A DNA stretch of 64,000 nucleotides, taken from Psychrobacillus sp. FSL H8-0483 (GTDB lineage Bacteria; Bacillota; Bacilli; Bacillales_A; Planococcaceae). The position numbers were made by a program, and so were the translations under genes. The notes beneath the pieces are model-generated. The model did not search any database, had not been told where the DNA came from, and saw only the letters and a list, made by a program, of their open reading frames with translations. Shown one piece after another: positions 1-64,000 of the stretch (the first letter of the stretch is position 1; every line of letters begins with the position of its first letter). The stretch lies in contig NZ_CP152052.1 in assembly GCF_038637725.1 (NCBI RefSeq), positions 1,905,501-1,969,500 of the forward strand, written 5' to 3'.

Positions 1-2
1 AC

Positions 3-488
3 GTTAAAGGCGATAGTCCCCATAATAGTGAAAAACATGTAATGAAAACTTTAGAGGAAGTTATATCAAACGAAGTGCTTGTTGAAAAGCTAACTCTTGT
101 TGTAAAAAGAAACTATGAAAAAACACACGTAGTAAATCCAGTAGTAGAAAAAGGATTGGAAGAATGGAAAGAAATGATCCTCGCAGACGATGTAGTACCA
201 AATGGAAGTTATATTTACTTAGACATCGATGAAGAGGATATAATAGCTTATTCTTTTCTTCATGAATCAGATAGGGAAGATGCTTTAGAATTAGGTTGGT
301 GTGGTACATCTGAAAGTCAAAATAAAGAGTTGATTCCTCAATTAACATTCCAACAAATAAAATATGCTATTAAACATGATATTCAATTTATTGTGGGAGA
401 GTTTGATACCACTGATAAATATGCAATGGAAGTATTAAGTACCTTACCATTCGCTCCATGCCCAACTTGGATTACTTATCAAAAATAG
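3..488 (+). CDS. GNAT-type N-acetyltransferase, C-terminal part (start outside window)
   Basis: The frame is open from the window edge, so the gene probably starts upstream; the first internal ATG is at 42. The visible part resembles the C-terminal half of a GNAT fold: a strand around IIAYSFLHES, an acetyl-CoA-loop-like stretch starting GWCGTSES, a helix QIKYAIKHDI, then a strand and the end FAPCPTWITY. The usual glycine-rich pyrophosphate loop is only partly recognisable. GNAT enzymes move an acetyl group from acetyl-CoA to an amine; no substrate can be named. It is the first unit of the repeat-separated array, with a repeat about 13 bases after its stop. Family call is moderate, function unknown. 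Confidence 0.6.
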   Translation, partial: VKGDSPHNSEKHVMKTLEEVISNEVLVEKLTLVVKRNYEKTHVVNPVVEKGLEEWKEMILADDVVPNGSYIYLDIDEEDIIAYSFLHESDREDALELGWCGTSESQNKELIPQLTFQQIKYAIKHDIQFIVGEFDTTDKYAMEVLSTLPFAPCPTWITYQK

Positions 489-501
489 CAAAAGAGAATG
501 A

Positions 502-604
502 TTTCTTCTTCAACTACCATGAAAATAAGTATCTTAAAGAAAAATGAAAATAGTTAAGAAGACCCTGCTCAATTGTAAAAAAAAAGAGGATGGCGCACAT
601 TAAT
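502..604 (+). repeat. array repeat, left part of the very long form
   Basis: Begins TTCTTCTTCAACTACCATGA and closely matches the left part of the copy at 5723-5825, including the shared CCCTGCTCAATT and poly-A blocks. The right part of the element (inner hairpin and GGTTAG end) is not directly attached here; a full long copy follows at 683. Confidence 0.7.
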
Positions 605-682
605 CCAATAATTACATTCATTAATTTCTATTACTCGAATTTGTTAGAAATAGAAGTACGACTATATCTAATTAACATGTAC

Positions 683-778
683 TTCTTATTGAACTACCTT
701 GGAAGAACGTAATTTCCTTCCATATTCTGTGGTGAAGTAGGGCTTCATGGATGGCTAACGTGTGCGTTAGTTTAAGAA
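683..778 (+). repeat. array repeat, long form
   Basis: About 96 bp. It starts TTCTTATTGAACTA and ends GTTAGTTTAAGAA, which are near-complementary arms. Inside are TACCTTGGAAG, an ATTCTGTGGTGAAG/GGCTTC hairpin and ATGGATGGCTAACG. The same layout appears at 2901-2995 and 62905-62999. Confidence 0.85.
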
Positions 779-806
779 CAATGAGCTGCATAGACGGCTC
801 TTTTTT
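779..806 (+). terminator. repeated terminator without a gene (empty unit)
   Basis: A GAGC...GGCTC stem followed by six T. The 28 bases from 779 to 806 are identical to 4774-4801. Here it fills the whole space between two repeats, so there is a unit with a terminator but no gene. Confidence 0.65.
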
Positions 807-842
807 CTTGTTAAACTAAAGCAGCAGGTTAATTTAATAAAG
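805..842 (+). repeat. array repeat, short form
   Basis: TTCTTGTTAAACTAA, GCAGCAGG, then TTAATTTAATAAAG. It is a compact 38-bp version of the family whose arms pair with each other. Its left end shares the T-run of the preceding terminator. Confidence 0.8.
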
Positions 843-864
843 AAATATTTTGGGAGTAGGCGGA

Positions 865-1002
865 ATGGCAATAGACTCCCCTGACAGAGATAATTTTGAT
901 TTCCTTAGGGGTTTTTTATCTGTTCAAACAATACCATTAATTCTGCTCTTTATAAGCATATTGAAAATATTTATGAACCAGAGAACATTAAAAGAAAAGT
1001 GA
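865..1002 (+). CDS. small membrane protein candidate (45 aa)
   Basis: An ATG-to-TGA frame of 45 codons between two short repeats. A GGGAGTAGGCGG stretch lies just ahead of the ATG and could serve as ribosome site, although very close. Residues about 17-37 (starting FLSVQTIPLILL) form one hydrophobic helix, followed by a basic tail ending LKEK. A hairpin-like CCCCTGAC...AGGGG with a T-run lies inside the frame at about 879-917, which argues against it being an intact gene. It may be a decayed array gene. Confidence 0.3.
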   Translation: MAIDSPDRDNFDFLRGFLSVQTIPLILLFISILKIFMNQRTLKEK

Positions 1003-1051
1003 TGTGTTCAAAGCACAAGAGTTTATACGTTTTATTCGATAGAAGATGTTA

Positions 1052-1088
1052 CTTGTTAAACTAACGCAGCAGGTTAGTTGAAGAAAAG
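1052..1088 (+). repeat. array repeat, short form
   Basis: CTTGTTAAACTAACGCAGCAGG followed by TTAGTTGAAG. CTAAC and GTTAG form an inner 5-bp stem within arms TTAAACTAAC/GTTAGTTGAA, which pair at 9 of 10 positions. Confidence 0.85.
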
Positions 1089-1188
1089 GTTATTTGTGGC
1101 GGCGATTAATTGGTGGATAAGGGGGGCGTTTTTGTGCATCATTGTTTCAATGTTTACTTTTTATGTTTCATTAGAGGGGTTCTATTAA
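1078..1188 (+). CDS. small membrane protein candidate starting inside a repeat (36 aa)
   Basis: A TTG-initiated frame whose start lies in the right arm of the short repeat; the repeat's own GCAGG would be its only Shine-Dalgarno-like sequence. The peptide begins MKKRLFVAAINWWIRGAF, continues with a hydrophobic segment CIIVSMFTFYV, and fills the whole gap to the next, degenerate repeat. Basic N-terminus plus one membrane helix is typical of small membrane peptides. No family recognised; it may be the tail of a lost gene. Confidence 0.3.
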   Translation: MKKRLFVAAINWWIRGAFLCIIVSMFTFYVSLEGFY

Positions 1189-1212
1189 GCTAACGAGTTC
1201 TTTAGTTGAGGA
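1187..1212 (+). repeat. array repeat, degenerate
   Basis: AAGCTAACGAGTTCTTTAGTTGAGG keeps the inner CTAACG and the TTAGTTGA right end, but has lost the left arm. Confidence 0.5.
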
Positions 1213-1271
1213 AAAACAGATTTGTAGCATTAACTGGAGCACATATTCATATAAAAGGAGGAACCGACAAG

Positions 1272-1628
1272 TTGAAACTGATTTGTAAAGCATGTAATTT
1301 AGAAATTTCTGAATCATTATCGGAATTAAAAGACCTGAATTTGATTAGTAAAAACGATGGTCAAGATTATGTTCCTAGAGGCTTTTATTTAATTCAAGAA
1401 GAAACAACTTACGAACTATTAAAAGGTTCAATCGTTATAAACATCAAGGATTTAATCAATTCAAACCGTCATTCAGATAGCAGTAGATTAAATGGTTGTT
1501 GTGGTCTTGACGGCTGTGATGGAATGAACAGGGTTTGCTTACATGATCACGAAATTGGTACAGAATACTCTGATTGTTGGAGGTTTCATAAAGTTGTATT
1601 AAATCCAGAGTTAGTACAACTTATTTAA
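1272..1628 (+). CDS. cysteine-rich hypothetical protein, probable metal binder (118 aa)
   Basis: The start is the TTG at 1272, because AAAGGAGG at 1254-1261 sits ten bases ahead; a longer reading from 1206 would begin inside a repeat. The protein opens with a CxxC pair (CKAC, residues 5-8). Its C-terminal half carries NGCCGLDGCDGMNRVC, HDHEIGTE and SDCW, a clustered Cys/His set suited to zinc or a metal cluster. It resembles conserved uncharacterised Bacillus proteins with the same CCG-DG-C pattern; no function is known to me. It stands alone between two array repeats. Confidence 0.7.
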   Translation: MKLICKACNLEISESLSELKDLNLISKNDGQDYVPRGFYLIQEETTYELLKGSIVINIKDLINSNRHSDSSRLNGCCGLDGCDGMNRVCLHDHEIGTEYSDCWRFHKVVLNPELVQLI

Positions 1629-1639
1629 GATTTAATTCG

Positions 1640-1674
1640 CTTATTAAACTATGAAGCAGGTTAGTTCAGAAAAA
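1640..1674 (+). repeat. array repeat, short form
   Basis: CTTATTAAACTATGAAGCAGG then TTAGTTCAGAAAAA, directly after the Cys-rich gene and before the next ribosome site. Confidence 0.75.
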
Positions 1675-1713
1675 TTAAGGGTTTTAAAACTATTCTCAAT
1701 GGAGGTTAGAAAG

Positions 1714-1974
1714 GTGAAAGAAAATCATAGTTCCTTATATATCAATGTAATATTAGGTGCAGCTGGAACTTTACTTGTTGCATTAGCTGCTATGAGTAGT
1801 TTCTCTCTCAAAGATAATTCTTCAAATTTTATGCTTTTTTTTGGCTTTATTTTTATTATTAATTACATAAATTATTTAGAGAAAAAAGCGGGAATTAGTA
1901 ATAAAATAACTTGGATAAGGGCGATAGGATCAATTGTTATATTTATTTCTTTGGGATATTTACTGTTTTACTAA
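1714..1974 (+). CDS. small three-helix membrane protein (86 aa)
   Basis: The start is GTG 1714 with GGAGG at 1701-1705 at good spacing; an upstream in-frame ATG at 1651 falls inside the repeat and is rejected. Three hydrophobic segments are visible, at about residues 9-29, 38-53 and 66-85. Short polar links and the sequence NYLEKKAGISNKITW lie between the second and third. No family recognised. It occupies one array unit alone, and its stop is within a few bases of the next repeat. Confidence 0.6.
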   Translation: MKENHSSLYINVILGAAGTLLVALAAMSSFSLKDNSSNFMLFFGFIFIINYINYLEKKAGISNKITWIRAIGSIVIFISLGYLLFY

Positions 1975-1975
1975 G

Positions 1976-2006
1976 CTTATTAAACTACAGGGGCAGTTTA
2001 GTAAAA
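1976..2006 (+). repeat. array repeat, short form
   Basis: CTTATTAAACTACAGGGGCA followed by GTTTAGTAAAA; begins two bases after the stop of the membrane protein gene. Confidence 0.75.
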
Positions 2007-2035
2007 CAGGATTTTATTTCAAAAGGGGTGTTTTT

Positions 2036-2116
2036 ATGCTCATAGAGGAATATAGGACAAAGGGAATTAAAACGCCAATAGAGAAGGACAGAAAATTAAA
2101 TGAAATATTTTACTAA
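2036..2116 (+). CDS. short leader ORF overlapping the DUF4085 gene (26 aa)
   Basis: ATG at 2036 follows AAAAGGGGTG, a reasonable ribosome site. The 26-residue frame (MLIEEYRTKGIKTPIEK...) ends at 2116, overlapping the next gene's ATG at 2100 by 17 bases in another frame. This could be a translationally coupled leader, or the relic of a frameshifted longer N-terminus. Evidence is weak. Confidence 0.25.
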   Translation: MLIEEYRTKGIKTPIEKDRKLNEIFY

Positions 2117-2885
2117 AGAATGGTATGAACTTTGCCAAAGAACAAGTTTCCATCTACCTTTAGAAGAAGAAAAGAAAGCTGAAACATTTTCAGAAGATTA
2201 TTTTCAACAGCTTTACAACAACGAATTAAATAGTTGGATTACTTTACAAGAAGAAATTGCTTTAATATTGAAAACCAACGAAACAGCAAACATAGATGAA
2301 AATACTAACTATGAGCCCTTTAATAGAGATAAGGCAATAGAACAATTTCATTTATCTTTTATTAATAATCAAGAGTATTTAAAAAAGGAATTATCAGAAC
2401 CAATTTTAAATCAGATAGCTGATATAAGGGTTTATGCTTTATATAAGGCGAGTCGTAATGTTATAAATGCTGTTACTCAATTTTGCGAGAAAAATGAAAA
2501 GGATGTAACAATGACAAGTAAGGATTACAGAAGATATATCAATGGAGCTTCAGCATCATTGGGTGAAGAAATCATTAAGAACTTCAGCTTCCATGATTGT
2601 ACGATTATAAAATCAGTTAAGAACGAAAGGTCCTTAAAATTACTTCTTGACAATACAGGTGGTTTTACAAATATAGATGAAGTCATTTTTGAAAATGTTA
2701 CTATAATTCAACAGGATGGTTTGTTGCAAGGTTCATGGTGGTTGTATGAGGAAATATATAAGTCAAATGACAAGTACGAGTTTCGTGTCTTGCTTCAAAA
2801 TATCACGATGGGTTTAATTGAATTTATTATTTCAGCTGACCAAATTCTCTTTAAAAGTAATAAAGATTCCAATTATAATTCATGA
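2100..2885 (+). CDS. DUF4085 family protein (261 aa)
   Basis: The start MKYFTKEWYELCQ and the overall plan (acidic helical N-terminal half, C-terminal half rich in β-strand around NFSFHDCTIIKS and LLDNTGGFTNIDE) match the uncharacterised DUF4085 proteins of Bacillales. There is no signal peptide or membrane segment, so it is cytoplasmic. GAAGGA lies about nine bases before the ATG. It is the only full gene of its array unit and is followed by a long repeat at 2901. Biochemical role unknown. Confidence 0.65.
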   Translation: MKYFTKEWYELCQRTSFHLPLEEEKKAETFSEDYFQQLYNNELNSWITLQEEIALILKTNETANIDENTNYEPFNRDKAIEQFHLSFINNQEYLKKELSEPILNQIADIRVYALYKASRNVINAVTQFCEKNEKDVTMTSKDYRRYINGASASLGEEIIKNFSFHDCTIIKSVKNERSLKLLLDNTGGFTNIDEVIFENVTIIQQDGLLQGSWWLYEEIYKSNDKYEFRVLLQNITMGLIEFIISADQILFKSNKDSNYNS

Positions 2886-2900
2886 GCTTATTTTTTATTT

Positions 2901-2995
2901 TTTATTGAACTACCATGGAAGGATGTGAAATTTTTACATATTCTGTGGTGAAGCAAGGCTTCATGGATGGCTAACGGGGAGGTTAGTTTAAGAAG
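2901..2995 (+). repeat. array repeat, long form
   Basis: TTTATTGAACTACCATGGAAG at the left, the GTGGTGAAGCAAGGCTTC hairpin in the middle, and CTAACGGGGAGGTTAGTTTAAGAAG at the right. It is the second full-length copy and lies 15 bases after the DUF4085 stop. Confidence 0.85.
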
Positions 2996-3111
2996 CAAAA
3001 TAATAGGATTTGTGTTTTATTTCCATATACTGTATATTAAATTGAGATAATGTTGGGATCCGAATTTTCAAATCTAGGGTAGTTTTTTTAAAATTATTGA
3101 GGAGGGAAAAG

Positions 3112-3834
3112 TTGTTATATTTAGCTTTATTTATTGGACTGGTTTTAATTGTAATTACAACCAAGCTCAATAAATCATTAAAATTATCAAACATTTGGAT
3201 GTTGCTTGGTCAAATTGGTGCTTCACTTGTGATAATAATGGTCGGTAAACTTGATATTAGTATTATTCATTATCCGATTTATGGGAATCTGATTGAGTTA
3301 GGGTATTTGACTATTCCAATTTCTTTATTATTTCTTATTAGTTTTACAAATGTGATGAATATGGAAAAAGAGCAAAATTCTTTAATATTACTTTTACCAT
3401 GTGTTTCTTTAGTTTGTCTTTCCATATCGGCTTCCAACATGGGATATTCATTTGTTTCAATTATGGGAATTTGTGCTAGTTTAATGATTATGTTTGTTCT
3501 GCTATATGGCTATTTTTCAGGTAAAGTATTTGTAGGAAGAACACTTACTTCGTCAATAGGTTATATAATAGCAGTACTTTCACTGTCCTTACTTAAAACA
3601 TCTATTGTTACAATTTATATTCCGATATTTACATTAGCACTACCATTTGCTTTATATTATTTAATTCACAATAAATTTACGAGCGTACAATCAATTACAA
3701 TTAGCTCTTTAACGGCTATTTTCTTTAGCGTATTAATGTTTGTAGTTCCTATTAATATATTATGGTTTCTTGTTGTTGGGTTAACTGGTATTTTGGTTAT
3801 CATGCAATTTTCTCGTAAGTATCGCTTTATTTAG
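3112..3834 (+). CDS. WecA/MraY-like polytopic membrane protein without the catalytic loop (240 aa)
   Basis: The start is TTG 3112, five bases after GGAGGG. About seven hydrophobic segments are present. The stretch GQIGASLVIIMVGKLDI, the PIYGNLIELGYLTIP region and FTNVMNMEKEQNSL align by eye with the central part of polyprenyl-phosphate sugar-1-phosphate transferases (WecA/TagO/MraY). Those enzymes have a T-N-x-x-N-x-x-D-G-x-D-G loop here; this protein keeps TN but lacks the aspartates, and it also lacks the normal N-terminal third. It is therefore probably inactive as a transferase, or repurposed. It stands alone in its array unit. Confidence 0.5.
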   Translation: MLYLALFIGLVLIVITTKLNKSLKLSNIWMLLGQIGASLVIIMVGKLDISIIHYPIYGNLIELGYLTIPISLLFLISFTNVMNMEKEQNSLILLLPCVSLVCLSISASNMGYSFVSIMGICASLMIMFVLLYGYFSGKVFVGRTLTSSIGYIIAVLSLSLLKTSIVTIYIPIFTLALPFALYYLIHNKFTSVQSITISSLTAIFFSVLMFVVPINILWFLVVGLTGILVIMQFSRKYRFI

Positions 3835-3860
3835 AAACAAAATTCTATTACTTAATCTTA

Positions 3861-3905
3861 GCAGGGCTTTAAGGATGGCTAACGGGTGCTTTACTTTAAG
3901 AAGGA
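3861..3905 (+). repeat. array repeat, right part of long form
   Basis: GCAGGGCTTTAAGGATGGCTAACGGGTG and a TTTACTTTAAGAAGG end; the left half is missing. A short copy follows within 13 bases. Confidence 0.65.
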
Positions 3906-3917
3906 GTGAAGCCATTT

Positions 3918-3954
3918 TTCTTATTCAACTAAAGAACCAGGTTAGTTTAAGAAG
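3918..3954 (+). repeat. array repeat, short form
   Basis: TTCTTATTCAACTAAAGAACCAGG then TTAGTTTAAGAAG, with complementary ends. Another full short copy, preceded by a T-run. Confidence 0.8.
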
Positions 3955-4110
3955 ATTAATGGTAAAATTAGGAGTATGGTAGTCAAAGGAAGCTTAAGTA
4001 ATATTAGGTGAAAATTTTTATGAACAGGTCCAATAGAAACCAATATACTTTTTGATTATAGTATTATAGCAATTGTCAATATGAGTAAAAATAATAAGGA
4101 GGAAACTAAT

Positions 4111-4677
<567 letters not shown>

Positions 4678-4773
4678 ATTTTTCATAGACAGTTAAATTT
4701 GAATTTGAGTACGGATTAACTGGGGAAAGGCTTTAATTTCATTCTTCCACTATCGGAGGCGTTAGCAAAAGAT

Positions 4774-4801
4774 CAATGAGCTGCATAGACGGCTCTTTTT
4801 T
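4774..4801 (+). terminator. terminator identical to 779-806
   Basis: Same 28 bases as at 779-806 (GAGC/GGCTC stem and T-run), placed about 100 bases after the DUF4256 stop. Preceded by a GGAGGCGTTAG, repeat-like remnant. Confidence 0.65.
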
Positions 4802-5017
4802 ACTTTCCTTTAGATTCTTGCTTTTTCCCGTAAAGCTCATCCAAGTGCTGTAAATGTTTTAATCCCCATTCATGCATTGCATTAAAACTGGCATTTATCC
4901 TTTTCCGTATTCGGTAATTGAGTATTCAACTTTTGGGGGTATTTGTGCATATACTTTACGATTTATAATATTGTGATATTCTAATTCTCTTAATTGGGTT
5001 GTAAGTCGAGAAATTCT
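4800..5017 (-). pseudogene. HxlR-type transcriptional regulator, C-terminal remnant with frameshift
   Basis: On the minus strand the frame reads [20 protein letters not shown], then [18 protein letters not shown], a clear winged-helix end of an HxlR regulator. A one-base-type frameshift after EYGK follows, and the adjacent frame continues [19 protein letters not shown] to the stop. The N-terminal half is absent: the gene breaks off within a few bases of the repeat at 5014. HxlR proteins are DNA-binding regulators that often respond to redox or aldehyde stress. It is the only regulator remnant in the array and points against the array direction. Confidence 0.75.
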
Positions 5018-5045
5018 TGTTCAACTATGAGGCTTTAGTTAAGTA
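5014..5045 (+). repeat. array repeat, short form
   Basis: TTCTTGTTCAACTATGAGGCTT then TAGTTAAGTA. Its left end is exactly where the hxlR remnant stops. Confidence 0.7.
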
Positions 5046-5076
5046 GAGCAACGTCTATAAAGATGTTGCTCCTTTT
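5046..5076 (+). terminator. terminator of an empty unit
   Basis: GAGCAAC (5046-5052) and GTTGCTC (5065-5071) form a perfect 7-bp stem followed by CTTTT. It abuts the right end of the repeat, again a terminator without its own gene. Confidence 0.6.
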
Positions 5077-5080
5077 ACGT

Positions 5081-5263
5081 TTAAAAGTACTTCTGATAAT
5101 ACTCTTTCCTTATCCTCCCGATTAATTGAGCGTATTTCCTTCCGGTTTCAGATTTTTCATACGCCATAAGACTTTGTATGACGTCAATTGAAGCCCCATT
5201 ATTCAACAAATTAGTTACGTAGCTGTGTCTAAGTTGGTGTGGGAGAATCTCTTTATTGATTTG
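5081..5263 (-). pseudogene. tyrosine recombinase (integrase), C-terminal fragment
   Basis: Sixty codons on the minus strand contain the box II motif of tyrosine recombinases (LPHQLRHSYVTNLLNNGAS: H-x-L-R). They continue with IDVIQSLMAYEKSET and the catalytic-tyrosine region GRKYAQL, ending RKEYYQKYF. The usual GH of the box III region (LMGHxxxETTxxY) reads AY, so the box III histidine is lost, while the nucleophile Tyr is kept. The catalytic Arg I domain and the whole N-terminus are missing; the frame is cut at the repeat at 5261. Known members cut and rejoin DNA at paired inverted sites. Its position inside the repeat array makes it notable. Confidence 0.8.
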
Positions 5264-5292
5264 AGCTAACGCAGCAGGTTAGTGGAAGAAAG
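5261..5292 (+). repeat. array repeat, short form
   Basis: TTGAGCTAACGCAGCAGG then TTAGTGGAAGAAAG. Broken genes touch both borders: the recombinase fragment on the left and an N-terminal fragment on the right. Confidence 0.75.
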
Positions 5293-5361
5293 AACATACT
5301 TATTTAGCAACAAATTTTCCCCATGATAAATAAAAGCATATGTACCATTCTTTTTGTCCAA
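5266..5361 (-). pseudogene. N-terminal gene fragment cut by a repeat
   Basis: On the minus strand an AAAGGAGA ribosome site (5372-5379) precedes TTG 5361, ten bases apart. The frame reads MDKKNGTYAFIYHGENLLLN and then KYV before running into the repeat, where it soon stops. A good ribosome site with only about 23 real codons left indicates a gene truncated at the repeat border. It could be the lost start of the recombinase at 5081-5263 (same strand, adjacent) with the middle deleted, but the sequence is too short to tell. Confidence 0.45.
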
Positions 5362-5429
5362 CTGTTAAAGGTCTCCTTTCATAAGATAAAATGCAAGTAT
5401 TTTTCTTTATGAAAAGAGGTGAATTTTAT

Positions 5430-5672
5430 ATGGGGATTAGAAATATGTGTGATAAATGTATATGCGATCAACTAAGTATGTTGGAATCAGGCACTGATGT
5501 AGACGTAATTGTAGGCGGTGTAAGGTTGGAAGATATAACTTTTTTAGAATTTGACATGAGTAATTGCTGCGCCAAGTTTGAAGGTGTAGAAGAAGAAGAG
5601 GGTCAAATGGTTAATTTAACTATTTTTATAGATTGCCGTGATATTCAAGCGCTCCTTATAGAAGAAGAATGA
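5430..5672 (+). CDS. small Cys-containing hypothetical protein (80 aa)
   Basis: The start is ATG 5430, eight bases after AAAGAGGTG; an in-frame ATG at 5391 has no ribosome site. The protein has an N-terminal CDKCICDQL motif, a VDVIVGGVRLEDITF β-like stretch, a central SNCCAKFEG, and ends with an acidic tail. It is soluble and lacks a signal peptide. The Cys pattern and a V-G-G-x-x strand resemble small Bacillus proteins of unknown role; I cannot assign a family. It is a single-gene unit with its own terminator at 5688. Confidence 0.6.
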   Translation: MGIRNMCDKCICDQLSMLESGTDVDVIVGGVRLEDITFLEFDMSNCCAKFEGVEEEEGQMVNLTIFIDCRDIQALLIEEE

Positions 5673-5687
5673 TAAATAAGAGGGGCT

Positions 5688-5728
5688 AAAGGGTGCATTC
5701 CTTCAAGAAGAAATAGCACCCTTTCTTC
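5688..5728 (+). terminator. terminator merging into a repeat
   Basis: AAAGGGTGC (5688-5696) pairs with GCACCCTTT (5716-5724), and the T-run is shared with the TTCTTCTTGAACTA left arm of the repeat. Confidence 0.75.
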
Positions 5729-5939
5729 TTGAACTACCATGAAAATAAGTTTCTTCAAGAAAAGAAAAATGACAACACTGCCCTGCTCAATTATTTAAAA
5801 AAAGAGTAGAGCGTGCATTAACAAGTCTATGGATTTCGGTGACTATGTATTGACTACTCTTAACCATTTTCATTCTCTGTGGTGCAGCAATATTTTGTGC
5901 TGCATAGGTGGCAAACGGGGGCAGTTTACCTAAAGAAGG
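5723..5939 (+). repeat. array repeat, very long form with changed inner hairpin
   Basis: About 217 bp. The left part matches 502-604. The right part has CTGTGGTGCAGCA...TGCTGCATAGGTGGC followed by AAACGGGGGCAGTTTACC. The inner stem GAAGC/GCTTC of other copies is replaced by GCAGCA/TGCTGC, so pairing is kept although the bases changed. Confidence 0.75.
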
Positions 5940-6035
5940 AATAACAAACCATGTTGTAGAAATAATAACCTAATTGAACCAAATGTCTTGAACCGAAAAT
6001 AAATATTTTTTTAACTTTTTTAGGAGGTAATTATT

Positions 6036-6374
6036 TTGACCATAACAACGATTGAAGAATTTCAAAAACTAGATATTCGCATTGGTACTGTAATAAGTGC
6101 TGAATCCTTTCCTGAGGCACGTAAACCATCAATTAAACTAAGGATTGATTTTGGTGAAGAATTAGGAATAAAAAAATCTAGTGCACAATTAACAAAAAGA
6201 TACACTCCAGAAATATTAATAGGTCGCCAAGTGGTAGCGGTTGTAAATTTTCCTCCACGTCGAATCGCTGGATTCAAATCTGAAATATTGGTGATAGGTG
6301 GTGTTCAAGAAGAAGGTGACGTAGTTCTGTTAAAGCCAGATGAAACTGTTGAAAATGGTACACCGATTGCATAG
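6036..6374 (+). CDS. csaA: tRNA-binding protein CsaA (112 aa)
   Basis: The start is TTG 6036, eight bases after AGGAGG. The full-length OB-fold of the CsaA/EMAP-II tRNA-binding type is visible: FQKLDIRIGTVISAE, then KPSIKLRIDFGEELGIKKSS, SAQLTKRYTPEILIGRQVVA, and VNFPPRRIAGFKSEILVIGG. CsaA dimers bind tRNA and have been described as export-related chaperones. At 112 residues it matches the family length. In many genomes csaA is an isolated gene; here it sits in one array unit between repeats. Confidence 0.95.
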   Translation: MTITTIEEFQKLDIRIGTVISAESFPEARKPSIKLRIDFGEELGIKKSSAQLTKRYTPEILIGRQVVAVVNFPPRRIAGFKSEILVIGGVQEEGDVVLLKPDETVENGTPIA

Positions 6375-6415
6375 AGTCATTAAAAAACATAATAATTTCT
6401 AACAAAGTAATTGGT

Positions 6416-6454
6416 GGCTTCATGGGTGGCTAAAGGGGCAGAATAGTTAGAGAA
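6416..6454 (+). repeat. array repeat, right part, diverged
   Basis: GGCTTCATGGGTGGCTAAAGG, GGCAGAATAGTTAGAGAA; equivalent to the right half of the long form. Confidence 0.6.
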
Positions 6455-6535
6455 CAGTTGTTGAAGAGTGAAGCCGTTGTTCTATTTATTCGTATCCGTA
6501 GATATTAATGAATATAACGAATTGGAGGAGAACTA

Positions 6536-7522
6536 ATGAAAGCAATTGTTTGCACAAAGTATGGCCCCCCCAATGTTCTTCAACTGAAAGAGGTAGAAAA
6601 ACCTATTCCTAAGGAAAATGAAATACTGGTAAAAGTAAAAGCGACAACCGTAACAGCAGGAGATATTCGGGTAAGGAGTTTTACAGTTCCTCTCTCTTTT
6701 TGGCTGCCCGCAAGAATAGCACTTGGTTTTAGACGACCACAAAAAGCTATATTGGGGATGGAGTTAGCTGGGGAAGTTGAGTCAGTAGGGAAAGATGTCA
6801 AGCTGTTTAAGAAAGGTGATCAGGTTTTTGCGGCATCCCAGGCGGGTTTTGGTGCATATGCTGAGTATAAGTGTCTGTCTGAAGATGGACCAGTATCTAT
6901 TAAACCATCCAATATAACTTACGAGGAAGCAGCAGCTATTCCCATTGGGGCACGAACGGCATTGTATTATCTTAGAAAAGCTAATATTCAGAGTGGCCAA
7001 AAGGTCCTTGTCTATGGAGCTTCAGGAAGTGTAGGAACTTATGCAGTACAGATTGCAAAGTTCTTTGGAGCAAATGTCACTGGGGTATGTAGTACGACGA
7101 ATTTAGAATTGGTAAAATCTCTGGGCGCAGATCAGGTAATTGATTACACTGCAGAAGATTTTTCTACTAAAGGGGAGACTTATGATGTGATCTTTGAAGC
7201 GGTAAACAAGAGTTCATTTTCAGCTTGTATGAAATCGCTAAAAAAGGACGGAACCTATCTAAATGTCACTATACCATTACCAGGAATTAATATGTTATGG
7301 ACTAAATTGACAAGCAGCAAGACACTAATTTTGAGTCAAAATTCACCTGAAAATTCCGAAGCTCTAAACTTCCTCAAAGAACTTGTTGAGTCAGGGAACT
7401 TAATAGTGGTCATTGACAGATCTTATGAGATTGAAGAGATAGTTGAAGCTCATAGATATGTTGAGAAAGGACACAAGAAGGGAAATGTCGTCATAACTGT
7501 GGAACATAACAAAAAATCCTAA
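6536..7522 (+). CDS. zinc-independent MDR oxidoreductase, quinone-reductase type (328 aa)
   Basis: ATG 6536 follows GGAGGAG. The medium-chain dehydrogenase layout is complete: a GroES-like domain (residues 1-125, [32 protein letters not shown]) and a Rossmann domain with [19 protein letters not shown], then the NADP-side [13 protein letters not shown]. The catalytic zinc ligands of alcohol dehydrogenases are missing, as in NADPH:quinone oxidoreductases. It probably reduces quinones or reactive enals with NADPH; substrate not determinable. Single gene between repeats at 6416 and 7718, with its own terminator. Confidence 0.85.
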
Positions 7523-7695
7523 TAAATAGCACTATTGTATCAAAGATTAGGATAGAGGAAATTCATTTAATGTATTCATTGATAACATGGAACCTGTTTA
7601 TTGGTTAGGAAAACATGGAAACACAAAAGAGAGTTTTCAATTATGATAAAAATCAAGCTATCATTAATCTACCGGTGGCTTTGGTTAAAGAAAAT

Positions 7696-7719
7696 GGGTT
7701 GCTTTGGCAACTCTTTTTT
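7696..7719 (+). terminator. terminator directly before a repeat
   Basis: GTTGC (7698-7702), a TTTG-type loop and GCAAC (7707-7711), followed by T-rich CTCTTTTTT which runs into the repeat left arm. Confidence 0.7.
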
Positions 7720-7754
7720 CTTATTGAACTAAAGGGGCAGGCTAATTCAATAAG
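7718..7754 (+). repeat. array repeat, short form
   Basis: TTCTTATTGAACTAAAGG, then GGCAGGCTAATTCAATAAG. The arms CTTATTGAA and TTCAATAAG are exact complements. Confidence 0.85.
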
Positions 7755-7795
7755 CTGGTTAATTCAGAATCAACAAACCTTAGGAGGTGAATTAA

Positions 7796-8140
7796 TTGAA
7801 AAGAAGATTACTCTATTGTTTTTGTATCATTTTCTTGAGTGCCTGTAACCATTTCAGCGAACCCATAATAGAGGATGAAATGGTTAAACTCACAATTGAA
7901 TGTACAAGTGGTGAAACGATTAAGATTGATGATCAGAAAACCATTAATAAAGTAATTAGGGAAATCAACGGTTCAAGGAGAGAAGGTACAGAAGAGATGG
8001 AGTTCGAGGATTTCGGACATCGAGCTACGCTTGAAAACAGTGATGGCGAGACAAAAACTTTCAATTTGTTCATCGGCGGGAAAGCCATTGTGTCTGGATA
8101 CTATATTCATTCAAACATTGATGATTTTTGTGGGAAATAG
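7796..8140 (+). CDS. small secreted lipoprotein (114 aa)
   Basis: The start is TTG 7796 after TTAGGAGGTGA. The N-terminus MKRRLLYCFCIIFLSACN is a lipoprotein signal with lipobox LSAC at about residues 14-17, so the mature protein would be anchored on the outer face of the membrane. The rest is a small β-rich domain (VKLTIECTSGETIKIDD, ATLENSDGETKTFNLFIGG). No family recognised with certainty. It forms a single-gene array unit. Confidence 0.65.
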   Translation: MKRRLLYCFCIIFLSACNHFSEPIIEDEMVKLTIECTSGETIKIDDQKTINKVIREINGSRREGTEEMEFEDFGHRATLENSDGETKTFNLFIGGKAIVSGYYIHSNIDDFCGK

Positions 8141-8176
8141 TTTTAACAGTTAGAAATTCGTTTTTCCAAAGACCTT

Positions 8177-8210
8177 TTCTTATTCAATAAACGAGTGTTT
8201 TAGTTTAAAC
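8177..8210 (+). repeat. array repeat, short form, diverged
   Basis: TTCTTATTCAATAAACGAGTG then TTTTAGTTTAAAC. It is close to the last copy of the left array; the next gene is on the other strand. Confidence 0.6.
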
Positions 8211-8250
8211 AATTCACCTCAAAATAGAACTATATAAAAAAGGGGAGAGC

Positions 8251-8667
8251 TTATTTCAGTTCCCTTAACCCCTTTCCTTCATGAATCTCTTTAATACCTT
8301 CTTCACAAACTCCATATGACCGCCAGGAACAAGATTCGCACACAATTTGAATGTCGGAGGGGACGATATACTTTCGGATGAGTGACTCAATGTCTTCCCA
8401 AATCAGAATTTGTCCGATTTTAAGTCCTAATTTCTCTAAAATAGCGGCATCTCTTTCATAAATATTGTCGGCTTGGCAGTGGTATTCACCTGAGTTTGGA
8501 TACTTTTCACACAATTGATCGGGACCCTTTACAATTCGAATCCTCATCTTGGGGTTGTCTCTCAAGCTCTGGTGCAGACGTGTCATATTTTCCACGTATT
8601 CTTGTGAATAGCCCATTCCCCGATAGCCCAAAAGGCAAAAAAGATGATGACCTCGCAGCATATACAT
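8251..8667 (-). CDS. DUF1284 family protein, probable iron-sulfur protein (138 aa)
   Basis: The chosen start gives MYMLRGHHLFCLLGYRGMGY, matching the typical DUF1284 opening LRGHHLxCLLxYxGxGY. Conserved cysteines follow: one in the N-terminal motif, one in QLCEKYPN, one in EYHCQAD, and CESCSWRSYGVCEEG near the end, consistent with a bound metal or Fe-S cluster. The role is unknown. A longer start at 8688 is possible, but the Bacillus-type motif argues for 8667. It is convergent with the array genes and lies at the array's edge. Confidence 0.75.
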   Translation of the reverse strand: MYMLRGHHLFCLLGYRGMGYSQEYVENMTRLHQSLRDNPKMRIRIVKGPDQLCEKYPNSGEYHCQADNIYERDAAILEKLGLKIGQILIWEDIESLIRKYIVPSDIQIVCESCSWRSYGVCEEGIKEIHEGKGLRELK

Positions 8668-8805
8668 AATTTTCCCCCATTTCGACATGTTCGATTAAAT
8701 ACATATGTTAACCAAAACAATTAACCAGTAAACAAATCTTAATTATCATAACATATCACCCCTAATCAGTTGCACACTTATTAACAGGGCTTTAGTATAT
8801 ATTGA

Positions 8806-8922
8806 GGAAAGAAAAAAAGTGGAGTTAAACGAATTTTGTTACACGCATCAGAGGATGTAATACCTTTATATAAAAAAATGGGTTTTACCAAAAAAGATAT
8901 TGAAATGGAAACGTTTTTATAA
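8806..8922 (+). pseudogene. GNAT acetyltransferase C-terminal remnant
   Basis: The frame reads GVKRILLHASEDVIPLYKKM, GFTKKDIEMETFL and then a stop. This is the last helix and strand of a GNAT protein (the Y-x-K-x-G-F motif). Everything upstream is missing and a stop precedes it at 8803. A degenerate array repeat follows at 8931, so it resembles an array gene that has lost its 5' part. Confidence 0.75.
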
Positions 8923-8930
8923 CCGTAGTG

Positions 8931-8955
8931 TATTGAACTAACGTAGCGTTGGTTA
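8931..8955 (+). repeat. array repeat, degenerate last copy
   Basis: TATTGAACTAACGTAGCGTT then GGTTATAAT; arms are short. No further copy was seen until 62905. Confidence 0.5.
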
Positions 8956-9087
8956 TAATTTACATTCTGATAGCTAAAAGTCTTTATACTTTTGACATGT
9001 ATTCGTCCTTTTTACATAATGACAAGTTTTGTCTTAATTAATTGGTATACTAATTTTATCATCTAAAACAAAGGAATGGAGATTTAC

Positions 9088-9618
9088 ATGAAAAAACAGC
9101 GTAACATTATTTTATTCATTGGTACTTCAATTGATGGATATATTGCAAATGATGATGGTACATTAGAATGGTTAGAATCAATAGAAGTTGAAGGAGACTC
9201 TGGCTACAATTCACTCCTAGAAAGAATTGACACTGTTGTTATGGGAAAAAGAACTTATGATGTCATTCGTGGATTTGATATGAATTATCCTTATAGTGAT
9301 TATAAAAATTATGTATTTTCTTCTAGTTCTGTTAGTGGATCAGATGAATATGCTTCATTTATTGATGTAGATGTCAAAACTTTCATTAAAAATATTAAAC
9401 AAAAGCCTGGTAAAGATATATGGTTAATTGGTGGAGGAATCTTAGCAAGTGAATTTTTTAAAGAAAATTTAATTGATGAATTTCAACTAGCCATTGCACC
9501 TATTATTTTAGGGAAAGGAATCTCCCTATATAACGGAGATGATATTACTCAAAAATACACATTAACCAAAGTAGAAAAATTAGGCCAACTAGCTATGCAT
9601 CATTATATAAAAAAATAA
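9088..9618 (+). CDS. dihydrofolate-reductase-like / RibD C-terminal domain protein (176 aa)
   Basis: ATG 9088 is six bases after GGAG; ATG 9076 is too close to its ribosome site. The YyaP/YwjB-type reductase fold is clear: NIILFIGTSIDGYIANDDGT, DTVVMGKRTYDVIRGF, DIWLIGGGILASEFF, and IAPIILGKGISLY. These proteins bind NADPH in a dihydrofolate-reductase-like fold, but their substrates are mostly unknown. It is monocistronic and ends before the bidirectional terminator shared with gnd. Confidence 0.85.
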   Translation: MKKQRNIILFIGTSIDGYIANDDGTLEWLESIEVEGDSGYNSLLERIDTVVMGKRTYDVIRGFDMNYPYSDYKNYVFSSSSVSGSDEYASFIDVDVKTFIKNIKQKPGKDIWLIGGGILASEFFKENLIDEFQLAIAPIILGKGISLYNGDDITQKYTLTKVEKLGQLAMHHYIKK

Positions 9619-9690
9619 TTTTCATCATCAAAAGACCTATACAGGAAGGAAAACTAACTCCTTTTTGATCAATCTTTGTTCCAAACCAAC

Positions 9691-9747
9691 AAAAAGCATC
9701 CGGTGCTCTAAACGACTCTGAGTTGTTTTAGCACCTGATGCTTTTTT
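9691..9747. terminator. bidirectional terminator between the DHFR-like gene and gnd
   Basis: AAAAAGCATC...GGTGCT pairs with AGCACC...GATGCTTTTTT; A- and T-runs flank both sides, so it can serve both convergent genes. Confidence 0.85.
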
Positions 9748-9755
9748 GTTTATTG

Positions 9756-11171
9756 TTATTTGGCTGCCCAAGAAGTATGAAACACTCCATCTTTGTCTAT
9801 ACGCTGATAGGTATGTGCACCAAAATAATCCCGCTGTGCTTGGATAAGATTAGCTGGCAACGTCTCCGTCCGATAACTATCATAGTAAGCTAAAGCACTT
9901 GATAAAGCAGGAGTTGGTATTCCTTTTTGAATTGCCAAGGCCAGTACTTCGCGAAGGGAATTGTGATATTCTCCAACTATCTCTTGAAAGTACGGGTCAA
10001 CTAGCAGGTTAGGCAAATTGTTATTACGGTCAAAAGCATCTTTAATCTTTTGTAAGAACTGCGCACGAATGATACAACCTCCTCGGAAAATCATTGCGAC
10101 ATCTCCGTAAGGAATTTTCCAACCATATTCCTCAGATGCTGCACGCATTTGGGAAAAACCTTGCGCATAGGAACAAATTTTACTCATATACAAAGCTTTA
10201 CGAATCGCTTCAATCAAATCAGTTGAATCACCTACATACTTGTTCAATACAGGGCCTTTAAGTATTTTACTTGCTGCAACTCGTTCTTCCTTAACAGAAG
10301 AAATAAATCTTGCAAACACGGACTCTGTAACGATTGGAAGAGAAACACCCAAATCCAGTGCATTTTGACTTGTCCATTTTCCTGTTCCTTTTTGCCCGGC
10401 TACATCCAGAATCTGATCAACGAGTGGCTTCCCAGTTTCTTCATCCATTTTGGTGAAAATGTCCGCGGTGATTTCGATGAGGTAGCTATCAAGCTCTCCT
10501 TTATTCCACTCAGAGAATATTTCATGCAATTCCTTAGCGGTAAGACCAAGTGCATGCTTCATGATGAAATATGCTTCGGAGATCAGTTGCATATCCCCAT
10601 ACTCAATTCCATTATGAACCATTTTCACATAGTGTCCTGATCCATCAGGTCCTATGTACGCATTGCAAGGAGTTCCATCTACTTTCGCTGAAATTGCATC
10701 AAGAATCGGTTTAACCTGTTCGTAAGCTTCTTTCGAGCCTCCAGGCATAATCGAAGGGCCATTACGAGCTCCTTCTTCACCACCAGAAATTCCGGCACCA
10801 ATGAAATGTAGCCCAACTTCTTTTAAGTCTGCTGTTCGTCTATTCGTGTCTTGGAAGAATGTATTTCCTCCATCTATTAGAATATCCCCATGTTGAAGGT
10901 AGGGGATAAGAGTTTGAATAACCGAATCGGTTGTATCTCCAGCCTTCACCATCAATAATATCTTGCGAGGAGTTTCTAATGAAGCAACAAAACCTTCTAT
11001 ATTGTATGTACCGTGAATATTTTTATCTTTCGCTTCTTTGTTGGAGAATTCCTCCGTTCGATCAGTCCAGTAATCATATACAGATACCGAAAAGCCATTG
11101 CTCTCCATATTTAACGCAAGATTTATCCCCATCACGCCTAATCCAATAACACCTATTTGTTGTTTTATCAT
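9756..11171 (-). CDS. gnd: 6-phosphogluconate dehydrogenase, decarboxylating (471 aa)
   Basis: Full-length. It converts 6-phosphogluconate to ribulose 5-phosphate and CO2 in the oxidative pentose phosphate pathway. The N-terminal Rossmann motif is [20 protein letters not shown]. The family signature appears as [16 protein letters not shown] and [20 protein letters not shown], and the active-site region as [20 protein letters not shown]. It closes with the typical tail [17 protein letters not shown]. Length is that of GndA-type enzymes. zwf lies upstream on the same strand with a 178-base gap, so the two oxidative pentose phosphate steps are neighbours, possibly cotranscribed. Confidence 0.97.
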
Positions 11172-11349
11172 ATCTTTACCTCATTCCTTCGTGTTATTTA
11201 GCCTAATATAGATAGACAGTTTTCCAGTTCATCGTTGATGAATTTGGTTATGCGCTTGTTTTACAATTTCACTTAGATTTTGAAGCTCACTACTTTGCAT
11301 GAACTGAATCTGTCTTAATTTGTATCTTCTTTTAATTTTAACGTTTTTC

Positions 11350-12864
11350 TTACCACCACTTAAATTGATCGGATAGCAATAGCTGACTTGCCTCTTTTGG
11401 ACCTAATGACCCAGCAGGATAAGGATATAAAGGTAACATATCCTCCTGATATGCTTCTAATAAAGGTTGAATCCACTTCCAAGATAATTCTACTTCTTTC
11501 CAATTAGCAAAGAATGTGGCATTACCGAGCATTGCATCAAATAAAAGAAGTTCATATGCCTCTGGTAGACCTTCCGAATTGGTTGAGAAGTTAATGTAAA
11601 CAGGATCAAAACGATTACTAGAAGGATCTTTCATGTTCACCCTTAAAGAAATGCTTTCGTCTGGACTAATCTCGAGGATCAATAAATTCGGAGTGATCCC
11701 TTCAATTGGGAATGATTCTTTCACCTTGTTCTTAAACTCAATGACAATCCGTGTAGACTTCTGATTCATTCGTTTCCCCGTACGTATATAAAAGGGAATT
11801 CCACTCCAAGATGGATTATCAATATAGATGCGTGCAGCGAAATAAGTATCATTTTTTGAGGAACTTTCAACCCCGTGTTCTTTTTTATAGCCAACTACTG
11901 GAGTATCGAGAATCTCTCCTGATTCGTACTGGCCGCGAACAACATTCTGGTATACATTTTCTTTCAGGATTGGTCGAATAGATTTCATAATTTCCATTTT
12001 ATTAACACGAATTTCTTCTGCTGTTATTTTTTTTGGAAGGTCTAGTGCTGTCATCATTACTAACTGAAGAAGGTGGTTCTGAACCATATCACGAATTGCT
12101 CCTGCTTTATCGTAATAATCAGCCCGATTTTCTACCCCAACCGTTTCACTTGCTGTAATTTGGATATTAGCAATTTGATTATGATTCAACAATGATTCTA
12201 GTGCAGGGTTGGCCAATACTAAGGTTTCAAGATTTTGGACCATCGGTTTTCCAAGATAGTGGTCAATTCTGTAGATTTCTTCTTCACTGAAAGTTTTGCT
12301 CAATTTCTTATTTAATTGCTGTGCAGACGCAAGGTCACTTCCAAATGGTTTTTCAACAATGAGACGCTTCCAGCCTTTGGTTTGACTTACACCACTTGTA
12401 TAAAGATTTGACGTAATAACATCAACCAAACTTGGTGCAACAGACAAATAGAAAAAACGATTTTCTGGTATGTCTAACTCTTTTTCTCTGTTTTCAATGA
12501 GTTCGTTCAAACGTTGATAGGATTCTTTGTCAGTCGCATCAAATGCACAGTACCGAAATTTGGTTAAAAATCCTTGCAAACCAGAAGTTTGAATATCTCT
12601 TCTAGAGTATGCTCGAAGTGCTTTTTCTACTTTGGACTGAAACTCTTCGTTTGAAAAATAGTTTCGGCCTAAACCAACTAAAGATATAGTATCGGGTAGT
12701 TTTCCATCAAGATATAAATTATATAAAGCAGGAAATAACTTTCGTTGTGCTAGATCTCCTGTTGCTCCAAATAATACAAAGGTCATGTCTTGCATGGACC
12801 ATTCTTCTAACTCAATTAAATATTCTTTCACGTCAATTCCTCTTGAGGGATTTTCGTTACCCAT
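11350..12864 (-). CDS. zwf: glucose-6-phosphate 1-dehydrogenase (504 aa)
   Basis: The start is the ATG at 12864 behind AGGAGGGA; an upstream in-frame start at 12918 has no ribosome site. It oxidises glucose 6-phosphate to 6-phosphogluconolactone with NADP. Motifs: nucleotide-binding FVLFGATGDLAQRKLFPALY, catalytic RIDHYLGKPMVQN, and substrate-binding VEKPFGSDLASA. The protein has a longer N-terminal lead (about 26 residues before the Rossmann strand) than many homologues. It is followed by gnd, and a decayed hexulose-phosphate synthase gene lies upstream on the other strand. Confidence 0.97.
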   Translation of the reverse strand: MGNENPSRGIDVKEYLIELEEWSMQDMTFVLFGATGDLAQRKLFPALYNLYLDGKLPDTISLVGLGRNYFSNEEFQSKVEKALRAYSRRDIQTSGLQGFLTKFRYCAFDATDKESYQRLNELIENREKELDIPENRFFYLSVAPSLVDVITSNLYTSGVSQTKGWKRLIVEKPFGSDLASAQQLNKKLSKTFSEEEIYRIDHYLGKPMVQNLETLVLANPALESLLNHNQIANIQITASETVGVENRADYYDKAGAIRDMVQNHLLQLVMMTALDLPKKITAEEIRVNKMEIMKSIRPILKENVYQNVVRGQYESGEILDTPVVGYKKEHGVESSSKNDTYFAARIYIDNPSWSGIPFYIRTGKRMNQKSTRIVIEFKNKVKESFPIEGITPNLLILEISPDESISLRVNMKDPSSNRFDPVYINFSTNSEGLPEAYELLLFDAMLGNATFFANWKEVELSWKWIQPLLEAYQEDMLPLYPYPAGSLGPKEASQLLLSDQFKWW

Positions 12865-13245
12865 ATTCAATTCCCTCCTACTTTTATATTCAGTATTTAG
12901 TACGCATTTTAATATCATATAGTGTGTGAAAGTATACCGACATTACATTCGTTATTATTCTCTTATTCATGATTATACTTTTATTCGTTATTAAGAGGAA
13001 GAAATTAGAAAGAATCCATAAGCAAAAAAATGAAAAGCCATCACCATAGTCTGGCTTACTTAATGTGAATATGAATAGGAATAGGAATTCGGGTTCGTCC
13101 TTATCCCGCCTTTTGCCAAAAGAGTTTTGTGCTATTATCAAAAATATTGAAATCTGACTAAGATACAATAGTGAAATGATGAAATTGATTTGTTTTCACG
13201 TAATTCCACTAAGTTCACCAAAAAACGCATAGGGCGGACACATAA
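12865..13245. other. gene-free upstream region of zwf
   Basis: AT-rich spacer between divergent zwf and the hps remnant. I see no convincing ORF, repeat or recognisable operator; it presumably holds the zwf promoter. Confidence 0.4.
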
Positions 13246-13382
13246 ATGAAACTACAATTAGAGTTAGATTATGTTAACATTCCAAAAGCCATTGAAGCTA
13301 TTAAGAAGTAGGGGGGTATATCGATATTTTGGAAATCAAAACTCCTGTTATCCATAAAGAAGGACTTGTGGGTCTGGTTCAG
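13246..13382 (+). pseudogene. 3-hexulose-6-phosphate synthase, decayed N-terminal part
   Basis: The frame from ATG 13246 reads MKLQLELDYVNIPKAIEAIK and stops. A shifted frame then continues YIDILEIKTPVIHKEGLVGL. This is the N-terminal β/α start of Hps/HxlA (D-L-x-x-x-x-A-I, then D-I-x-E-x-G-T-P), broken by a small deletion and a stop. Hps condenses formaldehyde with ribulose 5-phosphate, the product of the neighbouring gnd reaction. The remnant suggests that a ribulose-monophosphate module once stood next to zwf-gnd. Confidence 0.7.
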
Positions 13383-13400
13383 GTGAGATTCCAAGCCTAG

Positions 13401-13529
13401 AGCTATGACGAAGAAAGCTATTTAGACTCAGGCATATTTAACACTTTGTTTATAGTACACGAACAATTAAATATTAATAGAGACAAAGTAGTTTTACTAG
13501 ACAACATCATTCATAACGTGCGAGGATAA
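13401..13529 (+). pseudogene. unidentified C-terminal gene fragment
   Basis: A 42-codon open frame without a plausible start reads SYDEESYLDSGIFNTLF, then IVHEQLNINRDKVVLLDN to a stop. It looks like protein-coding sequence but follows a stop codon directly. It may be the end of a gene deleted together with most of hps. I do not recognise the family. Confidence 0.35.
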
Positions 13530-13578
13530 CTTTATAGCTAGATAAAAAAATATATTAAATAATGGAGGGGTTGATAGA

Positions 13579-14199
13579 GTGAAAATATACGATGTAACAG
13601 GTGCAATTTATGAAGGAATGACTGTTTATAAGAATAAACCGGAAAAACAACCAAAAGTAAATCAAATAACGAATGGATATGTTACTGAGACACGGTTGGA
13701 GTTCGATGTGCATACAGGAACACACATTGATGCACCACTACACATGGTTGTTGATGGAGATACATTTGAAACGATTCCATTAGATAATCTTGTAGGGCAG
13801 TGTAAGGTATTGGATTTAACAGAGTTGGAAAATGAAGGAGTTTCAAAATCCGACTTAGAAGGTTTTGAGATTCAAGAGGGCGATTTTATTTTATTAAAAA
13901 CGAAAAATTCATTTGAGGAAACATTTAATTTTGATTTTATTTATCTCGCACAAGACGGAGCAGAATATCTTTCTGAGATAGGTGTTCGAGGGGTTGGAAT
14001 CGATGCACTTGGAATCGAAAGAAGTCAAGAAGGGCATCCAACGCATAAAACGTTGTTTGCAAATGACATCATAATAATAGAAGGACTTCGATTAAAGGGA
14101 ATAGAGCAAGGAGAATACTTTATGGTTGCAGCACCAATAAAATTAGTAGGTACAGAAGCTTCACCTGCAAGAGTGTTGCTATTTGAAGGGCTAAGATAA
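13579..14199 (+). CDS. cyclase / kynurenine formamidase family metal hydrolase (206 aa)
   Basis: The start is GTG 13579 after GGAGGGG. The zinc motif HTGTHIDAPLHMV (H-x-G-T-H-x-D) near residue 47, together with the later GVGIDALGIERSQEGHPTHK, identifies the arylformamidase/cyclase (KynB-like) fold. Such enzymes hydrolyse N-formylkynurenine or act on related amides. No kynurenine pathway genes are next to it, so the substrate remains open. It is followed by a truncated HAD phosphatase gene. Confidence 0.85.
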   Translation: MKIYDVTGAIYEGMTVYKNKPEKQPKVNQITNGYVTETRLEFDVHTGTHIDAPLHMVVDGDTFETIPLDNLVGQCKVLDLTELENEGVSKSDLEGFEIQEGDFILLKTKNSFEETFNFDFIYLAQDGAEYLSEIGVRGVGIDALGIERSQEGHPTHKTLFANDIIIIEGLRLKGIEQGEYFMVAAPIKLVGTEASPARVLLFEGLR

Positions 14200-14238
14200 T
14201 ATTTCTGTTTTTTTAAAAACATTACAAGGAGCGTTTCT

Positions 14239-14355
14239 ATGTATAAGATGATTGCGATCGACCTTGATGGGACGTTACTCACAGACGAATTGATGATTCC
14301 ACATGATACAGTAGCGTTGCCGTCTGAAATAAAAAAGGCTCTTACAATTTATTAA
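14239..14355 (+). pseudogene. Cof-type HAD phosphatase, N-terminal remnant
   Basis: A good ribosome site (AAGGAGCG) and ATG 14239 lead to MYKMIAIDLDGTLLTDELMI, the nucleophile motif DxDGTLL of HAD-IIB phosphatases. The frame ends after 38 residues, whereas the family has about 260-290. The remainder is deleted. Confidence 0.8.
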
Positions 14356-14369
14356 ATAGACTAAATAAT

Positions 14370-14413
14370 AAGAGGATATTATGTTCAATATAAGAGCATA
14401 TATCCTCTTTTTT
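14370..14413 (+). terminator. Rho-independent terminator
   Basis: AAGAGGATAT (14370-) pairs with ATATCCTCTT (14400-14409), followed by TTTT. Confidence 0.75.
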
Positions 14414-15346
14414 CATACATATTATTATTTTTAAGTGTGAAGTGCTATTAGAGTTCAAGAGGTTATATTGGAGAATAACAAAAAGAGATACATATTACTG
14501 GACCAAAAGAGTAACCTAAATGGAAAATCCATTCTTTAGTTTGTATTTGTTTATATTTTCGTGCAGCCTTTCTATATAATTGAAAATCCTGTTTATTCAC
14601 AAACTACACCTTCAAATAAAATTGAATATTTATATCCTGCAAATAAGGAAAAAGTTTTTGATGAATCTGTAGATGAATATCACTTTCGTTATAGCCTATA
14701 TAGTTTGGTTAAATAACGAAACAGATTCCTCTTTTAGAACTTGACCATATACATCCATAATCAGCTTTGGTATATTCCCTTTTCTTCTGTTGAGAAAATT
14801 CCCCATCAAATAATCAATTACTCCTCATTATCCTTGTTATAAATTACCTCACTAATTTCATTAAATCTTAAGAAATCCCCTAAGTTTTTATTAATAATTT
14901 TTTTTTATAATTAGTACTATCTTGATGAAAGGAAGATGTTATATGAAAAAACCATTACTAAGAACACAGATTTTTTTGAAGATAATGTAATTTAGTTATA
15001 AAGCCCAGTGGTGATATGTCAACCATAAAAAACATCGAAAATGGAAACTCTTAAGCTTCTAAGCATAAAAACTGTTGCGTAGTAGCGAATTCATGAGGCT
15101 TACAAGTATTAAATTGGATAACATAAATAAGCAGGTAAGCACCTGTTAGCTATACTATTTTGAATGGTTAAAATGGAAGTTTCCTTCTTGGTACCTCGTG
15201 TAAACCAGGACAACATAAAAAGAGTGAGGGAGCCAAAAGGCGACTATCTCCTATAGGAAATCCAACAGGTCCCCCAGTTGTCCGGATCAACAGGAAATTC
15301 TATCGGAAAGAGCTTTTACTACTAATATACGAGGAGTCATATAAAT
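14414..15346. other. long gene-poor stretch with one ORF remnant
   Basis: About 930 bases. A start-less frame at 14540-14716 (+) reads FVFVYIFVQPFYIIENPVYS and later FDESVDEYHFRYSLYSLVK; it looks like a decayed coding stretch of unknown family. A short MKKPLLRTQIFLKIM frame with a fair ribosome site lies at about 14944. Otherwise I see nothing except presumed promoter DNA of the following carboxypeptidase gene. Confidence 0.4.
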
Positions 15347-16024
15347 ATGATAAAAAAAATAGTCACAATTGCATTACTCATGATGATTCTAATTGCTTCT
15401 GGCTGTTTCGGAAATGAACAAAACAAACAACAAATACAACAGGGATTACTCACTGTCGCTGATCCTGAAAGTATCACCGTTCTTGTCAACAAACAATATG
15501 CTTTTCCGGAAGGCTATGAACCGAAAGAGCTCGTTTACCCAAATGTTCCATTTATATTTAATGAAAAAATAGAAAAAAGAATGATGAGAGAAGAAGCAGC
15601 GAAGTATCTCGAAAAAATGTTCCATGCGGCGAATAAGCAGAATATTCATCTAGCAGGTGTTTCAGGCTACCGTTCTTCTCAAACTCAAACAGTCCTATTT
15701 AATAATTATGTTGAAAAAGATGGAATCGAAAAAGCAAAAACATATAGTGCTGTTCCTGGAACAAGCGAACATCAATCAGGATTAGCAATTGACGTTAGTG
15801 GATCCGATGGTTCTTGTGCAGTAGATGACTGTTTCGCGAATACAGAAGAGGCAGCATGGCTTGAAGATAACGCCCATAAATATGGATATATCATTCGCTT
15901 TCCAAAAGACAAAGAAAATATTACCGGTTACCAATATGAACCATGGCATATTCGTTATGTTGGTGTAAATTTAGCCACTGAGTTATTTAATAAAGGGTTA
16001 ACATTAGAAGAATATTATGAGTAG
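15347..16024 (+). CDS. VanY/YodJ-type D-alanyl-D-alanine carboxypeptidase lipoprotein (225 aa)
   Basis: ATG 15347 follows GAGGAG. The N-terminus MIKKIVTIALLMMILIASGC ends in a lipobox (IASGC), so it is a membrane-anchored lipoprotein. The peptidase M15B zinc site is complete: GTSEHQSGLAIDV (H-x6-D) and EPWHIRYVG (catalytic H), with the substrate region SGYRSSQTQ. It removes terminal D-Ala from peptidoglycan stem peptides. A CAVDDC pair between the motifs is also common in this family. A second M15B paralogue follows at 16184 after a terminator. Confidence 0.92.
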   Translation: MIKKIVTIALLMMILIASGCFGNEQNKQQIQQGLLTVADPESITVLVNKQYAFPEGYEPKELVYPNVPFIFNEKIEKRMMREEAAKYLEKMFHAANKQNIHLAGVSGYRSSQTQTVLFNNYVEKDGIEKAKTYSAVPGTSEHQSGLAIDVSGSDGSCAVDDCFANTEEAAWLEDNAHKYGYIIRFPKDKENITGYQYEPWHIRYVGVNLATELFNKGLTLEEYYE

Positions 16025-16114
16025 CACCTGTGAGCAGAGGGTGAAAATAACAATAAGTATCTTAAAAAGGTAAAATTCCTTTAATGATATGTGTGGGAGA
16101 AATTAATTTAGTTG

Positions 16115-16146
16115 GCCCCTATTGAAGAATGGGGGCTCTTTTTTTA
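16115..16146 (+). terminator. Rho-independent terminator
   Basis: GCCCC (16115-) pairs with GGGGGC (16131-16136), then a TCTTTTTTT run; it separates the two carboxypeptidase genes. Confidence 0.75.
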
Positions 16147-16183
16147 ATCTTTTAAGTAAAGAAGAATAAGGGAGAAGTTAAGA

Positions 16184-17065
16184 ATGAAAAAGTGGGGCTT
16201 TTTATTAATTTTTGCAATATGTTTGGGTGTAACAGCCTTTAAGATAGTACCGTTATTTCAAGGTGAAAAAGTTGTAATAGTTGAGAATGGTATAGTGGAA
16301 GGTAAGGTGTCTTCTGGAAATATAAAAAAAGTAGAAATTCCAGTAGAACAAATTTATCAAGGAAATTTACTTTTGGTCAACAGTAAGCATCCAGTTCACA
16401 ATGAAGGTATAAAATCAGATGTCATCAATTTATATGCTCGCAAAGAATTGGTAAAAGGATACAGAGTGTTTAATAGCGAGACATATTTATCAGAAGATAT
16501 AGAAAGTAAATTTTCGGATATGGTTCTTGATGCGGAAGAAGATGAAGTTTCTAGTTTTTTTATTACGAGTGGTTTTCGAGGATTTGATGAGCAAACTAAA
16601 CTTTATAAAGATATGGGTTCCAATCGTGCCTTGCCAGCAGGTTACAGCGAACACAATTTAGGTTTATCGCTTGATGTGGGAAGTACCCAAGGTAAGATGG
16701 AGGTAGCACCTGAGGGAAAGAGAAAGTGGATTGCAGAGAACGCTTGGAAATACGGATTTACTCTACGTTATCCAGAGGATAAAACGGACATAACGGGAAT
16801 TATGAATGAACCATGGCATATCCGCTATGTCGGTTTACCACATAGTGCGATTATGAAAGAAAAGAATTTTGTTTTAGAGGAATATTTAGAATATCTAAAA
16901 GAACAAAAACATATTTCTGCTACTGTAAATGGTCAAAAATATGAGGTCTTTTATTATCCTGTTACTGAAAATACCACTATTAATGTTCCAGCCAATCTTC
17001 GTTATGAGGTATCGGGCAATAATACGGATGGTGTGATTGTGACAGTATTTCCTGATAACGTGTAG
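16184..17065 (+). CDS. membrane-anchored M15B D,D-carboxypeptidase with C-terminal extension (293 aa)
   Basis: An uncleaved N-terminal anchor (WGFLLIFAICLGVTAFKIV, residues 3-22) is followed by a β-rich stretch to about residue 90. The M15B domain then has SGFRGFDEQTKLY, GYSEHNLGLSLDVGS and EPWHIRYVGLPH. An extra C-terminal domain of about 60 residues (ISATVNGQKYEVFYYPVTEN to the end) is absent from the first paralogue. Like VanY it should trim D-Ala from stem peptides outside the cell. A small Cys-rich ORF follows ten bases later. Confidence 0.9.
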   Translation: MKKWGFLLIFAICLGVTAFKIVPLFQGEKVVIVENGIVEGKVSSGNIKKVEIPVEQIYQGNLLLVNSKHPVHNEGIKSDVINLYARKELVKGYRVFNSETYLSEDIESKFSDMVLDAEEDEVSSFFITSGFRGFDEQTKLYKDMGSNRALPAGYSEHNLGLSLDVGSTQGKMEVAPEGKRKWIAENAWKYGFTLRYPEDKTDITGIMNEPWHIRYVGLPHSAIMKEKNFVLEEYLEYLKEQKHISATVNGQKYEVFYYPVTENTTINVPANLRYEVSGNNTDGVIVTVFPDNV

Positions 17066-17075
17066 AAACTCAAGG

Positions 17076-17255
17076 ATGGTGAGGGTCTGGTATAAACTGA
17101 ACGAAATTAATGGACGGTATTATGGTACAGGTACTATTGCCGTATGTGTAGGTGTATGCTTTATTCACCTGATTGCCTGGATACCTTGCAAGAAGAGTTG
17201 CGGCCATTGTTTAGCGTGCGGCTCACATTGCGAAATCAAAAAAACACTATCTTGA
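17076..17255 (+). CDS. small cysteine-rich membrane protein candidate (59 aa)
   Basis: ATG 17076 begins ten bases after the carboxypeptidase stop and stays open for 59 codons: an N-terminal MVRVWYKLNEINGRYYG, a hydrophobic GTIAVCVGVCFIHLIAW segment, and a tail with eight-residue-spaced cysteines (PCKKSCGHCLACGSHCE). The ribosome site is weak (CAAGG almost touching the ATG); GTG 17079 is an alternative. The tight placement suggests an accessory of the carboxypeptidase. No family recognised. Confidence 0.4.
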   Translation: MVRVWYKLNEINGRYYGTGTIAVCVGVCFIHLIAWIPCKKSCGHCLACGSHCEIKKTLS

Positions 17256-17330
17256 AGTTACCCACTCAGAGTGAGTGAACACGGTCATATTTTGGTACGT
17301 TTTATTATCTCTTGTTCTAACTAAAACTAA

Positions 17331-17367
17331 ATTAACCCCATCCATTTATCATATGGATGGGGTTAAT
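17331..17367 (-). terminator. perfect 15-bp inverted repeat, likely terminator
   Basis: ATTAACCCCATCCAT and ATGGATGGGGTTAAT are exact complements with a 7-base loop. On the minus strand the stem is followed by a T-rich TTAGTTTTAG, so it fits the end of the minus-strand sigma operon; the + side has little T-run. Confidence 0.65.
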
Positions 17368-17402
17368 TATGATACATGTAATAAGTTAACTTTAACTTCA
17401 AA

Positions 17403-17600
17403 TTATAAAACCAATTCCTCTCCTAAAAAGTCGAAAAAGCCAGGGACTTCTTGCAAAATGTTATTTTGAATTATTTTAATAATACGTTCTTTTAAATCTT
17501 GTTCTAAGTCTTCTCGATATTCGTTGCTTGTTTGAAATAGTACGCTTCGCAGTTTAGGTTCTAGCTGTTTTAATATTGACAGAATATGCGTTTCGTCCAT
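17403..17600 (-). CDS. small protein resembling sigma region 2 (RsoA-like) (65 aa)
   Basis: A 65-residue protein, last gene of the sigma cluster. Its central part NEYREDLEQDLKERIIKII recalls the R-E-D-L-x-Q-x-L helix of sigma-70 region 2. No DNA-binding region 4 is present. In Bacillus subtilis the sigma-O system consists of SigO (region 4) plus a separate small RsoA subunit resembling region 2, together with YvrJ; this cluster has the same three components. RsoA-like function is therefore inferred from context and weak similarity. The protein is soluble. Confidence 0.55.
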   Translation of the reverse strand: MDETHILSILKQLEPKLRSVLFQTSNEYREDLEQDLKERIIKIIQNNILQEVPGFFDFLGEELVL

Positions 17601-17609
17601 TTTTTCCCC

Positions 17610-17774
17610 TCACTTTCTTTTTTCAATGTTATTGTTCACAACATTCGTAATACTGTGAATGGCATTTTCAAGTGATTCAATTTTATTTTCGAAACGATGT
17701 AAGAGATAGATAGTAACGACAATTGGAAAGCCAAAGTTGCCAATTAATTGTACGATGTTCCCTTCATCTAGCAT
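17610..17774 (-). CDS. yvrJ: YvrJ family small membrane protein (54 aa)
   Basis: The minus-strand frame from ATG 17774 reads MLDEGNIVQLIGNFGFPIVV followed by TIYLLHRFENKIESLENAI. This is the characteristic YvrJ pattern (QLIGNxGFPIxVTxYLLxRxExKxxxL): one membrane helix and a short amphipathic tail. It overlaps the end of the sigma-factor gene by 11 bases and precedes the 65-residue gene by ten, so all three are translationally coupled. YvrJ function is unknown but it is genetically linked to sigma-O-type systems. Confidence 0.85.
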   Translation of the reverse strand: MLDEGNIVQLIGNFGFPIVVTIYLLHRFENKIESLENAIHSITNVVNNNIEKRK

Positions 17775-18282
17775 AAGTAAGCTCCTTTCTAATATATTTA
17801 ATTACATTTCTTCTTGTCTTTGAAACAGCTTGTTGCGTTATTCCTAACCGTTGTGCAATTTCTTTATCTGTCATTTCCTTAACGAAAACAAGTGAAAGTA
17901 TTTCCTTTTGTCTATCTGTAAGTTTTCTTAAACATTTAAATAAGTTTTCACTAGTTATATGATCCACAATGTCTCCAGAAAGACCAATTGAATCTGCAAA
18001 AGCTTTCTCATGGTAAATTGGAAACATATCCAAATTACTTTCAAGTGTTAGTTGGTTTCTATCCCGATAAGAACGCATCTTTTGGTCAAAATGTTTACTC
18101 TCAAAGTGTAAAACCTTTATTAGATAAGATAAGATTCTAAAATTTTGGTAGAATTTCTTAAATTCCAAATCAATGAGTAATTTTATCTCTTCAGAATTGG
18201 TTTTTTTAAACTCATCCAATAGAGATCTGTTTGCAGGGCATTTTAGGAACTCTTGAATTATTTTCTGCTTTTCGCCATTCAT
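17764..18282 (-). CDS. sigma-70 family (sigma-O-like) RNA polymerase sigma factor (172 aa)
   Basis: Start ATG 18282 behind GGAGGAG. The C-terminal third is a sigma region 4 helix-turn-helix: CLRKLTDRQKEILSLVFVKE, then MTDKEIAQRLGITQQAVSKT with RRNVIKYIRKEL. The N-terminal part is helical, with the FYQNFRILSYLIKVLHFESK and HFDQK stretch common to SigO-like factors; a canonical core-binding region 2 is not obvious. This fits a split sigma in which the 65-residue partner supplies region 2. A perfect 14-bp palindrome (TCTTAAGCTTAAGA, 18348-18361) lies in its upstream region and may be an operator. Confidence 0.85.
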   Translation of the reverse strand: MNGEKQKIIQEFLKCPANRSLLDEFKKTNSEEIKLLIDLEFKKFYQNFRILSYLIKVLHFESKHFDQKMRSYRDRNQLTLESNLDMFPIYHEKAFADSIGLSGDIVDHITSENLFKCLRKLTDRQKEILSLVFVKEMTDKEIAQRLGITQQAVSKTRRNVIKYIRKELTYAR

Positions 18283-18912
18283 TTTATCACTCCTCCACAA
18301 ATAAGAATCTACGTTCTGATTTAGCGTGTGAAAAGTAATGTTTTATTTCTTAAGCTTAAGATATATCTTGTCCTATAAAGGGGATTTGATAGGTTTTTTT
18401 ACAACTACTTTTCAGTTAAATCGTAATAAAATTAAAATTTTTATTGACATTTGCAATATTTTTTGATTATGTGTGCGGAAAGCTGTTCCACTTGCTTGTT
18501 TCCTTGTCCTAAAAGTTTAGGCTAGGTTAATGAATCATTAGGTGTAGGTATTTCTTTGATCATAATCCGATTAAATTGATTAAAACTTTTTGATAGTATA
18601 ACTGGAAAAAAATATAATTTCTTTCCTAAATATTACTAAAAAAATTGTGCTATTAGAACATAAATAAGTTGGGAAATATCCTAAAATAATTACATATAAT
18701 TGCTTCTAACTTCTTTGGATTTCTTGTAATGTGGAAAATTTAATAATATTTATTAATTTTAGGATAAAGAGCGTTTTTTTAATTGATAATTTTCTTTCGC
18801 CATACATATGATTTTATATACTAACTGTCGGTTGATGTCGAACGAATGATAAAGGTATTTTAACTTTTTTACAGAATTATTAAATGTACTACGTTCAAAG
18901 AGGTGGAGAAAA
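18283..18912. other. divergent intergenic region between sigma cluster and RRNPP regulator
   Basis: 630 bases of AT-rich DNA without an ORF. It contains the 14-bp palindrome at 18348-18361 and a TTGACA at about 18445. Promoters for both directions must lie here; I cannot place them precisely. Confidence 0.45.
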
Positions 18913-20214
18913 ATGAGTAGTATTGGTCATATCATAAAACAAGAGCGATTAAACCAGAATATCAAACAGAACGTATTGGCAAAGGGAATTTGTTCAACAT
19001 CCTACCTCAGTAAAATTGAAAATAACGCAACTGTTCCAAGTGAAGAAGTACTAATGTTTTTGCTAAAAAGACTAAATTTAGAGATAGTAAATGTGCCAAA
19101 TGAAGACGAGGTACTAGTTGCTTTTTATGAATTGTATAAAAACGCAATCATAAAGAGGAATAAGAAATTAATCCGAGCATCGTTGCATAAGTTCACTAGT
19201 CAAAAGACCTACTTTTTGCAATTGAAAAATTACTATACCTATCATCTATATATGTTTCGACTCCAGTTAGTCCTTAATGAAGAGATGGATAACCTACAGC
19301 CCTCTTATCATGTAATGAAGCAAATGGAAAATGATTTAGACAACAAGCAAAAATTTATGATGAATTTAAATCTAGGTCTGTATCATTATTTAAATGGAGA
19401 TTATACAAAAGCATTAGGTCGTTTAGAGAGTTCGCTAAAATTCATTCATCATGTATCAATAGAAGAATGGGAGTTGGCAGATTATTACAATGTGCTTAGT
19501 TTGACCTATTTTTATTGCAATGAATTTTTTAACGCCATTAATTATGCATCCAAATCATTGCTCTACTATAAGGACAATCTCTTATTTGAAAGAGCAATTG
19601 ATAGTTACATCGTTATAGGTATGGCACATAAAAAAATGAGAAAATATGAAGAAGCAGAGAGGAACTATTATTTAGCAAAAAAGTTGGCAATAGACTACAG
19701 ACTATTTCATTATGAGGGGGTGATTTATCAAAATCTCGGTTCATTACATGCAATACAAGATAGGCATGTGAAGGCAATTGAGTTTTATAAGCTTAGTTTA
19801 AAAAGCAAAGAGGGTAACAATAATGCAGAAGGATCTTTGATAACTATTCTTTCGATAATAAAGGAGTATTCTAAGCAGAATAACCATGTGGAAGTCCTTG
19901 AATGGTGTAAAAGAGGTTTTAAGGCAATGGAAGAAATAAATACTAAACATAATATAGAAAATCCATCCTATTATTGTCACTTAGAGATATATAGAGCTCT
20001 CCATTCATCAACAGATGACATTGAATTCGTATTAAAGAAAAGTATAAACCATTTCGAAATGGTCGATGACGATCGACACGTACAAAAGTATTCCATTGTA
20101 TTGGCAAATTATTACTTTAAGCAAAAAAAGTTTAAAGCAGCTGATTTGTATTATCAAAAATCAATTAAAATATTATTTAAACAAAAATTTATTAACCAAT
20201 GGGAGGATTTATAA
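18913..20214 (+). CDS. XRE-TPR peptide-responsive regulator, RRNPP type (433 aa)
   Basis: ATG 18913 after AGAGGTGGAG. Residues 5-60 form an XRE helix-turn-helix (IGHIIKQERLNQNIKQNVLA, STSYLSKIENNATVPSEE). The rest is a chain of tetratricopeptide-like helical pairs (for example LGLYHYLNGDYTKALGRLES, MAHKKMRKYEEAERNYYLAK, LGSLHAIQDRHVKAIEFYKL). Length and layout are those of NprR/PlcR-class receptors, which bind re-imported signal peptides with the TPR domain and switch transcription. The stop is immediately followed by a small secreted-peptide gene, the standard arrangement of such pairs. Confidence 0.88.
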   Translation: MSSIGHIIKQERLNQNIKQNVLAKGICSTSYLSKIENNATVPSEEVLMFLLKRLNLEIVNVPNEDEVLVAFYELYKNAIIKRNKKLIRASLHKFTSQKTYFLQLKNYYTYHLYMFRLQLVLNEEMDNLQPSYHVMKQMENDLDNKQKFMMNLNLGLYHYLNGDYTKALGRLESSLKFIHHVSIEEWELADYYNVLSLTYFYCNEFFNAINYASKSLLYYKDNLLFERAIDSYIVIGMAHKKMRKYEEAERNYYLAKKLAIDYRLFHYEGVIYQNLGSLHAIQDRHVKAIEFYKLSLKSKEGNNNAEGSLITILSIIKEYSKQNNHVEVLEWCKRGFKAMEEINTKHNIENPSYYCHLEIYRALHSSTDDIEFVLKKSINHFEMVDDDRHVQKYSIVLANYYFKQKKFKAADLYYQKSIKILFKQKFINQWEDL

Positions 20215-20346
20215 ATGAAAAAGAAAAGTGTTCTATTATGGTTGTGTGTAGCAGTGATATTCAGCTTTCATATGACAACTAACACAAGTAATACTATGGA
20301 AGAAGAAGGCCCTAGACCAACTGGTATAGACCATTCTTATATTTGA
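20215..20346 (+). CDS. candidate signalling-peptide precursor (43 aa)
   Basis: ATG 20215 directly follows the regulator stop; GGGAGG (20201-20206) lies inside the regulator's last codons. The peptide has a Sec-type N-terminus MKKKSVLLWLCVAVIFSFHM, a short polar spacer rich in T/N/S, then EEEGPRPTGIDHSYI at the C-terminus. Size, signal and gene order match NprX/PapR/Phr precursors, whose last 5-8 residues become the mature signal after processing. The likely active part lies within RPTGIDHSYI. A strong terminator follows. Confidence 0.8.
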   Translation: MKKKSVLLWLCVAVIFSFHMTTNTSNTMEEEGPRPTGIDHSYI

Positions 20347-20373
20347 TACTAGCAAACAATTTACCCTGAGACT

Positions 20374-20417
20374 AAAAAAGTAATCCATCGATTTGTACAA
20401 GATGGATTACTTTTTTT
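20374..20417 (+). terminator. strong Rho-independent terminator
   Basis: AAAAAAGTAATCCATC pairs with GATGGATTACTTTTTTT around an 11-base loop; it closes the regulator-peptide operon and could also stop the opposing membrane-protein gene. Confidence 0.9.
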
Positions 20418-20446
20418 AAAATCCTTTGATTCTTCTTTTAATATTT

Positions 20447-21106
20447 TCATTTGGGTTCAACTGTTTGGACTGGTTTTAACCATTCAATATTATTTTTCTT
20501 CGTGAATAGAATTGCTTTATTCCCTGCATAAAAAAATCCAGCAAAAATAAGACCTGAAAATGCGTACCCAAGTACTTTTCTAACAACAATTAAATGCATA
20601 AATGCGTCAGCCCCGTGTTTCATAATTAACCAAACCATGATGGAATTCATTACAAGTCCCCGAATAACAAAAATGGCCGTAACCAACTGAAACCATTTTA
20701 CATTCTCTTTTATGAAATATAAATCTTTACAATCTTTCCTTGGATACCCTTGTAAATGCATGAACTCTATTGCGAAATATATTACTAATGGCTTTTGAAT
20801 AATCATGGAAATAATATAAATGAAAGTAAAGCAGTAACTCAACCAGACAGAATTCCAAAGCATCTGAATAGCAGATCCAGCTAGTAAATCAAGTATGGAG
20901 CTAAGCAGTAAGGAAGAAATAATGAAAACACCAACCAAATTAAATTGTCGGTCTTTAATGAAACGAAAAATAGTATAGACGATTGCTGGAAGCGTAGATA
21001 ACAACATAGCATAATAATCTCCCATGATATCTCTTCCGTAAGTCCAGATAATGTAGGGAAGTCCCATATAAACAAGTAAATCTAGCAAGATATAATTTGT
21101 TTTCAT
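20447..21106 (-). CDS. six-helix membrane protein, VC0807-like (219 aa)
   Basis: Six hydrophobic segments are spread over 219 residues, starting NYILLDLLVYMGLPYIIWTY and including the GVFIISSLLLSSILDLLAGS region and a GLVMNSIMVWLIMKHG segment. This resembles VC0807/septation-protein-A-like membrane proteins found beside MerR regulators. Its gene begins one base after the MerR regulator's stop, so the two form an operon and the protein is probably the regulator's target or partner. Function unknown. Confidence 0.65.
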   Translation of the reverse strand: MKTNYILLDLLVYMGLPYIIWTYGRDIMGDYYAMLLSTLPAIVYTIFRFIKDRQFNLVGVFIISSLLLSSILDLLAGSAIQMLWNSVWLSYCFTFIYIISMIIQKPLVIYFAIEFMHLQGYPRKDCKDLYFIKENVKWFQLVTAIFVIRGLVMNSIMVWLIMKHGADAFMHLIVVRKVLGYAFSGLIFAGFFYAGNKAILFTKKNNIEWLKPVQTVEPK

Positions 21107-21107
21107 A

Positions 21108-21860
21108 TTAGTCTCCTTGACCTTTCACTTTAAAGTAATAAGTTATTGCCTTCTCGATAAAATCTACAACTGCAGGGTCAAATTGATACATTCCTAATTC
21201 TCCTTTTGTCTCTTTTTGTATATTCCATGCTTTATGAGCTAGTGCATTATTCCCGTTAAAGATAATTTCACTTAACGCAAGCCATCTTTGAGCCAATTTT
21301 TGTGCTGCAGGACTTGTATTATCTATTTCTATATTTTTTCTAATATCATTTATTAGTGTTGTGAAGCTCTGTATCACTTCCATATCATCTCCAACCTTTG
21401 GGAGTTGTTTTAAGTATTGAACTTCATCCTTTGAAAAATGTTTGTTCCAAATCTCTTCGTATACGTTTATAGGAGTAGGGGTGGAATTCATAGGGATATG
21501 ATCAAAAACATCTTTCCAATTCGCAAGTTCCTCTAATTCACTCACCTGAAGTAGATGCCGTATAGAGCGTGTCCTTTCTTCCAAACGCTTTTTCTCCAGT
21601 TCTAACACTCGTAACTGCATGGCAAGAGCTTCTTTATGACTTAAATGCTGATGTTCTAGCATTTGTTGTATAGCAATTAGATTAAATCCCATCTCCTTTA
21701 ACACTTTTATATATTGAAGTTTAATTACTTCTTGCTCTGAATAATACCGATGCCCACCATCACTTAAATGTGAAGGAGTTAACAGACCTATTTCATCGTA
21801 ATATCGCAGAGTTCTTACTGTCGAATTGCTCAACTTAGCTAAATCGCCTATGGAATACAT
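21108..21860 (-). CDS. MerR family regulator with TipAS-like effector domain (250 aa)
   Basis: The ATG at 21860 follows AAAGGTGG. Residues 1-70 are a typical MerR winged helix (MYSIGDLAKLSNSTVRTLRY, YDEIGLLTPSHLSDGGHRYY). A coiled-coil linker is at about 75-110 and a helical C-terminal domain of the TipAS/multidrug-binding type follows. Such regulators twist promoters with long spacers in response to an effector. The promoter just upstream has exactly that design (21891-21921), indicating autoregulation. The downstream membrane gene is cotranscribed. Confidence 0.85.
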   Translation of the reverse strand: MYSIGDLAKLSNSTVRTLRYYDEIGLLTPSHLSDGGHRYYSEQEVIKLQYIKVLKEMGFNLIAIQQMLEHQHLSHKEALAMQLRVLELEKKRLEERTRSIRHLLQVSELEELANWKDVFDHIPMNSTPTPINVYEEIWNKHFSKDEVQYLKQLPKVGDDMEVIQSFTTLINDIRKNIEIDNTSPAAQKLAQRWLALSEIIFNGNNALAHKAWNIQKETKGELGMYQFDPAVVDFIEKAITYYFKVKGQGD

Positions 21861-21890
21861 TTTATGCCACCTTTTCAACTTCTTTTATTC

Positions 21891-21921
21891 ATTATAAAAC
21901 CTTACGTAACGTTAGAATCAA
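21891..21921 (-). promoter_or_regulatory. MerR-type promoter with 19-bp spacer and operator
   Basis: Read on the minus strand: TTGATT, a 19-base spacer, TATAAT. The spacer contains the dyad CTAACGTTACGTAAG. Over-long 19-bp spacers with a centred dyad are the hallmark of promoters controlled by MerR activators. Confidence 0.85.
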
Positions 21922-22024
21922 TAATTATTATAAAAAAATTAATATTTTCTAAAAATTTATTTTAGTGTAATGTAGATAAAGTATTGTTACTAAAGCGTTG
22001 AAGCTCTTGGGTAGGAGGAGAATA

Positions 22025-22588
22025 ATGAAAAAGACAACCTTATTTATAGAAACCGATCGACTTATAATAAGACCTTTCCAAAAAGAAGATTATGCTAATT
22101 GGTATGAAGGGTTCGATAATCGATTACCGTCGCAGTATTCCTACGATGATGGACATTCCGATATGGCCACTTCCACGAAAGAGTGGTTTATCAATTGGAT
22201 TGATGGATTTCAGCAGGCAACAGAAAGAGATGAAATGTACATATTAGGGGTATTTCGAAAAGAAGATGGAGTAAATGTAGGGAAAGTAGAATTGATCACT
22301 ATTCTAAGAATGGATTATCAATGGGCAATGATGGGATACTCGATACATAATCAGTTCTGGAAAAACGGATATGGACTTGAAAGTGTAATAGCAGCAACTG
22401 CATTATTCTTCTCTGAATTAAACTTTCATCGAATCGAATTACATATTAATACGGATAATGAGCCATCCAAAAAATTAGCGGAGCGTGCAGGATTTACGTT
22501 CGAATGTTTGAGAGAAAGATTTTCGTTTGAAAACAATGAATGGACGGATTTTTTGATTTATTCTCATATTAATGAATCAATTTCATAA
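22025..22588 (+). CDS. RimJ/RimL-type GNAT acetyltransferase (187 aa)
   Basis: ATG 22025 after TAGGAGGAG. The family pattern is complete: opening FIETDRLIIRPFQKEDYANW, a middle strand GVNVGKVELITILRMD, YSIHNQFWKNGYGLESVIAA (acetyl-CoA loop region), FHRIELHINTDNEPSKKLAE, and RAGFTFECLRER. Related proteins acetylate N-terminal amines of ribosomal proteins or small amines; the substrate here is unknown. Divergent from the MerR operon and monocistronic. Confidence 0.9.
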   Translation: MKKTTLFIETDRLIIRPFQKEDYANWYEGFDNRLPSQYSYDDGHSDMATSTKEWFINWIDGFQQATERDEMYILGVFRKEDGVNVGKVELITILRMDYQWAMMGYSIHNQFWKNGYGLESVIAATALFFSELNFHRIELHINTDNEPSKKLAERAGFTFECLRERFSFENNEWTDFLIYSHINESIS

Positions 22589-22671
22589 TTTCAATTTTCA
22601 TGAAATAGCATGAACAATGCTAAAGGAAACTAAAGAAATATATATTTTACATGGAATAAAGTATACTTGAT

Positions 22672-22812
22672 TTCCGCTATTGGCGGTCGTTTTCCGAGTG
22701 GTGAGCGATAAGTCATCACCACAGTCAACGTGCCGTTTGTGATGTCACAACTGTCTCACTCATCCCGCTGGAGTCGCCGCCTGGCGCTTCAATCAACGAA
22801 GTGATAAATGTT
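22672..22812. repeat. degenerate dispersed Bacillales intergenic repeat
   Basis: TTTCCGCTATTGGCGGTCG, GAGTGGTGAGCGA and CGCTGGAGTCGCCGCCTGGCGC resemble the GC-rich palindromic intergenic element scattered through many Bacillaceae genomes (CCGC...GGCGGACGCTTTCCG type). This copy is diverged. The base composition is clearly richer in G and C than its surroundings. Confidence 0.45.
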
Positions 22813-22878
22813 TACAACACTAAAGTATTGCCTAAAGCTGCAGGAGGGCGACGGAAGGACGAAAGCCACAAGACTATC

Positions 22879-22924
22879 AAAAAAGGAGAGTAGGATCGTG
22901 AAGCTAGTCACGATCCTACTCTCC
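22879..22924 (-). terminator. perfect 17-bp hairpin terminator for the minus-strand lipoprotein gene
   Basis: GGAGAGTAGGATCGTGA (22885-22901) and its exact complement (22908-22924) enclose six bases; six A on the left are the T-run of the minus strand. Confidence 0.85.
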
Positions 22925-23040
22925 TGAAAATCTCGCGGTAATGATGTAACTAAAGTCCAATTCAAAGGAATCCGGAAACTTCAGGGAACAGGTTTTGCTT
23001 TTAAAGAGCGGATCCCTATTTTCTTCATTTAAAGTGAATA

Positions 23041-23466
23041 TCATTCTTTTGAATATTCTTGGGTATAATATTCCATACCTTCTTCATCCACAATAATGCG
23101 TTCTCCAATTTTTTTAAACTCCAATGATACACCATCGTCAGCAGTAATATAATAAACATCACCTTTTGTTTTAACTTGGACATTTTGATATAATTTTTCA
23201 AACCTTACACCTGATTTAACGTTTTCTAATTCTAAAATCTTATCAATGCTACTTTTTTCTTTGGAATGTCCATAGTAAGCACTAATCATTAGTTCATTTC
23301 CAATGACTACAATCAACTGATTACTGCGGCTAGTAAAGCCTGAATCTTCAAAATCACTGGCTTTGGCAATATATGCTGGTTCGTTTGTAGGAGATTCTTC
23401 TGAACATGCCACAAATAAAAAGATCAAACTGATACTTAAAAATAATAGTCCTAACCTCTTTTTCAC
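23041..23466 (-). CDS. secreted lipoprotein of unknown function (141 aa)
   Basis: The GTG at 23466 gives MKKRLGLLFLSISLIFLFVA followed by the lipobox cysteine (FVAC), so the product is a lipid-anchored extracytoplasmic protein. The mature part has a T/E-rich start and β-rich sequence (LIVVIGNELMISAYYGH, VYYITADDGVSLEFK). A start at ATG 23481 is possible. No family recognised. Its terminator is the hairpin at 22879. Confidence 0.65.
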   Translation of the reverse strand: MKKRLGLLFLSISLIFLFVACSEESPTNEPAYIAKASDFEDSGFTSRSNQLIVVIGNELMISAYYGHSKEKSSIDKILELENVKSGVRFEKLYQNVQVKTKGDVYYITADDGVSLEFKKIGERIIVDEEGMEYYTQEYSKE

Positions 23467-23671
23467 TTCACCGCACCCCATTCCAATTAGTGAAATACTT
23501 TTATTTACATACGTTCACAAGACAGTTAAGTTTCAATATTTACAGATATTTCAATTTAAGGACCCTATAAAAAATATTTAATTAGTTTGACAACTCGAAA
23601 TGATTTATGTTAAATTCATCCATAATAAAACCATACAAATTCGTTGATGAGAAAAAGTAGTTCATGGAACT

Positions 23672-23896
23672 GTTCTAAAGAGAGCCGGTAGTTGCTGAAA
23701 TTCGGTGTTCAGTCCATTTGCAAAAATCCTCTCTGAGAAGTCGAGCTGAAATTGAGTAAGTGAGACCGGGTGTCTACCGTTAATAGGAACGCGTATGTTT
23801 GTACGTGGCTAAGTGCTATTGTGGAGCGAAAGCATACAATAGAATTAGGGTGGTATCACGGTTAAACCCGTCCCTTTCCAGGGACGGGTTTTTTGT
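23672..23896 (+). promoter_or_regulatory. T-box riboswitch leader of ileS (isoleucine)
   Basis: Stem I starts near AGAGAGCCGGTAGTTGCTGA. A candidate specifier ATC (23726-23728) sits in CAAAAATCCTCTC, matching isoleucine. The conserved T-box sequence is TAGGGTGGTATCACGG (23846-23861). The terminator AACCCGTCCC/GGGACGGGTT with six T follows (23865-23894). Uncharged tRNA(Ile) should favour the antiterminator and ileS expression. Confidence 0.9.
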
Positions 23897-23929
23897 ATGT
23901 TTTATTAATAAAAATAGGAGTGATATCAG

Positions 23930-26900
23930 ATGGTTAAAGCGAACGAAAAAGAGTCTGTTTTACAAAGAGAAGAACGGATTCAAGCACAATGGTTGGAAGA
24001 AGAAATCTTTAAAAAATCTATAGAGTATAGAAACGATAGTCCATCTTTTGTATTTTATGAAGGTCCACCCACTGCAAATGGATTGCCGCATGCTGGGCAC
24101 GCACTGGGTCGTACAATTAAAGATGTTGTTGCTAGGTATAAAACAATGACAGGACATCAAGTAATACGTAAGGCAGGATGGGATACACACGGTTTACCAG
24201 TGGAGTTAGGAGTAGAAAAGCAATTAGGGATTTCCGGGAAAAGTGATATTGAAAAGTACGGTGTGGAAGCTTTCATTGATAAATGTAAAGAAAGTGTTTT
24301 TGTCTATGAAAAGCAGTGGCGAGCGTTTACGGAAAAGCTTGGTTATTGGGTGGACATGGAGGATCCCTATGTCACATTAAGTAATGCCTATATTGAAAGC
24401 GAATGGAATATACTTGGAACTATTCATGAAAAAGGGTTGTTACAAAAAGGCCACAGGGTTTCTCCCTATTGTCCTAGCTGTCAAACGTCCCTAAGTTCGC
24501 ACGAGGTGTCACAAGGTTATAAAACAGTGAAGGATTTATCTGCGACAGCTAAATTCAAACGTACAGACCGAGACAATGAATATTTTCTTGGGTGGACGAC
24601 AACTCCTTGGACCTTACTAGCAAATGTTGCGCTAGCTGTTCATCCATCGTTGAAATATGTTCGTGCAAAACAAGGGCAAGGCATTTTCATTGTAGCGGAA
24701 GCATTAGCAAGTTCAGTATTAATGGAAGGCTATGAAATACTATCTGTACATCTAGGAGAGGAATTAAGAGACATACCATATACTCCATTATTTGATTTTG
24801 TAGATGTGGAAATCGGTCATAAAGTCGTGACAGCTGATTATATATCTGGAGAAAGTGGAACAGGGATTGTCCACATTGCACCAGCTTATGGGGAAGATGA
24901 CTATAGGGTGGTGAAAGAAAACGGATTATCGTTCGTCCATTTGGTAGATGAAAAAGGAATGTATACTTCCGAGGTTTTAGGCTTTGAAGGACGATTTGTC
25001 AAAGATTGTGATGTAGATATTGTTCGTTACCTTGCTGAAAAAGGATTACTTTTTCATAAAGAAAAGTACGAACATAGCTACCCTCATTGCTGGCGTTGTG
25101 ATTCACCTCTTTTGTATTATGCAAATGAAAGCTGGTTTATCCAAACAACTGCATTGAAAGAACAATTTATCCAAAATAATGAAGGAGTAACTTGGTATCC
25201 AGAGCATATAAAACACGGCAGATTTGGAAACTTTTTAGAACAAATGGTAGATTGGAACATCAGCCGTAAACGCTATTGGGGAACACCGCTCAATGTTTGG
25301 GAATGCGCGGTTTGTAATCATCAAATTGCACCGAAAAGTATAGCAGAATTAAAACAGTATTCGATACACCCTATAGAGGAGATCGAATTGCATAAACCAT
25401 ATGTAGATGAAGTGAAGCTCCAATGTTCAAGTTGTAGTGGGTCAATGACAAGAACTCCTGAAGTCATCGATGTTTGGTTCGACAGCGGTTCTATGCCATT
25501 TGCCCAATATCACTATCCATTTGAGAATAAAGAGCTATTTGCAAAACAATTCCCAGCGGATGTAGTTATTGAAGGGATTGACCAAACACGAGGATGGTTT
25601 TATAGTCTACTCGCAGTATCCACTTTATTTACAGGTAAAGCTCCTTATAAACGTGTTTTGTCGACAGGTCATATTTTAGATGAAAATGGACAAAAAATGT
25701 CTAAAAGTAAAGGGAATGTTCTGGATCCAGTAGAGTTAATTCAAAAGTATGGTGCAGATGCATTAAGATGGGCTTTATTAGTTGACAGTGCACCATGGAA
25801 TACGAAACGTTTTTCCGAACGTATTGTACAAGAAGCAAAGTCGAAATTAGTGGATACTTTAGACAATGTGAATAGTTTTTATTCGCTCTATGCTCATTTA
25901 GATAACTACAACCCTAAAGCCGATAATGAAGTGAAGAAAAATAAGTTGGATGACTGGATATTATCTCGTTTGCATAGCACGATTAAAACTGTTCGAACAA
26001 ACTTAGATGATTATCATTTTACAAATGCAGCAAGAGAAATTGCGAAGTTGTTAGAGGAAGTCAGTAATTGGTATGTAAGACGATCCAGGGAGCGTTTTTG
26101 GTCAAGTGAGATGAATCCAGAAAAGGCGGCTGCATATAAGACGCTCTATGAAGTGTTAACTAAAACTAGCCAATTGTTAGCACCACTAACGCCTTTTATT
26201 GCAGAAGATGTATATAGGAATTTAACTGGTGAAAGCGTACATTTATCAGATTTCCCATTAGCAGACGACCTCTTAAGGAATGAAAAACTGGAAAAAGAAA
26301 TGGATGCTGTTCTGCAAGTAGTAGAGTTAGGGAGGAGTATAAGAAATACGACTTCATTGAAAATAAAACAACCACTAGCTAGTTTGTCATTAATGAGTGC
26401 GAATCAAGGAGTAAACTGGAATCTATACGAAGATATCATCAAAGATGAGTTAAATATAAAGCAATTCGAAAAAATGAATAATCAAGAAAAATTGGTATCG
26501 ACAAAGATAAAACTCGATTTCAAAAAATCAGGTGCTAAGTTTGGAAAGCAGTCGAATGCTGTGCATACATGGCTTCAATCTTTGGACGCGGATCAAGTAA
26601 AACAATTCATTGAGTTGGGGTTTATAGAGGGATCTATAGATGGGAAAGTTAAAGTGATGGTTGAAGATGTATTAATGGAAAAAGTAGCGAAGGAAGGATA
26701 TGCTTCTGCAACAAATGGGGAGTACACCGTTACTTTAGATATTTCTTTGACCGAGGAACTTATACAAGAAGGAATGGCCCGTGAGTTAATTCGTGCAATA
26801 CAATCCAATAGAAAACAATTAAATCTACCAGTTGATATGAGAGTGGACATAACAGTAAATACGAATGAAGAACTACAAAAAGTAATTGAAAAGTATAAAC

Positions 26901-27019
26901 ATATGTTGCAACAAAACTTGTTAATGCGAAACCTAGTGATATCTCCAAATAGGGTGGAAGGAGCAGAAATCATAATAGGGAATCATCATGTTTCATTACA
27001 AATAGAAGCGATAAACTAA
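23930..27019 (+). CDS. ileS: isoleucyl-tRNA synthetase, type 2 (1029 aa)
   Basis: Charges tRNA(Ile). ATG 23930 follows AGGAGTGA. Class-I signatures are GLPHAGH (HIGH motif, residues 51-57) and [10 protein letters not shown] (KMSKS at about 589); the anticodon-binding region is C-terminal. Length (1029) and the sequence [20 protein letters not shown] are those of the eukaryote-like IleS2 branch, which is insensitive to mupirocin, rather than the roughly 920-residue IleS1 with its C-terminal zinc finger. Species with IleS2 often also keep IleS1; the window cannot show whether that is so here. Controlled by the T-box ahead of it. Confidence 0.95.
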
Positions 27020-27081
27020 AGACGCTATCTATTTTTACTGAGACACTAGTTGAAATGATCTAAATAAAATAGACAAATAAA

Positions 27082-27142
27082 AACACCTTGCGTTGAAAAA
27101 CGGGTAGTATACCTAGTTATCAACGTGGAGGTGTCTTTTTTA
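27082..27142 (+). terminator. terminator of ileS
   Basis: ACACCTTGCGTTGA pairs with TCAACGTGGAGGTGT and is followed by CTTTTTTATT. Confidence 0.8.
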
Positions 27143-27222
27143 TTGGTATAAGAGTAAGTTATCCGATAGAAGTCTCAATTTACATAATCCATATTAGTCT
27201 CTCACTTTATAAAAAAACGTTG

Positions 27223-27251
27223 TTGACAGAACATTAAAATAATTCTATCAT
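27223..27251 (+). promoter_or_regulatory. sigma-A promoter of the first racemase gene
   Basis: TTGACA (27223-27228), 17-base spacer, TATCAT (27246-27251). Unlike the other units of the island this one has no visible sigma-54 element. Confidence 0.65.
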
Positions 27252-27261
27252 TAATTTAATA

Positions 27262-27300
27262 TTTAAGTGACACTTCAAAAATGTCGGAATTTCACTTAAA
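27262..27300 (+). promoter_or_regulatory. inverted repeat downstream of the promoter, possible operator
   Basis: TTTAAGTGA (27262-27270) and TCACTTAAA (27292-27300) are exact complements 21 bases apart, just after the -10 element, where a repressor or leader structure could act. Confidence 0.45.
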
Positions 27301-27400
27301 TTATTGTGTATTTGATATCAAATAATTAGATTTTATTTCTTTTATTTAGTTTAGACATTGTATTCAATTTAAAATCAAAAATTTGAATGGAGAGATTTAA

Positions 27401-28411
27401 ATGATTATTAAAAAAGTATACACAACGGTTGATGTCCATGTTGCAGGTGAACCATTACGAATTATTACTGACGGGTTACCAGAAATTAAAGGAGATACGC
27501 AATTAGAGCGACGAGCTTATTGCATGGAAAATCTTGATTATATCAGAGAAGTACTGATGCTTGAACCGAGGGGACATCATGGAATGTACGGATGTATCAT
27601 AACGCCTCCAGCAAGTCCTCATGCAGATTTCGGTGTGCTATTTATGCACAATGAAGGATGGAGTACAATGTGTGGGCATGGAATTGTGGGCGTGATTACA
27701 ATGGGGATCGAAACAGGACGGTTCATCGTGACAGAAGAAAATCAGAAATTTGTGATTGATAGTCCTGCAGGGGAAATCATAGCTTATGCAAGGTGTAACG
27801 GCTCTGTTGTGGAAGCGGTTTCTTTTGAAAACGTGCCGTCGTTTGTATTAGAAAAAGACATGCAGGTAAGTATTGATGGATACGAGTTTACTGTAGATGT
27901 ATCATTTGGAGGCGCGTTCTATGCAGTTGTTAAAAGTACAGAGTTGGATTTGAAAGTAAATACAAAAGATTTACCAGCAATACAGAAATGGGGAACAAAA
28001 ATTAAGCGATATATTGAAGACAAATTAGAAGTGGTTCATCCCCTTGAAAGTGGTCTTCGCGGAATCTATGGTGTAATTTTTTCAGATGATCCAGTTGCGG
28101 AAAATGCAGATTTGCGCAATGTTACAATCTTTGCGGATGAGCAAATCGACCGCTCGCCTTGTGGTACAGGCACGTGTGCAAGACTAGCATCACTTTATGC
28201 ACATGGGGAATTGGAGGTCAAGGGTAGCTTTGTCCACGAAAGCATCACAGACGGCCAATTCATCGGAGAAATTTTGGAGATTAGCAAAGTAGCGGGGTAT
28301 GAAGCAATCATTCCAAAAGTTACAGGAGAAGCTTTCTTAACAGGATTTCACCAATTTTTAGTAGATCCACAAGACACATTACCAAGAGGTTTTTTATTGG
28401 AAGAGATTTAG
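27401..28411 (+). CDS. proline racemase family, 4-hydroxyproline epimerase-type (336 aa)
   Basis: Both catalytic cysteines of PLP-independent racemases are present: C91 in [11 protein letters not shown] and C254 in [11 protein letters not shown]. Two cysteines indicate racemase or epimerase activity rather than trans-3-hydroxyproline dehydration, in which one is Ser/Thr. In this context the likely reaction is trans-4-hydroxy-L-proline to cis-4-hydroxy-D-proline, the first step of hydroxyproline breakdown. Full family length. It is followed by remnants of two genes (28448-28750), so it was once part of a longer operon. Confidence 0.9.
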
Positions 28412-28447
28412 AGACTCCAGGATTAAAGCTAGAAGGAGTAATGTAAG

Positions 28448-28534
28448 GTGATAAAGTGGTGGGTAAAGCAGAATCTTTTTATTCAAGTGGCAATTGGAGC
28501 AGGAATTGGAATAGTCATTGCTGTAAGAAACTAG
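28448..28534 (+). pseudogene. transporter N-terminal remnant (dicarboxylate symporter-like)
   Basis: GTG 28448 opens MIKWWVKQNLFIQVAIGAGI followed by GIVIA, then a stop after 28 residues. The pattern (basic start, IQVxIGxxxGI membrane helix) resembles the first helix of GltP/DctA-type cation symporters. The rest is deleted and fused to an ornithine cyclodeaminase-like tail. Confidence 0.45.
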
Positions 28535-28535
28535 T

Positions 28536-28750
28536 GATTTACAAGTGCCGATACAAGAAGGTTTGTTCTCAGAAGCAGGCATACACGCCGAGCTTGGAAA
28601 AGTGGTCAGCATGGAGCGATCGGGAAGAGAAAACAATGAAGAAATTACCGTTTTTAAATCTGTGGTTCGGCAAAAGCTGATATTGTTGTCGCAAAATATT
28701 TATACGATAAAGCTATTGCAAATAAAGCAGGAGTGCAAGTGGAATTGTAA
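28536..28750 (+). pseudogene. ornithine cyclodeaminase / pyrroline-2-carboxylate reductase family, C-terminal remnant
   Basis: The frame reads DLQVPIQEGLFSEAGIHAEL, GKVVSMERSGRENNEEITVF and KSV. After a frameshift it continues ADIVVAKYLYDKAIANKAGV to the stop. This is the C-terminal NAD-side motif of the mu-crystallin/OCD family. Members linked to hydroxyproline loci reduce 1-pyrroline-2-carboxylate from trans-3-hydroxyproline. Here the gene is dead. Confidence 0.75.
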
Positions 28751-28797
28751 GTAGAATGTCTAAGTTATCATTCCCCATAAAAATTACATCAAATAAC

Positions 28798-28848
28798 AAA
28801 AAAAGTGATTTCCTAACGATAGAATCGTTTTGAAATCACTTTTTTTCT
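28798..28848. terminator. bidirectional terminator
   Basis: AAAAAAAGTGATTTC pairs with GAAATCACTTTTTTT; lies between the racemase remnant region and the convergent dehydrogenase operon. Confidence 0.85.
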
Positions 28849-28864
28849 GTTATTCAAACGAAAT

Positions 28865-30091
28865 CTAATTGTGCACTTTATTTTTCACTGAAATTAAATA
28901 TTCATTCCAATATTTCTGTAACTTCTGTTTACCTACTTTAACTTCAGGATGGAATTGAATATGCGCTTTGTTTCGTGTCTGTTCAATGAAGTTAACTGCT
29001 TCTTTGAGCTTGTCTTCTTGTTGACCGCCATCCTTGCTATTGATGATTGCAAGTCCAGCGGTGATACCTTGACTCATTGCAACTTTTGCACCTTCAATTC
29101 CCGTAATATTGCCTGCAACATATAGTCCTGGCAAAGTAGTTTCCATCCGTTCGTTATGAAGAGGAACATAACCGCCTAATTCCTCGATATGGTAGAATGG
29201 ACATCCCGCCACAGCCGCTAGCTCTGCTAGTGGGTACAATCCACCTGCAATACAAACGAAGTCTGCTTTAATTTTTTCTTCGGTCCCAGGGATAATTTCT
29301 CCCGCAGTACTGATTGTAGCAATTTTAACACCTTCGACCGCTCCATCTCCATAGATTTCGGTGACAGCTTTACGAAGCATAATAGGAATATCCCACATTT
29401 TGACCCCATTTTTCGGATAAAAAGTAATACCCATTTTTTTCAATAAATCATTTTTCATTAGTTTGCTTCCTAATTTTACAAAAGTAGATGGTGCCATATG
29501 GGACAAGTGTAACAGTGAATTCATTACATCTAATGGATTACCGGATTTTTCAGTCACAGTATTCATTTTCGGTAAAGTGATACATGCAACATCAATATCT
29601 GCTAGTTTCAATTCCATTGCGATTGCGGAGGAGAGGACATTGACCCCTATAATGACTCCCCGATCTCCTGGTTTTACCCGCTGTACATTGGTCATAACTT
29701 GAGCTGCTCCGACAGACATTACACCAGGTAGGGTCCACCCTGGAATAGGTAATGGTGTTTCCGCAGCACCAGTAGCAATCAACAAGTGAGATGTGAGGTA
29801 AACTTCGTCTTCTGTATAGATTCTCCATAAGCCATTGATGCTTTCGATATTGGATACAGGTGTATGTAATATAATTTGTACCCCTAAATCTACTGCTTTA
29901 TCCAATAGTTTTTGAGATTCTTTTATCCCATTCCACCAATTACCATTTGGTTCTTCGTAAAGTTGACCTAATAACCTTCCGCCCGCCTTCATATACTCAT
30001 CGATGACTAGGACACTATGTCCACTTTCAGCAATTGTAATTGCAGCGGATAAGCCTGCAGGGCCTGCACCGATAATGATGACTTTATTCAT
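28865..30091 (-). CDS. NAD(P)/FAD-dependent oxidoreductase subunit, D-hydroxyproline dehydrogenase type (408 aa)
   Basis: The N-terminus VIIIGAGPAGLSAAITIAES is an FAD dinucleotide fold; a second nucleotide motif is at GVIIGVNVLSSAIA, and the C-terminal FAD motif at GLYVAGNITGIEGAKVAMSQ. It resembles the HcnB/SoxA-like α subunits of multi-subunit D-hydroxyproline and opine dehydrogenases. It is the last gene of a three-gene minus-strand operon, overlapping the ferredoxin-like subunit by 8 bases. Together with the DadA-like flavoprotein at 32654 it should oxidise cis-4-hydroxy-D-proline to pyrroline-4-hydroxy-2-carboxylate at the membrane or an electron carrier. Confidence 0.85.
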   Translation of the reverse strand: MNKVIIIGAGPAGLSAAITIAESGHSVLVIDEYMKAGGRLLGQLYEEPNGNWWNGIKESQKLLDKAVDLGVQIILHTPVSNIESINGLWRIYTEDEVYLTSHLLIATGAAETPLPIPGWTLPGVMSVGAAQVMTNVQRVKPGDRGVIIGVNVLSSAIAMELKLADIDVACITLPKMNTVTEKSGNPLDVMNSLLHLSHMAPSTFVKLGSKLMKNDLLKKMGITFYPKNGVKMWDIPIMLRKAVTEIYGDGAVEGVKIATISTAGEIIPGTEEKIKADFVCIAGGLYPLAELAAVAGCPFYHIEELGGYVPLHNERMETTLPGLYVAGNITGIEGAKVAMSQGITAGLAIINSKDGGQQEDKLKEAVNFIEQTRNKAHIQFHPEVKVGKQKLQKYWNEYLISVKNKVHN

Positions 30092-30422
30092 TTTGTGACC
30101 TCCAGTCGCGTACTGATGTCAAAAGCTTTCCACCACTTGTGACAGCCATACCTTCTTGGACTGGTGTTAGACAAGCCCTCATCCCTTGTTTTCCGTCAAC
30201 AGTGACACGGCATTCAAAACAATGTCCAATATTGCAGTATATCCCACGAGGCGTTCCGCTTTCCTCATGATGTCTAAGTGTCCGAACCCCGTTTACCATC
30301 AAAGCTGCCGCGATAGATTCGTTACGCAATGCTTGGTACTTATGATTATCAAATGTGAAGAAAACAGTATCAGCTTCATCTATTGTACCAAGTACAGGAT
30401 GATGAATAATTCTTTTTGTCAT
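30084..30422 (-). CDS. [2Fe-2S] ferredoxin-like subunit (112 aa)
   Basis: A small protein with the plant-type [2Fe-2S] site GIYCNIGHCFECRVTVDG and a later RACLTPVQEG (C-x4-C-x2-C...C). It matches the Fer2_4-type γ subunit of heteromeric sarcosine, opine and D-hydroxyproline dehydrogenases, where it bridges the two flavoproteins. It overlaps its upstream neighbour by 4 bases and the flavoprotein gene by 8, indicating translational coupling and a fixed subunit ratio. Confidence 0.88.
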   Translation of the reverse strand: MTKRIIHHPVLGTIDEADTVFFTFDNHKYQALRNESIAAALMVNGVRTLRHHEESGTPRGIYCNIGHCFECRVTVDGKQGMRACLTPVQEGMAVTSGGKLLTSVRDWRSQNE

Positions 30423-30688
30423 TTTGTCACATCCCCTAACTTGCCGAAACTAATTGGACGAATAGGTGGTTGATATTTCAAAGTAATTTGAGAAACATCT
30501 CTATTAGTAGTAGAAAGAGCAATGCTATCGACTGCAATACGGCATGTTCTACCGCCACAATAACCCATACCGGCACGTGTCCGCAGCTTCAATTCTCTTG
30601 ACGAACAACTAAATTTTTTTGCTGTTTCTACTAATTGTCCGTACGTTACTTCTTCACATCTGCAAATAATCATTTCTTTTTCCGTCAT
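30419..30688 (-). CDS. BFD-like [2Fe-2S] protein (89 aa)
   Basis: Four cysteines in the bacterioferredoxin-like pattern: C9 and C11 (IICRCEEV), C44 and C49 (GMGYCGGRTC). In multi-subunit opine/D-hydroxyproline dehydrogenases this domain is often fused to the C-terminus of the large flavoprotein subunit; here it is a separate gene and first in the operon. The sigma-54 promoter at 30736-30751 lies about 48 bases ahead. Role: electron transfer within the dehydrogenase complex (inference). Confidence 0.85.
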   Translation of the reverse strand: MTEKEMIICRCEEVTYGQLVETAKKFSCSSRELKLRTRAGMGYCGGRTCRIAVDSIALSTTNRDVSQITLKYQPPIRPISFGKLGDVTK

Positions 30689-30735
30689 TTATCTCACCCC
30701 ATATTCAAACTAATGACTTGTACATATTATTAATA

Positions 30736-30751
30736 TGCAAGAAGGGTGCCA
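30736..30751 (-). promoter_or_regulatory. sigma-54 promoter of the dehydrogenase operon
   Basis: On the minus strand TGGCACCCTTCTTGCA: a perfect -24 TGGCAC and -12 TTGCA with the fixed spacing. Confidence 0.92.
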
Positions 30752-30766
30752 ACATTTATGACTTTA

Positions 30767-32497
30767 TTATTTAATGCCCAATTTATTCATTCTATTGTAA
30801 AGGGTCGCGCGAGTGATTTCTAAATTTTTGGCACATAAAAGTTTGTTTCCATTTACTTTATTTAATTCTCGTAAAAGGATGGTCTTCTCATACTGTTGTA
30901 ATTGATTGTCTAAAGAAAGATTCTCATCAACTGTTAGCTGAATAGGAATAGAACTTGATACTGGGTTTGAAGAATTCGAGATTCCTTCCATTTCGATTGG
31001 AAGATCTTCTGTTTTAATATTCCCGTTTTCAGAAAATACGACCAATCGTTCCACTACATTTTTCAATTCTCGAATATTTCCTGGCCAAGAATACTTTAGT
31101 AGTGTCTGCATGACCGTTTGAGAAATACCATGGATAGGGCGGTTGTATTTAACTGAAATTTCAAATAGGAAGTAGTGAGTCAATTCAATAATGTCTTCAA
31201 TTCGATCTCGAAGTGGTGGCACTTTAATATTAACGACATTTAAGCGGTAATATAGATCTTCTCTGAATTTCCCGTCTTTAACTAGTTCCTTTAGATCCCG
31301 GTTTGTCGCTGCTACTACTCTGAAATCTGCTTCTATTTCCTTTGTTCCACCGACTGTGTAAAATCGTTTTTCTTGAAGAAGGCGTAAAATTTTTACTTGC
31401 ATATCCAATGGCATCTCACCAATTTCATCAAGGAATAGAGTCCCTCCTCGAGCCAACTCGACTTTTCCTTTCTTTCCTCTTTGATCTGCTCCAGTAAAGG
31501 CTCCTTTTTCATAACCGAATATTTCACTTTCAAATAAACCGCTCGGAATAGCTCCACAATTGATCGCTACGAATGGAGCTTTAGCTTCTTCTCGTAAGTT
31601 ATGAATGGCTTTCGCAAATAACTCTTTACCCACACCACTCTCCCCGTAAATAAGGACACTTGCATTAGTCTTGGCTGCTTTTTCAACTATCGTCAAGGTC
31701 TGTTTTAAAGCTTGGCTACTTCCTTTAATGTTATTGAAAGGATTTGCTGTTGGTAAAGTCTTTCGAACTTCTTCTTCTAAAGTAAATAATCTTTCAGAAG
31801 TCAGGTACAGTTCATTATTCAAGAGAATTTGGCTTGTGATATCCGTTTCTGAAACGACAGCTCCTATAATTTCACCATTATAATAAACCGGATTTGAATT
31901 AATCATTACTACAAGATCATTTCGTGCATGATGTTGGTTGTGATAAACGGATGAGCCTGTTTTTAGTGTATTTAAGATCTCTAATTGTTCAGTACTGAAA
32001 AATTCAGTAATGGGCTTGCCGATAATTTCCTGCTCTTTCACGGAGAATATTTTTTCTGCTCCCTTTGTCCAAAACACTACATTTGCATCTCGATCAATGA
32101 CAGTACAAGACTCATCAATTGTTTGTAGAATAGTGTTCAAATAGGCTTGTATTTGTTCGTATTGGTTTAAAAGGTTTTTAGAGATGACCTCAGTATTTAC
32201 ATACCCGACAAAAGTGTTTTCGTCGTTCGACAGTAATACATAGTTATCCAACGTAAGCTTGGATACTACTTTTTCCAAGTGACTAGTAACAGGTAAGACT
32301 AGACATGGTTTATAAACCAGTTCTCCTGTTGATTCTGAAAAGTAAATATGTTGAACCGTGTTCTCGATATTGATAAAAATTTTTTTTGGAGAGGTTTGTT
32401 TAACTATCTTCGTTAATGTAATCAAATCGATTAGAGAATCAATGACAATAAATTCTTTATCCATTACTTTTTCAAGTAGTTGATATGCAAAGTTCAT
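30767..32497 (-). CDS. sigma-54-dependent enhancer-binding regulator with PAS domain (576 aa)
   Basis: ATG 32497 behind AGGAGG. Residues 1-115 are an uncharacterised sensory region. A PAS domain lies at about 120-225 (TILQTIDESCTVIDRDANVV). The AAA+ domain is at about 245-480 with Walker A GESGVGKELFAKAIH, the sigma-54-contact GAFTGA loop in GYEKGAFTGADQRG, and Walker B GGTLFLDEIGEMP. A Fis-type helix-turn-helix closes the protein (ITRATLYNRMNKLGIK). It is the only such activator in the window and lies between divergent units carrying sigma-54 promoters, so it most likely controls the whole catabolic island, perhaps sensing proline or hydroxyproline. Confidence 0.95.
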   Translation of the reverse strand: MNFAYQLLEKVMDKEFIVIDSLIDLITLTKIVKQTSPKKIFINIENTVQHIYFSESTGELVYKPCLVLPVTSHLEKVVSKLTLDNYVLLSNDENTFVGYVNTEVISKNLLNQYEQIQAYLNTILQTIDESCTVIDRDANVVFWTKGAEKIFSVKEQEIIGKPITEFFSTEQLEILNTLKTGSSVYHNQHHARNDLVVMINSNPVYYNGEIIGAVVSETDITSQILLNNELYLTSERLFTLEEEVRKTLPTANPFNNIKGSSQALKQTLTIVEKAAKTNASVLIYGESGVGKELFAKAIHNLREEAKAPFVAINCGAIPSGLFESEIFGYEKGAFTGADQRGKKGKVELARGGTLFLDEIGEMPLDMQVKILRLLQEKRFYTVGGTKEIEADFRVVAATNRDLKELVKDGKFREDLYYRLNVVNIKVPPLRDRIEDIIELTHYFLFEISVKYNRPIHGISQTVMQTLLKYSWPGNIRELKNVVERLVVFSENGNIKTEDLPIEMEGISNSSNPVSSSIPIQLTVDENLSLDNQLQQYEKTILLRELNKVNGNKLLCAKNLEITRATLYNRMNKLGIK

Positions 32498-32531
32498 TTC
32501 ATTAGCCTCCTACTGTCAAATTATTTTGATG

Positions 32532-32549
32532 TGTATAAAAATATTGACA
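32532..32549. promoter_or_regulatory. candidate activator site (TGTATAAA-N-TACA-type palindrome)
   Basis: TGTATAAAAATATTGACA, a diverged copy of the 18-bp palindrome found at 38957, 48332 and 48381. It lies about 68 bases upstream of the -24 element, a suitable place for an enhancer-binding protein. Confidence 0.4.
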
Positions 32550-32599
32550 TAAATATTCAGAATTTTCAATAGAAATGTAAATAAAGAAAGTTTTTTTCT

Positions 32600-32615
32600 T
32601 GGCATGGAACTTGCA
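32600..32615 (+). promoter_or_regulatory. sigma-54 promoter of the flavoprotein-racemase operon
   Basis: TGGCATGGAACTTGCA: -24 and -12 elements with standard spacing, about 39 bases before the GTG start. Confidence 0.9.
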
Positions 32616-32653
32616 ATAAGTAATATGAAGATGTAAATGAGAGGGGGATTTTT

Positions 32654-33865
32654 GTGGGTAGTATTCAACATCGAGATATTGTTGTGATTGGAGGCGGGAT
32701 TATCGGTGCTGCAATTGCCTATTATGGATCGAAAGCAGGATTAGAAATAACAGTATTAGAAAAGAACGAAATGGCTAGCGGGACTTCATCTAGATGTGAT
32801 GGGAATATACTAGCGATTGATAAAGATCCTGGCTTTGATAGTCAAATGTCATTAAAAAGTCAACAGCTTGTCCACGAATTAGACAGAGATTTGGATATCT
32901 CATTTGAATACCGCAACCCTGGTAGTATTTTAGTTTGCGAGAGCGATGCTGAAATGGAAGCAGCGAATCTATGGGTCAAACGACAGCAAGCGGCTGGTTT
33001 AGATTTTAATATGTTAGACCGTGAAGATCTTCGTAATGAGTCCAAGTACTTTGCGGACGATTTATATGGGGGGTTAGAGTGTAAAACAGATTCGACAGTC
33101 AATCCATATATGCTAACATACTCGATGTTTTACAGTGCTGAAAAACACGGGGCTAGAATTCACACTAATACAGAAGTAAAAAATATGAAGAAAGAGACTT
33201 CGGGGAAATTTACCATTGAAACAAATAATGGAACATTTAGTGCCAATAAAGTAGTTAATGCTGGTGGGGTGTGGGCAGCGAAAATCGGAGAAATGTTGGA
33301 GTTGGACATTCCCATTGTCCCTAGAAAAGGACAATTGATAGTGGCTTCGAGACAGCAGCCAGTTGGTCTTCGAAAGGTGATGGAATTTGGTTATCTGATT
33401 TCCAAATTCGGAGGAGAAAGATTAGTTGATCCGATGACAGAAAAATATGGGGTTGCACTCGTATTTGAACCGACAGAAGCCCAAAACTTTCTTATTGGAA
33501 GCAGTCGTCAATTTGATGGCTTTAATACGAGAGTCAATCATGAAGTCATCCAGTATATAGCCAAACGAGCTATCCGTTTTTATCCGAAAATAGAGGATAT
33601 GACAGTTATCCGCACATATTCCGGATTAAGACCTTGGACGGAAGACCACTTGCCAATTATTTCTCAAGTCGATCACATACCAGGTTACTATATCGCAGCA
33701 GGTCATGAAGGAGATGGTATTAGTTTAGCTGCGGTAACAGGGAAGTTGATAGAAGAAATGCTGAGTGAAAGAGAAACTTGCATTCCAATTGAACCACTAC
33801 AGCTTGCCCGTTTTAAAGAGAGGGGAAAAACTAATGAAATACCAACGTGTGTTTACAACTATTGA
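32654..33865 (+). CDS. FAD-dependent D-amino-acid dehydrogenase, D-hydroxyproline dehydrogenase β-type (403 aa)
   Basis: GTG 32654 after GAGGGGG. DAO/DadA fold: IVVIGGGIIGAAIAYYGSKA (FAD), VLEKNEMASGTSSRCDGNIL, KVVNAGGVWAAKIGEMLELD, PRKGQLIVASRQQP, and the C-terminal SGLRPWTEDHLPIISQVDHI and AAGHEGDGISLAAVTGKL. Close in layout to the DadA-like subunit of D-hydroxyproline dehydrogenases. It should work with the three proteins encoded at 28865-30688. Its end overlaps the next gene by 32 bases in a different frame. Confidence 0.88.
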   Translation: MGSIQHRDIVVIGGGIIGAAIAYYGSKAGLEITVLEKNEMASGTSSRCDGNILAIDKDPGFDSQMSLKSQQLVHELDRDLDISFEYRNPGSILVCESDAEMEAANLWVKRQQAAGLDFNMLDREDLRNESKYFADDLYGGLECKTDSTVNPYMLTYSMFYSAEKHGARIHTNTEVKNMKKETSGKFTIETNNGTFSANKVVNAGGVWAAKIGEMLELDIPIVPRKGQLIVASRQQPVGLRKVMEFGYLISKFGGERLVDPMTEKYGVALVFEPTEAQNFLIGSSRQFDGFNTRVNHEVIQYIAKRAIRFYPKIEDMTVIRTYSGLRPWTEDHLPIISQVDHIPGYYIAAGHEGDGISLAAVTGKLIEEMLSERETCIPIEPLQLARFKERGKTNEIPTCVYNY

Positions 33866-34874
33866 TACACATACCGGAGGGAATCCAACAAGGACACTTA
33901 TCAGCGGATTACCATCATTAAAAGGAAACACCATGTCAGAGAAAATGTTGTACATGGAGAAACATTTTGATTGGATTAGAAAGTTTTTAATGAACGAGCC
34001 CCGTGGTCACGGTGTCATGTCTGGTGCTTTAATGACAGATCCTTGTCATCCAGATGCAGATGTAGGTGTTATTTATATAGAAACGGGTGGTTATTTACCA
34101 ATGTGCGGTCACGATACGATAGGTTTTTGCACTGCACTAGTGGAGGCTGGATTAATCGAAGTATTTGAACCTATCACCAATATAAAAGTGGACACCCCGG
34201 CAGGACTTATTAATGTGGATATAAAAGTAGTCGACGGAAAAGTGAAAGAAGTGACGTTTGTAAACGTACCTTCCTTTTTATTGAAATCCATTGAAATTGA
34301 GGTTGAAGGCATTGGACACGTGGAATGCGATATCGCTTATGGTGGTAATTTTTATGGAATTATCGATGCGCGAAAACTTGGTATTCCACTCGTTGAGAAA
34401 AATGCAACAAATATTATTAATAAAGGAATTGACATCCGTAATGCTATTAATGCTGTAGAGGAAATTGTGCATCCAGAGTTTCCGTTTATCAATGGTTTGA
34501 CACATATCGAATTTTTCACGGATCCTAGTCACCCTGAAGCAGACTTGAAAAATACTGTAATTGTACCACCTGGCGGAATTGACCGTTCACCATGTGGAAC
34601 AGGGACCTCTGCCAAGTTAGCAACACTTTATAAGAAAAAGGAACTCGATATTAATGAACTATTTGTCTACGAAAGTATTGTAGGCACACTGTTCAAGGCA
34701 CGTGTTCTCGAGGAAACGAAGGTGAAAGATCTAGATGCAGTCATTCCAGAAATAACTGGGTCCGCTTGGATTATGGGGATGCATCGTTTCTTTTACAATA
34801 AAAAGGATCCTTTAAGTGAAGGGTTTCTTCTCATTCCCCCAATGGACCATTCATTTGCGAAAGAAGGTGTTTAA
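33834..34874 (+). CDS. proline racemase family protein, second paralogue (346 aa)
   Basis: ATG 33834 follows GAGAGGGG; this start lies inside the flavoprotein gene's end. Both catalytic cysteines are kept: C91 in YLPMCGHDTIG and C254 in [11 protein letters not shown]. Compared with the paralogue at 27401, H-G after CGH is replaced by H-D, so substrate preference may differ (proline versus 4-hydroxyproline). The combination with a D-amino-acid dehydrogenase in one operon supports L- to D-proline/hydroxyproline conversion followed by oxidation. Confidence 0.9.
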   Translation: MKYQRVFTTIDTHTGGNPTRTLISGLPSLKGNTMSEKMLYMEKHFDWIRKFLMNEPRGHGVMSGALMTDPCHPDADVGVIYIETGGYLPMCGHDTIGFCTALVEAGLIEVFEPITNIKVDTPAGLINVDIKVVDGKVKEVTFVNVPSFLLKSIEIEVEGIGHVECDIAYGGNFYGIIDARKLGIPLVEKNATNIINKGIDIRNAINAVEEIVHPEFPFINGLTHIEFFTDPSHPEADLKNTVIVPPGGIDRSPCGTGTSAKLATLYKKKELDINELFVYESIVGTLFKARVLEETKVKDLDAVIPEITGSAWIMGMHRFFYNKKDPLSEGFLLIPPMDHSFAKEGV

Positions 34875-35783
34875 GTGAACATTGAAAAGTTGTTCTGTTC
34901 TATTGATACACATGTAGGGGGAGAAGCATTTCGGATAGTTATTCAATCTTCGATAGCTCTTATAGGGAATAATGTTCAGTCCAATCAAAAAGATTTGGCA
35001 AATAACTTTGAAAATGAAAAAAAACTTCTATTAAACGAACCTCGTGGCCACCGAGGCATGAATGGTTGTATCATAGCTCCATCAAAAGCAGCGGACTTTC
35101 AATTATTATTTTTCAACCATGAATGTGCTAACGATTTTAAGTATGAGGCATTATTTGCAGCTACAACCGCTCTAATTGAAACTGGAAATCTCAAAAGAAC
35201 TGCGAATGATTCCTATAATGTAGAAACGATGAATGGGATTTATACAATACACGCAAATGTTGAAAACCAAGAAGTGATTTCCATTTATTTAGAGGGCATT
35301 TCCTGTTCTGTAATCGCATCCAGTCAAGATTCGATAGAAGTTTCATTGGACGCTTCAAGAAAATATCTGATATATCCATTGCCTAATACCATATCGGGAA
35401 TTGAGTTAGACCAATTGGCAGCTATCAGTAATTGGGGTATTGCTAAGACATCAGAACTAATTCAAGAAAATATCGATTTTAATGGAGTTATTCTTGTGGA
35501 AGAATTTTCGGATAAAGTTCGTTCTGTTACTTTTGAAAAAGATGGTTATATACTGCGTTCACCTGGAATTGATAGTACATGTGCAATTCATACTTCAATT
35601 AATTTAACTGAATCAAAGTATGAAATTGAAAATGAAAGCATTTTTGGCAGTTCACTAACAACAAAGTTGCAATGTGAGAATGAATCTATTTTTTCCATTA
35701 AAGCAGTACCCTTTGTCACTGGGTCACATGAATTCATTTTTGATACCGAAGATCCATTAAAAGAAGGATTTATCTTAGTTTGA
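34875..35783 (+). CDS. divergent proline racemase paralogue lacking the catalytic motifs (302 aa)
   Basis: GTG 34875 immediately follows the stop of the second racemase gene. The fold is clearly the same: LFCSIDTHVGGEAFRIVIQS, LLLNEPRGHRGMNGCIIAPS, and the end FVTGSHEFIFDTEDPLKEGF. The MCGHG motif has become NDFKYEALFAAT, without the cysteine. DRSPCGTGT has become RSPGIDSTCAIHTS, with one displaced Cys. About 40 residues are missing overall. The gene has no internal stop, so it is probably kept as a non-catalytic partner, a binding protein, or an enzyme with altered chemistry. Confidence 0.8.
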   Translation: MNIEKLFCSIDTHVGGEAFRIVIQSSIALIGNNVQSNQKDLANNFENEKKLLLNEPRGHRGMNGCIIAPSKAADFQLLFFNHECANDFKYEALFAATTALIETGNLKRTANDSYNVETMNGIYTIHANVENQEVISIYLEGISCSVIASSQDSIEVSLDASRKYLIYPLPNTISGIELDQLAAISNWGIAKTSELIQENIDFNGVILVEEFSDKVRSVTFEKDGYILRSPGIDSTCAIHTSINLTESKYEIENESIFGSSLTTKLQCENESIFSIKAVPFVTGSHEFIFDTEDPLKEGFILV

Positions 35784-35800
35784 GGACCAACAACTAGAAA

Positions 35801-36072
35801 TCGAATGGACACCAATGAGTTGTATGCAAAGTAAATCAAAGAGCGAGTAAGATTCACTATATTAATATATGGGGCCAAGGAATTCGGAAGCGAGCGGAAC
35901 AATAACCACATCAATGGTGCCTTGGTCAGATAACGGAGTATTTATGGCGGCTGCACTTGGGGTTTCAACGATGAGTTACTTACCATTCCTTTGGTTTAAC
36001 TTTTTAGTTCTCATTATATCTGTTATTCATGGATATACGAATAAATTTATTTGGTATACAAAGCCCAAATAA
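35801..36072 (+). pseudogene. NhaC-type Na+/H+ antiporter, C-terminal remnant
   Basis: After broken frames around NELYAK and IKERV, the readable end is EASGTITTSMVPWSDNGVFM, AAALGVSTMSYLPFLWFNFL and VLIISVIHGYTNKF. This is the last conserved part of NhaC antiporters (S-G-T-x-T-x-x-x-x-P-W-x-x-x-G). Stops and a missing 5' part make it a pseudogene. NhaC-like carriers often accompany amino-acid catabolic clusters. Confidence 0.8.
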
Positions 36073-36150
36073 ATAGAAGTGAAAAATAATTCAAAACTAG
36101 TAAAAGATAAAATATTGGTAAAATCATAATTTTAATTGGAGGAATTACAG

Positions 36151-37044
36151 ATGGTAAAATTAGAAGGCGTTTTTCCGGTACTTGTTACACCAATGTTAAA
36201 TCAAGAGGAAATTGATTGGAATGGTTTCTGTAATAATATTGAACATTTTATTGAAGAAGGTGTAGCAGGGATTGCGATTAATGGTAGTACAGGAGAGTTT
36301 GTCAGCTTGACGAAAGAAGAGCGTTTTAAAGCAGTTGAAGTTGCGGTTAACCAAATAAACGGCCGTATTCCACTGATAGTTGGAACAGCTGCTGAAACGA
36401 CTGCAGATGCAATTGAATATACGCAACAAGCAGAACAAGCAGGAGCAGATGCTGCTCTTTTAATTAACTCGTATTATGCACATCCAAAAGAGAATGAAAT
36501 TTATGCACATTTTAAAGCAGTTGCGGAATCTGTAAAATTCCCGATTATGATTTATAACAACCCATTCACATCAGGTGTTGATATTAGCACAGAAACAATT
36601 TTACAAGTCGGTCGTGACGTTGAAAATATTACACATATTAAAGAATCAAGCGGTGGTATTGGTAAAGTACGAGATATCGCAAGACAAGGGGAAGGTTTCA
36701 TTAAAGTATTCTGTGGTTCTGAAGACCTTGCCATGGAGTCGTTCCTTGTTGGGGCAACAGGTTGGATTTCCGTTTCTGGTAACATTGTTCCTGGACTTGT
36801 AACTGCAATGTACAATCATGTACAAAATGGTGAAATGGATAAAGCTTGGGCTCTTTATGATCAATTATTGCCGCTTTGCGAATATCTCGAGGGCTCTGGG
36901 AAATATGTTCAAATTGCGAAAAGGGCTATGGAGTTGAAAGGTTGCGCAGGAGGTCCCTGTCGTTTGCCGCGTCTACCATTGAGTGAAGAAGAAGATGCAA
37001 AGTTAAAGGAATTAATGGCTGGTCTAGGTGTACTAAGAGACTGA
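36151..37044 (+). CDS. DapA-family lyase, pyrroline-4-hydroxy-2-carboxylate deaminase type (297 aa)
   Basis: ATG 36151 behind GGAGGAATTACAG; an upstream in-frame ATG at 36136 overlaps this ribosome site. It has a DHDPS/NAL TIM barrel with NGSTGEFVSLTKEERF, the catalytic tyrosine in MIYNNPFTSG and the Schiff-base lysine in ITHIKESSGG. In hydroxyproline loci this family deaminates 1-pyrroline-4-hydroxy-2-carboxylate to 2-oxoglutarate semialdehyde. Its neighbour is the matching aldehyde dehydrogenase, 20 bases downstream. A true dihydrodipicolinate synthase is less likely in this setting. Confidence 0.88.
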   Translation: MVKLEGVFPVLVTPMLNQEEIDWNGFCNNIEHFIEEGVAGIAINGSTGEFVSLTKEERFKAVEVAVNQINGRIPLIVGTAAETTADAIEYTQQAEQAGADAALLINSYYAHPKENEIYAHFKAVAESVKFPIMIYNNPFTSGVDISTETILQVGRDVENITHIKESSGGIGKVRDIARQGEGFIKVFCGSEDLAMESFLVGATGWISVSGNIVPGLVTAMYNHVQNGEMDKAWALYDQLLPLCEYLEGSGKYVQIAKRAMELKGCAGGPCRLPRLPLSEEEDAKLKELMAGLGVLRD

Positions 37045-37063
37045 TAAAGACAGGAGAATTATT

Positions 37064-38554
37064 ATGCTAACGATAAATTATGAATTGAAACCAAAAGTTA
37101 AAGCGTTTTTGGAAGGTGTAAAAGGTCTTTACATCAACGGTGAATACGTAGAGGCAATCAGCGGAAAAACGTTTAATGTTATTGATCCAGCAACAGAGGA
37201 AATCATTGCAAAGGTTAGTGAAGCACAAGCAGAAGATATTGAAATTGCAGTTGCGTCGGCTCGTAAAGCTTTTGACGAAGGCGAATGGACAAAAATGGAT
37301 GCAGCGACACGTTCCCGTCTTATCTATAAGTTTGCAGACTTATTGGAAGCTAACCGTGAGGAACTAGCACAACTAGAGACACTTGATAACGGAAAGCCCT
37401 ACGAAGTCGCACTTGCTGACGACGTAGACGGAACGGTACAACATTTCCGCTATTACGCAGGATGGGCAACGAAAATTACTGGTCAAACGGTACAAGTATC
37501 ACCAGATTATTTGAACTATATTGTTCACGAGCCTGTTGGGGTTGTCGGTCAAGTCATTCCTTGGAACTTCCCACTTGCGATGGCTGCTTGGAAACTTGGA
37601 GCTGCATTAGCTGTAGGTTGTACAGTAGTTATTAAACCAGCTAGTGAAACTCCTTTATCACTCCTATATGCAGCAGAACTTTTCAAAAAAGCTGGTTTTC
37701 CAGATGGTGTAGTTAACGTTGTTCCAGGAGCAGGTCGTATTGCAGGAGAAGCAATTATTAAACACAAAGATGTGGATAAACTAGCTTTTACCGGCTCGAC
37801 GGCTGTCGGTAAAGAAGTTATGAAAATAGCCGCTGAGCAAGTGAAAGGAATTACGTTAGAGCTTGGTGGGAAATCTCCTTCAATCGTCTTAGAAGATGCG
37901 AACATCGAAGAAGCAATTGAAGGCACATTCGCGGGAACAATGTACAACCATGGCCAAAACTGTAGTGCATGTACACGCGTTTTCGTTCATCGGAATCTTT
38001 ACACTCGTTTCGTTGATGCGTTTACAGAAAAGGCAAAATCATTAAAAGTTGGAGCTGGAATGGATCCGACGACTGATATGGGGCCCCTTGTTTCTGCTAA
38101 ACAACAAAAAACAGTACTCGATTATATCGAGAAAGGAAAAGCAGAAGGTGCACGCCTCGTAGCAGGTGGTGAAAAGGCATTTGATAAAGGGTTCTTCGTC
38201 CAACCAACTGTATTTGCTGATGTCGAAGACCATATGACAATTGCACGCGAAGAAATCTTTGGACCTGTCCTTTCTCTTTTTGTTTTTGACACAGTAGAAG
38301 AGGTTATTAAACGTGCAAATGAGAGCGAGTATGGACTAGCTGCAAGCGTTTGGACAGAAAACATTAAAAAAGGCCACTACATCGCGAGCAAACTTAAAGC
38401 TGGAACCGTTTGGGTCAATGATTTTGGACTTGAATGGGAAACAATGCCATTCGGTGGCTATAAACAATCTGGTGTTGGTCGCGAGATGGGCGGAGAATAC
38501 GGATTAGCAAACTATACAGAAGTAAAAAGTGTATTCGTGAATATGAAGCAATAA
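37064..38554 (+). CDS. aldehyde dehydrogenase, 2-oxoglutarate semialdehyde type (496 aa)
   Basis: ATG 37064 after AGGAGAA. Full-length ALDH: PWNFPLAMAAWKLGAALAVG, FTGSTAVGKEVMK (NAD binding), general base in VKGITLELGGKSPSIV, and catalytic cysteine in NHGQNCSACTRVFVH. The expected reaction here is oxidation of 2,5-dioxovalerate to 2-oxoglutarate, the last hydroxyproline step. Substrate is inferred from the adjacent DapA-type gene. A terminator follows at 38618. Confidence 0.9.
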   Translation: MLTINYELKPKVKAFLEGVKGLYINGEYVEAISGKTFNVIDPATEEIIAKVSEAQAEDIEIAVASARKAFDEGEWTKMDAATRSRLIYKFADLLEANREELAQLETLDNGKPYEVALADDVDGTVQHFRYYAGWATKITGQTVQVSPDYLNYIVHEPVGVVGQVIPWNFPLAMAAWKLGAALAVGCTVVIKPASETPLSLLYAAELFKKAGFPDGVVNVVPGAGRIAGEAIIKHKDVDKLAFTGSTAVGKEVMKIAAEQVKGITLELGGKSPSIVLEDANIEEAIEGTFAGTMYNHGQNCSACTRVFVHRNLYTRFVDAFTEKAKSLKVGAGMDPTTDMGPLVSAKQQKTVLDYIEKGKAEGARLVAGGEKAFDKGFFVQPTVFADVEDHMTIAREEIFGPVLSLFVFDTVEEVIKRANESEYGLAASVWTENIKKGHYIASKLKAGTVWVNDFGLEWETMPFGGYKQSGVGREMGGEYGLANYTEVKSVFVNMKQ

Positions 38555-38617
38555 CTCCAATTTTGTTTTCTAGAAAAGAGAATCATAGCATAGATAATTT
38601 CCAATAATATAGAAGAA

Positions 38618-38651
38618 GACGCCTTGCCTAGAATGGTAGGCGTTTTTTTCA
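38618..38651 (+). terminator. terminator after the aldehyde dehydrogenase gene
   Basis: ACGCCTTGCC...GGTAGGCGT stem and a T7 run. Confidence 0.8.
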
Positions 38652-38691
38652 ATAGGATAAATATCAGGATATAAGTTTGAGGCATTTTAAA

Positions 38692-38707
38692 TGGCATGAA
38701 TCTTGCA
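38692..38707 (+). promoter_or_regulatory. sigma-54 promoter of the first peptide-uptake operon
   Basis: TGGCATGAATCTTGCA with standard -24/-12 spacing; about 390 bases before the first gene. Confidence 0.9.
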
Positions 38708-39097
38708 TTATGTAAAGGAAGGGGGCGTTAATGATGAATCTAAAGATTAATCATACTATTAGGAGGAAGGGGATGTTTGTGGATATATAGACGGTATATT
38801 AAACAGAAAATTATATATTTTTAGAGTAATGCTTTTTACATTAATTAAATTAATTGAGTTATTAACTGTTAATTTTATTAATTGCAATAATATCATAATT
38901 TTTTCCGCATGACTGTTTAGTTAATTTTACATTTGGTTGCTTAAATTCAGGGGAATTGTATAAATATTTTTACAGTCATTTTAAGAAGAAATTGGAGCGG
39001 AAAAGAAATATTACAGTAGTGAAAGCGAAAAAAAGCATTTTTAAAAAATTGGGGCTAACTTGTAATTTTGGTCACCAATAAAGTGAGGAGAATTCTA
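38708..39097 (+). other. long 5' leader of the first peptide-uptake operon
   Basis: No gene beyond a possible 19-codon MMNLKINHTIRRKGMFVDI peptide at 38731. AT-rich, with the 18-bp palindrome at 38957-38974. The length of leader after the sigma-54 promoter is unusual and is repeated in front of 48500. Confidence 0.45.
38957..38974. promoter_or_regulatory. 18-bp palindrome, candidate operator
   Basis: TGTATAAATATTTTTACA, 141 bases before the prolyl oligopeptidase start. It shares the pattern TGTATAAAT/ATTTATACA with 48332-48349 and 48381-48398. Confidence 0.5.
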
Positions 39098-41149
39098 TTG
39101 ACATTAAATATAAGAAAAGACGCAATCGTTGAAAACTTTTTTGGTGTAGATGTAGCAGATCCTTATCGATGGTTGGAGGATGAAGACCTTTCAGATACTA
39201 AAAAATGGACCGCGTATCAAAATGAAATAACTCGTGAATTTTTAGATAATCAATTACAAAGGAAAAGAATAAAAAATAAACTAATAGAACTCTATGATTA
39301 TGAGAAATATTCAACACCAAAAAAAATGGGTGATTATTATTATTTTTTTAAGAATGATGGCCTTCAAAACCAACCGGTATACTATCGAGGTAAGTCTCTA
39401 GAAGAAGAATTTGAAGTTGTCCTTAATCCCAATCTATTAAATAGTGAAGGAACAGCTGCTATTACAGAGATTGCATTTAATCAAGAAGGGACTATGATAG
39501 CTTATGCCATCTCCTATAATGGAAGTGATTGGCAGGATGTTAAAATCAAGAATCTTGAAACAGGGGAAGATTATCCTGAAGTATTGAAATGGTGTAAATT
39601 TTCTAGTTTTGCATGGAGTGAAGATTCGACTGGTTTCTTTTATAACCGGTATCCTGATCCCTCTACGATGGGACCTACAGAGGATAGTTATTATAATCGA
39701 GTTTATTGGCATAGAGTGAATACTTCGCAAATAGAGGATAAATTAATCTATGAAGAGTCAAATAGAAAGGAGCGTTTATTTTACCCGATAGGATCTGATG
39801 ATAATAAATATCTTATCTTGAATGTAAATAATGGAACTGAACCGATAAATGAAATTTATTATAAATGCTTGGCTGAAAGCAATTCGTTCGTACCTTTAAT
39901 TGAAAAAATAAATGCGTATTTTACTTATTTAGGAAATGATAATTCCATCTTTTATTTCGAAACAAATGAGAACGCTCCAAAAGGAAAGATTATCTCTGTA
40001 GACTTATCAAAACCTGAACGTAAAAATTGGAAAGAGATTTTACCTGAAGGAGAGGATGCTATTTCCTTTACCAAAATTGTTAATGGTAAGTTTGTGGTGT
40101 GTACAATGCATAATGCTTGCTATAGATTAAACATTTATGAAAAAGATGGAAGTTTTATCTCTAATTTTTCATTACCTGATTTAATCACTATAAGTGAAGT
40201 AACAGGAAAAAGTACCTCTTCGGAAATGCTAGTTGGCTATGTATCGTTTCTCCAACCTTTGCAAATTGTAAAATATGATTTCATTAGCCAATCTATGAGC
40301 GATATTTTTGTGAAAAAAAATGATTATTCATCGGAGAGCTATGAAACACTACAAGTATTTTACCCTTCAAAAGACGGGACAAAAGTACCGATGTTTCTAA
40401 CATTTAAAAAGGGAATAAAATTGAACCAAGAAAATCCCGTATTACTCTATGGATATGGTGGTTACAACGCAAGCATGACACCTTCTTTTTCCCCTTCTAT
40501 TAGACTGTGGATTGAGCAAGGGGGCATCTATGCTGTCGCAAACATACGTGGCGGTGGTGAGTATGGTGAGGAATGGCATCAAGCAGCAATTTTTGAGAAA
40601 CGCCAAAATAGTTACGACGATTTTATTGCTGCAGCCGAATGGTTAATCAAAGAAAACTATACTCAACCTAGTAAAATTGCGATTATGGGAGGAAGTAACG
40701 GGGGACTTCTCGTGGGGGTTTGCATAACACAACGCCCGGAGTTATTTGGTGCAGCCCTTTGCTTAGTTCCTGTAACTGATATGTTAAGGTTTCATCGTTT
40801 TACCGTTGGCCGCTTTTGGACAACAGAATTTGGAAATGCAGAGGAGAACGAAAAAGACTTTAAATTTTTATATAAATACTCTCCATTACACAATGTAAAA
40901 GAGGGTGTGAAGTATCCGCCTACACTAATATCTACTGCAGATACCGATGACAGGGTAGTTCCGATGCATGCGAAGAAATTTGCTGCAACTATGCAGGAGG
41001 CCCAAAGCGGAGATAATCCAATTCTACTTAGGGTTGAAAATAATGCTGGACACGGTCTAGGAAAGCCATTATCAAAACTAATTGAGGAAGAAACAGATTT
41101 TTACACTTTTTTATTTAAAGAACTGAAAATAACTTTAAGGGAGAACTAA
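39098..41149 (+). CDS. prolyl oligopeptidase, S9A family (683 aa)
   Basis: Start TTG 39098 with GTGAGGAG at 39083-39090; a longer reading has no ribosome site. An N-terminal β-propeller region follows DPYRWLEDED. The C-terminal α/β-hydrolase carries VLLYGYGGYNASMTPSFSPS, the nucleophile serine in AIMGGSNGGLLVG, the aspartate in TADTDDRVVPMH and the histidine in NNAGHGLGKP. There is no signal peptide, so it is cytoplasmic and cuts imported short peptides after proline. First gene of a six-gene operon with a peptide ABC importer, which supplies the substrate. Confidence 0.93.
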   Translation: MTLNIRKDAIVENFFGVDVADPYRWLEDEDLSDTKKWTAYQNEITREFLDNQLQRKRIKNKLIELYDYEKYSTPKKMGDYYYFFKNDGLQNQPVYYRGKSLEEEFEVVLNPNLLNSEGTAAITEIAFNQEGTMIAYAISYNGSDWQDVKIKNLETGEDYPEVLKWCKFSSFAWSEDSTGFFYNRYPDPSTMGPTEDSYYNRVYWHRVNTSQIEDKLIYEESNRKERLFYPIGSDDNKYLILNVNNGTEPINEIYYKCLAESNSFVPLIEKINAYFTYLGNDNSIFYFETNENAPKGKIISVDLSKPERKNWKEILPEGEDAISFTKIVNGKFVVCTMHNACYRLNIYEKDGSFISNFSLPDLITISEVTGKSTSSEMLVGYVSFLQPLQIVKYDFISQSMSDIFVKKNDYSSESYETLQVFYPSKDGTKVPMFLTFKKGIKLNQENPVLLYGYGGYNASMTPSFSPSIRLWIEQGGIYAVANIRGGGEYGEEWHQAAIFEKRQNSYDDFIAAAEWLIKENYTQPSKIAIMGGSNGGLLVGVCITQRPELFGAALCLVPVTDMLRFHRFTVGRFWTTEFGNAEENEKDFKFLYKYSPLHNVKEGVKYPPTLISTADTDDRVVPMHAKKFAATMQEAQSGDNPILLRVENNAGHGLGKPLSKLIEEETDFYTFLFKELKITLREN

Positions 41150-41150
41150 T

Positions 41151-42731
41151 ATGAAAAAAATTTTAATATTTTCATTGATTGCTTTAATGTTAGTTATTTC
41201 TGGGTGCAGCTCATCAAATCCACTAGTAGAGACCAGTGGAGAGACAGGTGAAAAAGTTGTAAAGGGTGAAAAATCTATCGTAATCGCATTGGGATCAGAT
41301 CCAGTACATTTTAATCCCAATGTAGGGGATGGAGGATCCGGGTACGTAACATCTAATATAATGAATTCTCTGGTAAAAATTGATGATGGTTTTAATATAT
41401 TACCGGATCTTGCTAAAAAGTGGGACATTTCCGAGGATGGAAAAAAGTATACTTTTCATTTGCACAAAGGGGTAAAATGGCACGATAATGAGCCGTTTAA
41501 GTCCAAGGATGTTAAATGGACGATTGATACGATAATAAAAGAAAAAGGGTTCATCGTGAATCAGCTTGGGACGGTTGAAAGTATTGAAACTCCCGATGAT
41601 AACACAGTGGTGATCAACCTTACTGAGCCAAATGCAGCCATATTAAGTATTTTATCGGGTGCTAAAATCATGCCTTCCCATCTCTATGAGGGTACTGACT
41701 GGGTTACAAATCCTGCTAATAAAAACCCGATAGGAACTGGCCCTTTCAAATTGGCTAAACATAACCGTGGTGTAAGTGTCGTATTGGAGGCAAATAAGGA
41801 CTATTTTGAAGGTCCACCTAAAATTGATAAGTTAGTATTTTCGGTAATCCCAGATGAAAACACGGTCGTACAATCCTTCTTAAATGGTGAAGTTGACGTA
41901 ATTGATTATAGTTCTGCGATTTCACCTGCTGCAGTTCCAGGATTGGAAAAAAGGGACGATGTAAAAGTAGTGAAAGCTCTGTCAAATTCAAGGCAATATA
42001 TGATTGCAAATACCTCTAAGAAGCCTTGGGATGACGTAAGAGTACGAGAAGCCTTAGCATATGCAATTGATCGAGATGAGCTTGTCGCAAAAGCACATAA
42101 AGGCTATGGCTGGCCAGCTGAAGGATTTTATACACCTGCCGTTGAGTGGGCCTATAATGACACAGATGTCATGCCCAAAAGAGATATAGAAAAAGCAAAG
42201 CAGTTACTTGATGAGGCAGGACTAAAACCAGATAGCAACGGTGTTAGAATCAAAGATCTTGAAATTTCAATCTTTCAGTTTCCGGTATTCGCAGATATAG
42301 CAAAGATTGTTCAATCAAATTTAAAAGAGATTGGTATTGAATCTACTATTACGTCACTTGAATACTCTGCTTGGGATGAAAAGGTTCGAAGCGGTGATTA
42401 TGATGTTACGATTCTGGGTGGTAACCATGGTATTGACCCAGAAGGGTTGTTTGTTAGGGTAGGCACAGAAGGTTCAATGAACTTAATGAACTATAGTAAT
42501 CCAGAAATCGATAGACTTTTAGCAGAAGGCTTGAGAGTATCGGATCAAGCCGAACGTGCTGTTATTTATAAAGAAGTACAACAAATTATGTCAGAAGAAT
42601 ATCCTGTCATACCTTTAACTGAATGGATGTATATCTTTGTGATGAAGGATTATATTTCTGGTCATCCAATCGATGACGGGATCGGAAAAGTAGGAGCAGC
42701 AGAGTACTACATTCTAGATACTGCTAAGTAA
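41151..42731 (+). CDS. peptide ABC transporter substrate-binding lipoprotein (526 aa)
   Basis: The ATG lies one base after the oligopeptidase stop. MKKILIFSLIALMLVISGC is a lipoprotein signal with lipobox ISGC. The mature protein is an SBP family 5 binding protein (KKYTFHLHKGVKWHDNEPFK, GTGPFKLAKHNRG, VREALAYAIDRDELV). It captures di- or oligopeptides outside the cell for the permease genes that follow. A hairpin after the stop separates its expression from the permeases. Confidence 0.92.
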   Translation: MKKILIFSLIALMLVISGCSSSNPLVETSGETGEKVVKGEKSIVIALGSDPVHFNPNVGDGGSGYVTSNIMNSLVKIDDGFNILPDLAKKWDISEDGKKYTFHLHKGVKWHDNEPFKSKDVKWTIDTIIKEKGFIVNQLGTVESIETPDDNTVVINLTEPNAAILSILSGAKIMPSHLYEGTDWVTNPANKNPIGTGPFKLAKHNRGVSVVLEANKDYFEGPPKIDKLVFSVIPDENTVVQSFLNGEVDVIDYSSAISPAAVPGLEKRDDVKVVKALSNSRQYMIANTSKKPWDDVRVREALAYAIDRDELVAKAHKGYGWPAEGFYTPAVEWAYNDTDVMPKRDIEKAKQLLDEAGLKPDSNGVRIKDLEISIFQFPVFADIAKIVQSNLKEIGIESTITSLEYSAWDEKVRSGDYDVTILGGNHGIDPEGLFVRVGTEGSMNLMNYSNPEIDRLLAEGLRVSDQAERAVIYKEVQQIMSEEYPVIPLTEWMYIFVMKDYISGHPIDDGIGKVGAAEYYILDTAK

Positions 42732-42745
42732 TCATATAAAAAGCT

Positions 42746-42781
42746 GCCAATGGCAATGTATTGAAAGTAGCCATTGGCCTT
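42746..42781 (+). terminator. intercistronic hairpin (attenuator)
   Basis: GCCAATGGCA...TAGCCATTGGC stem without a real T-run. A stem here commonly raises binding-protein mRNA relative to permease mRNA. Confidence 0.6.
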
Positions 42782-42803
42782 TATTTAGAAAGAAGGTGTG
42801 ATT

Positions 42804-43769
42804 TTGAAACAATTTATAATAAAACGTTTCTCAACCGGTCTTTTGGCTGTAATTGTTGTTATGATTATTAGTTTCTTCTTAATGCATGCAGCTCCTGGGG
42901 ATCCTATAAGAATTTTAGCTGGAAGAGATAATCCGTCTGAAGAAATGATAAGTGAGCTCCAAAAAAAATATGGACTTGATCAGCCAGTTCATATTCAATT
43001 GGTGTCCTATTTGAAAAACGTAGCAAAGGGAGATTTTGGGGAATCAATACTTTATAACGAACCTGTCATGCATCTTATAGTTGCGACTATGGGACCTTCT
43101 TTATTATTAGCGCTAACCGGAGCAATTCTAGCACTTATTATTGGAACAGGTTTAGGACTATACGCCGGTCAACATTATGGGTCAAAAAGAGACAAGGTTA
43201 TTACTGGATTGGCATATATCTTCAATTCCATGCCTTCTTTTTGGTTGGCAATTATGTTTATCATGATATTTGCATCATGGTTAAATATTCTACCAACTTC
43301 AGGAATGATGGATTTGCGAAGCAATTATACGGGATTACCTTATTATACTGATTTATTTAAACATCTGATTCTACCTGTTACTACACTATCATTAATTCAA
43401 ATTCCAACCTATTTTAAAATAGCACAAACGACGGTATTACAAGTAAAATCGGAAGATTTCGTTACGACATTTATAGCTACTGGTATGAGTGAAAAAAAAA
43501 TCTTCAACAAATATGTTTTAAAAAATGTATTGCTTCCAACTGTAACTGTGTTCGGATTAACTTTGGCTTACATAGTTTCAGGATCTGCTTTGATTGAAAT
43601 AGTTTTTTCATGGCCAGGTACAGGAAGACTTATGTTAGATGCTATTATGCGCAGGGACTATCCATTACTAATGGGTATTTATTTGATCATGTCCATCTCG
43701 ATTGCAGTAATGATGGTAGTCACAGATGTAGTTTATGCCTTCATCGATCCAAGAATTAGATACAAGTGA
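42804..43769 (+). CDS. peptide ABC transporter permease, DppB type (321 aa)
   Basis: TTG 42804 is preferred (AGAAGG ahead); GTG 42798 is possible. Six membrane helices. The family opening is MKQFIIKRFSTGLLAVIVVM, with HAAPGDPIRILAGRDNP and KYGLDQPVHIQL in the first extracytoplasmic loop. The EAA-like ATPase-contact loop is at about TGMSEKKIFNKYVLKNVL. It pairs with the DppC-type protein that follows. Confidence 0.92.
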   Translation: MKQFIIKRFSTGLLAVIVVMIISFFLMHAAPGDPIRILAGRDNPSEEMISELQKKYGLDQPVHIQLVSYLKNVAKGDFGESILYNEPVMHLIVATMGPSLLLALTGAILALIIGTGLGLYAGQHYGSKRDKVITGLAYIFNSMPSFWLAIMFIMIFASWLNILPTSGMMDLRSNYTGLPYYTDLFKHLILPVTTLSLIQIPTYFKIAQTTVLQVKSEDFVTTFIATGMSEKKIFNKYVLKNVLLPTVTVFGLTLAYIVSGSALIEIVFSWPGTGRLMLDAIMRRDYPLLMGIYLIMSISIAVMMVVTDVVYAFIDPRIRYK

Positions 43770-43820
43770 TTATGGACATTATTAAATGAGCTTACATCTG
43801 TTCAAAGGAGGCAATGACTA

Positions 43821-44678
43821 ATGGAACTTATAAAAAGAAGCGGTATTTTTACTAAAAGATCATTTTCTGTAATTAACAACAATTCACTTCTTAAATCAGG
43901 AAGTATCATTTTAATATTATTATTAATAATAGTTGCATTTGCACCATTGTTTGCGACCCATGATCCATATCAACTTGGTGATGATTTATTAGAAGCGCCT
44001 GGAAAAGATTACTGGTTAGGAACTGACGGATTAGGAAGAGACATTTACAGTATGATCATCTATGGTGCAAGGACATCGCTTCTGATTGGACTTGTATCTG
44101 CACTCATTTCAGGAGTTATTGGCACTCTTGTAGGTGCGGTAGCTGGCTATTTCGGTGGTAGAACGGATAGGATTATATCAGAAATTATTAATATTTTTTT
44201 AATGATCCCATCATTTTTCCTAATTTTAATTGTTGTAGCATTATTTGGGAGTAATTTATTGAACGTTATGATAGTTATTGGTTTAACTTCATGGCCTAGC
44301 AACGCCCGTCTTATGAGAGTTCAAGCAATTAGTTTGAAAAAAAGAGTGTTTATTCAAAGTGTTGATACTATTGGTGAAACTCATTTGTCTATTCTATTCA
44401 AGTACATTATTCCAAATGGTATATTCCCAGTAATTGCAAACACTACACTAAGTGTAGCAGGGGCTATTTTGACAGAGGCAGGGTTAAGCTTTTTAGGATT
44501 GGGTGATCCAAACCTAATAAGCTGGGGACAAATGATATACGACGGGAAGGCATACATGACTTCAGCATGGTGGATTTCTACTTTTTCCGGTCTCGCTACA
44601 GTGATTCTAGTTGTTAGCTTCTATTTGATTGGTGATGGTTTAAATACATTACTGAACCCTAAGCGAAAAGGTGAATAA
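43821..44678 (+). CDS. peptide ABC transporter permease, DppC type (285 aa)
   Basis: ATG after AAAGGAGG. N-terminal cytoplasmic stretch, one helix (SIILILLLIIVAFAPLFATH), then the conserved HDPYQLGDDLLEAPGKDYWL and GTDGLGRDIYSMIIYGARTS, and five more helices. The EAA loop (VDTIGETHLSILFKYIIPN) contacts the ATPases. Same operon as its neighbours, 51 bases after DppB. Confidence 0.93.
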   Translation: MELIKRSGIFTKRSFSVINNNSLLKSGSIILILLLIIVAFAPLFATHDPYQLGDDLLEAPGKDYWLGTDGLGRDIYSMIIYGARTSLLIGLVSALISGVIGTLVGAVAGYFGGRTDRIISEIINIFLMIPSFFLILIVVALFGSNLLNVMIVIGLTSWPSNARLMRVQAISLKKRVFIQSVDTIGETHLSILFKYIIPNGIFPVIANTTLSVAGAILTEAGLSFLGLGDPNLISWGQMIYDGKAYMTSAWWISTFSGLATVILVVSFYLIGDGLNTLLNPKRKGE

Positions 44679-44694
44679 TTAGGAGGGGCTTATA

Positions 44695-45669
44695 TTGTCT
44701 ATTTTAGAAATCAAAAACTTAAATGTAGTTTATACCGGAAGAAATGAAGATGTTCATGCAGTAAATGATGTCTCTCTAACAATCCAAGCAGGAGAGTCTA
44801 TAGGAATAGTGGGTGAAAGTGGTTCTGGTAAATCAACACTCGCAATGGCTGTCTTACGTCTTTTGCCAGAAAAAAAGACAAATGTTACAGGGGATATAAA
44901 ATTTAATGGCGTTGACGTCCTAAGTATGAGTTCAAAAGATTATAAGCAGATTAGATGGAAAGAAATATCAGTGGTGTTTCAAAAATCAATGAACGCACTT
45001 AGCCCTATACACAAAATTGGTAGTCAATTGGAGGATATATATAGAGTCCATGAGCCTAATGAAAGCAAAAAAAAAATTAAGGAAGAAATCCTTAAGCTTT
45101 TTGCAATGGTTAACTTATCTGAGAGAGTCTACAGTCTATATCCTCACGAATTATCCGGGGGAATGCTACAAAGGGTTTCCATAGCACTAAGCCTTATCCA
45201 CCAACCTTCTTTTATTGTTTTAGATGAAGCAACAACTGCATTGGATGTTGTCACACAAGGGCAGATTTTAAGTGAAATTAAAAAGCTTGAAAGTGAAATC
45301 AGCATGACCAGAATGATGATAACACACGACATTTCTGTTGTCGCAACATCTTGCGATAAAGTGGCAGTAATGTATGCAGGGAAAGTTATGGAAGTAGGTA
45401 AGGTTAAAGATGTATTATTGAGCCCTGCTCACCCTTACACACAAGGTTTAATGAACTCATTTCCTTCATTAAAAGGAGAGAAAAAACAACTGAGTGGTAT
45501 AAAGGGATTTCTACCTAATTTGTCAGAAAAGCAAATAGGATGTATTTTTGTTCCGAGATGTCAATTCGCTAAGAGTATTTGTCAAACTACTTCGCCGAAA
45601 GATTATGAACTTGGTCAGGAGCATAGATCTTCTTGCCACATGCATGGGAGTGAATACTATGAAAAATGA
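44695..45669 (+). CDS. peptide ABC transporter ATPase, DppD type (324 aa)
   Basis: TTG 44695 after AGGAGGGG. Walker A GESGSGKSTLAM, signature LSGGMLQRVSIAL, Walker B FIVLDEATTALDV. The C-terminal oligopeptide-ATPase extension with CIFVPRC and later SICQTT cysteines is present, as in DppD/OppD proteins that carry an Fe-S site. It energises uptake together with the next gene, which it overlaps by 11 bases. Confidence 0.94.
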   Translation: MSILEIKNLNVVYTGRNEDVHAVNDVSLTIQAGESIGIVGESGSGKSTLAMAVLRLLPEKKTNVTGDIKFNGVDVLSMSSKDYKQIRWKEISVVFQKSMNALSPIHKIGSQLEDIYRVHEPNESKKKIKEEILKLFAMVNLSERVYSLYPHELSGGMLQRVSIALSLIHQPSFIVLDEATTALDVVTQGQILSEIKKLESEISMTRMMITHDISVVATSCDKVAVMYAGKVMEVGKVKDVLLSPAHPYTQGLMNSFPSLKGEKKQLSGIKGFLPNLSEKQIGCIFVPRCQFAKSICQTTSPKDYELGQEHRSSCHMHGSEYYEK

Positions 45670-46642
45670 TGAGAGTAATGTTTTGGAAGTAAATAATATT
45701 AGCAAGTGGTTTGAACAAAGGTCATCAATGTTTAATATTAAATCTAAAAAATGGGTCAAATCGGTAGATAAGGTGAGTTTTAAACTGGCAAAAGGAGAGG
45801 TTCTTGGAATAATAGGTGAAAGCGGATGTGGAAAATCCACGCTCGGCAAGGTACTGATTAATTTGGAGTCGCCAACAAATGGGGATATTCTTATTAATGG
45901 ATTTTCTGCAGCTGAATTAATTAAAAAAGACAAAAAATCATTTAAAAGAAATTTACAGATGATATTCCAAAATCCTTTCGATACTTTTCCACCTGGTCAT
46001 ACAATAGGCAGATTAATGATAAGACCATTGGAGATTCATGAAATAGGATCTAACTATAAAGAGCGCTTTGAACTTTGTAAAGTTACCCTTGAGGAAGCAG
46101 GATTAAAACCAGGAGAAGATTTTATGAATAGATACCCCCATGAACTTTCTGGGGGCCAATTACAAAGGATATCTATTTTAAGAGCAATGTTATTAAATCC
46201 TTCCTTTCTAGTGGCAGATGAGCCGGTTTCGATGCTAGATTTATCTGTTAGAGCAGATATTATCAACATGTTGAAAAAGTTAACAAAGGAAAGTGATACT
46301 GCTATGATATTTATCAGCCATGATATCGCTGCTGCTAGGTATATTTCAGATAAAATTGCGGTAATGTATTTAGGTAGAATTGTAGAAATGGGTAACGCCG
46401 AGGACTTAATTCAAAATCCTCAACATCCATATACTCAAGCATTAATTTCGAATTGCTCCTCAATTGATATTACTGAGAACGATGAGCCAATCAAAATCGA
46501 AGGAGAACCGCCAACACCGGTTAATCCAGGACCAGGATGTTATTTCGCAAATAGGTGTTTCAAAGCTACAGGTAAATGTCATGAATCATATCCAGAATAT
46601 GTGGAAAAGGAAAATGAACATATCTATAGTTGTTTTTATTAA
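45659..46642 (+). CDS. peptide ABC transporter ATPase, DppF type (327 aa)
   Basis: ATG 45659, behind GGGAGTG within the end of the previous gene. Walker A GESGCGKSTLGKVL, signature ELSGGQLQRISIL, Walker B FLVADEPVSMLDLS. C-terminal cysteines in CYFANRCFKATGKCHE are typical. Last gene of the operon that begins with prolyl oligopeptidase. Confidence 0.94.
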   Translation: MKNDESNVLEVNNISKWFEQRSSMFNIKSKKWVKSVDKVSFKLAKGEVLGIIGESGCGKSTLGKVLINLESPTNGDILINGFSAAELIKKDKKSFKRNLQMIFQNPFDTFPPGHTIGRLMIRPLEIHEIGSNYKERFELCKVTLEEAGLKPGEDFMNRYPHELSGGQLQRISILRAMLLNPSFLVADEPVSMLDLSVRADIINMLKKLTKESDTAMIFISHDIAAARYISDKIAVMYLGRIVEMGNAEDLIQNPQHPYTQALISNCSSIDITENDEPIKIEGEPPTPVNPGPGCYFANRCFKATGKCHESYPEYVEKENEHIYSCFY

Positions 46643-46794
46643 TAATCTATTTTTTCAATCTGGTTAAAATTATACTATTGTCTCTTTTGAGTTCTATTTG
46701 TAAACACACGGTTAGAAATTGTTCCTCGTGTTAAGTTTGACAAATTTATTAATCAATATTTCATTTAGAGATGAAGATAATTTTAAACAAATAA

Positions 46795-46862
46795 TTATGC
46801 CTTTGATTGTAAAGAAAACAGGTATCCATTCCTGTTTCCCATTACATTCAAAGGCATTTATC
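46795..46862. terminator. bidirectional hairpin between convergent units
   Basis: ATGCCTTTGA pairs with TCAAAGGCAT over a nested AAACAGG/CCTGTTT hairpin; T-run weak on both sides. Confidence 0.6.
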
Positions 46863-46872
46863 AATTAGAAAC

Positions 46873-47976
46873 CTATAAGATTTTCAAATGTTTTGGAAAG
46901 GAAGTCAATACTTCTACTTTACCTTCTTCATTGATGTACACGATATCTTCAATGCGTACACCTCCATTTTCAGGAATATAAATACCAGGCTCAATGGTGA
47001 ATACTAAACCTGTTTCAGCGATCTCCATATTCTTCTCATGAATCGAAGGTTCTTCATGGATCTCTATTCCTAAGCCATGGCCAACACGGTTATTGAAGTA
47101 TTGCCCGTAACCATGGTCAATAATGACCTTTCTTGCTGCGATGTCGAATGCATTTACTGGTATCCCCGCTTGAATTGCATTTATTCCCGCTTCATTTGAC
47201 TTGAGAACGATATCGTAAATTTCTTTTTGTTTTTCAGATGCTTCGCCGATGATGAATGTTCTTGTAATATCAGAACAATAGCCATCTTTGATAACCCCGA
47301 AATCAATTAAAAGATAGTCGCCTTTCTGAATTTTGCGCGCGCCTGGAGAACCGTGTGGTAATGCAGCCTTTTCTCCTGATAGGACTATTGTTGAAAAGGA
47401 TGGTCCATCTGCTCCGAATTTTCGCATGAGAAATTCTAGTTCCCCAGTTAATTCCGCTTCTGTCATGCCTACTTTTACTTTCTTAATGCCTTCCTCCAAC
47501 ACTTTTTCTATAATCTCAATTGCCTTTCTTAAGTGGCCAATTTCTTCGGTTGATTTTTTCTTTCGTTGTTTATTAATAAATGGTTGTACGTCAACGACTT
47601 GTACAAATGGGAAATGATCACTAAAACTCTTGAATCGGTAGTAACTAAGTGCTTTGGCCTCAATGCCAATTGATTTTGAAATATTTCCGATTGTATTTTT
47701 TACTACTTCGAAAGGAAGTTGTTCATCGGAAATAGGAATAATACTTTTAATATCGGATGCTTGTGCAGCCGCTTCTTTATCTAAAGCAGGGACGAATAGA
47801 TAAGTATTATTGCTAAGTGTGTTCATTATTAAAGACATGAATCTTTCATGTGGGTCAGATTTAAAACCAGTGTAGTAAAAGACGTTTGCAGGATCGGTAA
47901 TCATCACCGCAAATATCTCCTGTTCAAGGAGATAATTTTTCAAAAGCGTTCGTCTTTGTTCAAACAGTTTGTTCAT
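46873..47976 (-). CDS. M24 Xaa-Pro peptidase, first paralogue (367 aa)
   Basis: ATG 47976 after AGGAGG. Creatinase-like N-terminal domain, then the pita-bread fold with the five metal ligands: DFGVIKDGYCSDITRTF (two Asp), GHGLGIEIHEEPS (His), FTIEPGIYIPENGGVRIED (Glu, Glu). It removes the residue before proline, or splits X-Pro dipeptides, in the cytoplasm. A sigma-54 promoter lies 37 bases upstream, placing it in the same regulon as the peptide importers. Confidence 0.92.
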   Translation of the reverse strand: MNKLFEQRRTLLKNYLLEQEIFAVMITDPANVFYYTGFKSDPHERFMSLIMNTLSNNTYLFVPALDKEAAAQASDIKSIIPISDEQLPFEVVKNTIGNISKSIGIEAKALSYYRFKSFSDHFPFVQVVDVQPFINKQRKKKSTEEIGHLRKAIEIIEKVLEEGIKKVKVGMTEAELTGELEFLMRKFGADGPSFSTIVLSGEKAALPHGSPGARKIQKGDYLLIDFGVIKDGYCSDITRTFIIGEASEKQKEIYDIVLKSNEAGINAIQAGIPVNAFDIAARKVIIDHGYGQYFNNRVGHGLGIEIHEEPSIHEKNMEIAETGLVFTIEPGIYIPENGGVRIEDIVYINEEGKVEVLTSFPKHLKIL

Positions 47977-48012
47977 AATGATGGCCTCCTAGAGATGTAA
48001 TACTTATACACT

Positions 48013-48029
48013 TGCAAGAATCGTGCCCA
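48013..48029 (-). promoter_or_regulatory. sigma-54 promoter of the first M24 peptidase gene
   Basis: On the minus strand TGGGCACGATTCTTGCA: GGCAC...TTGCA with correct spacing. Divergent from the promoter at 48085. Confidence 0.82.
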
Positions 48030-48084
48030 ATAATATAGTAACGACAATTCATTAGTTCGGATAATTTTGAGTTTTCTGTTAAGT

Positions 48085-48100
48085 TGGCATGGATATTGCA
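48085..48100 (+). promoter_or_regulatory. sigma-54 promoter of the second peptide-uptake operon
   Basis: TGGCATGGATATTGCA, standard -24/-12 spacing, about 400 bases before the first gene. Confidence 0.9.
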
Positions 48101-48499
48101 TTAAATATTACTAAAGAAGAAGGGGGAAGATAAGAAGGCATAGTGAGTTCTTTTAAGGAAATTTCGTAGAAAGTTGATTTAGAAGTAACAAGGATGAGAG
48201 GGGTATCGGAAATTTAAATCTGCTCTGCTTGTGTGTAAAGGTGTTTTTCGATTTATTACACCTTATAAATGTAGTGTGTTTTGGCACTCCATTCTGAAGA
48301 CAAAAAACATTTCTAGTTTACAAGTAATAACTGTATAAATATCTATACAATTAATAAAAAAAATACACTCTTTTATCAACTGTATAAATAATTTTACATT
48401 CGGTAAAAAATATACACTATATTAACGTTTGTGCTAAATTTTAACATTAATATTCTTTGTCTTTTGTAAACCATACTAATAGTTTAGGAGGCGGAATCA
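48101..48499 (+). other. long leader of the second peptide-uptake operon
   Basis: No gene seen. AT-rich, with two palindromes at 48332 and 48381 and a good AGGAGGCGG ribosome site at its end. Confidence 0.45.
48332..48398. promoter_or_regulatory. two 18-bp palindromes, candidate operators
   Basis: TGTATAAATATCTATACA (48332-48349) and TGTATAAATAATTTTACA (48381-48398), 49 bases apart, matching the site at 38957. Confidence 0.55.
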
Positions 48500-50188
48500 A
48501 TGAAAAGAAATTTGAAACTACTTTTAACATTCATGTTAACTATTTTAGTTGTATTAGCTGGATGCTATGGCGGTGAAAAGAAAGAAACAACAGAAGTGAA
48601 AAAAGGTGAGAATTCGAGTGAAGAAACTGCAAATACGAGTGAAGAAACTGCAAATCCGAGTGTCCTTCATCTAGCAGTTGCTGGAGAAATTCCGACACTT
48701 AAAACAAACGGTCAGATGGATGGACTTTCACAAACAATAATTCAGAATATTTTTGAGGGTCTATTCAGAATGGATGCTAATGACAATATTATCGAAGGTG
48801 TTGTGGATACTTATGACATTAGTGAGGATGGGAAAAAATACACGTTCCACTTGAAAAAAGATTCAGTATGGAGTAACGATAAACCAGTGACAGCAGATGA
48901 CTTTGTTTATGCGTGGAAAAGAAATTTACATCCGGATACTATTTCAGCACATGCCTATTTAATGGGTCCTATGAAAAATGCCTCTGCTATCCAAGATCCT
49001 GAAAATGCCCTTTATGGAAAAGTAGATGAACTAGGAGTTAAGGCAGTTGATGCCTCTACTTTAGAAGTGGAATTGGACAATACTGTGCCTTATTTCGTAG
49101 AACTCTTGACAAATCCTGTTTTCTATCCACAAAATCAAGAATTTGTAGAGGCAGAAGGTGATCAATATGCCCTAGAGCCAGAGAATTTGATTTTTAATGG
49201 ACCATTCATCTTGGAAACTTGGGATCATGATCAAAAATGGATTTTGAAAAAGAACCAGAAATACTGGGATGCAGACAATGTAAAACTTGATGAAGTCAAT
49301 TTCAAAGTGGCCAAAGACACTGCGACTGAAGTTAACCTGTATGAGACTAACACAATTGACGTTGTCAACTTGTCTTCAGAGTTTGTGGATGTATACAAGG
49401 ATCATAAGGAATATACAACTACACTCAAATCAGAAGTATATTTTTTACGTATGAATCAAAAAAATCCACAATTAGCAAATGTTAATATCCGTAAAGCAAT
49501 AGATATGGGCTGGGATAAAGAACAAGTTGCAAATGCCATCTTAAAGAACGGTTCTAAAGCTGCTCATTGGCTAGTATTCCCTGGTTTTGTTGATACACCA
49601 AATGGTGAGGATTTTAGAGATACCTTCGGTGAATTGAACAAAGGAACAGTTGAAGAAGCGCAAAAACTTTGGAATACAGGTCTTAAAGAACTTGGGGTAA
49701 GTGAAATTTCGTTAGAACTACTTAGTTACGATGACGGTCAACGAAAATCAGTAGCGGAGTTTATGAAAAATCAATTGGAAAAAAATCTACCTGGATTAAA
49801 GATTACTATTAACCAACAACCGAATAAACAAAAATTGGCGTTGGAAGATGCACAGGACTATGATTTGTCCCACTCCGGTTGGAGAAATGATGTTGCAGAT
49901 CCCGTTGAGTTTTTATCTGTGTTTTTATCAGATGGACCTTATAATTGGCAAAGTTTCAAGAACGAACAATTTGATTTGTTTGTAAAGAAAGCAATGGTTG
50001 ATTTTTCGGATAATGAACAACGTATCAAGGAATTACAGGAAGCTGAGGATATATTGATTGGACAGGAAGCGGCAATATCTCCAATGTACCAAGCAGGTTC
50101 AGCGCGGCTCATCAAGCCTTATGTGAAAGGCCTCACAGCACATTCCAATTCGACATCTTCATATCAGTGGGTATCAATCGAAAAGTAA
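48500..50188 (+). CDS. oligopeptide-binding lipoprotein, OppA type (562 aa)
   Basis: ATG after AGGAGGCGG. MKRNLKLLLTFMLTILVVLA and lipobox LAGC make it a lipoprotein. Behind the signal lies a low-complexity linker containing a tandem SEETANT/SEETANP duplication from a 21-bp direct repeat (about 48617-48658). The SBP family 5 body has LFRMDANDNIIEGVV, KKYTFHLKKDSVWSNDKPVT and NIRKAIDMGWDKEQVANAI. It binds oligopeptides for the following permeases. Confidence 0.93.
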   Translation: MKRNLKLLLTFMLTILVVLAGCYGGEKKETTEVKKGENSSEETANTSEETANPSVLHLAVAGEIPTLKTNGQMDGLSQTIIQNIFEGLFRMDANDNIIEGVVDTYDISEDGKKYTFHLKKDSVWSNDKPVTADDFVYAWKRNLHPDTISAHAYLMGPMKNASAIQDPENALYGKVDELGVKAVDASTLEVELDNTVPYFVELLTNPVFYPQNQEFVEAEGDQYALEPENLIFNGPFILETWDHDQKWILKKNQKYWDADNVKLDEVNFKVAKDTATEVNLYETNTIDVVNLSSEFVDVYKDHKEYTTTLKSEVYFLRMNQKNPQLANVNIRKAIDMGWDKEQVANAILKNGSKAAHWLVFPGFVDTPNGEDFRDTFGELNKGTVEEAQKLWNTGLKELGVSEISLELLSYDDGQRKSVAEFMKNQLEKNLPGLKITINQQPNKQKLALEDAQDYDLSHSGWRNDVADPVEFLSVFLSDGPYNWQSFKNEQFDLFVKKAMVDFSDNEQRIKELQEAEDILIGQEAAISPMYQAGSARLIKPYVKGLTAHSNSTSSYQWVSIEK

Positions 50189-50210
50189 TTAATGTTTAAT
50201 AAAATCTTCC

Positions 50211-50256
50211 TGCTATGTCTCCCATATGAGAATTAATTATGCGAGATATAGCAGAT
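50211..50256 (+). terminator. intercistronic hairpin after the binding-protein gene
   Basis: CTGCTATGTCTC pairs with GCGAGATATAGCAG; no strong T-run. Same position as the hairpin at 42746. Confidence 0.55.
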
Positions 50257-50299
50257 TACTTTAATGACAATATAAATCATGAAAAAGGTAGTGACTTGC

Positions 50300-51238
50300 G
50301 TGAAAAAATATATTGGAAGCAGAGTCATGTATATGCTATTTACATTCCTACTTATTGCAACATTCACATTTTTTTTAATGCAAACGTTACCGGGCTCCCC
50401 ATTCAATGATGAACGAATGACGACAGAACAAAAAGAAATAATGTATGAAAGATATGGCTTAAATGAGCCAATGTCTGTTCAATACTTTAAGTATTTGAGA
50501 AATATAGTTAAAGGTGATTTCGGAGTATCATTTCAATTTGATGGTAGATCTGTCTCAAGCATTATTGGAGAAAGAATTGGCGTGTCGGCAATACTCGGAG
50601 CACAATCACTAATTGTGGGTACAATTATTGGACTCTTTTTAGGAATTGTTGCAGCACTGAGGCATAACACATTGATTGATTACGGAGCTATGGTGATAGC
50701 CGTTTTAGGACTGTCAATACCTAGCTTTGTACTAGCTGGTTTGCTCCAATACTGGATAGGAGTTCGCCTTCAATGGTTACCAGTTGCATTTTGGGAAGGA
50801 TTTGAATATTCCATTCTACCGACAATTGCTTTATCTGCATTTGTTGTCGCAACGATGGCTCGATTTATGCGAACGGAAATGCTTGAAGTACTAGGGCATG
50901 AATTCATTACGACTGCCCGTGCGAAAGGTATTAGTGATTTTGCAGTTATCTGGAAGCATGGTTTACGAAATTCCATGATTCCCATAGTCACGATATTGGG
51001 CCCATTAACTGTTGGATTAATGACTGGAACATTAGTTGTAGAAAAAATATTTAGTGTTCCTGGCTTAGGTGACCAATTTGTAAAATCTATCTTAACAAAT
51101 GATTATCCAGTTATTATGGGTGTTACGCTCTTTTATAGTTTTTTATTTATATTAGTTATCCTAATAGTGGACTTACTATATACCGTTATAGATCCGAGAA
51201 TCCGGCTTGCAGGAGGTGGGCAGCGTGAAGGTAAATGA
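50300..51238 (+). CDS. oligopeptide ABC transporter permease, OppB type (312 aa)
   Basis: GTG 50300 has AAAAAGGTAG ahead; ATG 50279 lacks a ribosome site. Six helices. MYMLFTFLLIATFTFFLMQT, LPGSPFNDERM and RYGLNEPMSVQYFKYLRN are the OppB signature, and the EAA loop is ARAKGISDFAVIWKHGLRNS. It overlaps the next gene by 14 bases. Confidence 0.93.
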   Translation: MKKYIGSRVMYMLFTFLLIATFTFFLMQTLPGSPFNDERMTTEQKEIMYERYGLNEPMSVQYFKYLRNIVKGDFGVSFQFDGRSVSSIIGERIGVSAILGAQSLIVGTIIGLFLGIVAALRHNTLIDYGAMVIAVLGLSIPSFVLAGLLQYWIGVRLQWLPVAFWEGFEYSILPTIALSAFVVATMARFMRTEMLEVLGHEFITTARAKGISDFAVIWKHGLRNSMIPIVTILGPLTVGLMTGTLVVEKIFSVPGLGDQFVKSILTNDYPVIMGVTLFYSFLFILVILIVDLLYTVIDPRIRLAGGGQREGK

Positions 51239-52241
51239 ATTTGAACTGTCCGATGACTTATTTGAAGAAGCTGGGAATGAATTTATAGTAGAGAAAAACG
51301 ACAGTAGCCCTTCATCAACTTTTTGGAAAGATTCCTGGACTCGTTTGCGTAAAAATAATGGGTCCATTATGGGCTTAATCCTTATTATTACCATCATTAC
51401 TCTCGCAATATTCGGCCCAATGATGAATTCACACGGATTCGACGATCAAGATTTAACAAGAGCAAACTTACCACCAAAAATTCCTGTGTTGGAACACGTT
51501 TCATTCTTAGGAATGAATGGAGTCGACATCCGAGGGACAGATCAATACGAAGCAAAAGGTGTTTCTGAATACTATTGGTTTGGAACGGATGATTTGGGGC
51601 GTGATTTATGGACTCGTATTTGGCAAGGAACGAGAATCTCGTTATACATCGCTTTTTTAGCAGCTGCATTGGATTTAGTAATTGGCGTTGCATACGGCAG
51701 TATTTCTGCCTATTACGGTGGAAGAATTGACAATATAATGCAACGAATTATAGAAGTACTTATGGGTGTTCCTAACTTGATAGTAGTAATTCTATTAATC
51801 TTAGTACTAAAGCCAGGAATATTATCTATTACATTAGCGATGGTAATTACCGGTTGGGTCAATATGGCCAGGATTGTAAGAGGCCAGGTTTTAAAATTAA
51901 AAGGTCAAGAATTTGTTCTTGCCTCCAGAACCTTGGGTGCAAATGATAAGCGGCTCATTTGGGGTCACCTTATTCCAAATTCATTGGGACCTATCATTAT
52001 CACGACAATGTTTACTATTCCAACAGCAATCTTTACTGAAGCGTTTCTGAGTTTTATTGGATTAGGGCTACAACCTCCAATCGCTTCATTAGGAACGATT
52101 GTAAATGATGGGTTTAAGATGCTGAAAATATATCCACATATGCTTTTGTTTTCATCAATTATTATCAGTTTAACCATGATTAGTTTTAACCTACTAGGCG
52201 ATGGTCTACGAGATTCCTTTGACCCGAAAATGAAAAAATAG
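51225..52241 (+). CDS. oligopeptide ABC transporter permease, OppC type (338 aa)
   Basis: GTG 51225 follows AGGAGGTGGG inside the end of oppB. Long cytoplasmic N-terminus, helix IMGLILIITIITLAIFGPMM, then YYWFGTDDLGRDLWTRIWQG and five more helices with EAA loop SRTLGANDKRLIWGHLIPN. It forms the channel with OppB. Confidence 0.93.
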   Translation: MKVNEFELSDDLFEEAGNEFIVEKNDSSPSSTFWKDSWTRLRKNNGSIMGLILIITIITLAIFGPMMNSHGFDDQDLTRANLPPKIPVLEHVSFLGMNGVDIRGTDQYEAKGVSEYYWFGTDDLGRDLWTRIWQGTRISLYIAFLAAALDLVIGVAYGSISAYYGGRIDNIMQRIIEVLMGVPNLIVVILLILVLKPGILSITLAMVITGWVNMARIVRGQVLKLKGQEFVLASRTLGANDKRLIWGHLIPNSLGPIIITTMFTIPTAIFTEAFLSFIGLGLQPPIASLGTIVNDGFKMLKIYPHMLLFSSIIISLTMISFNLLGDGLRDSFDPKMKK

Positions 52242-52252
52242 AGGTGAATATA

Positions 52253-54229
52253 GTGGAAAAAATCTTATCCGTAGACGATTTGCATATTTCATTCGATACG
52301 TATGATGGGGAAGTAAAAGCAGTTAGAGGTGTTACATTCGATTTATATAAAGGTGAAACTTTGGCGATTGTTGGGGAATCAGGATCTGGTAAATCGGTTA
52401 TGTCTAAAAGCATCATGGGATTTATACCTAAACCTTCTGGAAGAGTAGTAAAGGGGAATATCTGGTATAAAAAACATGATATTACTACTTTTTCGAAAAA
52501 AGAGTTGATGAACATCCGGGGATCAGATATTTCGATTATATTCCAAGATCCGATGACATCTCTGAATCCTACAATGACTGTCAAAAATCAAATCATTGAA
52601 GGGATTTTGGCGCATCAAAAACTCTCGAAAAAAGAAGCGGGAAAGAAAGCGATAGAATTGCTTGGTTTAGTTGGCATTGTAAATCCAGAGGAAAGAGCTA
52701 AGCAGTACCCACATCAATTCTCTGGTGGTATGCAACAGCGTGTTGTCATTGCAATGGCCCTTGCTTGTAATCCAGAAATATTAATCGCAGATGAGCCGAC
52801 AACTGCACTTGATGTAACAGTCCAATCGCAAGTTTTGGACTTGTTGAAGGATATTCAATTGAAAATGGGGACATCGATTATTTTTATTACGCATGATCTT
52901 GGGGTTGTTGCTAACATAGCTGACCGAGTAGCTGTTATGTATGCAGGTAAAATAGTAGAGATTGGGAAAACGGAAGAAGTTTTTTATAATTCACAACATC
53001 CTTATACAAAGGGGTTGTTGGCTGCAATGCCTGATTTAAACACAAGTCAAGATGAGTTGCATACGATTCCGGGCTCTCCTCCGAATCTACTTTACCCACC
53101 TGCTGGTGATGCTTTTGCACAGCGGAATGAGAATGCATTAAAAATTGACTTCATTCATGAGCCTCCGATGTTCAAGGTATCAGATACACATTATGCATCT
53201 ACATGGCTATTACATGAAAAAGCATCACCAACGGCAGCAATAATTCGTGTTAATCACAAGGAAAAAAAGCAAAAGACAAGCAATATTGTTCGAGAAATTT
53301 CTACTGAAAAACTATTGGAAGTGAAAGGGTTAAAACAGCACTTTAATAGTGGAAAAAATAAGGTTATTAAAGCAGTAGATGGGGTATCTTTCGAAATTTA
53401 CAAAGGGGAAACATTTGGTCTAGTTGGAGAATCAGGTTGCGGGAAATCAACGACCGGAAGAACGTTGATACGTTTATACAATGCGACAGACGGTAAAGTC
53501 TACTTTAAAGGTGTCGATATTCAAAAAAGTAATAAACTAAATCTGAATAAAAATATCCAAATGATTTTTCAAGATCCCTATTCATCACTAAATCCTAGAT
53601 GGACTGTTACAGACATTATAGCAGAAGGGATGGATATTCACGGATTATATACTTCCCAGAAAGAGCGGATGGAAAAAGTTTATGATTTATTGAAAACTGT
53701 CGGTCTATCAAAAGAACATGCAAACCGTTATCCTCATGAATTCAGTGGCGGTCAAAGGCAGCGCATTGGTATCGCAAGAGCACTTGCCGTCGACCCTGAA
53801 CTTATTATTGCAGATGAACCAATCTCAGCTTTGGACGTCTCCATTCAAGCACAAATTACAAATTTACTGAAAAAGCTGCAAAGAGAAAAAAATCTGACGT
53901 ATTTATTTATTGCCCATGATTTGTCAATGGTCAAGTATATTAGCGATCGTGTTGGTGTCATGTACCAAGGGAAATTGGTTGAAGTAGCAGAGAGCAACGA
54001 GTTGTATAATAATCCGCTTCATCCTTATACGAAATCTCTATTATCTGCCATCCCAGTTCCGGATCCGAAAGTGGAGAAAACTAGAAAAAAAATAGAGAAA
54101 GAACAATGGGATACTACCTCAGAAGATTACCAGTTACGAGAGGTGACTGAGGGACATTGGGTTGCATGCAATGAAGCACAATATAAGAAGTATACAAAGT
54201 TTGCATTAAAGCATTTGCATGTCCTTTAA
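52253..54229 (+). CDS. fused double ABC ATPase for peptide import, DppD-DppF in one chain (658 aa)
   Basis: GTG 52253 after GAGGTGA. Two full nucleotide-binding modules: the first with GESGSGKSVMSK, FSGGMQQRVVIAM and LIADEPTTALDV; the second with GESGCGKSTTGR, FSGGQRQRIGIAR and IIADEPISALDV. A spacer of about 80 residues joins them. Most systems encode these as two proteins, as the first importer in this window does. It powers OppB/OppC. Confidence 0.95.
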   Translation: MEKILSVDDLHISFDTYDGEVKAVRGVTFDLYKGETLAIVGESGSGKSVMSKSIMGFIPKPSGRVVKGNIWYKKHDITTFSKKELMNIRGSDISIIFQDPMTSLNPTMTVKNQIIEGILAHQKLSKKEAGKKAIELLGLVGIVNPEERAKQYPHQFSGGMQQRVVIAMALACNPEILIADEPTTALDVTVQSQVLDLLKDIQLKMGTSIIFITHDLGVVANIADRVAVMYAGKIVEIGKTEEVFYNSQHPYTKGLLAAMPDLNTSQDELHTIPGSPPNLLYPPAGDAFAQRNENALKIDFIHEPPMFKVSDTHYASTWLLHEKASPTAAIIRVNHKEKKQKTSNIVREISTEKLLEVKGLKQHFNSGKNKVIKAVDGVSFEIYKGETFGLVGESGCGKSTTGRTLIRLYNATDGKVYFKGVDIQKSNKLNLNKNIQMIFQDPYSSLNPRWTVTDIIAEGMDIHGLYTSQKERMEKVYDLLKTVGLSKEHANRYPHEFSGGQRQRIGIARALAVDPELIIADEPISALDVSIQAQITNLLKKLQREKNLTYLFIAHDLSMVKYISDRVGVMYQGKLVEVAESNELYNNPLHPYTKSLLSAIPVPDPKVEKTRKKIEKEQWDTTSEDYQLREVTEGHWVACNEAQYKKYTKFALKHLHVL

Positions 54230-54254
54230 CTATTCTAGGAAAGGATTGGTGAAA

Positions 54255-54623
54255 GTGAGAGCAATTGAAGTGAATAAAGGATATTCATGGACTATTTTGC
54301 TAATTGCACAAGTGGTAATGCTATTTTTTATCTTAAATGTAGGTGTTGCTTATTGGGATGTTTTCTTTCTCATTGGTTTACTATTATTTATGGTTGGGGG
54401 TGTGCTTCTTCTATTAGAAAATGGAGTGTTCAATTTTTTCTTTTATAGTTTTAGAAAGTTTTTGCAAATATCTTCAAAAGTTGAAAGGTTTGTGTCAGAA
54501 GTGAATAGAGAGAGTAACTACAAAGGGCAACCTTTGAAGAAATCGTCGTTCACTTTATTTATACTTTTAACAGGTATCGTGATCATAATTGTTTCAACGA
54601 TTTTTCCATACTATCTTTTCTAA
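54255..54623 (+). CDS. DUF3899-like small membrane protein (122 aa)
   Basis: GTG 54255 (AGGAAAGGA nine bases ahead). Three hydrophobic segments: TILLIAQVVMLFFILNVGVA, VFFLIGLLLFMVGGVLLLLE and the C-terminal FTLFILLTGIVIIIVSTIFP. Between the last two lies the GVFNFFFYSFRKFLQ motif reminiscent of DUF3899. Located between the importer ATPase and the second Xaa-Pro peptidase, so presumably cotranscribed. Role unknown. Confidence 0.6.
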   Translation: MRAIEVNKGYSWTILLIAQVVMLFFILNVGVAYWDVFFLIGLLLFMVGGVLLLLENGVFNFFFYSFRKFLQISSKVERFVSEVNRESNYKGQPLKKSSFTLFILLTGIVIIIVSTIFPYYLF

Positions 54624-54675
54624 GTAACTATGAATGTTGAAATATAAAAAAATACTTAAACATTGGAGGAGAAAA

Positions 54676-55752
54676 ATGAATAGTGTAGAAAAAATACAAA
54701 AAGAATTAGATGAATTAAATATTGATGGAATGATGATTAACGGAGATTGGAATAGAAGATACGTTTCTGGCTTTACTGGAAGTAATGGTATTGTCCTTAT
54801 AACAAAAAAAGATGTGAGATTCATCACTGATTACCGCTATTTTGAGCAGGCGACTATTCAAACCGATATGGCTGTTGTTTTGCACAAGGATCATACTGGA
54901 CATAAGCATAAAATTTATGATGAAGTGGCGAAACAAATCAAAGATATGGGTATTACACGTCTTGGCTTTGAACAACAGCATCTCAATTTTGGAAATTACG
55001 TCAAATTGAAAGCCCTTATTAACTCGGAGCTGATTCCGACATATGATTTAGTGGAAAATATGCGTATGGTAAAGTCTCCTGATGAAATAGAAAGCATAAG
55101 AATTTCTTCTAAGATTACGGATGATGCATTTGTATATATTTTGAATATTATCCGCCCAGGGTTGACTGAATTAGAGGTAGCAGGGGAATTGGAAAACTTT
55201 ATTAAAAAGAATGGTGGAATGACTTCGACTTTCAGCCCGATTGTGGCATCTGGAACTAGGGGATCCCTACCGCATGGTCGGGCTAGTGATAAGATTTTAG
55301 AAAAGGGCGATATGATCACCATCGATTTTGGGACAAACTACAATGGCTATTGGTCTGACATTTCGAGAGTTGTAGCATTAGGAGAACCTAACGAAAAAAT
55401 GAAAGAAGTTCAACAAGCTGTCTACCGTTCGTTTACTAACTGTGCCAATCATATAAAAGCCGGAATGACGGATCAGGAAGTGGATAAATATATGAGGGAT
55501 ATATTAATAGAAACAGGATTTAATGAAGTTTCTGGAACAGGCACAGGACATGGAATTGGGTTGGAAGTTCATGAAAAACCACTCTTTTCAGTAGACTCTG
55601 AGAAAATTTTGTTACCAAACATGGTTGTTACAATTGAGCCAGGTGTCTATTTGAAGGACATTGGAGGTGCCCGTTTAGAAGATATGCTAATTATCACGGA
55701 AGAAGGTTGTGAGGTATTATCACCATCAACGAAAGAATTGGTAATTTTGTAA
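54676..55752 (+). CDS. M24 Xaa-Pro aminopeptidase, second paralogue (358 aa)
   Basis: ATG 54676 after GGAGGAG. Ligands: TIDFGTNYNGYWSDISRVVA (two Asp), GTGHGIGLEVHEKP (His), VVTIEPGVYLKDIGGARLED (Glu), terminal Glu region. It shares layout with the paralogue at 46873 but has many differences, suggesting distinct peptide preference. It ends the second peptide-uptake operon and completes a set of three proline-specific peptidases in 17 kb. Confidence 0.93.
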   Translation: MNSVEKIQKELDELNIDGMMINGDWNRRYVSGFTGSNGIVLITKKDVRFITDYRYFEQATIQTDMAVVLHKDHTGHKHKIYDEVAKQIKDMGITRLGFEQQHLNFGNYVKLKALINSELIPTYDLVENMRMVKSPDEIESIRISSKITDDAFVYILNIIRPGLTELEVAGELENFIKKNGGMTSTFSPIVASGTRGSLPHGRASDKILEKGDMITIDFGTNYNGYWSDISRVVALGEPNEKMKEVQQAVYRSFTNCANHIKAGMTDQEVDKYMRDILIETGFNEVSGTGTGHGIGLEVHEKPLFSVDSEKILLPNMVVTIEPGVYLKDIGGARLEDMLIITEEGCEVLSPSTKELVIL

Positions 55753-56109
55753 GTATAAGTTGCAAAATAAGCCCATGATGATTGTAACTCTTCTGAAAGA
55801 ATCAAAGTAAGGCTTCAAAGGATAGAAGCTACTAACAAAATATCCAGCAAAAATTACTTCTAATTCATTTGGTTTCTGAAAAGGCGTAGATAAAGCGTCA
55901 ATTACCGCTTTAGACCCTAAATAAGAGCCACCAAAACAATAACAACTAACACATAAAAATAGTTTGACAATTAGAAGTCTTCCTACTATCATAGTAGTAA
56001 CTTTTATGTTCGGATACGGGTAGAAGGAACCGAGAGCGGTTTCGCCCATTGAACAGACGAGCTGAGAATAGATGAGCATAGCTGAGAAATTGTTTGAATA
56101 AGAAGAGTA
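55753..56109. other. gene-poor gap before the trp leader
   Basis: A minus-strand open frame of 117 codons (55726-56079) overlaps the peptidase end, lacks a ribosome site and is not recognised; parts (such as LGSKAVIDALSTPFQKPNEL) read like decayed coding sequence. Otherwise nothing but presumed trp promoter DNA. Confidence 0.35.
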
Positions 56110-56343
56110 GCATTAGTATGCAAGGAAGAGAGTCAGTGGTTGGTGAGAACTGATTTGTAGCTAATGTGAATGGACTTATGAGAGCTATCTTGAGAACGAT
56201 GAGTCGTTTTAGAGATAGACGTGTTTCCTACGTTACAGGATATGAAGTGGGAGTGGATACACTCCAACAAGAGGTGGCAACGCGGTCGATACCGTCCTCT
56301 TCAAAGGGATTTTTCTGAATTCCTTTGAAGAGGGCTTTTTTTA
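56110..56343 (+). promoter_or_regulatory. T-box riboswitch leader of the trp operon (tryptophan)
   Basis: Stem I includes GAAGAGAGTCAGTGGTTGGT. The specifier TGG (56171-56173) sits in GTGAATGGACTT and matches tryptophan. A GGAGTG/CACTCC stem precedes the T-box AGAGGTGGCAACGCGG (56270-56285). The terminator CCTCTTCAAAGG/CCTTTGAAGAGG with a T7 run ends at 56343. Confidence 0.92.
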
Positions 56344-56432
56344 TTTCTTTTAGAAATCAAAGGCTACTGCGGATGTCACCTAGATACTATGGCATAAAGA
56401 AAATAGTTGAGATGAGCAGAGGAGAGGCTGAG

Positions 56433-57464
56433 ATGAGAGAGTTTATTGGAAAAGTAGAGATGCACGAGCATTTATTGTATGACGAAATGGTGGAAGCTTC
56501 ACTGCTCTTGTTAAATGACAAAACAGATTTTCAACAGATCGTGGATTTCTTGGTAGCCTTATCGAAAAAAGGAGAAACTGCCAATGAAGTGGCTGCACTT
56601 GCGACAGTGATGAAGTCTTTTGCTATCAAGCTGAATGAACCAGCTGGTAATTATATGGACAATTGCGGTACAGGTGGAGACGGAGTAAACAGTTTCAATA
56701 TAAGTACAACATCCGCTTTTGTGCTTGCAGGTGCTGGCGTAACCATTGCTAAACATGGAAATCGGAAAATTTCAAGTGCAGCAGGGAGTTCGGATGTATT
56801 GGAAGCATTAGGGATTCATACTTCTATTTGGCCGGATGCTTCGATTGATTTGCTGAAGCAAGAAGGTCTTACTTTCCTATATGCACCAAATGTGCATCCT
56901 AAATTAAAACGAATTAGTTTAGCAAGAAAACAAATTGGCAAACCAACTATTTTTAACATAGTCGGGCCACTAACAAATCCAGTATCCCTTACAACACAAT
57001 ATACGGGTATAAATAGAATAGATTTTACAATGGAATATGGAGAAGTTTTACGATTACTTGGAAGAGATAGAGCAATAGTCGTATGTGGCGCTGGAGGAAT
57101 GGATGAGGCATCTCTTGCTGGTAAAAATAAGCTTGTTCTTGTGGAGAAGGGAGATCTTATTCCTTTCACGTTGACACCAGATGAAGTCGGTCTATCTGCT
57201 GCTCCCGTTTCTGCAATACGTGGCGGAGATAGCGTTGCAAATGCAAAAATCATGCGAAAAGTCCTGAATGGAGAAAGAAGTCCTTATTTTGATACTGTCA
57301 TCTTTAATAGTGGAATTGGTTTATTTGCAAGTGGAATCGTCAGTTCCATTCCTGAAGGAGTTAAACTAGCGACAGATTCTATACTCTCTGGAAAAGCATT
57401 AGAGAAATTAGAAGCAGTGATCAATTTTAGTAAAAGAGCAATTGGTCAGGAGGTAGTATCATGA
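56433..57464 (+). CDS. trpD: anthranilate phosphoribosyltransferase (343 aa)
   Basis: ATG 56433 after AGGAGAGG. Joins anthranilate with PRPP. Motifs DNCGTGGDGVNSFNISTT (PRPP loop), KHGNRKISSAAGSSDVLEAL and NIVGPLTNPV are all present. It is the first gene after the T-box leader; trpE and trpG, normally ahead of it, are absent and only about 90 non-coding bases separate terminator and start. It overlaps trpC by 4 bases. Confidence 0.96.
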   Translation: MREFIGKVEMHEHLLYDEMVEASLLLLNDKTDFQQIVDFLVALSKKGETANEVAALATVMKSFAIKLNEPAGNYMDNCGTGGDGVNSFNISTTSAFVLAGAGVTIAKHGNRKISSAAGSSDVLEALGIHTSIWPDASIDLLKQEGLTFLYAPNVHPKLKRISLARKQIGKPTIFNIVGPLTNPVSLTTQYTGINRIDFTMEYGEVLRLLGRDRAIVVCGAGGMDEASLAGKNKLVLVEKGDLIPFTLTPDEVGLSAAPVSAIRGGDSVANAKIMRKVLNGERSPYFDTVIFNSGIGLFASGIVSSIPEGVKLATDSILSGKALEKLEAVINFSKRAIGQEVVS

Positions 57465-58252
57465 CAACGATTTTAGATAAAATACTTCAGACAAAAAAAA
57501 GTCAAATTGAAGTGATGTTGAGTACGCCGTTACTGGTACATGAAACAACTTATCAAAGACCTTCCCTTTTTGACCTAATGTTTCATTCCGAGCACTTGCA
57601 AATCATTTCGGAAATAAAACGTGCTTCTCCTTCCAAAGGATTGATCGCAGATGGAGTCAATCCTGTAGAACAAGCAATGAACTATTATAAAGCTGGAGCA
57701 GCTTGTATCTCGGTATTAACAGACACTCCGTTTTTCCAGGGAACATTTGCCGACTTACAGGATGTTGCTCAGACAGTTCCAATTCCAATACTATGTAAAG
57801 ATTTCGTTATACACACCATTCAAATTGATCATGCAAAACATGCGGGAGCATCTGTCGTCTTATTAATTGTTGCTGCGCTCACTCAAGAAGAGCTAACAAA
57901 ATTGTATACGTATGCTACAGACCAAGGCTTAGAAGTGTTAGTAGAAGTACATGATGCACAAGAGTTAGATCGTGCTTTACAACTTAATGCAAAATTAATA
58001 GGTGTTAATAATCGCGACTTGAGAACCTTTGAAGTGGATTTAGCTCGTACAGCTGAAATTGCGGCTCTTTTCCCTTTCCAGGAGGAACGTGTATTAATTA
58101 GTGAAAGTGGAATTTGGAATGCGGAAGATGCCGCTCGTGTAGCAGAATATGGAGCAAGTGGCGTACTGGTAGGAGAATCACTCATGCGTAGTGGAGATGT
58201 AGAGACTGCATTGCGTGCATTACAAGTGAAGCGAGGTGCCATCACCTTATGA
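57461..58252 (+). CDS. trpC: indole-3-glycerol phosphate synthase (263 aa)
   Basis: TIM barrel that closes the indole ring. Motifs: ISEIKRASPSKGLI (catalytic lysine), ACISVLTDTPFFQGTFADLQ, PILCKDFVIHTIQIDHA, LIGVNNRDLRTFEVDL and LISESGIW, GASGVLVGESLMR. Overlaps by 4 bases with both trpD and trpF. Confidence 0.97.
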   Translation: MTTILDKILQTKKSQIEVMLSTPLLVHETTYQRPSLFDLMFHSEHLQIISEIKRASPSKGLIADGVNPVEQAMNYYKAGAACISVLTDTPFFQGTFADLQDVAQTVPIPILCKDFVIHTIQIDHAKHAGASVVLLIVAALTQEELTKLYTYATDQGLEVLVEVHDAQELDRALQLNAKLIGVNNRDLRTFEVDLARTAEIAALFPFQEERVLISESGIWNAEDAARVAEYGASGVLVGESLMRSGDVETALRALQVKRGAITL

Positions 58253-58863
58253 CAAAAGTAAAGATTTGCGGGCTGATGGAAAAAGAACATGTACAAATGG
58301 CAGTCGATGCTGGAGCAGATGCCATTGGTTTTGTATTTGCACCGAGTAAACGGAAATTGACCGTTGAACAAGCCAAGGAGCTTGCAAAAGAAGTCCCTCC
58401 TACTGTTTTGAAAATAGGCGTATTTGTAAATCCAAGTGAACAAGAGATAGAAACAGCTTTTCGAGAAGTCCCTTTAGATTTAGTGCAATACCATGGCAAT
58501 GAAACGCCAGCATTTATCCAAACCAATGCTTATCCATCCGTTAAAGCATTATCCGTAAAGAGTGAAGACGATGTAGAGCATGCTAAGCAGTTCCAAACGG
58601 ATTATTACTTATTCGATGCTCCAGGTACAGATTACCAGGGGGGCAGCGGACTAACGTTCGATTGGCAGTTAATGAAAGGGCACAGCATTCCAGCAGATAA
58701 AGTTATTTTAGCTGGGGGATTGAATTCTACAAATGTGAGAGAAGCAATACAACGTGTTAAACCCTATATGGTAGACGTATCCAGTGGTGTAGAAGTGGAT
58801 GGAAGAAAAGATAAAGAATTGATTCGTACGTTTATTCGTACTGTCAAAGACGGGGAGAGATAA
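58249..58863 (+). CDS. trpF: phosphoribosylanthranilate isomerase (204 aa)
   Basis: [20 protein letters not shown] with the catalytic Cys, then [33 protein letters not shown], and the product-side [16 protein letters not shown]. Full length for the monofunctional enzyme. Separate from trpC as usual in Bacillales. Confidence 0.96.
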
Positions 58864-58867
58864 GCAT

Positions 58868-60073
58868 ATGGTAAAAACAATCGATGAGTCAAAAGCTGGC
58901 AGATACGGAAGATTTGGCGGTCAGTATGTGCCGGAAACATTGATGACAGCACTTATTGAACTGGAGCAGGCATATGAAGAAGCAATTGCTGATCCTGCTT
59001 TTATCGAGGAAGTAAATTACTATTTAAAAGACTATGTTGGTCGTGAAACTCCTTTGTATTTTGCAGAACGCTTAACAGCAGAACTTGGCGGAGCGAAAAT
59101 TTACTTAAAACGAGAAGATTTGAACCATACAGGTGCACATAAAATTAATAATACGATTGGTCAGGCCTTACTAGCGATGAGAATGGGCAAAAAGAAAATT
59201 GTTGCGGAAACTGGAGCAGGTCAGCACGGAGTGGCAACAGCAACTATTTGTGCATTATTTGACCTGGAATGTGTTGTTTTCATGGGGAAAGAAGATGTAC
59301 GAAGACAGGAATTGAATGTGTTCCGAATGGAGCTTCTTGGTGCAACAGTTGTTTCTGTAGATCAGGGTTCAGGAACGCTAAAAGATGCTGTTAATGAAGC
59401 ACTCCGTTATTGGGTATCCAATGTGGAAGATACGCATTATATTTTAGGTTCGGCGCTTGGCCCTCACCCATTTCCTCGAATCGTCCGCGACTTCCAGCGA
59501 GTAATTGGTGTAGAAACAAGGAAGCAAATCCTTGAAAAAGAAGGCAGATTGCCCGATGCAGTTGTTGCATGTGTAGGGGGAGGAAGTAATGCAATCGGTA
59601 TGTTCCATCCATTTATTGAAGATGAAGAGGTTAGATTGTATGGGGTAGAGGCTGGAGGAAGTGGAATTTCTACGGGCTTACATGCAGCTGCTGTTGCTGA
59701 GGCAAAAGAAGGTGTTCTCCACGGCGCATATATGTATATTTTGCAAGACGACAATGGCTTTATTCAAGAGGCTCACTCTATATCAGCCGGACTTGATTAT
59801 CCTGCGGTAGGACCTGAACATAGTTATTTACATGATATTGGCCGAGTGAAATATACATCGGTTACAGATTCAGAGGCACTAGAAGGTTTGCAACTACTGT
59901 CGAAGAAAGAAGGTATAATTCCTGCTTTGGAAAGTGCCCACGCAATCCATTTTGCAGTCGGTTTGGCAAAAGAGATGCGTCCAAAGGAGATTTTAGTTAT
60001 TTGCTTATCAGGGCGCGGGGATAAAGATGTGCAAACAGTAAGAGATGCGTTAGGGGTGAAGATAAATGGCTAA
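58868..60073 (+). CDS. trpB: tryptophan synthase β chain (401 aa)
   Basis: [20 protein letters not shown] opening. The PLP lysine lies in [20 protein letters not shown] and the phosphate loop in [12 protein letters not shown]. Typical of the standard TrpB1 form. Condenses indole with serine; overlaps trpA by 8 bases, which couples synthesis of the two subunits. Confidence 0.97.
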
Positions 60074-60854
60074 AACTAAATTAACCGATGCGATAGAATC
60101 TGTACTTCATAATGGGCATAAGGCATTTATTCCATATATAATGGCTGGAGATGGTGGACTTGAAACGCTAAAAAAGAACATTCTTTTTCTACAAGAAGCG
60201 GGAGCTACGGCTATTGAAGTAGGGATTCCATTTTCAGATCCAGTCGCCGATGGGCCGACAATTCAAAAAGCAGGAGAACGGGCACTTGCAATTGGAACAA
60301 CACTTCGTTTAATTATGCAGGAAATTGAATCGTTTCATGAAGTGGTTAAAGTACCGCTTGTTCTCATGACGTATTATAATCCAGTGCTATGTTATGGGAT
60401 AGAGAAGTTTGTAGGGGATTGTGAGCGTATTGGAATTGCCGGAATAATCGTACCAGACCTACCATTGGAGGAAAGTGATATTCTTCGAGCTGTACTGGCA
60501 AAGACAGATGTAGCGTTAGTTCCACTTGTTTCATTGACAAGTCCTCCTGAACGTATTGCTAAAATTACCGCTGCAGGTGAAGGGTTCATCTATGCAGTAA
60601 CTGTAAATGGCATTACAGGTGTTCGAGCTGGTTTTGATGAACAGTTAGAGCAGCATTTAACAAAGTTAAAAGAACATAGTACTATACCAGTGCTTGCTGG
60701 ATTCGGTATTTCTACTCCAGAACAAGTAGAAAGTATTGCTACATTAACAGATGGGGTAATCGTAGGTAGTGCCATTGTTGATGCTTTTCATCAAAATGAT
60801 TTAAATAAAATCCAAGAGCTTATTCAAGCCTCCAAAAAGAAAGTATTTAACTAA
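60066..60854 (+). CDS. trpA: tryptophan synthase α chain (262 aa)
   Basis: Cleaves indole-3-glycerol phosphate to indole. [20 protein letters not shown], the catalytic Glu in [20 protein letters not shown], the catalytic Asp in [23 protein letters not shown], and the phosphate site [11 protein letters not shown]. Last gene of the operon. Confidence 0.97.
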
Positions 60855-61055
60855 TAAGTTAAGTGAAATTGGGCGTCCAAAACTAAATGGCTATACTGTA
60901 AGGTAAGCATATAGCGTCCATTAAGTGCAAAACTGTTCGCAGACGTTTCCGGTTGCTTTGGAATGTACCCAAAATTTGATGTTGAAGAAGATGCACTCTT
61001 AGTTGCAGCAAAAGCCGTCGGGCAAGTTGTTTTTAGTATACAAGAATAAAACATT
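60855..61055 (+). pseudogene. unidentified C-terminal gene fragment after trpA
   Basis: After a stop, an open frame at 60915-61049 reads SAKLFADVSGCFGMYPKFDV followed by EEDALLVAAKAVGQVVFSIQ and a stop. It looks like genuine coding sequence but has no start; I do not recognise the family. Confidence 0.45.
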
Positions 61056-61092
61056 AGAGTCGTTCAAAATTTACTTTTTGAACGACTCTTTT
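61056..61092. terminator. bidirectional terminator between trp operon and hpaB-like gene
   Basis: AGAGTCGTTCAAAA pairs with TTTTGAACGACTCT around a short loop, T-run on the + side. Confidence 0.85.
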
Positions 61093-61177
61093 GCGATTAA
61101 ATGGGTCCATTGAGGAAATGAGGAAACACTTTGAGATGGGATATTCTTAACATCTTAGGTACTCAGGTTTTGTTCTG

Positions 61178-62632
61178 TTAGTCCTTCGCTTTTGAATCTA
61201 AAAAATTTCTAACTGTTTTTACATAATCATTTTTGGGATAGCTCTTATATAAATCGCTTGATAATCGAACCGGGTCGCCATAAAAAAACCTCTCATATTG
61301 GGTTTGTCTTGTTCCAAATGAACTCATTGTTAGATCCCAGGCCAATCGAAATATTTTCACTCGTTCCTCGGCTGTTTTAGTTGCACCTTGAAGGTACTGA
61401 TCTAATTCTTTTCTAATACTAGAATGAAATGCTTTTTCTGTTGGTAAAGATATCATTCCGCTTGCTCCCGATATTTGAACAATTTCACTGAAACGAGGAT
61501 AAATTTTCGGGAAAATATTACTGGCAACCTTAAGCGGAACAATATCGGGCCGCATATAGCCCCATTCGTCTAATGTTGCGTCATTCTCCGATTTTTCTAA
61601 CAAAGCCTTCATTGTTTCAAGACCAATGATGATTTCCGACATTTTTTCTTGTATATGTTGAAACTCACTAATGTTAATCGTTTCAATAAGTAGCTCAGCA
61701 ATCCCTAAAATAAACTTTGTTTTTTCAATTTGTCTAGTCAATACTTGGTGTTTAGCAAAAGGGTGGAAAGAGCTTTGCGTGACGAAGTCTTCGGCTACTT
61801 CAACGTTGTTATAATAAAAAACTCGATCCCAAGGAACTAATACATTGTCAAAGACAACAATGGAATCCATTTCCTCGTATCGTGAGCTTAATGGGTGATC
61901 AAAAGAAGATTCGCCTCCGATTAGGGTATCCCTACAAATAAACTTTAACCCTTTTGTATTAGACGGAATCGAAAAAGCAAAAGCTTCATCGACTTTAAAG
62001 AGAAATCGAGCAACACTAAAAACTAATACCTCATCGGTTAAACCACCTTGCGTAGCTAGAAGCCGTGCACCTTTAATGACGATTCCTTCTTCATTTTCAT
62101 CAATAACCTTTGCAGTGATTGGTTCCTCGTTGGAATTTTCAAAATAGATTTGAGAACGATTCACTTGTGGAGAAATAAATGTATGTGTAAACGATAGGTC
62201 CTTTTCCCTTGCCATTTCATAAAGTGCTAGGAGATTATTTGGAAAACATTTTTCTTTGCCTTCCAAAAAAGATGCTGAAGAGGCAAAACTCATTAAAACA
62301 GAGTTCAAATAGTCAGGGCTTCTTCCCATAATACCGTTGGTCTGTCTTGCCCAGTGTTCGAACATCTTCCGTCTTTTAATTAAGTCCTCTTTCGTTTTGG
62401 GTTGCAAATAGGAAAGTCCAATCGGTTCTCCTGATATTGGTGATTTAAAAGTCATCTCATTTTTTATTTTTGGGTCATGTTGCAGATCATAAAGAGAAGC
62501 TTTTGTATGAATAAGGCCTTTGAAGGCTGAGTGTTCAGATATCATTCCCTCCACTTTTTCACCGTCAAACCAAATTTCAGAATTTAAACCATTTAATCGG
62601 TTAATAAAATTTTCTCCATCTATAGCGCCCAT
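61178..62632 (-). CDS. 4-hydroxyphenylacetate 3-monooxygenase family oxygenase, HpaB-like (484 aa)
   Basis: The start ATG at 62632 follows GGAGTG. Landmarks of the FADH2-using HpaB family: SPDYLNSVLMSFASSASFLE, THTFISPQVNRSQIYF, GIVIKGARLLATQGGLTDEV and VFDNVLVPWDRVFYYNN, an acyl-CoA-dehydrogenase-like helical C-terminus. It would hydroxylate a phenolic substrate with reduced flavin from a separate reductase. No reductase gene is adjacent. It is convergent with the trp operon. Confidence 0.88.
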   Translation of the reverse strand: MGAIDGENFINRLNGLNSEIWFDGEKVEGMISEHSAFKGLIHTKASLYDLQHDPKIKNEMTFKSPISGEPIGLSYLQPKTKEDLIKRRKMFEHWARQTNGIMGRSPDYLNSVLMSFASSASFLEGKEKCFPNNLLALYEMAREKDLSFTHTFISPQVNRSQIYFENSNEEPITAKVIDENEEGIVIKGARLLATQGGLTDEVLVFSVARFLFKVDEAFAFSIPSNTKGLKFICRDTLIGGESSFDHPLSSRYEEMDSIVVFDNVLVPWDRVFYYNNVEVAEDFVTQSSFHPFAKHQVLTRQIEKTKFILGIAELLIETINISEFQHIQEKMSEIIIGLETMKALLEKSENDATLDEWGYMRPDIVPLKVASNIFPKIYPRFSEIVQISGASGMISLPTEKAFHSSIRKELDQYLQGATKTAEERVKIFRLAWDLTMSSFGTRQTQYERFFYGDPVRLSSDLYKSYPKNDYVKTVRNFLDSKAKD

Positions 62633-62904
62633 GTTCACACTCCATTATAAAGAATAAAGTAATTATTTTTATATTATTGCTTAGGAGGTTCTATTGTTCT
62701 TAAAAAGGGAAAATTTATTATTTAATAATTAAGGAGATACCTAAAGCTGATGAAGCAGCAAATAAATTAAATGAAGGGATTGTAGAAGATTGGTAGTATG
62801 AGAGCAAAACCACCACACATTTCACATAATGTAGGGGGGGACTTTAGAAAATTAGAAAGTAATTTTAAGATAACGGATGGTTTCGAAAAGAGTTAAAACA
62901 TACT
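62633..62904. other. spacer before the right-hand repeat array
   Basis: Holds a 21-codon start-less tail (62731-62796, KEIPKADEAANKLNEGIVED then a stop), apparently the end of a lost gene, and no intact gene. Confidence 0.35.
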
Positions 62905-62999
62905 TTCTTATTGAACTACCATGGAAGAACATAATTTTCTTGCAAATTTTGAAGCAGGGCTTCATGGATGGCTAACGGGGCAGGTTAGTTCAATAAGAA
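62905..62999 (+). repeat. array repeat, long form, best-preserved copy
   Basis: 95 bp bounded by perfect 14-bp inverted repeats TTCTTATTGAACTA (62905-62918) and TAGTTCAATAAGAA (62986-62999). Inner CCATGGAAG pairs with CTTCATGG with one base bulged, and GAAGCAGGGCTTC and CTAACGGGGCAGGTTAG make smaller hairpins. It marks the restart of the array after 54 kb without copies. Confidence 0.92.
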
Positions 63000-63109
63000 A
63001 TGAATAAATAAAGGATATTATTAAATAACGTTGAATTTTATTAATTAAACAATAGATTTTACATTTGAGATGCAAAAAATTGAAGAACAATCATAGGAAG
63101 TGAGACTAA

Positions 63110-63595
63110 ATGCAATTTCATATAAGGGTACGTGCAGGTGCAATAATCATTGAAGATAATAAAATATTATTAACAGAATATAATGACCCTGTTAGGGGTA
63201 TTGTCTACGATTTACCTGCAGGCGGAACCGAACCAAATGAATCTATTATGGAAGCAGTAATAAGAGAAGCGAAAGAAGAAGCGTGTATTGATGTAGAGGT
63301 TGGTCCATTAGCCTTTGTATATGAATATACACCACATCTTAATTTTGAAAAGTTCGGGAATACGCACACATTAGTTATGATGTTTGAATGTAAATTAATT
63401 AACCACTCTATTCCAAGACTTCCTGAAAAACCAGACCCCAATCAAATAGGGGTTAAATGGCTACCAATATCAGAGTTACATACTGTTGAGCTTTATGCCA
63501 ATATCGGAATTTATTTACAGGATTATACTCTCAACAAGAGAAATATTGATTTGATTGAAGAACATAAACTAAATCAGATTATTCCAATGAAATAA
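63110..63595 (+). CDS. NUDIX hydrolase (161 aa)
   Basis: GGAAGTGAG precedes ATG 63110. The NUDIX box GGTEPNESIMEAVIREAKEE (G-x5-E-x7-R-E-x2-E-E) lies at about residues 38-57, after RAGAIIIEDNKILLTEY. It hydrolyses a nucleoside diphosphate linked to another moiety; substrate unknown. It stands alone between a long and a short array repeat, like the single-gene units at the left end. Confidence 0.93.
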   Translation: MQFHIRVRAGAIIIEDNKILLTEYNDPVRGIVYDLPAGGTEPNESIMEAVIREAKEEACIDVEVGPLAFVYEYTPHLNFEKFGNTHTLVMMFECKLINHSIPRLPEKPDPNQIGVKWLPISELHTVELYANIGIYLQDYTLNKRNIDLIEEHKLNQIIPMK

Positions 63596-63678
63596 TAATT
63601 AAAATCCACGATTTTTATTTCTTAAGTCAAGTGATATTTTTTTATAGAATTAACGTTGGCTCTAGTAGGAAGATCGAT

Positions 63679-63702
63679 GCGTTGTTATAACAGCACTTTT
63701 TT
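63679..63702 (+). terminator. terminator directly before a repeat
   Basis: TGCGTTGTTATAACAGCA is a near-perfect palindrome followed by a T-run that merges with the next repeat's left arm. Confidence 0.6.
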
Positions 63703-63737
63703 CTTGTTCAGCTAATGCAACAGGATAGTTTAAGAAG
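63701..63737 (+). repeat. array repeat, short form
   Basis: TTCTTGTTCAGCTAATGCAA, then CAGGATAGTTTAAGAAG; separates the two NUDIX genes. Confidence 0.75.
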
Positions 63738-63797
63738 TGTGAAGAGATATGAATAAGATGCAAAATTAATTAGATAACTTAATTGTGGAGGTAATAT

Positions 63798-64000
63798 ATG
63801 GGCTATATTATGGATTTAAGAAAGATAGTAGGCAGTAGTCCGCTAATTATGGCTGGGGCGTGTGTAATTGTATTAAATAAAGATAATAGGATACTATTGC
63901 AACTTCGCAAGGATAATAACTGTTGGGGATTAGCTGGTGGTTCTTTAGAAATGGGTGAATCTTTAGAACAAGTAGCTAAAAGAGAATTATTTGAAGAAAC
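63798..64000 (+). CDS. NUDIX hydrolase, N-terminal part (runs off the window)
   Basis: ATG 63798 follows GGAGGTAA. The visible 67 residues open MGYIMDLRKIVGSSPLIMAG, continue with ACVIVLNKDNRILLQLRKDN, and reach into the NUDIX box GGSLEMGESLEQVAKRELFE. It is a second, unrelated NUDIX protein in an adjacent array unit. The 3' end lies outside the window. Confidence 0.92.
   Translation, partial: MGYIMDLRKIVGSSPLIMAGACVIVLNKDNRILLQLRKDNNCWGLAGGSLEMGESLEQVAKRELFEE

Follow-up and report, generated by a model that had tools for sequence, protein, structure and literature searches.

It was found that a receptor gene and a propeptide gene of the RRNPP type lie end to end in Psychrobacillus sp. FSL H8-0483, and that the pair probably lets crowded cells turn on the divergent yvrJ gene and, in many species, a two-part sigma factor along with it. 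The analysed DNA (hereafter the window) is a stretch of 64,000 nucleotides from this strain, and its features are listed in Table 1. What can be read from the DNA itself is the presence and conservation of the two genes, the core of the peptide, the fold predicted for the receptor, the constant position of yvrJ beside it in the genus, and the geometry and direction of an element facing yvrJ.

Table 1. Positions of the features in the window (position 1 is its first nucleotide).
Feature	Position	Strand	Basis or remark
RRNPP-type receptor gene	18913..20214	+	433 aa, HTH plus 9 TPRs; Pfam, profile, AlphaFold2 model, structural matches
Propeptide gene	20215..20346	+	43 aa, Sec-type, zero spacing after the receptor stop codon
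Predicted pheromone core E-G-PRPTGI in the propeptide	20305..20328	+	best-conserved part of the tail, 18 orthologues; mature ends putative
GGGAGG in the last receptor codons, likely ribosome-binding site of the propeptide	20201..20206	+	sequence
Terminator hairpin, 16 pairs, then T run	20374..20416	+	folding -19.5 kcal/mol, z -6.05
47-nt conserved element TTTCCCA...TTCTAA...TTAGTAATAT, facing sigO/yvrJ	18630..18676	-	proposed receptor-controlled promoter
sigO-proximal promoter-like site GTTGT-N19-CCTTTATA	18374..18405	-	upstream of sigO in 11/11 sigO-bearing loci
SigH-like promoter of the pair, AAAGGTATT-N11-ACAGAATTA	18851..18879	+	common position in 18/18 loci
Spo0A-box-like TGTCGAA	18836..18842	+	no mismatch in the window and L094, 1-2 in each of the remaining 16 loci
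sigO-like sigma factor gene	17764..18282	-	Sigma70_r4 above the Pfam cut-off; at the locus in 11/18
yvrJ, 54 aa, holin-like profile match	17610..17774	-	PF12841 66.9 bits, cut-off 29.5; 18/18 loci
RsoA-like gene	17403..17600	-	NF041489 and NF010682 matches below cut-off; 11/18 loci
Terminator after the sigO-yvrJ-rsoA cluster	17330..17368	-	pattern scan

The first-pass annotation had described a 433-residue XRE-TPR receptor followed without spacing by a 43-residue precursor of the secreted type, and both were confirmed from the ORFs and Pfam. HTH_3 and TPR_12 scored above the Pfam cut-offs in the receptor ORF; the N-terminal HTH and the C-terminal TPR superhelix of an RRNPP receptor were thus found by Pfam and in the structural model. 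The ATG of the propeptide at 20215 directly abuts the TAA stop codon of the receptor (20212-20214), and TGGGAGGAT is retained at this junction in L001 and L003-L020. The propeptide starts with KKK, continues with a hydrophobic stretch and the tail EEEGPRPTGIDHSYI, and ends with RPTGIDHSYI; its export signal was judged from the KKK start and the hydrophobic stretch. The strong terminator said to be shared by the two genes was also found (20374-20416), but it lies outside the annotated span of 18913-20346. A generic terminator pattern scan (loops of 3-8 nt) missed this hairpin, whose loop is 11 nt. The assignment of the two genes as an RRNPP-type receptor/propeptide pair is supported by Pfam, conservation, coding constraint, and profile and structure matches.

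Is the pair common in the genus? I compared 19 Psychrobacillus genomes, namely the 4.14-Mb genome of the window and 18 others. The receptor was found in 18 of the 19, the window's included, and the 17 others are 60-74% identical to it. G004 is the only one of the 19 genomes searched that gave no receptor match, and no YvrJ-family match and no sigO match were found in it. The word "orphan", once applied to the pair, therefore does not suit it, since 18 of the 19 genomes have the pair, each time beside yvrJ. A small ORF with an export signal adjoins the receptor gene in 18/18 orthologous loci; it begins 0 or 1 base past the receptor stop codon in all of them, and its start codon is ATG, GTG, or TTG. 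Conservation of this ORF had been set beforehand as a test, and it was kept in 18/18 under coding constraint. Across the 18 orthologues, the mean pN/pS was 0.50 for the propeptide, 0.29 for its core, and 0.27 for the receptor, as against 0.88 and 1.21 for the two wrong frames of the propeptide DNA; these means come from non-independent pairs, the core comprises only 8 codons, and synonymous change is almost saturated. G018 has a second copy of the pair (L020, on the 27-kb contig G018:C22), 51% identical and with the core PRPTF, which may have come from either duplication or transfer. It was excluded from the orthologue and pN/pS counts.

A search of genome contigs with the single receptor protein gave no relative, and a second search, using the receptor alignment, gave 48 loci. 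In a quick receptor tree, 28 forks stayed open and some branches, that of NprR included, were long, so it was used for supported clades only. These are a clade of seven sigO-less species (support 99) and a clade of solo receptors (support 99).

The divergent sigma-O-like cluster that had been noticed earlier is present: Sigma70_r4 and YvrJ are over the Pfam cut-offs, and the RsoA-like match is below its cut-off. The yvrJ product exceeds the gathering score of PF12841, and its residues 6-52 match phrog_4898, annotated as phage holin (E 2.7e-8, 35 bits). Judging from this similarity to an annotated family, YvrJ would be a small holin-like membrane protein. As for the two parts of the sigma factor, the region-4 protein is over the Sigma70_r4 cut-off, and the RsoA-like ORF matches NF041489 (RsoA) with 36.3 bits at E 4.2e-9, under the model cut-off of 100, and NF010682 at E 4.2e-14, also below cut-off. 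The yvrJ gene is divergent from the receptor gene in 18/18 loci and is the only constant neighbour in the window, and the sigO- and rsoA-like genes are at 11/18 loci and absent from one 7-species clade. Because these seven loci form a single supported clade, one loss is suggested. The sigma-O-like cluster had been put forward as a possible target of the receptor. It is a likely target, as both the neighbour and the element described below are conserved, but since sigO and rsoA are missing in 7/18 loci, the target is better described as yvrJ.

How far does this coupling extend? No yvrJ, sigO, or rsoA was found in the flanks examined of the second pair copy in G018 (L020; L041, L108) or of a MAG receptor (L040, 56% identical, core LPRPTEV). 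Thus, even close to the genus clade the coupling has exceptions. Beside the receptors of other genera, no convincing yvrJ or sigO was found in 105 loci (best E 0.08, many flanks 1.5 kb). Judged from these loci, the yvrJ link belongs to the main Psychrobacillus orthologues and not to the receptor family. The downstream genes of the VC0807 family, MerR, GNAT, and ileS were rejected as parts of the system; they are near the receptor in 4, 3, 8, and 8 of the 17 other loci, respectively, some of them several kb off. Second sigO-like genes, 35-43% identical, were found in G001:C12, G005:C2, G014:C13, G015:C1, and G016:C8, with a yvrJ match alongside in G001, G015, and G016 and a weak one with a stop codon in G005. 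The window also has two tandem VanY-type D-alanyl-D-alanine carboxypeptidase genes (15347-16024 and 16184-17065) over the Pfam cut-off.

Between the divergent genes lies a 47-nt element, TTTC[CA]CA...TTAGTA(TAAT or ATAT), whose geometry and orientation towards yvrJ/sigO are the same in 16/18 loci by a strict pattern and in 18/18 by a relaxed one. In the seven sigO-less loci, 161-175 nt separate its end from yvrJ; where sigO intervenes, the distance is 682-855 nt. The element can be read by eye as a promoter with a -10-like TAATAT or TATAAT and a poor -35, TTCTAA, 17 nt away; a generic promoter scan listed none at this place. An inverted repeat search of 18560-18730 found none, which argues against a palindromic operator at the element. 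In the 19 genomes, the bipartite strict TTTCCCA form gave 21 matches, 14 at the locus and 7 elsewhere (reversed control, 5). For the element core, 14 of 17 matches were at the locus and 3 outside it, against 1 in the reversed control. The genome of the window itself has one strict match, at the locus. A broad regulon was rejected because the outside matches are close to the control counts; I prefer a site specific to the locus, and a degenerate regulon is possible. In the case of NprR-NprX, binding to a region over the -35 of nprA has been reported (PMC4147580).

Two further promoter-like sites flank the element. The GTTGT-N19-CCTTTATA site was also found before the second sigO copies in G005 and G014; of its 23 matches, 10 lie in other places, compared with 8 in the control. 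It fits a possible SigO autoregulation as in B. subtilis. On the other side, the SigH-like promoter of the pair, assigned by what I take to be the SigH consensus, lies 60-69 nt upstream of the receptor start in 18/18 loci, with no more than 2 mismatches in 16/18. This match is equalled by no more than 5% of shuffles in 13/18 loci and by 7-31% in the other 5, where it is weak. TGTCGAA was likewise assigned by what is presumably the Spo0A-box consensus.

The extreme C-terminal tail of the propeptide had been suggested as the signal. This was not borne out: the last residues vary, so the extreme tail is not supported, and the conserved part is an E-x-PRPTSI core (PRPTGI in the window). The search for conserved tails in homologues, proposed at the same time, was fruitful in that PRxT was found in 18/18 Psychrobacillus orthologues. 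PRPT occurs in 16/18, the exceptions being PRITSN and PRVTSN (L014, L015), and the residues downstream of the core differ in both sequence and length. It had also been stated that the tail is unlike the known signals. The core is indeed not a known one, but it is less isolated than was thought, since its homologues grade towards SKPDIVG, the NprX signal as confirmed by mass spectrometry (PMC5641580). Against SKPDIVG, the window has PRPTGI, and the intermediates are in other genera. They include LPRPTEV in the MAG locus L040, LPRITSI and IPKITSI in Paenisporosarcina, LPGIVSI (L182), LPDILSI (Oceanobacillus halophilus, L054), and LPDITSS (L218), and a second Psychrobacillus system has KPEITSI and KPKITSV. 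SEPDHPKIV is present in three copies in the propeptides of Metabacillus and Peribacillus loci. Less similar cores also exist, such as the PKLFKT and PKVFKT types in one genus. Thus, the window peptide appears to be a new pherotype and to stand at one extreme of a series reaching NprX, with the likeness judged by eye. Tandem core repeats in related propeptides (five in L021, three each in L059, L061, and L062) fit a processed peptide.

Some of the related receptors seem to lack a peptide partner. No convincing peptide ORF was found after the receptors in Viridibacillus, Rummeliibacillus, and Kurthia loci; these and one further relative make up the solo clade of 13 (L049-L051, L053, L055-L058, L065, L070, L074, L075, and L200). 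Paenisporosarcina-type genomes have tandem receptor pairs (L045-L048, L052, L184, and L189), and no convincing peptide ORF of its own was seen for the upstream receptor of the tandem pair. This receptor may listen to the peptide of its downstream partner.

The receptor was then compared with NprR and Rap. A profile of the orthologues matched Rap3T (E 1.6e-12) and NprR 4gpk (1.8e-8) among the solved structures, with designed TPR proteins of similar or better E-values between the two, and phmmer with the single receptor did not list NprR at E 1 among the same structures. The AlphaFold2 model of the receptor (pLDDT 90.2, pTM 0.81) has an HTH and 18 further helices, which make up 9 TPRs, and the HTH plus 9 TPRs of the NprR subfamily are thus predicted. 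In a structural comparison, RapI (Z 32.2) and NprR apo (5dbk_B, Z 32.1) were the leaders, followed by peptide-bound NprR (Z 27.5) and, next, LGN TPR proteins at 26; Foldseek likewise ranked Rap and NprR chains at the top. The receptor and NprR apo superpose with an rmsd of 3.1 A over 348 residues at 16% identity. The known-cluster rule of RRNPP_detector is given as at least 30% identity over 80% coverage (PMC10075063), and the receptor falls short of it against NprR, with 16% over 348 aligned residues of the TPR part. In a survey, NprR is reported from 21 genera (PMC9765709).

The NprR residues reported to be required for function (PMC4970707) were compared in this low-identity alignment. All of the Spo0F contacts are changed (D107 to Q103, Y118 to M114, E188 to L188, and Y223 to L223), as are residues of the peptide site (R126 to N122, W167 to Y164, H201 to Y201, N306 to a gap, and D309 to I310) and the Y165-R343 lock (G162 and T344 in the receptor). 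As for the oligomer residues in the same low-identity alignment, F225 (tetramer) is kept, Y410 (dimer) is kept as Y414, and N407 (dimer) is D411. Since the Spo0F-contact residues are changed, Spo0F phosphatase activity is not expected, and I expect the receptor to be a transcription factor without it. Like NprR-NprX of the Bacillus cereus group, the system has an HTH plus 9-TPR receptor of related predicted fold followed by a 43-aa Sec-type propeptide, a core comparable by position (x-P-x-I/P-T/V-S/G), and a SigH-like promoter, a SigH-type one being reported for nprX (PMC4147580). In contrast, the receptor here is 16% identical, the Spo0F contacts and the surroundings of the peptide lysine are not kept, the core is PRPTSI instead of SKPDIVG, and one local target is proposed instead of at least 41 genes. 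The TPR fold and the receptor-propeptide order are common to Rap-Phr as well. However, Rap is described as lacking an HTH and acting on proteins (PMC9765709), whereas the receptor here has an HTH and no Spo0F contacts.

With modest confidence, I favour a cell-density switch of the RRNPP type that serves its own neighbour, in which the peptide-bound receptor would activate the divergent cluster with YvrJ as the constant output. The SigH-like promoter leads one to expect that the receptor-propeptide operon is expressed on entry into the stationary phase. The precursor would be exported by Sec and processed to a peptide centred on PRPTGI, or on PRPTSI in most of the genus, and the mature peptide, by the precedent of the family, would be re-imported and bound in the TPR superhelix of the receptor. 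The peptide-bound receptor may then act at the 47-nt element, which spans the poor -35 region of the leftward promoter, and so activate the sigO-yvrJ-rsoA cluster. Where present, SigO-RsoA would work as a two-part sigma factor, probably amplifying its own operon via 18374-18405. A bolder version is conceivable, and I hold it tentatively: the circuit would be dedicated to YvrJ, with the PRPTSI pheromone and the receptor controlling essentially one promoter, and a dense population would make cells permeable, lyse a fraction of them, or release a product. The sigma factor would then be a self-amplifying relay present in 11/18 species and lost in the 7-species clade, which keeps the switch and the output. 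A density-triggered membrane event of this kind, suggested by the similarity of YvrJ to a holin, is the boldest reading that the data allow.

Would the peptide activate the leftward promoter or relieve its repression? In AimR and Rgg3, the free receptor represses and the peptide releases, and the same sign might apply here. The conservation of the element and of the neighbour is equally compatible with either sign, which the sequence does not give. Repression by the free receptor seems rather unlikely, though, as the poor -35 of the leftward promoter fits an activator and NprR, the nearest solved DNA-binding relative, is reported to be a peptide-dependent activator (PMC4970707). A little less likely still is that the main targets of the receptor are elsewhere in the genome, and that the element is used for transcribing the neighbours by SigA/SigO or for control of the receptor itself. 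In favour of this, the regulon of NprR in B. thuringiensis is reported to comprise at least 41 genes (PMC4147580), exact patterns would miss a binding site that is degenerate, and the pair occurs without yvrJ in L020 and L040. Against such distant targets, the divergent yvrJ and the element are fixed in 18/18 loci, and the matches of the element outside the locus are near the control level.

The NprR/Rap-like predicted fold and the retention of NprR F225 and Y410 might recall a bifunctional NprR, whose free form would also dephosphorylate Spo0F and delay sporulation. With 0/4 of the NprR Spo0F-contact residues kept in the low-identity alignment, I consider this highly improbable. It is equally hard to believe that the small ORF encodes a small membrane protein or a translated leader instead of a pheromone precursor. 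Its shortness, hydrophobic N-terminus, and varying start codon would suit such a product, but it varies least in the charged core of the tail, and the tandem core repeats of related propeptides fit a processed peptide.

RRNPP pairs are a known kind of system. ComR is a receptor from another branch of the RNPP family. It is a precedent for a receptor peptide that induces a sigma factor, since in streptococcal ComR-ComS the peptide XIP (comX/sigX-inducing peptide) is reported to lead to an alternative sigma factor (PMC5131891), and a parallel has been drawn between sigma-X with ComW and SigO-RsoA (PMC7218084). Unlike in ComR-ComS, the constant neighbour here is yvrJ, and 7/18 loci lack the sigma factor. 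In B. subtilis, SigO-RsoA is reported to transcribe yvrJ, oxdC-yvrL, and its own operon (PMC8103513). The sigO-, rsoA-, and yvrJ-type genes are shared with that species, but here the three are in one divergent cluster and adjoin a peptide receptor. The accessible part of the literature on SigO-RsoA contained no report of an RRNPP partner or a quorum-sensing link. Nor did the literature, as far as it was accessible, contain anything on RRNPP or peptide quorum sensing in Psychrobacillus or on NprR in Planococcaceae, although the supplements of two surveys (PMC10075063, PMC9765709) may list the receptor. What appears to be new is the pherotype, the missing Spo0F residues of NprR, and the constant association with yvrJ, whether or not a two-part sigma factor is present. 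The results provide a concrete, testable pheromone (PRPTSI/PRPTGI) and receptor for Psychrobacillus and link a possible density signal with YvrJ and SigO-RsoA. The clade that keeps the promoter element and yvrJ without sigO/rsoA is a natural experiment on the real output gene, and the core series from PRPTSI to SKPDIVG, with its receptors, is material on how RRNPP receptors change signal specificity.

The second NprR-like system of Psychrobacillus (L002, L021-L030) resembles the window's in that the propeptide ORF lies at the receptor stop codon and the core is KPEITSI/KPKITSV. In contrast, its receptor is 29% identical to that of the window and on a separate branch of the tree, and its upstream motif is different. 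No yvrJ match was found in the 19.9-kb locus of this system in the window's own genome (L109). In L024 (G001), the small ORF ends at an early stop codon and the receptor is intact. The propeptide of L021 (G009, minus strand) has five tandem (A)IQDKPD/EITSINK units, and those of the other genomes have one core. Upstream of the receptor in most of the 11 loci, conserved inverted arms GAAAGT/ACTTTC about 35-40 nt apart were seen by eye.
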